Part shown: positions 1 through 22,267 of the stretch, one piece after another
How the letters are laid out: the number at the start of each line of letters is the position of its first letter
How positions within the stretch are numbered: the stretch's first letter is position 1
IMG/VR virus record: IMGVR_UViG_3300005563_000107
Coordinates: 1-22,267 of that record
DNA length: 22,267 bases
Origin: a virus
Strand: one strand, 5' to 3'
The notes under the pieces: model-generated
What the model was told of the DNA's origin: nothing
The model's input: only the letters and a program-made list of their open reading frames with translations
Databases searched by the model: none
Position numbers and translations under genes: made by a program

Positions 1-1
1 T

Positions 2-1447
2 CTCTTCCCGGGTACCCCTGCGAAACTCGGCTTTCTGGCGTCGATGTACTGCGATTGGCATTCGTATTGGAAAGAGGATGCTAGAGACTGGCAGAATCTA
101 CGGGATTTCGAGGGCTTGTTCCGATACAACTGCAGGGATGTTTGCGCTACGTATGAAATTGCTCAAGCGCAGGCACGGAAGCTTGCTTCGGCAAAATTGG
201 AAGCGCAGTTTAGAGAGCGTATGCGGTACAACGGCTATGTCTTCGACATGCAGGAACGTGGCGTCATTAGAGGCGAGATGGAGACTGCACAACTGGAAGC
301 CGAAGTTGAGAACGCCTGCAAAGCCCGCGAGGTCGTCGTCTTTGAAAAGGCTGGACATGAAATTAACCTCGCGTCGCCTAAGCAGGTTGCCGAAGTTCTC
401 TATAAAGACCTGGAATGCAGGAAGCCGCTCAAAGCCGGTGCTGGCGGTACGTCTGACGAAGCACTCATCCAGGTGGCTAAGTGGCATCCGAAACATGCCG
501 AGATGTGCACAGCGATCTTGGAGTGGCGTTCCTTGGCATCCGTCCGCAACAATTTTCTACGGGCGCAACTTGATCCAGATGGAATGCTGCGCTGCAGTTT
601 CAATACTACGGGCACAGAAACCTTCAGATTAACCTCTTCAGGCAATAACTTCGGACGTGGCTGCAATTTACTCAACATATCCAGCGGCAAACGGAAAGAA
701 GGTTCTTCCTTCCGTCTACCTAACTTCCGCCGCGCTATCGTACCGCCGTCCGGTTACACGATTTTCGACTGCGACTTGGCGAGGGCGGATTTACAAGTTG
801 TGGTATGGGAAGCGGATGATGCTGACCTCAAGTGCAAACTTCGCGCAGGGGTGGATATACATACGGAGAATGCCAAGGACATCTTTGGAACGGTATCGCC
901 AACGCCTGAACAGCGCGAACGCGGGAAGACCTTTGTTCATCTTACAAATTATGGTGGAGGGGCACGCACGTGTGCAGTCGCTGTTGGGTGCACAGTCAAA
1001 GAAGCTGAAGTGGCACAGCGTAGGTGGCTTGCCGCCCATCCGGGTATCTTGGAGTGGCATAAGCGTACGCGGGAAGCGTTAGAGCGCAACCGCACAGTTG
1101 CCAACAAGTTCGGCTACCGCATGGTGTTCTTCGATAGGGTAGATGACGCCATGTTTCGCGCTGCGCTGGCGTGGGTACCGCAGTCTACTATTGCCATTGT
1201 GGCTAGCCATATTCACATGAGGATGGAAGATTTGTGCGGCGCACAAATCCAGGTGCAGATGTATGACTCGGTGATGGGTATCTATCCGACCGTGGATGAG
1301 AATGTTATCCTGCCGAAACTATTCGAAGCAACTCAGGTTCCCATCCCATACCCAGACCCGCTCATCATCAGCATGGGTTTGAAGACGTCCACAAAGTCTT
1401 GGGGAGCTTGTGAGGAACGGAAATGGCCGCTAAAAAACGCAGCGTAA
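2..1447 (+). CDS. DNA polymerase, family A (5'-truncated by window edge)
   Basis: Replicative DNA polymerase of the Pol I type; the reading frame is open from base 2, so the gene starts upstream. Numbering from the first in-frame Met (base 44), a YNCRD at 28-32 fits the Exo III motif (Y-x3-D) of a 3'-5' proofreading domain, so the missing 5' part should carry Exo I and Exo II. Polymerase motif A is D244-LARA-D249, with Asp where E. coli Pol I has Glu710. Motif B is R291-x3-K295-x7-Y303-G304, a full match. Motif C is Y407-D408-S409 where the usual triad is His-Asp-Glu: the catalytic Asp is kept and both neighbours differ. It heads a tight plus-strand replication block and overlaps the next gene by 25 bp. 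The family is certain; the full length is unknown. Confidence 0.95.
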   Translation, partial: LFPGTPAKLGFLASMYCDWHSYWKEDARDWQNLRDFEGLFRYNCRDVCATYEIAQAQARKLASAKLEAQFRERMRYNGYVFDMQERGVIRGEMETAQLEAEVENACKAREVVVFEKAGHEINLASPKQVAEVLYKDLECRKPLKAGAGGTSDEALIQVAKWHPKHAEMCTAILEWRSLASVRNNFLRAQLDPDGMLRCSFNTTGTETFRLTSSGNNFGRGCNLLNISSGKRKEGSSFRLPNFRRAIVPPSGYTIFDCDLARADLQVVVWEADDADLKCKLRAGVDIHTENAKDIFGTVSPTPEQRERGKTFVHLTNYGGGARTCAVAVGCTVKEAEVAQRRWLAAHPGILEWHKRTREALERNRTVANKFGYRMVFFDRVDDAMFRAALAWVPQSTIAIVASHIHMRMEDLCGAQIQVQMYDSVMGIYPTVDENVILPKLFEATQVPIPYPDPLIISMGLKTSTKSWGACEERKWPLKNAA

Positions 1448-1668
1448 AGAAGAGCCAATCAGAGACGTTTGCACAGTGGATGCGCCGCGAGCGCATCGCG
1501 CAGGGCATGACGTTAAATGCGGCGGCGGCGCTCATCGGCACTTCAAAGTCCTACGTTTGGGAAATGGAGAACAAGGTTTCTGAGCCGGGTTTGTTGATGG
1601 CGCTGAAGATTGCGGCGGCGTTCGGCAGGACGCTTGGCAGTGTGCTAAGTGAATTGGAGATGGAATGA
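1423..1668 (+). CDS. Small XRE-type helix-turn-helix protein
   Basis: An 81-aa protein with a single Cro/CI-like HTH domain at about residues 16-77; the recognition-helix region is around TSKSYVWEME, followed by the usual E-P-x2-x-x-L-x-K-I-A pattern. A basic Lys/Arg tail occupies the first 10 residues. The start lies inside the polymerase gene (25-bp overlap) and is supported by a GAGG Shine-Dalgarno at 1411-1414, 8 nt before the ATG. Its stop overlaps the next start as ATGA. It probably binds DNA as a dimer and could regulate phage transcription. It lies within a replication block rather than in a divergent repressor/Cro switch, so lysogeny control is not implied. Confidence 0.85.
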   Translation: MAAKKRSVKKSQSETFAQWMRRERIAQGMTLNAAAALIGTSKSYVWEMENKVSEPGLLMALKIAAAFGRTLGSVLSELEME

Positions 1669-1784
1669 GCAACTACTTTTATTCGTTGGCTTTCTTGGTT
1701 GAACAGCATGCTATAAGCGGTCCTTTATTGAATTTCAAATTGCTCATTCTTTTAGATGAGGTAGAAAAAGAGGATAACCAATAG
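1665..1784 (+). CDS. 39-aa translationally coupled ORF, unknown function
   Basis: Begins MSNYFYSLAF and ends EKEDNQ. The ATG overlaps the stop of the HTH gene (ATGA), and a GGAG Shine-Dalgarno at 1656-1659 stands 5 nt before it, so translation is plausible. It has a hydrophobic middle (LLNFKLLILL) and an acidic tail, too short to call a membrane segment. It is in the same frame as the helicase-like gene that follows, separated only by the TAG at 1782-1784 and two codons. It is either a small coupled protein or the N-terminal piece of a longer ORF cut by an amber codon. The family is not recognised. Confidence 0.55.
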   Translation: MSNYFYSLAFLVEQHAISGPLLNFKLLILLDEVEKEDNQ

Positions 1785-1790
1785 CGCACC

Positions 1791-3020
1791 ATGTCAAAAG
1801 TTCTAGCAATGCCGCCAAGGGACAGCGCCTTTCAAGAAAAAGTGCGGCACAACTGGCTTGATGCTTTCCTCGAGTATGCCAGCTATGGTGAGGCCAGTCC
1901 CCGGCTCATGTGGTGGGTAGGTGTGTCCACCATAGCGGCGGTGCTTCAGCGGAAGGTGTGGTTCGACATGGGGGACTTCCAGTGGTCTCCCAACTTCTAC
2001 ATCCTGGTGGTAGGCGAACAGGGCGTGGTCAGAAAGTCAACGTCGATCGACGTCGGTATAAGGATTGCGAAGAAGGTAGATGGCGTGAAGATGGGGCCTG
2101 CCAGTGCAACGTGGCAGGCGTTCATCGACAGGCTGCAGGAAGCGCAGGTGCGTTTCCCGCTACCGAATGGTGAGATGTTCGAGATGGCCTGCATCACGCA
2201 GGCGGTGTCGGAGTTCGGTACCTTCTTCAAGCCCGAGGATCGAGAACAGACAGACGTGCTCACCGATCTATGGGATGGCAAGCTGGACACATGGGAGAAG
2301 GCGACGCGCACCGTCGCCTCCAATAGCATCACCAATCCTTGGATCAACCTCATAGCAGCCACCACGCCCAAATGGGTGTCGCGCAACATGAGCGCCGACG
2401 AGCTAGGCGGCGGCATGATGAGCCGCATCATCTTCATACGGGAGGATATGCCGGACAAGGATGTTCCATACCCTATGGATGTGATGCCCGTGACACGCCC
2501 AGGCATGTATATGGCTTTGCTGCACAAGTTGAGGGAGTTGGGGGACTTGATGGGGCCATTTGGCATCACCCCTGAAGCCAAGGAATGGGGAAGCGCATGG
2601 TACATAAAAGAGCGCGATGAAATGCGCTCTGGGGGGTTGGTGGAACTTGAGGCGGGTTTCAGAGGTCGGAAGCAATGTCACCTACATAAGCTGGCTATGG
2701 TAGTAGCCGCCGCTAAAGGGCGGTACAACATAGAGCTGGAAGACATGCTGGAGTCCGCAAAAAAGCTGGAAGAGGTGGAGGGCGATGCGCGGCGCGTCCT
2801 CGGGTGTATAGGCCACACCAAGATAACAGGTGCGGCGGCAAGCATCGTAGCCACAGTGGAGCGCATGAAGCAGATCAACCGGAAGAAGCTTTACAAGGAT
2901 TTCTTCTTCAGCACGCTGCAATGGAATGAATTCATTGAGGCGCTGCGTAGCGCAATACGCGCAGGACTCGTGATTGAGTCCGGCAGCGACCTAGACCCTA
3001 TTGTTAAATATCGGGAGTAG
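1791..3020 (+). CDS. Phage P-loop ATPase / helicase-like replication protein (DUF3987-like)
   Basis: A 409-aa protein. A modified P-loop, G75-EQG-VVRKST84, follows a hydrophobic strand (NFYILVV); the Gly that normally precedes the Lys is Arg. Downstream are a VSEFGTFF segment at about residue 145 that may serve as the acidic Walker B-like region, and an NLIAATTPKW segment that resembles the sensor strand of RecA/DnaB-type ATPases. The C-terminal 80 residues look like a small winged-helix-type region. Overall it resembles phage proteins annotated as DUF3987 or primase-helicase C-terminal domain, and its place after the DNA polymerase supports a role as replicative helicase or loader. The ATG at 1791 is the first possible start after the in-frame TAG at 1782; the nearest Shine-Dalgarno (AGAGGA, 1769-1774) is 16 nt away, which is long. 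The exact activity is inferred. Confidence 0.65.
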   Translation: MSKVLAMPPRDSAFQEKVRHNWLDAFLEYASYGEASPRLMWWVGVSTIAAVLQRKVWFDMGDFQWSPNFYILVVGEQGVVRKSTSIDVGIRIAKKVDGVKMGPASATWQAFIDRLQEAQVRFPLPNGEMFEMACITQAVSEFGTFFKPEDREQTDVLTDLWDGKLDTWEKATRTVASNSITNPWINLIAATTPKWVSRNMSADELGGGMMSRIIFIREDMPDKDVPYPMDVMPVTRPGMYMALLHKLRELGDLMGPFGITPEAKEWGSAWYIKERDEMRSGGLVELEAGFRGRKQCHLHKLAMVVAAAKGRYNIELEDMLESAKKLEEVEGDARRVLGCIGHTKITGAAASIVATVERMKQINRKKLYKDFFFSTLQWNEFIEALRSAIRAGLVIESGSDLDPIVKYRE

Positions 3021-3023
3021 ATC

Positions 3024-3119
3024 ATGAGCATGTTTAAACACATACCCTTGACCGACAAAGTGCTTATGGCGTGTGCGGCGCTGCTAGCGCTGGCCCAGGC
3101 TGTATTACGGCATCTATAG
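3024..3119 (+). CDS. 31-aa hydrophobic peptide
   Basis: Reads MSMFKHIPLT, then DKVLMACAALLALAQAVLRHL: a short basic/polar head followed by one helix-length hydrophobic stretch (about residues 13-28), so it may insert in the membrane. A GGGAG Shine-Dalgarno at 3013-3017 lies 6 nt before the ATG, inside the end of the helicase-like gene, and the next gene follows after 10 nt with its own AGGAG. The spacing and signals fit a real gene in the operon. Function unknown. Confidence 0.6.
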   Translation: MSMFKHIPLTDKVLMACAALLALAQAVLRHL

Positions 3120-3129
3120 GAGAAACGAA

Positions 3130-3324
3130 ATGGGTTGGAGCAGTGGTAGCGATTTGATGGCGTGCATCATCCAGGATTTGAAAAAGGAATTGCCCGATAA
3201 AGATACAAGAACCATTGTGTACAAAGTGCTTATAAAACACTTTGAGAACTACGACTGCGATACGCTATATGAGTGCAAATTGTCCGATCCAGCTTTTAAG
3301 GCCGCGTTGAAACCGCGTCGATAA
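3130..3324 (+). CDS. Conserved-type small phage protein (64 aa), unknown function
   Basis: Starts MGWSSGSDLM and carries an acidic, aromatic C-terminal half (HFENYDCDTLYEC). The pattern (MGW-x-SGS, then IVYKVLI, then FEN-DCDTL) resembles small hypothetical proteins common in replication regions of other phages, but no function is known to me. An AGGAG at 3118-3122 sits 7 nt before the ATG. It is the last plus-strand gene of the block and its last 29 bp overlap, tail to tail, the end of the Rz1-like gene on the other strand. Confidence 0.8.
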   Translation: MGWSSGSDLMACIIQDLKKELPDKDTRTIVYKVLIKHFENYDCDTLYECKLSDPAFKAALKPRR

Positions 3325-3610
3325 GCGCATCCAAACGGGCTTGGCAGTTATAGTACTGGCCGGCCACTTCCACTATTTTCCAGACCACTTCGCCTGCGGT
3401 ACCCTCATCGAGGGGCGTCAGATCCGGGCAGCGCACGAGTAGTTCGTTTGGAACCTGCAAGGGCGTCGTTAACGATTGACAGCCCGGAACCACCAATACA
3501 GCTAGCAGCACCAGCGCGAGAAACCCGATATAGATCAGCGCTGCGCCTGACCACAACAGCCTTATCTTGCAGGTCTGCCAAAGACCGCGCCAATTGTCGG
3601 GAAACCTCAT
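3296..3610 (-). CDS. Rz1-like outer-membrane spanin lipoprotein
   Basis: A 104-aa protein in a different frame from, and overlapping, the Rz-like gene. From the chosen ATG (3610) a hydrophobic segment at residues 21-41 (SGAALIYIGFLALVLLAVLV) ends in a lipobox-like VPGC with Cys44, after which the mature part begins QSLTTPLQVP. Rz1-type o-spanins are attached to the outer membrane by such a lipid and join Rz to fuse the two membranes at lysis. The ATG at 3610 has AAGGA 8 nt upstream; ATGs at 3616 and 3640 are possible but less well spaced. The 43-residue signal is long for a lipoprotein. Unlike lambda Rz1, it is not fully nested: about 109 bp extend beyond the end of Rz. It ends tail to tail with the plus-strand replication block. 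Confidence 0.78.
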   Translation of the reverse strand: MRFPDNWRGLWQTCKIRLLWSGAALIYIGFLALVLLAVLVVPGCQSLTTPLQVPNELLVRCPDLTPLDEGTAGEVVWKIVEVAGQYYNCQARLDALIDAVSTRP

Positions 3611-3764
3611 CTGCATGTTCCTTCTGCTGCTGCGCAGCATTCGTGATAGCAGCTATTTTAGCTTCGTACTTGAGGCGTGCGACATGATGGCCCCACAAAT
3701 AACCCGAGAAAAGACACAGCATTGCGACAGCAATGCTAGTTGCCAATGACGGGAGGCTCGGCAC
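3405..3764 (-). CDS. Rz-like inner-membrane spanin
   Basis: A 119-aa protein with an N-terminal signal anchor (SIAVAMLCLFSGYLWG, about residues 10-25) followed by a charged, Gln/Ala-rich helix likely to form a coiled coil (KYEAKIAAITNAAQQQKEH and on to about residue 75). This is the layout of i-spanins, which span the inner membrane and periplasm and act with Rz1. The start chosen is a GTG at 3764, supported by AGGA 8 nt upstream; an in-frame ATG exists at 3902, but it would add a Cys/Pro-rich extension antithetical to this family and lies inside the holin. The gene overlaps the holin 3' end by 29 bp and shares about 200 bp with Rz1 in another frame. Confidence 0.78.
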   Translation of the reverse strand: MPSLPSLATSIAVAMLCLFSGYLWGHHVARLKYEAKIAAITNAAQQQKEHADEVSRQLARSLADLQDKAVVVRRSADLYRVSRAGAASCIGGSGLSIVNDALAGSKRTTRALPGSDAPR

Positions 3765-3990
3765 GGTTCTTTTCCTGTTGGGAGGCTGTCCGGGCGTGCA
3801 GGAGCACATTGGCAATGCCCAACGCGACGAAACCCATCCCATACAGGTTGGCGGGCAAGTAGTCGTGGAAGGTCGGCCAAACATTGCCAAGTTGCTCCGC
3901 AAGCGGTACCGCAGTGACGAGGATAGTATTAATCCTGACGTTGCAATTACAGCGCATCATACGCGCCCAAAACACGGCAAGCTCTTTCAT
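3736..3990 (-). CDS. Putative holin
   Basis: An 84-aa protein starting MKELAVFWARMMRCN, with two hydrophobic segments: about residues 18-30 (INTILVTAVPL) and about 48-66 (LYGMGFVALGIANVLL). They are separated by a short loop carrying LGNVWPTFHDYLP, and a charged C-terminus follows. This resembles small phage proteins found beside endolysins and annotated as holins. Holins form inner-membrane holes that release the signal-less endolysin. The ATG at 3990 has a strong AAGGAG 6 nt upstream; the ATG-like start 30 bp earlier has no such signal. It lies between endolysin and Rz, the usual lysis order. The role is inferred from size, membrane segments and position. Confidence 0.7.
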   Translation of the reverse strand: MKELAVFWARMMRCNCNVRINTILVTAVPLAEQLGNVWPTFHDYLPANLYGMGFVALGIANVLLHARTASQQEKNRAEPPVIGN

Positions 3991-4006
3991 GTCTGGCTCC
4001 TTATTG

Positions 4007-4432
4007 TTAACCTTTCTCAACCATGGATGCCAGCCGCAATGCCCGATCCCCTACCTGTTGCGCCCATCGGGAAATGCGCAGGCCCTGAGCAGCATTCTGA
4101 AACTTCCCGTTCTTAATTGCAACAATCGTGTTACTAAAAGTTGCTGCGCGGTTTAAGCCAAGATTTAGCATCCAATCTAGCAACGCCGCTTGACGGCGTA
4201 ATGACAAGCTTTGCCACACCTCTTCTCCGAAGAGGGTGATGCAGTCCTTCTCTGCGTTGGCGATGTCGTGCTGGAAGAGGAGGTTGATTACATCGTCGGG
4301 GATGCCGTTATCGGTTAAGTTGTGGCCAATGCCGATGGTAAGCTTGCCTACGGTGTCGGTGTAGGGCTTGGCCTTGCGTCCTTCGTGCAATTCCAAAAGA
4401 GGTTGAACTATAGCGAGCAGTTCTTTGTCCAT
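4007..4432 (-). CDS. Endolysin, GH24 (T4-lysozyme-type) muramidase
   Basis: A 141-aa protein that cleaves the beta-1,4 bond between MurNAc and GlcNAc in peptidoglycan. The catalytic pattern E-x8-D-x5-T is exact: Glu17 (LHEGRKAKPY), Asp26 (TDTVGK) and Thr32 (LTIGIGHN). Helices rich in Ala/Leu with LLDWMLNLG follow, as in the family, and the length is within the usual range. There is no signal peptide, so it should need the holin encoded just downstream. The ATG at 4432 has no clear Shine-Dalgarno (the sequence before it reads ACCTCCAAAATATACGCT), so the start is chosen from the family layout. It is followed by holin, Rz and Rz1 on the same strand. Confidence 0.92.
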   Translation of the reverse strand: MDKELLAIVQPLLELHEGRKAKPYTDTVGKLTIGIGHNLTDNGIPDDVINLLFQHDIANAEKDCITLFGEEVWQSLSLRRQAALLDWMLNLGLNRAATFSNTIVAIKNGKFQNAAQGLRISRWAQQVGDRALRLASMVEKG

Positions 4433-4454
4433 AGCGTATATTTTGGAGGTAGTT

Positions 4455-4790
4455 ATGTGGCTTCAGGTTGCTTTAGGAATCTTCGTTTTTTACGTCGTCG
4501 TCAACATGCTTTGGGCATTGTTCGTCGGTACGCTTTGGGGTTACGCTTACCTGCGGCAAAAAGCTAGGCAAGCAATGCAACCCCGTGTTACGCAGCGCGA
4601 CATCGACAAGCTACGCATCAGCTTTGGGTACGAACCTACTGCCCAAATAAACTCTGTACCCCTGCGTAAGCCGCAGGCATGCCCTGCACCATCAATGGAA
4701 CTTGTCCTGCCGCAGCGGGCGCAGCTTGAGACGCAAACAGGGACTGCCCGGGCCCCGTTAGAAGGCCGTACCGTAACGCTGGCCGAGTAG
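4455..4790 (+). CDS. Single-pass membrane protein, counter-oriented, unknown function
   Basis: A 111-aa protein starting MWLQVALGIF. Residues 2-30 form a strongly hydrophobic segment (VALGIFVFYVVVNMLWALFV), followed by basic residues (RQKARQ), which places the C-terminus in the cytoplasm by the positive-inside rule. A GGAGG Shine-Dalgarno at 4445-4449 sits 5 nt before the ATG, the best ribosome site in this area, and argues for a real gene although both neighbours run on the other strand. The last 155 bp are antisense to the 3' end of the 515-aa virion gene, and this part of the protein is low-complexity in appearance (Pro/Gln/Arg). I saw no convincing promoter upstream. It may be a lysis- or superinfection-related membrane protein; the family is not recognised. 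Confidence 0.6.
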   Translation: MWLQVALGIFVFYVVVNMLWALFVGTLWGYAYLRQKARQAMQPRVTQRDIDKLRISFGYEPTAQINSVPLRKPQACPAPSMELVLPQRAQLETQTGTARAPLEGRTVTLAE

Positions 4791-6183
4791 CTGCCGCAAG
4801 CAAGCCAAGTGGATGGTGTCCAAGCAGCGCCGGGAGCATACCGGATACAATGTCCGCGCCACCCAGGATAGCGGGGTCTTCCTTTGGTACGCCAGACGCC
4901 TTGGGCGCATGGGCGGCAAACTGCCCAATAAGCTTTAACTCGTCAGTCAGAGGCGCTTTGTTCTTGAGCGCAGTCGCAAACGCAGGCGCGCTAACTTCAC
5001 CGCTCGGTTGCATAGCGCGCTGCACAGCGTACTGTTTTGCAAGCTGCTCCCTCCCGGCGCGCATGGCGTCAATCAATTCTTGGCCGGTGGTAGAGCCTTC
5101 CGTAGCGGGGCCTGCACCGCTGGTCATATGCATAGCAATGTTGTCTTCAATGGCCTTGGCTATGCCGTTGGCCGCTTCGCCAAATTTGACATCCCCTTCC
5201 TTATAGGCTTGAGAGGCTTTGCCGCGCAGGTTCTGGATGGCGTCTACAGCATCTTTGCCGGTGAAGTTGCGCACGTTGTGCGCGTTCACCAAGTCCAAGA
5301 TGTCCTGCCGGGTGTTGGCCGGAATAGAGCTTTTTGCGCCACCCTGGTTTAAGGCAATATCGGCCAGGGTGCCGCCGTAGATGTTATCCGTTGGCATCTT
5401 GGTTAGGGCACGCGCAGGGCCGTAGGCATTCTCCGAGGTATCCGCAATCAATTTCTGCAGGTTATCGGCACTCAGCGGCGTGCCCTCCGGCAGTCCAGCG
5501 GCCTTGGCCGCCAACTTGTTGGTGAGTTCCTGGTTGCGCGCCTCGGCAATCTTGTTCACCTGGTTGCTTCCGGCAAAGGTCTGCAGAATGTTCCCCAAAG
5601 GGGAACTGCCTGCCTCCTTCGGAGGCACTACGTACCCGGCTTTTTGGGCATTCTGCAAGGCTTGCTGCTGCGCGGTGAGCTGCGCCGGGGCATCGTAGAG
5701 GGCCTGCGCGCCGCCGCCCAGGGCCTTTGCACCTTGGATGCCTTGGGTAATCTCACCCATGACAGGATCGGCGAAGCCGAACCCCATGCGGGTAACCGCC
5801 TGTACGGCGCGCTCCGTGTCGTTCTCCGGCTGTGGTAGGTACTTGTCAACAAGCTGGTTGATAGTGGAGGACACGGGCGCAAGATGAGTGCCCGCCACCG
5901 CGTTGACTCCGGCGTTGAGGGCGTCTCCCACGGCACCTACGGTGCCGCTCATGCCTTGAATGCCCGCACGGGCCGTCAGGCCCAACTGCCGCATGAACTC
6001 TTCCCCTATGGGGCGCGAAGTCGCCCCAGCCGGGGACCCTGTGGACGCAGAACTGGTAGTAGAAGCGGTGCTGCTTCCCCCCGGCGGGGCCTTCATTAGA
6101 CTACTGAGTTGGGATAATTGTTCCTCAGTAGGGTTGTCTGGCATGTTGACCATTTCGCCGGTCGGCATCTTTACGAGTGGCAT
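4636..6183 (-). CDS. Putative internal virion / DNA-ejection protein (515 aa)
   Basis: A large Ala/Gly/Gln-rich protein. The N-terminus (MPLVKMPTGEMVNMPDNPTE) contains a short conserved-looking MPTGE motif often seen in phage structural proteins, then a Ser/Thr/Ala linker (about 33-55) and a long helical body. An Ala/Leu-rich C-terminal part (about 455-515) includes HHPLGLLAAATRPALRYG. There is no enzymatic motif. It follows the 653-aa protein with a TAATG overlap and precedes the lysis genes, so it belongs to the tail/internal virion set. Three such proteins in a row in a short-tailed phage are commonly the ejection proteins that leave the head with the DNA; the assignment rests on context and composition, not on a recognised domain. 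Confidence 0.6.
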   Translation of the reverse strand: MPLVKMPTGEMVNMPDNPTEEQLSQLSSLMKAPPGGSSTASTTSSASTGSPAGATSRPIGEEFMRQLGLTARAGIQGMSGTVGAVGDALNAGVNAVAGTHLAPVSSTINQLVDKYLPQPENDTERAVQAVTRMGFGFADPVMGEITQGIQGAKALGGGAQALYDAPAQLTAQQQALQNAQKAGYVVPPKEAGSSPLGNILQTFAGSNQVNKIAEARNQELTNKLAAKAAGLPEGTPLSADNLQKLIADTSENAYGPARALTKMPTDNIYGGTLADIALNQGGAKSSIPANTRQDILDLVNAHNVRNFTGKDAVDAIQNLRGKASQAYKEGDVKFGEAANGIAKAIEDNIAMHMTSGAGPATEGSTTGQELIDAMRAGREQLAKQYAVQRAMQPSGEVSAPAFATALKNKAPLTDELKLIGQFAAHAPKASGVPKEDPAILGGADIVSGMLPALLGHHPLGLLAAATRPALRYGLLTGPGQSLFASQAAPAAAGQVPLMVQGMPAAYAGVQSLFGQ

Positions 6184-8144
6184 TATTTTCTCTTTCCACT
6201 GTGCTTGGCTAGGTAGTCATCCAACGACATAGCGCTGCCGCCTTGCGGGGTAGCGCCTTGCGCAGCGGAGACGTTCGGAGAACTCGCATTGCCATACAAC
6301 GTGTTGTACTGGTCCGTGAAGTTCTGCTTTGAGGTTTGCGCGAAGTTTTTGATGTTGGCAAGAGCCTTGCGCATAGACTCTTCGGTTTGCGCGCCGCGCA
6401 AGTCTGCGATGTAACCTTCCAAGCGAGCGCCTTCTCGATCCGATAACTGACCAAAGCCGCTGCTGCCATTGGCGCTGGACTTCTTCAAGTCGGCTAAGGT
6501 GCCGATCACCAGTTTGTTCTTCAGGGTATCCAGTAATGCTGCTGCATCTGCTCCCTGCGTGCCCGGAATCTTGCCCATACCAAGCGCGCCCCTAATGCCG
6601 GTATTAAGGGACAAGCCAGGGTGCTGAAGTAACTCATCTACATTCTGAGAAAGGCGGTCAAAGTTACCTGTCATGCTCTTGTATTCCATGGTGGCGTTGG
6701 CTTGACCTTCATTGCGCTTAGCCTCTGTAGTCTGCATTTCTTGGCCGGTTTTAGCTACGTCGGCTTGCGTGCGCTGCGTGTTGTTGGCGGCATTCTGACG
6801 CTCAAGCGCAAGTCGTTGCTGCTCAAGTTGCATCTGCGGTGTTTGCGCCGGGTCTTGTGTCATGCCCACCACTGGCGTGCCGCCTGCGCGGGCAATTTCC
6901 CGCTGCAATGCGGCGCGGTTGCTCGGATCGGTTTCCTTCGCCAACTCGTCTTGGAATATCTGCACACGGTCACTGCCTGCGTTTCCGCCTTTAGTGAGCG
7001 TCGGTGTCGGGCCGCCAACGGAAGCCGGGTTGTTGTTGATGGCTTGCCAATTGGCGGGCGCGGCCATTGGGTTGGCCGGTGCAGTTTGTGTTGGTGCTGC
7101 TTGTGCAGGAGCAGCGCCGGAATATCGTTGAGGTAGTTGGCCGGAAGATTGGTATTGTTGCCATTCCGTGGGCGATAGCGTCATCTTTTGGCCGTTAGAC
7201 ACCGGGATTTCCACTTGTCCGTATTGGCCCTTAATGCCGTTCTCCAGTCCGTACACTTGCGCCATAGCTGCCAAGCTACCCGGAGCAATGCTGACGCCGC
7301 CGTCCGGCGTGCGCATATAGACCATGCCATTCTGAGACACAATGGGCTTGGTGGCGTCTTGAATGAGGCTGCCCGCGCCCTTTATATCGCCGCCAGCGAG
7401 GTGCAAGGCAAAAGCGCGGGGATCGACTCCAGGCGGCAGATTAAACAGCCCTGTGCCGCCCTGTACACTACCTGCGGGTGATCCTTGCGCTCCCTGTGCA
7501 GCTTGGCCTCCAGGAAGCACACCCATACCGCCGAGAAGACCCTCTGTCATGTCCTGGTTGCGCTTGGCGACTTGGCCCTGCACATCATGCAGCACGCCTT
7601 CGGCTTCGGCGTTCTTGGCCTGTGCAGCCCACAGCGGCTGCTGCGCTTTTAGTTGATCCTCCGCGATTTTGGCGCGGCGCGCTTCTGCGTCGGATTGGGC
7701 TTGCAGGTGCTTGGCTTGTGCGGATTGGAACTGGCCAGCAAGCGCAGTCTGTAAAGCGGAACCCCACGGGTTGGGGCTGTTGCTGGAGCCAAGCAAGGAC
7801 AGCCCGAACTGGAATGCAGGGTTATTTAATAAAGCACTGAACCTTTCGCTGAAGTCTCCTGTCGAAGGAGAGCCCCCGGCAGGGGGTGTGGGCTGCGCAG
7901 TGGCCGGTTGCGCTGGCTGAGACGGCTGGATATTGGGCGTGACGGTTTGGCCGTATAGGCCACTGCCAAGCGGCATATTTCCCGGGGCCTCCTGCGGAAG
8001 GTCATACATGCCGGTGCCCAGCTTCATTTTTGGCGGGCGCAGCGTGGGCGTCACCCCTCCCATTAGCGATTGCACCAGCGGTAACTGGTTAGGGTCTTGG
8101 CCGTCCATGCCGAACAGGCCGCTTCCAAGTGGCATTCTTAACAT
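6183..8144 (-). CDS. Putative internal virion / ejection protein with repeated GSGLF-type motifs (653 aa)
   Basis: A 653-aa, Gln/Ala/Gly/Pro-rich protein. The N-terminus holds three near-copies of a short motif: PLGSGLF (5-11), LGTGMY (42-47) and PLGSGLY (58-64); a fourth, GGTGLF, is at 229-234. A Pro/Gln linker covers about 68-95. Helical, coiled-coil-prone stretches lie at about 140-200 and 440-510 (LEQQRLALERQNAAN). The C-terminal region with LKKSSANGSSGFGQLSDRE resembles a segment I associate with large phage virion proteins. The ATG at 8144 has AAGGA 6-7 nt upstream. The stop overlaps the next ATG as TAATG. Likely an internal virion protein ejected with the DNA; this is inference from size, composition and position. 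Confidence 0.62.
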   Translation of the reverse strand: MLRMPLGSGLFGMDGQDPNQLPLVQSLMGGVTPTLRPPKMKLGTGMYDLPQEAPGNMPLGSGLYGQTVTPNIQPSQPAQPATAQPTPPAGGSPSTGDFSERFSALLNNPAFQFGLSLLGSSNSPNPWGSALQTALAGQFQSAQAKHLQAQSDAEARRAKIAEDQLKAQQPLWAAQAKNAEAEGVLHDVQGQVAKRNQDMTEGLLGGMGVLPGGQAAQGAQGSPAGSVQGGTGLFNLPPGVDPRAFALHLAGGDIKGAGSLIQDATKPIVSQNGMVYMRTPDGGVSIAPGSLAAMAQVYGLENGIKGQYGQVEIPVSNGQKMTLSPTEWQQYQSSGQLPQRYSGAAPAQAAPTQTAPANPMAAPANWQAINNNPASVGGPTPTLTKGGNAGSDRVQIFQDELAKETDPSNRAALQREIARAGGTPVVGMTQDPAQTPQMQLEQQRLALERQNAANNTQRTQADVAKTGQEMQTTEAKRNEGQANATMEYKSMTGNFDRLSQNVDELLQHPGLSLNTGIRGALGMGKIPGTQGADAAALLDTLKNKLVIGTLADLKKSSANGSSGFGQLSDREGARLEGYIADLRGAQTEESMRKALANIKNFAQTSKQNFTDQYNTLYGNASSPNVSAAQGATPQGGSAMSLDDYLAKHSGKRK

Positions 8145-8153
8145 GTTAGTTCC

Positions 8154-9206
8154 TTATCCGAAGAGGCCGCCCAGCGCGCCGATGCCCGCGCCTACCATAC
8201 CGCCAATGCCCGGCATGATGGCGTTGCCCAGCATGAAGCCGCCCAAGCCCCCGCCGATTGTGCCGGTCAGCTTGTTGTAGGGCTGCTGCGCGCTGCCATT
8301 TTGCGACGTGGAGCTGGTACCGTAGCCTGATGCGCCCTGCAGCAGCGTGCTGTACGCTTGCAGCTTCTTCAGCGGGTCGTCCACGCCTTGCTGCAGAATG
8401 TCTCGCTGTTGCCCGCCGATGGCGGTCAAGGCGTTGGCGTTATTGAATCCATACTGCTGCTGTGCGGCTTGCAGCACAGGCGCAAACTGCGCCGCTTGCA
8501 ATTGCAAAGTAGGGCTTTGCATCCACATCTGCCGCTGGCCGCCACGCTCAGCCTCGAAGGCGTTGTATTGGCGGGAGCGCTCGGCCTCGTAGGCGTTGGC
8601 CATTAGGCCCTGCTCCATGTTGAAAGCATTGCCGCGGATGTTGGAGGTAATATCGCCCAGCTTTCCTGCCAGGGTGTTGGCCTCCTGGTCGAAGGCCGCC
8701 ACGTGCGCGCCGCTGCCTGTGCGACCTGCCATGCTGAATTGGCTGGCGAGCGCCGGGGCAATGGAGTTCTGGAAGTTGCGCACCACATCGTTGCTGGCCG
8801 CATCCACCATCTTGTTTAGGTAGGGGTTACCCTGGTCAAGCATTTGACCGGAGGCGAAGATATTGTCCCCGTGCTTTAAGGCGTCGCCCATAGCCCAGGC
8901 ATTATCCGTCAGCATTTGGCCGGATTGCACCGGGTTGCCGAAGGCGTATTGGCCGCTGGCGATGTTCTGCGCCGTGTTGCCCGCCTGCGTCATCAAGTTC
9001 CCGTAGGGATTGCCGCCCGCGACGCCACGCGCCGCGTTCCATCCGGCGTTCATGTCCGGGTTGGTGCCTACAGTGGTCGGCCCGCCATGGAACCAGTTGC
9101 CTGCGTTGGCGTAGAGGTCCAACAGGTTAGGTTGTACGCCTACCCAGGGATCAGATTTTTGTACTGTGGTTTGAGACGACTCTCCGCCTCCGCCCTTCTT
9201 GGACAT
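8154..9206 (-). CDS. Putative internal virion protein with Gly-rich hydrophobic C-terminus (350 aa)
   Basis: Starts MSKKGGGGESSQTT; the ATG at 9206 is supported by GGGAG 9 nt upstream, and an earlier in-frame start (9251) would lie in the HNH gene. The body is Gln/Asn/Ala-rich and helical, with EANTLAGKLGDITSNIRG, a sequence typical in my recollection of podoviral structural proteins. The last 34 residues (317-350) are a Gly-spaced hydrophobic tract (GGGLGGFMLGNAIMPGIGG and on to GALGGLFG), which resembles a glycine zipper and could insert into or span a membrane, as expected for an ejection protein that forms part of the DNA channel. It is separated from the tail fibre/GNAT genes by an inserted HNH endonuclease gene, which supplies its Shine-Dalgarno. 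Confidence 0.65.
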   Translation of the reverse strand: MSKKGGGGESSQTTVQKSDPWVGVQPNLLDLYANAGNWFHGGPTTVGTNPDMNAGWNAARGVAGGNPYGNLMTQAGNTAQNIASGQYAFGNPVQSGQMLTDNAWAMGDALKHGDNIFASGQMLDQGNPYLNKMVDAASNDVVRNFQNSIAPALASQFSMAGRTGSGAHVAAFDQEANTLAGKLGDITSNIRGNAFNMEQGLMANAYEAERSRQYNAFEAERGGQRQMWMQSPTLQLQAAQFAPVLQAAQQQYGFNNANALTAIGGQQRDILQQGVDDPLKKLQAYSTLLQGASGYGTSSTSQNGSAQQPYNKLTGTIGGGLGGFMLGNAIMPGIGGMVGAGIGALGGLFG

Positions 9207-9210
9207 TTTA

Positions 9211-9672
9211 TTAACTCCCTTCCTTATTGAAAAACGGGAATTTCCCGCCATTCAACGCACGGCTTATGGACTTTACGTGTACGCCGAAATGGTTTGCGAT
9301 ATCGGCCATTTTCATTCCTTCTGCACGCATTGCATGTGCGCGCCGGAGGCCGTCAAACCCTATGCCGCGCTTTCCTGCTTTGGCTATATCCAACATGTTT
9401 TGTTGATGCGTACCTAAGTACAAATGATGCGGAGCAACGCATAAGGAATTGTGGCAAGTATGCAATACATGCAAGCCTTTTGGAATCTCTCCTTTGTGCA
9501 ATATCCAAGAAATGCGCGCACCATTTTCTGTTTTCTTTCGGAAGGTGGCGCGGGGCAGTTCGTAATTGCAAACCATCTTGGTTTTTCCTAGCCATAACCA
9601 ACACCCCGATGCAGGGCAAGGTTCAACGTATTCTTGAAAATCTTCAGGCGATCTTAAGGCGGGTTTCTTCAT
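9211..9672 (-). CDS. HNH homing endonuclease (free-standing)
   Basis: A 153-aa protein with an HNH core: HVLHTCHNSLC-VAPHHLYLGTHQQN. This gives the His-Cys/Asn/His-rich betabeta-alpha-metal fold of the HNH_3-type family, preceded by a C-x4-GCWLWLG segment that may contribute to zinc or fold stability. After the core, RRAHAMRAEGMKMADIANHF begins a helix-turn-helix likely to bind the target. Such enzymes nick or cut phage DNA and spread their own gene. The start (ATG 9672) lies 29 bp inside the GNAT gene, and the last codons (GGG AGT TAA) include the GGGAG Shine-Dalgarno of the next virion gene. It is a neat insertion between virion genes. No intron-like split gene is seen around it. Confidence 0.88.
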   Translation of the reverse strand: MKKPALRSPEDFQEYVEPCPASGCWLWLGKTKMVCNYELPRATFRKKTENGARISWILHKGEIPKGLHVLHTCHNSLCVAPHHLYLGTHQQNMLDIAKAGKRGIGFDGLRRAHAMRAEGMKMADIANHFGVHVKSISRALNGGKFPFFNKEGS

Positions 9673-10096
9673 GTTTCCCAATTTCCTTATAAACAATGCT
9701 ATGCATATGCTTGTACCCCAGCGGAGCGAGGCGCGGTACAAGGCCCCGACGTACGTGCGCCTCCATTACGGTGCAGCCTTGCGCTGCAGCCCACTTGTCC
9801 AGGGTTTCGTCGATGAGGCCCATCCACTCAGGGAAGTGACTACCCGCTATGGTGATGACAATGCAGTGCTTGCGCTGGGGGTAGAACACGATCTCGGTAA
9901 TGGCCGCGCCAACTACGCGCTCGCCGGACTTTACTAGCCAGAGCTGCGCGTCACGTTCCATGCAGGACCTTTTAAGGTCCGTAGCGGCGATCTCCCCAGC
10001 GCTGTGGTCCAGGGCACGCTTAACGTAAGGCTCGGCCAAGTGCCACATGCGCTCCACGAGGAGCGCCGGAATGCCGCGTACAACGTAATCACTCAT
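9644..10096 (-). CDS. GNAT-like (acyl-CoA N-acyltransferase fold) phage protein
   Basis: A 150-aa protein of the kind often found near tail genes in short-tailed phages. The central strands (AQLWLVKSGERVVGAAITEI, then KHCIVITIAGS) and a helix with EWMGLIDETLDKWAAAQGC followed by a GYKHMHSIVYKE end resemble the GNAT fold, in which the last strand commonly contains a G-Y motif. The classical acetyl-CoA loop (R/Q-x2-G-x-G/A) is not clear; an ITIAGSHFP segment takes its place, so catalysis is uncertain. The start overlaps the end of the tail fibre gene as ATGA. Its 3' end is shared with the HNH start. It may act on virion or host proteins or be a structural derivative. Confidence 0.6.
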   Translation of the reverse strand: MSDYVVRGIPALLVERMWHLAEPYVKRALDHSAGEIAATDLKRSCMERDAQLWLVKSGERVVGAAITEIVFYPQRKHCIVITIAGSHFPEWMGLIDETLDKWAAAQGCTVMEAHVRRGLVPRLAPLGYKHMHSIVYKEIGKHEETRLKIA

Positions 10097-11511
10097 AGTT
10101 CTGCGTCCGCTTCAAAGTAGTCGGTGGCCGTGTAAGTAAAGTTCGTGTTCACGCTAGCTAAGCTGCCATTGCATAGAAGACGTGCGCCGTTGGGTGTTGC
10201 CAAGCCCACCGTGGGCGTCGAGACCATGTTGGTCATAGTAATGCCCGGCGTGACAGTGGCTACCGTGGGCGTTGTGCGCATGGGCACGGTAAAGGAAATG
10301 GGGTAGGAATAAACCGTGTTGGCCGTGTAGGTCGCCATGTTGAAGCCTGAGCCGGTAATGCCCCGCCAGTAGTAGCGCTGGCAACGGTCTAACTCATCCA
10401 TGTAGTGCTTGAACTCCAGGTCGGTTGCCATAGTGCCTTCTTCAAGCTGGATGCCGGTGATCTTGAAGACGTTGCCTGCCGAAGCCAGGAAGTTCTGTTG
10501 CGAGGAAGTCGCAAGGGCGTTCGCGGCTGTCCAGTTGCCCGCGCCTGCTTGGTACGTAGAACCTATGCCAAAACCCCAGGAGACAATCAAGCCTGAGCCG
10601 CTGCTGTAGTCCCAGGTGCCGCTGGTAGTGGCCTCCGGGATGGTGACGGCAAAGCGCGCCCAGGTGTTGATGGCGCTGATGGTGTAGTTCTGCACAAACG
10701 CTGCATTAAGGCCGGAGTTGCGCATTGAGACGCAGTAGATGCCGCTGCGGTTGGTGTACGTCCAAAACGAGAGCACGTTCGGCTTATGTGCGATCTGCCG
10801 CCAGTCGTAACCCTCTACGACGTAGCGCAGATAGCCGAACTCACCGGCGGCAAGGGCGCTGTCTACGGCAGAGACGGAGATACATAGAGAGGACGTGAGA
10901 AACTGCCCGGCTTGCGCCACCGTCGGTACGTTGGCGGCGTTGGCGCTGCGCTCGGCGCGGGTAATTTTGACGGAGCAGGAAGCGGACTGCACCCAGGCAA
11001 AGCGGTCGGCGGTGTATGTGGTGGCGTTATTCGCCACCGCGGTGAAGCTGTTACCGCGCTGCCAAACATCCATGCACGAGTTGATGATGACGTTGCGCCG
11101 CCAGTTCATTTGCGGCTGCGAATTGTAGATGTTCGCGCCCACGCCTACTGCGATGGCGGACAACGAGGCCGTCAAGTCTGGGGTGTTGGGGTCTAAGCGC
11201 ACCGACACGAACGTGGCAGAGACGCTATTGATGGTGCCGTACTTAATATTGGCCCCATCCCACATTTTCACACGGCGGCCGTAGTGAAAAGTGAGCACGT
11301 CCGCAGTGTTAAGGGAGAAAGAGGTAGCCGACAGATACGAAGGCGTAATGCCAGGGTCGAAGTACTGCGCATCTGAGAGGTACGTCCGAATGGACGCCAT
11401 CATCTCCCGTGCGCAGTCGTTGATTGTGGAGGGCGCTTGTCCCTCCGGCCAGCCATCGGGGGGAGTAGCATTGTTGCTACCTGCGGTGGTACTCCATAGT
11501 CCGATTTTCAT
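10093..11511 (-). CDS. Tail fibre / receptor-binding protein
   Basis: A 472-aa protein. The N-terminus (SNNATPPDGWPEGQAPSTIN, then DCAREMMASIRTYLSDAQYF, about residues 12-51) matches the attachment region common to many short-tailed phage fibres. A jelly-roll-like domain begins at about residue 140 (NVIINSCMDVWQRGNSF, then TADRF), a pattern seen in carbohydrate-binding fibre domains. Near residue 355, TGIQLEEGTMATDLE followed by DELDRCQRYYW is typical of fibre domain ends. The last about 80 residues are Thr/Val-rich beta structure that would form the distal tip and probably decide host range. The ATG at 11511 has AGGG about 9 nt upstream. The stop overlaps the GNAT start. Confidence 0.85.
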   Translation of the reverse strand: MKIGLWSTTAGSNNATPPDGWPEGQAPSTINDCAREMMASIRTYLSDAQYFDPGITPSYLSATSFSLNTADVLTFHYGRRVKMWDGANIKYGTINSVSATFVSVRLDPNTPDLTASLSAIAVGVGANIYNSQPQMNWRRNVIINSCMDVWQRGNSFTAVANNATTYTADRFAWVQSASCSVKITRAERSANAANVPTVAQAGQFLTSSLCISVSAVDSALAAGEFGYLRYVVEGYDWRQIAHKPNVLSFWTYTNRSGIYCVSMRNSGLNAAFVQNYTISAINTWARFAVTIPEATTSGTWDYSSGSGLIVSWGFGIGSTYQAGAGNWTAANALATSSQQNFLASAGNVFKITGIQLEEGTMATDLEFKHYMDELDRCQRYYWRGITGSGFNMATYTANTVYSYPISFTVPMRTTPTVATVTPGITMTNMVSTPTVGLATPNGARLLCNGSLASVNTNFTYTATDYFEADAEL

Positions 11512-11515
11512 ATTG

Positions 11516-11992
11516 TCACCCTAATATTGCATATCTGTAAGTGTGGTCAGCGTACGTCAGCACGCGATGTTCAATGGAGAACTCGCCAGCCTGCTGCCGT
11601 ATTACCACGAGGTAACGCCATTCTACGGCGGCATGGGCCGTCATGGGCATGAATAAGATGGAGGACGTAGGCCCAGCACGCGCATCCACCACACGAGTCA
11701 CGTTATCCCCGTTGGCCAGGGTAATTACGCCGGTGGAGGCCAGCTTGCCCTGGTTGGCGGCGCGCATCCAGTTCTGCGCAATACGCTGCCACGCGAAGTC
11801 GGGAGGCGGGGCACTTGTGAGCGCTACTCGTGCTGGGTCGGACTTGGTGCCTATGGAGCCATTTCCGTTGATAGTGCTTTGCATCTGCGCCAGGCGCTGC
11901 GGGTCTGATTTGGTGCCAATGGATGCCGTCGGAGACGGCAGGGGTGCGCCGTTGCCTAAGCCGGAGAAGTCTGGGGTGATGGTGGTAACCAC
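11516..11992 (-). CDS. Small tail-associated structural protein with SIGTKSDP repeat (158 aa)
   Basis: The chosen start is GTG at 11992, supported by GGGGAGG about 7 nt upstream within the end of the nozzle gene; the ATG at 11994 is in another frame. Residues 24-31 and 46-53 both read SIGTKSDP, an exact 8-residue repeat 22 residues apart, in a Pro/Gly-rich N-terminal third. The second half (ITLANGDNVTRVVDARAG, then TSSILFMPMTAHAA) resembles a small beta-sandwich found in phage proteins next to the tail fibre. No enzyme motif. Likely a minor tail protein or a fibre-attachment protein; family and role are inferred from neighbours. Confidence 0.65.
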   Translation of the reverse strand: MVTTITPDFSGLGNGAPLPSPTASIGTKSDPQRLAQMQSTINGNGSIGTKSDPARVALTSAPPPDFAWQRIAQNWMRAANQGKLASTGVITLANGDNVTRVVDARAGPTSSILFMPMTAHAAVEWRYLVVIRQQAGEFSIEHRVLTYADHTYRYAILG

Positions 11993-11993
11993 A

Positions 11994-13502
11994 TCAACGC
12001 CTCCCCGTGGGCACGGCTTTAACTTCTACGCCAATCAGGTGCAGGAAATCCGTGCTGGCGGCTGTAACCAAGCGCACGCGGAAGTAGCGCGCATCAACGC
12101 GGAACTGACAGAAACCCGTAGCGTTGGGGTAGGTTTGGATGCCGCCCACAGAGGCCGACTCGGTGAGGTTGTTGCGGTTCACAAGCATGACGCTGGTGGA
12201 GGCCGACAAGCCGTCCGCCGCCGGGCGTACTTCCTCTATTTGGCAGCGGCTGTCCGGGAAGAGTTGGAACTCGCCGGTTTCAATGGTGGCTGCCATGGCG
12301 CTACCGTTGAAGCGCTGCAGTTGATGCGACGAGTTGAACGCCCCGTTGACGAACTGGCCGCCTTGCCACTGCGTGCTGTCCAGGCTCACGGGGATAGCGT
12401 CTATGCTCGAGTAAAGCGCGTCCAGGCCATCCATTGTGTACCCGGTGGTGACGCTGGGGAGCAACACCTCTATATTCAGTCCTTCGACAATGGCCCAGCG
12501 GTCGTAGGCCCAAGAGTAGAGGATGAGCTTGTCGGGGTTGCCGCCGCTGTTGGAGCCGGAAGGGTATGCCCACATGATGAGCTTGTTTGGGGCGTCCACG
12601 AAGCCATAGATGCGCGCTGCGTTGGCTGAAGCCAAGTCATCGAAGAAGAACCTGTCCACCTTGCCACGGCCTATCCCCCTGACTGTGGAGCCGTCGAAAG
12701 CATAAAAGCCATCTTCTGCGAGGAAGTAGACATCGTTCTGATAGCGGACTGCGGACTGCGGAGCGTAGGCCCCGATTTGAGCGTGGACTTTATCGAACTG
12801 GAAGACAAGAGGGCTTCCAACGAAGAGCATTCGCCATACGGATTTTTGCTGTAACACGACGCCATATTCACCACCTAACACTTTCTGTACTGGGCCACCC
12901 TCCGAGGGAAGGTCTTGGAAGTCCGCCATGGTGGCAGCGTCCACCGTCCACGAATACGGATTGTTGATGGCTGACCAGCGCACGCGGTACACGTTGAGGG
13001 CGCTGTCGCTGATGTTGCCCGCCACAACGAAGTCCTTCATCACACAGACGTGCTTGGCTTTGACGCCTACGGAGAGGTTGGCGAAGGTAGCGCCGCCTAG
13101 GGTGATGACTTGCGGGCTGTCGTTGTAGCCGTTGACGCCGATAACGGTGTTGCCCCAGTTGACGAACTCCCAGAAGTCGTCTGTGGCTGTGGTGTAGTTG
13201 CCGCCGGAGGCGCGGGTGACGTTGGTGAAGGAGGTCGCTACCAGCGAGTAGAGCTTACTGGCATCGCCAACGTAGTTGTAATTATTACCTGCTCCGTCAG
13301 TAGCAACAATGCCACCCAAGCAGCGCCCGGACACACCAGTGGCAAAAGTGACCAGAGAGGGAAAGGGCCTATAACTGTTGGCGTCGGGAATGACGTTTGT
13401 GGCCGTGACAACGCCCCGTAACCCGGTTGGTGGTTGGTCTGGTAGCCATTCGCCAAAGGGTACGGGGACATATTCCGGCGTGTGCTTGTCACCGAATGCC
13501 AT
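11994..13502 (-). CDS. Tail nozzle / packaged-DNA stabilisation-type protein
   Basis: A 502-aa beta-rich protein with the sequence marks of a widely spread phage family: NVIPDANSYRPFPS near the N-terminus, NYNYVGDASKLYSL, WSAINNPYSWTV at about 176, DFQDLPSEGGPVQ, VLGGEYGVVLQQKSVWRM, GSPLVFQFDKV, and YFLAEDGFYAFDGS followed by GKVDRFFFDDL. Repeated Trp/Gly-spaced strands suggest a beta-propeller-like fold. Members are annotated as tail nozzle, tail tubular or P22 gp10-like stabilisation proteins, which close the tail below the adaptor and hold packaged DNA. It lies after the adaptor genes and before the fibre, as expected. I see no good Shine-Dalgarno before the ATG at 13502. Confidence 0.82.
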   Translation of the reverse strand: MAFGDKHTPEYVPVPFGEWLPDQPPTGLRGVVTATNVIPDANSYRPFPSLVTFATGVSGRCLGGIVATDGAGNNYNYVGDASKLYSLVATSFTNVTRASGGNYTTATDDFWEFVNWGNTVIGVNGYNDSPQVITLGGATFANLSVGVKAKHVCVMKDFVVAGNISDSALNVYRVRWSAINNPYSWTVDAATMADFQDLPSEGGPVQKVLGGEYGVVLQQKSVWRMLFVGSPLVFQFDKVHAQIGAYAPQSAVRYQNDVYFLAEDGFYAFDGSTVRGIGRGKVDRFFFDDLASANAARIYGFVDAPNKLIMWAYPSGSNSGGNPDKLILYSWAYDRWAIVEGLNIEVLLPSVTTGYTMDGLDALYSSIDAIPVSLDSTQWQGGQFVNGAFNSSHQLQRFNGSAMAATIETGEFQLFPDSRCQIEEVRPAADGLSASTSVMLVNRNNLTESASVGGIQTYPNATGFCQFRVDARYFRVRLVTAASTDFLHLIGVEVKAVPTGRR

Positions 13503-13508
13503 GCGTCA

Positions 13509-14246
13509 TCAGTTGTTTTGCTGCCCGCCGTTCTTCTGGCTGCCGAAGACGGTACCAATACCGCCCAGGTTTGGTAGTTGCGAGTCGGGCGTCTTGGGCA
13601 ATTGGCTGTGGTTCTGGCCCACCACGCCGGGGTCTTGGTTGACCATCAGGCGGATGTCGTTGCCCACCTTGAGCTGGTTGTAAGCTTCCAACTCCCATTG
13701 CTTGTGCGACTGGATCTGCGAAACGTCTGTTACGCGCAACACATTCGCCAGCATGTCAGCAGTAGCGTGGTGGACGATCAAGTCTTCTGCGGCGCTGCAC
13801 CAGTCGTTCGTGTCCGTGTCAGCGGACAGTGCAGGCAAGGAGTGCGTGTAGTAGACCGTTAGCGAGGTGGCGCTGGCGGGCTTGGGCGTGAAGTACAGCG
13901 TGTTGCGGAAGTAGGCAATTTCGGCGGGGATGCCGGATTGCGCGCCCGCGAACGCAGCTTGGTTCTTGTAAGAGACGCGATCAAAGTTGCGAATCGAGAC
14001 GTTGTAATCCGTAGAGGCATCGCGCACCGTCACGTAATCCAACGCCAGGAAGTCGGCAGGCACGGCTACGGTGACGGAGGTGCTGCCTACGGCGATGGCG
14101 GTGGCCGTCATATTGAACCAGAAGCGGTTCTTTTCGTAGTGCTTGATGGCGCGAATGATAGCGCGCTTGGTCTCGTTGGTGAGATCGGTGCGGTTTAAAT
14201 AGTCGAGGTTGATGCGGTCTTGCAAATCCCTGAAGGTGGTAGCCAT
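13509..14246 (-). CDS. Head-tail adaptor-like protein, paralogue B (245 aa)
   Basis: Starts MATTFRDLQDRINLDYLNRT and is clearly related to the protein encoded immediately upstream (14262-14882): both have DRI-x-LDYLNR-x-DL, KRAI, YE-x2-RFWFN, a PADFL/PSDFL strand, and SLP-x-LSAD-x-D-x-N-x-W. The fold is expected to be the helical adaptor with a small beta insertion seen in P22 gp4 / T7 tail-tubular-A type proteins, which bind the portal and connect the nozzle. This copy has an extra C-terminal 40 residues rich in Gln/Asn/Gly (ending QKNGGQQNN). AGGG lies about 9 nt before the ATG. Function inferred from family and position. Confidence 0.78.
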   Translation of the reverse strand: MATTFRDLQDRINLDYLNRTDLTNETKRAIIRAIKHYEKNRFWFNMTATAIAVGSTSVTVAVPADFLALDYVTVRDASTDYNVSIRNFDRVSYKNQAAFAGAQSGIPAEIAYFRNTLYFTPKPASATSLTVYYTHSLPALSADTDTNDWCSAAEDLIVHHATADMLANVLRVTDVSQIQSHKQWELEAYNQLKVGNDIRLMVNQDPGVVGQNHSQLPKTPDSQLPNLGGIGTVFGSQKNGGQQNN

Positions 14247-14261
14247 AGCGTCGCCCTATTC

Positions 14262-14882
14262 TTAGAAGGTTGTGGGGCGCAAGCGCCCGTGAAAGCGTGT
14301 GGTGTTGCGCAAGTTTAACTCTTTCATAGCCATTTGCAACATTGATTGGTGGTAGGGAACTCGCGTTCTGTCAAGTACCGGCACAACAATTACCGACATG
14401 AGCATTTCCAGCGTGGCGGCATGCGCAATCAGGTTCTGCGCCTCGTTTGTCCAGGCGTTGGAATCGCTATCTGCCGATAGCGTCGGCAGGCTCTTGACGT
14501 AGTAAACCATAGCCGGGTAGGCGCTATCGGGAATGAGCGCTAGCTCAAAGCGGTCGCCTCGGTAATGGTAATGCGTAGGTACCGAAGTGGCGGAGATGGC
14601 ATTCATGGTACGGATGCCCTCGAAAGACTCTTCTTTGAGCCGATTCCAGCCGCCGCTGTCGCTGATCTCCAGGCGGTCGAGGTAGAGAAAATCTGAGGGA
14701 ACGGAAATGTAGGTTTGGCCCGCGGAGCAGGCTACGGAGGTTTGCGCCTCATTGAACCAGAAGCGCGAACCCTCATAGCACTTTATTGTATTGTTGATAG
14801 CACGCTTGACCTCGGGGATGAGATCAAACCTGTTCAGGTAATCCAGCGCTATCCGGTCTATCACATCCTTGTACGTCGCCAT
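14262..14882 (-). CDS. Head-tail adaptor-like protein, paralogue A (206 aa)
   Basis: Starts MATYKDVIDRIALDYLNRFD. It shares its order of motifs with the next gene (DYLNR, KRAI, RFWFN, PSDFLYLD, SLPTLSADSDSN), so the two are tandem paralogues. It is expected to bind the portal and help link head and tail. A strong AGGAGG stands 8 nt before the ATG, inside the 3' end of the glycosyltransferase gene, which it overlaps by 59 bp. The C-terminus (LRNTTRFHGRLRPTTF) is basic and lacks the Gln/Asn-rich tail of paralogue B. Two adaptors in one genome could form different rings or be alternates. Confidence 0.78.
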   Translation of the reverse strand: MATYKDVIDRIALDYLNRFDLIPEVKRAINNTIKCYEGSRFWFNEAQTSVACSAGQTYISVPSDFLYLDRLEISDSGGWNRLKEESFEGIRTMNAISATSVPTHYHYRGDRFELALIPDSAYPAMVYYVKSLPTLSADSDSNAWTNEAQNLIAHAATLEMLMSVIVVPVLDRTRVPYHQSMLQMAMKELNLRNTTRFHGRLRPTTF

Positions 14883-15606
14883 GCTCGTTTCCTCCTACCG
14901 GCATGGTATAGACCCTGTTGTCCGTGGTCAACGCATTGGCTGCTTCGGCCCGCCATTCCTGTGAAAACTCGCAGAATTGGTAATCCGCAAACCAAGGTCC
15001 GCCCATGGTGAAATGGACTAGCTTTGCCTCTGGGTTGTGCCCGTACTCCCCCACAAGATGATTCCACTCACGTGGCAGGGAACCTACATTGTGGGTCCAT
15101 TTAAATTGATGCAAATCTGATGGGTTTGCTGCGTTGACGTACTGGGGTACCAAAGAACGCACAGGGTATCTGTGACCGTTGAAGACCATAAGGCTTGACC
15201 AGTTCTTTTTGGGGTAAGCGGCTTGGTAGTGCCCGAGGAACTTGTATCCGGTTTTGGGGATGTAGTCATGCTGTACGACGAATACGTCAGTGTAAGGGTC
15301 GGCTAAGGCGATGTCTTCAAGTTCGCAAATGTCGGCTCGCATAAGCATGTCGCAGTCACAAAAGATGCTGACTCCCTCAAAGCCTGCCAGCCAGGGAGTA
15401 AGGAATCGCGTAATGCTGAACTCGGTAGACTCCGTAGGACCTCGTTCTCGGGTATACGCGCCCATCTGCCGCAGTTGGGGCAAATATAAAGGAGTGATGC
15501 TGACAGGCCGGGAGGCCCGTCGCATGATGGAGTGACTGAGGACATGATAGGCAACGGCTTCGTGAGGATCGTATCCAATTATGACCTGCAACGGACGTCT
15601 GCTCAT
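14824..15606 (-). CDS. Glycosyltransferase with DxD motif (GT-A-like)
   Basis: A 260-aa protein. It begins with a Rossmann-like strand (LQVIIGYDPHEAVAYHVLSH) and contains the helix/strand TESTEFSITRFLTPWLAG, then GVSIFCDCDMLMRADI with a D84-C-D86 DxD motif for metal and sugar-nucleotide binding. Later, SSLMVFNGHRYPVRSL and KLVHFTMGGPWF match the acceptor and C-terminal substrate regions of GT-A enzymes, so it probably transfers a sugar from an NDP-sugar. The ATG at 15606 overlaps the methyltransferase stop (ATGA). The last about 20 codons are shared with paralogue A of the adaptor in another frame and read Gly/Asp-rich, so the C-terminal end may be poorly constrained. The acceptor is unknown: virion protein, DNA base or host glycan. 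Confidence 0.8.
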   Translation of the reverse strand: MSRRPLQVIIGYDPHEAVAYHVLSHSIMRRASRPVSITPLYLPQLRQMGAYTRERGPTESTEFSITRFLTPWLAGFEGVSIFCDCDMLMRADICELEDIALADPYTDVFVVQHDYIPKTGYKFLGHYQAAYPKKNWSSLMVFNGHRYPVRSLVPQYVNAANPSDLHQFKWTHNVGSLPREWNHLVGEYGHNPEAKLVHFTMGGPWFADYQFCEFSQEWRAEAANALTTDNRVYTMPVGGNEHGDVQGCDRPDSAGLPEQV

Positions 15607-16121
15607 TCAGCAGCCTCACGCGGAGTCATTATTGCAGTGAACTCGCCCTTGCCGACTTGGTAGGATGTGAGGTCGAAGCGGGCGAGAAGCTTTTCGAGCC
15701 ACCAGCGCGGGCTTTCTTGGATGAGATGGGCGTTCCTTCCGTCGGGGAGAAACTTGGAGGCGGCTCGTGTAGCGACGTTGAGGAAGCACATTTGCTCGGT
15801 AAGCCCGGCCAAGTCGTCCAGTACCGCGTCCACGCATTCTGGCTCAATATGCTCAAGTACATCTGTGCATACAACGATGACAGCCGGAGTAGGTCGTTTT
15901 GAATATTCAGGAATACAGGGATCATAGTTTTGAATAGGGAATGGAATACCTTTTTGAAGACGCGCCTTGCCTGCGCCGTAATCGAGAATACTTCTCGTTT
16001 GCAGCTTCTTGGCAGCGTCCAGGATCATATCGCACCAGCGGGAACTTGAGGTGCCGTAATCGGGACGATCCTCGTGGAACTTTTGCTGGAGGGCTTGGTA
16101 TTCGGGGGTAATGAGGGTCAT
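15603..16121 (-). CDS. SAM-dependent methyltransferase (class I fold)
   Basis: A 172-aa protein with motif I ILDYGAGKARL (45-55), a short strand-end acidic motif NYDP (65-68), motif IV-like CTDVLEHIEPE (85-95) and ALRFD-type strands at the end. DVLEH is typical for small-molecule, glycan or protein methyltransferases of the Methyltransf_11/23 type, not for DNA cytosine methyltransferases, which carry PCQ/DPPY motifs that are absent here. At 172 aa it is compact but retains the SAM-binding half. It is coupled by ATGA overlaps to the hypothetical gene before it and to the glycosyltransferase after it, so a joint role in building or capping a modified sugar is a reasonable inference. Confidence 0.82.
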   Translation of the reverse strand: MTLITPEYQALQQKFHEDRPDYGTSSSRWCDMILDAAKKLQTRSILDYGAGKARLQKGIPFPIQNYDPCIPEYSKRPTPAVIVVCTDVLEHIEPECVDAVLDDLAGLTEQMCFLNVATRAASKFLPDGRNAHLIQESPRWWLEKLLARFDLTSYQVGKGEFTAIMTPREAAE

Positions 16122-16333
16122 TTTTTAAGCGGGCAAACTTGTTGGGAATCGCACCAATCCATCCAATGTCGGAGGTGGTCCTCCACCAACTTCATAGTGC
16201 CGTCAAAATCTTCATGAAACATACTGGAGGGATACATCATCTCCAGGTCTTTCCCGGAGGGGCGCTTGAGCCTAAACACAACCACGTTGGAGTTGGCAAG
16301 CTGGCCCCGCACCTGCGAAGCCAAATTACTCAT
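16118..16333 (-). CDS. Hypothetical 71-aa protein
   Basis: Starts MSNLASQVRGQLANSNVVVF and continues with LKRPSGKDLEMMYPSSMFHE, then an acidic/aromatic helix with HLRHWMDWCDSQQ. No family recognised. It overlaps the previous gene's stop (ATGA at 16330-16333) and the next start (ATGA at 16118-16121), so it is translated as part of the unit from the TPR-glycosyltransferase to the adaptors. No membrane segment or signal peptide. Confidence 0.7.
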   Translation of the reverse strand: MSNLASQVRGQLANSNVVVFRLKRPSGKDLEMMYPSSMFHEDFDGTMKLVEDHLRHWMDWCDSQQVCPLKK

Positions 16334-16506
16334 TTGCCTTTCCTACCTTTCGCCGCCATGCTGCCCATCTTTTTGGCTCCGTATTTGGCTCGGCCAATCT
16401 TGGCGGCCACCGCATCGGCTTCCTGCTTGCTATAGCCGGGTTCCTTCGCGATCTTGTCAGAGAGCGCCTTAAAGCGCCCGCCGCTGCCTAACTTTGGTTT
16501 AGCCAT
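16330..16506 (-). CDS. Small basic phage protein (58 aa)
   Basis: Starts MAKPKLGSGGRFKALSDKIA. It carries about 16 Lys/Arg and 4 acidic residues, and ends KKMGSMAAKGRKGK. The sequence resembles small basic proteins next to capsid or tail genes in other phages (motif KYGAKKM, with an IGRxKYG helix). It may be a DNA-binding or internal head protein. The ATG at 16506 is immediately behind the previous stop (16508); upstream is AAGGGG about 12 nt away. The next gene starts at 16333 with an ATGA overlap. Role not known. Confidence 0.7.
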   Translation of the reverse strand: MAKPKLGSGGRFKALSDKIAKEPGYSKQEADAVAAKIGRAKYGAKKMGSMAAKGRKGK

Positions 16507-16507
16507 G

Positions 16508-16675
16508 TCAGCACATCCCCTTCTTGCTGCCTTTAGGAGCAATACCCTTATTGACAGCAGGGGTGGAAGGCGCGGGCTTGTTGCTCACGAACGGAGGCGT
16601 GATGCCTACGGACTTGTGGCCGGAGGGCGCAGTAAACGGCTTGGGTTTCTGGGTGAAAGCAGGTTTCTTAGCCAT
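16508..16675 (-). CDS. Small Pro/Lys/Ser/Thr-rich protein without acidic residues (55 aa)
   Basis: Starts MAKKPAFTQK. It holds 10 Lys, 10 Pro, 9 Ser/Thr and no Asp or Glu, and ends KKGMC with a single terminal Cys. It is probably disordered. The ATG at 16675 has AAGGA 9 nt upstream; the longer reading from 16690 starts with TTG and is less likely. It overlaps the last 8 bp of the TPR-glycosyltransferase gene. Ser/Thr/Pro-rich disordered segments are common acceptors for O-glycosylation, and Lys-rich peptides are also found as packaged head proteins; neither is shown here. Confidence 0.65.
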   Translation of the reverse strand: MAKKPAFTQKPKPFTAPSGHKSVGITPPFVSNKPAPSTPAVNKGIAPKGSKKGMC

Positions 16676-18233
16676 GATTAAGTCCTTCAAGTAGTGATGT
16701 GAGGTTATCCGCCACTTCGGCTACAACAGGCGTCCAGTCTACTGTACCCGGTTGCTGCCTAAATAGCGTTATGCTGTTAAACCACGGTGTTGTATCTAAG
16801 TCAAGTCTGTAACGCCATGCAGGTCTTGATGGAGTCATTACCCAGGTAGGAACTCCCATAGAACCAGCAAGCCACACAACAGAAGTGCAAACGGTGATAA
16901 CCAAATCGAGGTTCGCCACCAACCCCGCCGTGTCGTCATAGTTCGGGCTGTGCGTGGCTTCGGGCCAATGGTGGATGTCAATGCCGTGTTTTTCTTTGAA
17001 GGCTGCAATTTCTTGTTCGCAGTTGGTGTATTGGAGACTGATCCAGTTGACGTCTTGCCGCAGTAGGGGCAACAAGGCCTCAAGGCTAAGAGAGCGAACT
17101 TCGACTCGGGTTCGCTTATGTCCACCCACCCATGAGATACCGATGTTAGGCTTGCGTGGCAAGTTGTGCAGACGTTCGTTCCACTTGAGTTCTGCAGCTG
17201 CGGATGGCTTGATATAAGGCGTGCCAGGAAAAGCCTCAAGATTGGGTCGGAAGAATCGGGGCACGTCTCCGAGGGCGATTTTGGCGTCAAACTCGTATCG
17301 TTGGGTTCCATCTTGTTTCAGCGGCCACGTAAGGATTTCGTCTTCCCGCGTCGGGTAGATGTCAATGTTGGGGAAGGAGTTGCAAAACAGCGTGTGAAGC
17401 TTTTTGTGGCACTCAAAAACTGTATCAGGGCATGCACGGAGTAAATCGGGTAAGCATGATGCGAATAAAATTTCATCCCCAATTCCTTGCTCGCCATAGA
17501 CGACAAGGCGCTTACCGGGCGTCCCATCCCAGTAGGGTAGCGGATCGCGTGTGTAATTACGATCCATGCGGACATTAGCTTTAAGTCCCCACTGATATTC
17601 CGGCCAACCTCGTCCATAATCTCCCATCTCAAGGTAGGCCAGAGCTCGGTTCCAGTGAGCTTGCGCGTGATCTGGTTGCACTTCAATTGCTGCATCCAGA
17701 TGGGTGAGGGCTTCCTCAGGTTTTCCCTCATTAATGTAGAGCGTGCCAAGGTTGTTTTGGATGTCAGAGTTGATGGGCAAACCTTCCTGCGCTTGTTGGA
17801 ACATCGCCCGCGCCACAGGCACGTTGTTCTCATGCTTGTAGCAGGTACCCAAGGCATTCAGGATTTCACTGCGCTTAATCTTCAGGAAGTCATCTAACTG
17901 GTTGGCCTTCTCCGCCTTGGGGATGATGCCCACGCGCTTGAAGCCCTCAATCATGTTATCCATGTTGTCGAGAGCATACTTAAGCAGCCGATGCGCTAGG
18001 CCGTTCTTCTCGGCCACCGCATAGTTCATCCCCAGGGCGGCGTGGATAACCGGGTTATCAAACTGCTCATTTAGCAGCTCCAGGTAAATGCGCTCGGCTT
18101 CCTTACGCTGCCCGGCTTTCTCAAGCTCGGTGGCTTCATAGAAGGGGTTGTTGACTTTCTTGGGGGCGGGATTGGCTGCAGGGGTGACTAAGCGCTTGGC
18201 GGCTTCGTCGAGGAATAGCTGAATGTCGGCCAT
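16668..18233 (-). CDS. TPR-containing glycosyltransferase
   Basis: A 521-aa protein. Residues about 34-67, 122-155, 156-189 and 190-215 form TPR-like helical hairpins (NALGTCYKHENNVPVARAMF, NNLGTLYINEGKPEEALTHL and AHWNRALAYLEMGDYGRGW). The end of the TPR array, GRGWPEYQW, is typical of the junction to a GT-B domain in bacterial TPR-glycosyltransferases. The GT domain (about 240-521) has GEQGIGDEILFASCL (247-261), PNIGISWVGG (362-371), HKRTRVEVRSL, and a C-terminal strand-helix LDLVITVCTSVVWLAGSMGV (442-461) as in GT9/GT41-like enzymes. The TPR part would bind protein acceptors. It is the first gene after the intrinsic terminator and extended -10 element. The likely role is protein or virion glycosylation; the sugar and acceptor are unknown. 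Confidence 0.82.
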   Translation of the reverse strand: MADIQLFLDEAAKRLVTPAANPAPKKVNNPFYEATELEKAGQRKEAERIYLELLNEQFDNPVIHAALGMNYAVAEKNGLAHRLLKYALDNMDNMIEGFKRVGIIPKAEKANQLDDFLKIKRSEILNALGTCYKHENNVPVARAMFQQAQEGLPINSDIQNNLGTLYINEGKPEEALTHLDAAIEVQPDHAQAHWNRALAYLEMGDYGRGWPEYQWGLKANVRMDRNYTRDPLPYWDGTPGKRLVVYGEQGIGDEILFASCLPDLLRACPDTVFECHKKLHTLFCNSFPNIDIYPTREDEILTWPLKQDGTQRYEFDAKIALGDVPRFFRPNLEAFPGTPYIKPSAAAELKWNERLHNLPRKPNIGISWVGGHKRTRVEVRSLSLEALLPLLRQDVNWISLQYTNCEQEIAAFKEKHGIDIHHWPEATHSPNYDDTAGLVANLDLVITVCTSVVWLAGSMGVPTWVMTPSRPAWRYRLDLDTTPWFNSITLFRQQPGTVDWTPVVAEVADNLTSLLEGLNHG

Positions 18234-18253
18234 GCTAACCTGTTTGAGAGTTA

Positions 18254-18264
18254 CCCATCACGGG
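18254..18264 (-). repeat. CCGTGATGG motif, copy 3 (CCC/GGG flanks)
   Basis: The minus strand reads CCCGTGATGGG. The 9-bp core CCGTGATGG is the same as in the two copies upstream of the capsid gene, but the outer pair is C/G instead of A/T, so the flanks remain complementary. It lies about 21 nt before the TPR-glycosyltransferase ATG, probably in its 5' UTR. Confidence 0.6.
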
Positions 18265-18280
18265 CGGAAGAGGAACCGCT

Positions 18281-18289
18281 ATTTTAACA
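18281..18289 (-). promoter_or_regulatory. Extended -10 promoter element upstream of TPR-glycosyltransferase
   Basis: The minus strand reads TGTTAAAAT, an extended -10 (TGn-TAAAAT, one mismatch from TATAAT). It lies 15 nt beyond the terminator at 18304-18330 and about 48 nt before the ATG at 18233. No good -35 is seen 17 nt upstream (TTTTTC lies there), which extended -10 promoters often tolerate. A new transcript starting here would restart transcription of the TPR-glycosyltransferase unit. Confidence 0.4.
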
Positions 18290-18303
18290 TTTGGTACAGG
18301 CAA

Positions 18304-18330
18304 GAAAAAGCCCGCCTTGTGAGCGGGCTT
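18304..18330 (-). terminator. Intrinsic terminator after the head genes
   Basis: On the minus strand an 8-bp stem, AAGCCCGC with GCGGGCTT, encloses a 7-nt loop and is followed by a run of T (TTTTTCTT). It lies 68 bp after the stop of the 103-aa gene and just before the TPR-glycosyltransferase unit, so it should end leftward transcripts of the capsid region. Confidence 0.85.
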
Positions 18331-18383
18331 AAACCAACGTGAGGGCGTCGGTGAGTCGCAGCTTGAGCCATCTATGAGATGAC
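18304..18383 (-). ncRNA. Candidate small RNA between a -10 box and a terminator
   Basis: The non-coding stretch has a TATAAT element at its upstream end, a short internal hairpin (CATCT, CAT loop, AGATG on the minus strand) and a strong intrinsic terminator at its end. No ORF is seen in it. It may equally be only the 3' UTR of the head transcript. Low confidence because no -35 is evident. Confidence 0.25.
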
Positions 18384-18389
18384 ACACGC

Positions 18390-18395
18390 ATTATA
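18390..18395 (-). promoter_or_regulatory. Perfect -10 hexamer (TATAAT) before the terminator
   Basis: The minus strand reads TATAAT just past the stop of the 103-aa gene. No TTGACA-like -35 is seen at the proper distance (ATCTGC at 17 nt), so promoter activity is uncertain. If active, transcription would begin near 18383 and stop at the terminator, giving an RNA of about 80 nt. Confidence 0.3.
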
Positions 18396-18397
18396 AC

Positions 18398-18709
18398 CTA
18401 TGAGTACACGATGCAGATGCTGCCAGAAGCCGTGCCCAACTTTTGGATGCGCGCCACAATACCCAATTCAAAGTCAATTTCTATCGGCATGACCTGCCCA
18501 GCCGTGAACCGCTGCGCCACGCGGGGCGTGGAGACAGAGGTTGTCGGGCTGTCAAAAAGCTGCACGAACACGTCGATGGCGGAGTTGCCGGAGTAGTCGC
18601 AACCTACGATCAGGCGATGCACCGTACCCGGACCGGGCTTGATTTGCACAGTCTGAGTGGTGGCGGTCGCCTGAAAGGTTACACCGGCGTTAAGTACGGG
18701 ATGCGTCAT
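18398..18709 (-). CDS. Small structural protein, probably head accessory (103 aa)
   Basis: Starts MTHPVLNAGVTFQATATTQT; beta-rich throughout, with Gly/Thr/Val strands and no charged helices (TVHRLIVGCDYSGNSAIDVF, then QRFTAGQVMPIEIDFELG). It has the appearance of a small beta-sandwich decoration or stabilising protein. The ATG at 18709 begins 3 nt after the stop of the 46-aa gene; the longer reading from 18715 uses TTG. The Shine-Dalgarno is weak (GTGAG), so translation may be coupled. It is the last gene before the terminator of the head unit. Function inferred from fold appearance and position. Confidence 0.65.
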   Translation of the reverse strand: MTHPVLNAGVTFQATATTQTVQIKPGPGTVHRLIVGCDYSGNSAIDVFVQLFDSPTTSVSTPRVAQRFTAGQVMPIEIDFELGIVARIQKLGTASGSICIVYS

Positions 18710-18711
18710 TG

Positions 18712-18852
18712 TCAATTACTCACAGAAAAGTCGATAACAACTTCGCCTAAAGGCCCGTTTACCGGGCCTGCACTGCTGCCATGACTTTGAACTTCATCAT
18801 CAACATACAGCGTATTTAGGTCACTATCACAAGCAACAAGAGTGTAGGGCAT
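18712..18852 (-). CDS. 46-aa ORF with TAATG coupling, unknown function
   Basis: Starts MPYTLVACDSDLNTLYVDDE and ends VVIDFSVSN. Its ATG overlaps the stop of the head protein gene as TAATG, and its TGA lies 2 nt before the next ATG, which fills a gap exactly on the same strand; this argues for a real gene although it is short. It is acidic and probably beta-rich. The AGGCCCG / CGGGCCT hairpin (18751-18769) lies inside it. Confidence 0.6.
   Translation of the reverse strand: MPYTLVACDSDLNTLYVDDEVQSHGSSAGPVNGPLGEVVIDFSVSN
18751..18769 (-). other. GC-rich RNA hairpin inside the 46-aa ORF
   Basis: A perfect 7-bp stem, AGGCCCG with CGGGCCT, encloses a 5-nt loop. On the minus strand it is followed only by TTTAGG, so it is not a good terminator; it could pause polymerase or limit translation of the downstream part. 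Confidence 0.4.
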
Positions 18853-19274
18853 TATTTACCGTCCAAGGTGTAGCGCAAGGACAGGCGCAGGCCACCACTT
18901 GCCCCGGCAGCGGAAATAGCCGTCACCTTCAAGTCAATGGTGTCCTCCGCGCTGTAGGAGTAGCCGTAACCAGTAGAGCGCATTGCGGTGGAAACGGCTG
19001 TGCCGGACAGGAGAACAGTTGTCGCCAGCGCAGATGCACTGTTGCCGTCGCCAATGTCGAAAGTAATCACGCCGCTGTGTGTGGTTGGCACGTCAATCAT
19101 GCCAAGCGCAAAGCTGAGAATCTGCGCGCCAGCCGGAACTTTCACCATTTGAATAACGTCGCCAGCAGACAACGCAGTAGTCATAGTAAAGTCCACAACG
19201 CGGGTAATGTCCCCGTTGATTGCGAAGCGTGCAGGAACCCCGGCTTCCGCTGCGGTAGCAGTATAAGTTGCCAT
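18852..19274 (-). CDS. Head decoration-like / capsid-associated protein (140 aa)
   Basis: Starts MATYTATAAEAGVPARFAIN. It is beta-rich with a hydrophobic Gly/Ala/Thr composition (ADVIQMVKVPAGAQIL-like strands, VITFDIGDGNSA). It lies directly after the major capsid gene, where small structural proteins of this kind are common, and looks like a decoration or stabilising protein. The ATG at 19274 has AAGGGG about 9 nt upstream (the same ACTAAC-ATG spacing occurs before the 653-aa gene). Its stop overlaps the next start. Function inferred. Confidence 0.7.
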   Translation of the reverse strand: MATYTATAAEAGVPARFAINGDITRVVDFTMTTALSAGDVIQMVKVPAGAQILSFALGMIDVPTTHSGVITFDIGDGNSASALATTVLLSGTAVSTAMRSTGYGYSYSAEDTIDLKVTAISAAGASGGLRLSLRYTLDGK

Positions 19275-19285
19275 GTTAGTTCCCC

Positions 19286-20365
19286 TTAGTTAGAAGTATG
19301 CGGAGCAGCGTACGTACGCACCGCAATTGTGGCGAAGTCGGAGCCGTTGTAGACCATCTTCTTCATGCCAGCCATGCAGCCGGCCGCCACACCGAATTGA
19401 TTTTCGTAGTCGAAGTAGTCCTCTACCCACTGGTAGCGCTCCGGTCCGTTGTCACGTCCGAAGGCCATGCCCACAGCTTGCGCGCCACACATAACAGCTT
19501 GGCGCACTACGTTGCCGGTAGCACTGCCAGAGCTAGAGAATGCGGGTACACGATTAGAAGCGTGCAGGATAACGCCGTTGTACTCGCCCAGCGCGCCTGT
19601 GTAGATCGGGTTATTGCTGATTTGACCGCCTTGAATGGCTGCCTTCTGCAAGTCCGCCCACTGACCAGTGGAGACGTTGGTGCGCATGTCCGTCACTTGG
19701 TAGTGGTGCAAGAACATAACGTACTTCTCTTCGCCGTTAATCATGATCGGGCGGATCGGCACGGCCAAGGTCTTGGCCTTTTCGACTGCCACGTCAATCA
19801 GGGTCAGCGTAAATTTCTGCGTAGCGGTGTTGTCGAATGACCACGCGGTAGGAGCGCCGCTGCCGCCTGCGATAATCAGGTGGTCGCTGTCAGCAGCAAT
19901 CGCGGATTGCATGCCGGTGTAGCGCGTATCGCTTTGGAAAGTGTTGCCGCAAATCTGGTTGAAGAACCATGTGTCAATGCGGTCAGCCCACCAGTCTTGG
20001 AGGCTCAAGCGGGCGTGCTCGCGCACGTCAAACGGAACCAGTTGGCGGCTAAAGCGGCCACCTTCGCGTACAGCGTGACGAAGCTGTTGGATGTACAGAT
20101 CGTCGCTGTAGTAGTTCACGCGCTCTTCGTTGCCCTCAAGCGTGGCATCCCCAAGGATACCGTTGCCGGACAAGAGGCGACGCAGCGGAATACGAATACG
20201 GTCACCCGCACTCTTCTGGGTGTCGTCGTAAATCTGAATCAGCGAGTTGTCGTCTTTGCCCATGAACTTGAACACCCAAGTTTGCTTGAGTGCCTCCACG
20301 GACATCTTTTTTGACCACAGCTTGACGGCTAATGCATCACCTGTGGCGAAACTGGTAACAGCCAT
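19286..20365 (-). CDS. Major capsid protein, N4 gp56 / DUF4043-type HK97-fold family
   Basis: A 359-aa protein. The N-terminus (MAVTSFATGDALAVKLWSKK, then MSVEALKQTW) and the segment GDRIRIPLRRLLSGNGILGD (55-73) with LEGNEERV are the recognition marks of the N4 gp56 capsid family. QQLRHAVREGGRFSRQLVPF, the Trp-rich DWWADRIDTWFFNQ and the C-terminal ERYQWVEDYFDYENQFGVAA also fit. The size is near that of the family. It assembles the icosahedral head. GGAGGGAG lies about 5 nt before the ATG; part of it is held in the 20376-20391 hairpin. The ATG at 20365 starts the family N-terminus. It follows the 160-aa gene after a 98-bp gap that carries the repeat motifs. Confidence 0.9.
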   Translation of the reverse strand: MAVTSFATGDALAVKLWSKKMSVEALKQTWVFKFMGKDDNSLIQIYDDTQKSAGDRIRIPLRRLLSGNGILGDATLEGNEERVNYYSDDLYIQQLRHAVREGGRFSRQLVPFDVREHARLSLQDWWADRIDTWFFNQICGNTFQSDTRYTGMQSAIAADSDHLIIAGGSGAPTAWSFDNTATQKFTLTLIDVAVEKAKTLAVPIRPIMINGEEKYVMFLHHYQVTDMRTNVSTGQWADLQKAAIQGGQISNNPIYTGALGEYNGVILHASNRVPAFSSSGSATGNVVRQAVMCGAQAVGMAFGRDNGPERYQWVEDYFDYENQFGVAAGCMAGMKKMVYNGSDFATIAVRTYAAPHTSN

Positions 20366-20375
20366 GATGTCTCCC

Positions 20376-20391
20376 TCCGCGCATACGCGGA
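20376..20391 (-). promoter_or_regulatory. Hairpin overlapping the capsid gene ribosome-binding site
   Basis: On the minus strand, TCCGCG and CGCGGA form a 6-bp stem with a 4-nt loop. The 3' arm shares its final GGA with the GGAGGGAG Shine-Dalgarno (20371-20378) of the major capsid gene. It could protect the mRNA 5' end or tune initiation. Structure visible; effect inferred. Confidence 0.5.
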
Positions 20392-20413
20392 ATTGTTTTT
20401 CAAAGGATTGGGA

Positions 20414-20424
20414 ACCATCACGGT
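20414..20424 (-). repeat. CCGTGATGG motif, copy 2
   Basis: The minus strand reads ACCGTGATGGT, an 11-bp exact repeat of copy 1 found 29 bp away, with complementary ends (ACC/GGT). It lies 49 nt upstream of the capsid ATG in a non-coding gap. Confidence 0.65.
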
Positions 20425-20442
20425 TTCGCTTACTGCGACCCC

Positions 20443-20453
20443 ACCATCACGGT
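20443..20453 (-). repeat. CCGTGATGG motif, copy 1
   Basis: The minus strand reads ACCGTGATGGT, identical to copy 2. It is in the 98-bp gap between the 160-aa gene and the capsid gene. No -10 or -35 pair was convincingly matched around it, so operator, processing site or protein-binding hairpin all remain possible. Confidence 0.65.
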
Positions 20454-20463
20454 CAGAGGCACA

Positions 20464-20946
20464 TCAGAAAGCATCGAGCAACAGTAGGGCTATTGCGCGA
20501 TTGTGATTCTGTTGTTGGATTTTGGAAATGTCAAGTTGTAACTGCGATGCGCGTTGCATTGCATCACGCAATTGCGCTGCATCCTGGGAATGCGCTGCAA
20601 GCAAAAGCGCCGCTTGCAGGGCCTGCTGCAATAGGAGTGTAGGATCGTACCCCTGCCCCCCGGCCCGGTCGCCGGACAGGATAACAGGTTCCTGCGGAAT
20701 AGTCTGTTTGATTTCCTCTATAGGAAGTGAAACATCGATAGCCGCAGGCTTGGGGGCAAAGCGGCGTAGGTACCGCTCGCGCAATATCCAGAAGTCTTCG
20801 CCTACTCGCTCATAGGGCCTATTCCGCTTGCTTCCTTTGCCACTGCCTCCCGTAGTTAGGGGAGACGGTGCAGGCGGCGGGGGAGTAGGAGTAGGCGCAC
20901 CCGTCCAATCCGAAGTTGTCCACGAATATTCCCAAAGAGCTAGCAT
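20464..20946 (-). CDS. Structural-region protein with Pro-rich linker and helical tail (160 aa)
   Basis: Starts MLALWEYSWTTSDWTGAP. Residues 17-30 are Pro/Thr-rich (TPTPPPPAPSP), followed by Gly/Lys/Arg-rich GSGKGSKRNRP, which suggests a flexible linker. The remainder is helical with Gln/Ala/Leu-rich, coiled-coil-prone segments (LLLQQALQAALLLAAHSQ, then MQRASQLQLDISKIQQQNH). The architecture, a short N-terminal peptide, a linker and a helix, recurs in phage head-region hypothetical proteins. It lies before the major capsid gene, so a head or scaffolding-like role is possible but not established. The start follows the preceding stop by 3 nt; no family recognised. Confidence 0.65.
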   Translation of the reverse strand: MLALWEYSWTTSDWTGAPTPTPPPPAPSPLTTGGSGKGSKRNRPYERVGEDFWILRERYLRRFAPKPAAIDVSLPIEEIKQTIPQEPVILSGDRAGGQGYDPTLLLQQALQAALLLAAHSQDAAQLRDAMQRASQLQLDISKIQQQNHNRAIALLLLDAF

Positions 20947-20949
20947 GGT

Positions 20950-21393
20950 TTAGCTATGCAAAGCACGAACAACCACATCCGTATTGACGTTTTGGTTGTA
21001 TACCGCACTGATTTGGTTGGAAGTAAATAGCGCCTCGAAGCGGGTAGGTGTACGTTGCGCCAACGCCGTAAGGTTTATCGTGCTAGCAGTACCCGAGCCA
21101 AACACAGCCACAAACCCGCTACGAATATTCGCATTAGTCGCGTCTATGGTACCGGGAGCTAGCATTGCAAGATACGTATTTTGCTTGGCTACAGTTAGCG
21201 CGGCAAAATCCGCCCACACAATAGCTGTATTTAGCTCTTCGGTAGTGATGTCAGATCGCCATATCGTACCGCTTGCGGAAGGGGAATTGTAATAAGTGAC
21301 TATTGCTCCGATATCCCCTGCTGTAACATTAGCCGCTTGGTTAGCTAGGATATCGGCCTTAAAGGTGGCAAGCTGTGCGGGGTTAAGTACCAT
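20950..21393 (-). CDS. Conserved-type head-region protein (147 aa), unknown function
   Basis: Starts MVLNPAQLATFKADILANQA and carries YYNSPSASGTIWRSDI, a pattern (P-x-Q-L-x-x-L/F-K-x-D-I, followed by YNxP and WR) that I recognise from hypothetical phage proteins in structural operons, often near the portal or scaffolding genes. It is helical in the N-terminal half and Ser/Thr/Asn-rich later (TDVVVRALHS at the end). No catalytic motif, membrane segment or signal peptide. The ATG at 21393 is 5 nt after the LamG-like gene's stop. Confidence 0.68.
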   Translation of the reverse strand: MVLNPAQLATFKADILANQAANVTAGDIGAIVTYYNSPSASGTIWRSDITTEELNTAIVWADFAALTVAKQNTYLAMLAPGTIDATNANIRSGFVAVFGSGTASTINLTALAQRTPTRFEALFTSNQISAVYNQNVNTDVVVRALHS

Positions 21394-21398
21394 GGCAA

Positions 21399-22112
21399 TT
21401 ATGGTCTAGTAGTTGGTTTTGGTTCAATAAAGAACACAGAAAAGAAGTCTTCAACACTGATTATTCTCTGTACTAAGGCATCATCAGCCGTAGGAAGTAC
21501 CGCAACGCCATAAATGGCATCTCTAGTAGCCATAGCGGCTACTCCAGAGAATGCCCCACTAGATGCCTGCGCGCCAATCGCTGCATTGCCTGCTGTGGAT
21601 GACAGAGTTGTACTTCCCGTAGCGCTGCCATACACATTGCCGTTTAGGTAATATGTTATTTTGTTGGCGTTGCGTGTAGCCGCCACCACACAATTACCTG
21701 CAATGGCGGACAAGAAGCCCGCGCCCCCAACGCCTACGGCGCTATTGTTTTTAACGTTCCACTGTAGAACTTCCATTCCACTAGCAGAAACGTAAAATCC
21801 TTGTCCGCCATTTCTTTGGCTCGCTAACCAAACGGTGGAGGAACCCGATTTTCGTATTGCTCCTATGATCGTGAACTGGTTTGTTTGCAGCGCCTGAATC
21901 TGTTTTGGCAAATTACAGTAACTTGCTTGCGCGCCATTGCCCAATGTAACACCGTACTTGCGCTGTCCTAACCTGGTTGCTGTGCCTAAAGACCAACTAC
22001 CGCCTACGGTAAGATACCCGGGCTGCGCAGCATTAAACAAAATCTCACATCGCAAACCATCCTGCGACGGCAAAAGACCGGGCTTCAATTGTTTGATTTT
22101 CTTGCGCATCAT
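21399..22112 (-). CDS. LamG/concanavalin-like structural protein (237 aa)
   Basis: Starts MMRKKIKQLKPGLLPSQDGL. The central and C-terminal parts are a run of short strands with the marks of a LamG-like jelly roll: QFTIIGAIRKSGSSTVWLAS, RNGGQGFYVSASGMEVLQW, KITYYLNGNVYGSATGST, then NAAIGAQASSGAFSGVAAMA. Such domains bind glycans or proteins. It is in the head region, overlapping the preceding gene as TAATG. Two ATG codons lie in tandem at 22112 and 22109; either could be used, and the Shine-Dalgarno is weak. It may be a head fibre or a structural adhesin; binding activity is inferred from fold only. Confidence 0.65.
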   Translation of the reverse strand: MMRKKIKQLKPGLLPSQDGLRCEILFNAAQPGYLTVGGSWSLGTATRLGQRKYGVTLGNGAQASYCNLPKQIQALQTNQFTIIGAIRKSGSSTVWLASQRNGGQGFYVSASGMEVLQWNVKNNSAVGVGGAGFLSAIAGNCVVAATRNANKITYYLNGNVYGSATGSTTLSSTAGNAAIGAQASSGAFSGVAAMATRDAIYGVAVLPTADDALVQRIISVEDFFSVFFIEPKPTTRP

Positions 22113-22267
22113 TAACCCATTACGGAAGAAATTTCTGACGTTACCAAGGTTGCCGTAGTAAGAGCCACGCCCAAATCGTTCTTTATTACCAATTGAAACG
22201 CATACGGCATAAACCCTAACGTATTCGCCACACTGAAGAACCCTCTGTGAGTAATGCCCGTGGAGCT
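22112..22267 (-). CDS. C-terminal end of a structural-region gene (5' end beyond window)
   Basis: The frame is open from base 22267 to a TAA at 22112-22114. The 51 visible residues begin SSTGITHRGFFSVANTLGFM and end TSEISSVMG, with two beta-type stretches (FQLVIKND, VALTTATLVTS). It overlaps the LamG-like gene by one base (TAATG), the coupling used elsewhere in this strand. Family not recognised from this fragment. Confidence 0.6.
   Translation of the reverse strand, partial: SSTGITHRGFFSVANTLGFMPYAFQLVIKNDLGVALTTATLVTSEISSVMG

Follow-up and report, generated by a model that had tools for sequence, protein, structure and literature searches.

Taken together, the anatomy, composition and predicted product of a small plus-strand frame at positions 4455-4790 of the window (the whole stretch of DNA analysed, a virus record of 22,267 bases) suggest that this frame, here called gene X, is probably a real gene, an orphan of one lineage and accessory in kind. 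To the fuller reading, that X is a real accessory gene recently gained by, or newly born in, one phage lineage, we give about an even chance. X looks like an ordinary accessory gene, and its function is not readable from its sequence.

Gene X and its surroundings in the window

A rightward block of genes extends up to 3324 and includes a family-A DNA polymerase (PF00476, matched on a near-identical copy), an HTH protein (PF01381), a primase-like protein (PHROG 14296) and a 64-codon ORF. Leftward genes begin at 3296, the early and late genes thus converging with an overlap at 3296-3324, and from there on all accepted genes except X run leftward, in the order o-spanin-like, i-spanin-like, holin-like and endolysin, then the virion-type genes of 515 and 653 codons (minus strand) and on to the capsid protein (19286-20365, also leftward). 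Amid the late genes lies an HNH endonuclease (9211-9672, minus strand; PF13392, E 7e-11), a 40% relative of which in the phage record MW202512.1 is labelled 'endonuclease'. At the early end, window positions 2-1447 (plus strand) correspond to the 3' part of one 792-codon frame in locus L081 (3146-5524, plus strand) that combines Uracil-DNA glycosylase (PF03167), 3'-5' exonuclease and family-A DNA polymerase. The features around X are as follows.

3130-3324, plus strand: last ORF of the early-strand block, converging on the lysis genes; SD AGGAG, no family match
3296-3640, minus strand: o-spanin-like ORF; PHROG 456 Rz-like spanin (E 5e-6), PF23793 LysC (E 2e-5, below cut-off)
3405-3902, minus strand: i-spanin-like ORF, true start not settled; PHROG 4297 Rz-like spanin (E 7e-5)
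3736-3990, minus strand: holin-like gene of 84 codons; 30-33% identity to relatives, SD AAGGAG
4007-4432, minus strand: endolysin; PF00959 (E 7e-10), PHROG 7 (E 1e-13), own SD match absent
4433-4635, no strand: 203-bp gap from the 515-codon gene to the endolysin; no late-strand ORF of at least 50 aa
4445-4449, plus strand: SD GGAGG of X, from the sequence
4455-4790, plus strand: gene X, probable orphan 111-aa single-helix membrane protein; ATG, TAG, SD, helix, codon score
4636-4790, both strands: 155-bp overlap in which X and the 515-codon gene end antisense to each other, from coordinates
4636-6183, minus strand: 515-codon virion-type gene; tblastn match to 'putative internal protein C' of Xanthomonas phage PBR31 (E 2e-28)

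The earlier note had described X as an isolated plus-strand membrane-protein gene among leftward genes, and both anatomy and composition support this description. The frame is present from ATG to TAG with 111 codons, its two neighbours (the endolysin and the 515-codon gene) both lie on the minus strand, its last 155 bp are indeed antisense to the virion gene, and the single membrane segment takes the form of one strongly hydrophobic stretch with a mean KD of 2.35 over 19 residues. Upstream the sequence reads TATATTTTGGAGGTAGTT-ATG with the GGAGG spaced 5 nt from the start as had been claimed, although its rank as the best Shine-Dalgarno in the area comes down to a three-way tie, since among the 30 starts listed the six letters GGAGGT are the joint longest SD match together with those of 3736-3990 (AAGGAG) and 14262-14882 (AGGAGG).

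The 60 codons of X that lie within the gap (4455-4634) look coding. Scored against the listed genes of the window they reach 0.140, a value attained by 1.5% of 266 non-gene stop-free segments and by 63% of 285 gene-frame segments (segments of 60 codons that overlap one another, the score including amino-acid composition); the synonymous part of the score gives no separation, with 40% of the null segments reaching the same value. GC content is 0.48 at 4400-4599 compared with 0.59-0.64 at 4600-4999, and is likewise low in the endolysin (0.49-0.54). The overlapping part of X scores 0.010, and when the virion gene was resampled synonymously the frame stayed open in 767 of 2000 trials, so that an open overlap is to be expected and gives no evidence for a gene. 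Across 37 loci (559,138 bases, with L075 and L078 partly redundant) we counted 96 ORFs of 60-299 aa with an ATG and a GGAGG at 3-9 nt, of which six reach a KD of 2.0, 16 are antisense over at least 100 bp to an ORF of 300 aa or more, and two do both, corresponding to about 0.08 look-alikes of X per window. These two are L036 6083-6901 and L089 6471-6836, the latter judged by eye to be a chance frame. Structured RNA was also considered as the content of the 203-bp gap and rejected, as the gap is not unusually structured (z -1.24 on the late strand, 0.70 on the plus strand) and had no Rfam match at gathering score. On balance we think it probable that X is translated.

A single-sequence AF2 model of X (mean pLDDT 68.7, pTM 0.35) has a confident helix at residues 2-40, with pLDDT of 95, 98, 97 and 82 in the first four ten-residue blocks; the rest is of low confidence, with a helix at 47-55 and otherwise no structure. 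The long helix is hydrophobic up to residue 33 and is followed by RQKAR, which by the positive-inside rule would place the tail in the cytoplasm. The model is thus consistent with a helix at the inner membrane and a basic, disordered cytoplasmic tail. Foldseek with this model on BFVD returned 34 matches, none at E <= 0.001.

Relatives of X and the same locus in related phages

Sequence searches indicate that X is an orphan: apart from the window, a single near-identical contig is known to carry it. That contig was the sole match among viral contigs; across an alignment of 5,239 bases it differs from the window by 28 mismatches and 2 gap openings, and X contains neither. Phage records gave three matches to X, none better than E 7, plasmids gave none at E 1, and the 77 pattern matches in species genomes included no relative (the pattern-based scans of viral contigs and species genomes detect close relatives only). 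No relative was found in 25 related records, in a search run without a positive control; among frames of 30 aa or more in 172 loci, six rows were the window itself or the near-identical contig and the next best had E 2.9. PHROGs, NCBIfam, PADLOC and PDB gave no family match, and a Pfam hit to ArAE_2_N was discarded (E 0.02; 14.4 bits, cut-off 23.5). As an observation on the near-identical contig itself, its differences from the window cluster in the lysis genes, at 3727-3940 and 4145-4171, some perhaps being small insertions or deletions, and X and its gap are free of any difference.

The capsid protein has matches in 42 contigs, and its best match among phage records is MW202512.1, a circular record of 44,400 bases given as an isolate of the Podoviridae. 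It yielded no homologue of either the 515- or the 653-codon protein, so that its locus is matched by position only; there, two short late-strand ORFs precede its endolysin-like gene. We compared the neighbourhood of X in five contigs representing about four lineages (L067/L071, L066/L074, L073, which is close to L066, L072/L085 and L084), chosen for a homologue of the 515-codon gene or for the same gene order. X is absent from all five, although the neighbouring genes are kept, and none has a plus-strand ORF similar to it. The endolysin follows directly after the virion gene in L071, leaving the space empty; in L066, L073, L072 and L084 the place of X is taken by a short late-strand ORF whose hydrophobic stretch is C-terminal. 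These four ORFs resemble X in place, small size and single hydrophobic segment, yet differ in lying on the late strand, in the C-terminal position of the helix and in having no sequence similarity to it.

In each of the five contigs the frame equivalent to that of X runs into a stop 10-17 codons inside the overlap; the C-terminal end of the window's 515-codon protein aligns with that of L066, whereas the long C-terminal extension of the L071 virion protein means that the position compared there is not homologous. The earlier note had named two findings that together would speak against X, a missing plus-strand transcript and a reading frame not conserved in related phages outside the overlap; the second is what we observe, the frame being kept in none of the five contigs within or beyond the overlap. 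A recent orphan gene would also give a non-conserved frame in relatives.

Two side observations concern the related contigs themselves. The homologue of the 515-codon gene in L067 (5687-7912, minus strand; contig 3300044648_000092) has more than 200 extra C-terminal residues that are absent from the window and from L066. In L085 the final rightward gene ahead of the lysis genes (10531-11103, plus strand; contig 3300003322_000931) encodes a sigma-70 region 2 protein (PF04542, E 4e-11; PHROG 1740, E 2e-14); this protein is a candidate switch to late transcription and was not seen in the window.

Among annotated phages, Xanthomonas phage PBR31 has all genes from its 515-codon homologue to the spanin in a single direction, and in Acidovorax phage AP1 the 515-codon homologue is followed by a short gene and then by four annotated genes on the opposite strand, none similar to X. 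We also scanned 80 loci, kept from 508 related ones, for a divergent membrane ORF beside the endolysin (opposite strand, 45 aa or more, SD of four or more letters, KD of 1.6 or more). Besides the near-identical copy this gave six loci (L099, L106, L131, L135, L136 and L152), whose ORFs start 88-250 bp from the endolysin match, none as near as X (22-23 bp). Eight more distant endolysin loci included L011, with a divergent 51-codon GTG ORF (5791-5946, minus strand; KD 2.79) that lacks an SD, lies 49 bp from the endolysin and gives no alignment with X; the membrane ORF that L006 has on the opposite strand, about 400 bp upstream, is likewise not similar to X. These scans suggest that small genes standing alone on the opposite strand are not rare in such surroundings. 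They revealed no family uniting those genes with X, and a divergent membrane ORF beside the endolysin was rejected as a general pattern.

The orphan status of X bears directly on the alternative that it is no gene, merely a frame left open by chance across 203 bp of untranslated gap and the antisense of the virion gene, behind a fortuitous SD. The missing homologues, the frame closed in five related contigs, the ease with which the overlap stays open, the uninformative synonymous score, the lack of a promoter above chance (see below) and the two look-alikes in 559 kb, one of them judged chance, all speak for it. However, a six-letter SD, a hydrophobic helix and coding-like composition would then have to coincide in the part outside the overlap, with only about 0.08 look-alikes expected per window, and 203 bp of a compact genome would be left with no coding role; we therefore regard a chance frame as somewhat unlikely.

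Possible roles and transcription of X

Lysis genes are present in the window apart from X, namely the endolysin, the holin-like gene and two spanin-like ORFs. Two tested relatives of the holin-like protein match PHROG 1356 holin (E 7e-4 and 1.4e-3), and the window's own protein gave no PHROG match. X itself matched no holin or antiholin family in PHROGs, NCBIfam or PDB, its Pfam hit lying far below cut-off, and its strand, opposite to that of the lysis genes, is at odds with co-transcription with them. The suggestion that X serves as an extra holin, an antiholin or an exclusion protein thus found no support, there being no such family match and lysis genes being present without X, and the suggested lysis roles are weakened. 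Among known defence and exclusion families X had no PADLOC or PHROG match, which weighs little; many exclusion proteins share no sequence. With lysis genes present without X, and X in no known family, an accessory role is the likeliest, and that it might act in exclusion in particular seems rather unlikely.

A lysis-timing protein made from the plus strand (a second holin, an antiholin or a lysis regulator) would fit a start 22-23 bp from that of the endolysin, a single membrane helix and the short membrane ORF found in the same place in four of five related contigs, though there on the late strand. We consider it improbable nonetheless, given that X is opposite in strand, resembles neither those late-strand ORFs nor any holin family searched, and accompanies a holin-like gene already present.

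With respect to transcription, the best relaxed promoter score upstream of X was reached in 78% of 300 shuffles. A consensus scan of 2900-6400, a weak method, gave one promoter-like site, located elsewhere than X, and two terminator-like sites, fewer than in shuffles; neither of the two lies on the plus strand from 3324 to 4455. The method is blind to factor-dependent termination and gave no terminator-like site at all in the region of the relative L066. The start codons of X and the endolysin are divergent and 22-23 bp apart, with the SD of X inside that space. The missing SD match of the endolysin is not striking, since nine of the 30 listed starts lack one, endolysin included (one of the nine being the arbitrary i-spanin start).

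This geometry also fits a noncontiguous operon, in which a rightward early RNA would cross the lysis genes antisense, end with X and silence lysis until late transcription. The gene map does place X as an opposite-strand gene nested among genes of the other strand; X lies on the early strand with no plus-strand terminator-like site between it and 3324, early and late genes converge with an overlap at 3296-3324, and both the arrangement and an antisense effect are reported for Staphylococcus aureus phage 80alpha (PMC11087260). However, a missing terminator match proves little, the reading is drawn from geometry, and relatives have the same convergence without X, so that we hold this operon, too, to be improbable. 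Its most elaborate form, in which the lysis cassette lies antisense within an early transcript ending with X, the X leader covers the endolysin start, and a late switch frees lysis and shuts X, we judge very improbable; if true, lysis would be timed by antisense in both directions, and the early product of this timer would be an orphan membrane protein.

We thus return to X as an accessory gene of one lineage. As such it would encode a small protein of the inner membrane whose one helix is N-terminal. Lying on the strand of the replication (early) genes, X would be transcribed rightward, either by read-through or from a promoter of its own. Its product would most likely work at the membrane of the host soon after infection begins, where it might, for instance, shut out superinfecting phages or modify the host. 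Late transcription, running leftward through the virion gene and the endolysin, would counteract expression of X. Judging from the start-codon geometry, any X transcript whose leader exceeds about 22 nt would run antisense to the endolysin start and is predicted to pair with the beginning of the endolysin mRNA. This accessory reading is favoured by the start, SD, helix and coding-like composition outside the overlap, by the rarity of look-alikes, by the absence of X from five contigs with neighbours kept and by lysis genes present without it. It is weakened by the lack of a diverged homologue, of a promoter above chance and of separation in the synonymous score. Inserted gene cassettes do not usually overlap a virion gene by as much as 155 bp, which weakens it too, as does the absence of the tyrosine integrase PF00589 from nine of nine related records (eight possibly fragments), a domain found in all 14 control genomes; the search was confined to PF00589. 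Given this absence, the lysogen expression typical of morons may not apply, and the phage may be virulent, with X serving early infection rather than a prophage.

Comparison with known systems

Small opposite-strand orphan genes are easily overlooked and are a known source of phage exclusion and host-changing functions. As it stands X is one more unproven orphan gene and no new kind of system; it is well delimited, its position against the endolysin start suits a direct test of antisense lysis control, and the remaining interest lies mostly in its putative antisense arrangement with the lysis genes. Phage accessory genes transcribed against lytic genes include, by its position, lambda bor.

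In PMC7067206, genes antisense to lytic genes are called characteristic of moron or accessory loci, which favours the accessory reading, and the moron STMMW_20121 described there is, like X, a lone small gene opposite lytic genes and absent from relatives. Compared with these morons, X has no found promoter, overlaps a virion gene by 155 bp and has a product unrelated to the known ones, and there is no sign of a temperate phage (PF00589 in 0 of 9 related records). Phage LUZ100 has antisense RNA within its structural genes, proposed to be non-coding (PMC10134795); the feature in common with X would be transcription against the late region of a podovirus, whereas X is an ORF with an SD and a membrane helix. 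Antisense proteins in prokaryotes are reviewed in PMC7457138. Finally, the noncontiguous operons of phage 80alpha were established by direct RNA sequencing and mutants, whereas the arrangement of X is known from geometry; like the locus of X, they have an opposite-strand gene nested in the other strand, each antisense to the other (PMC11087260).
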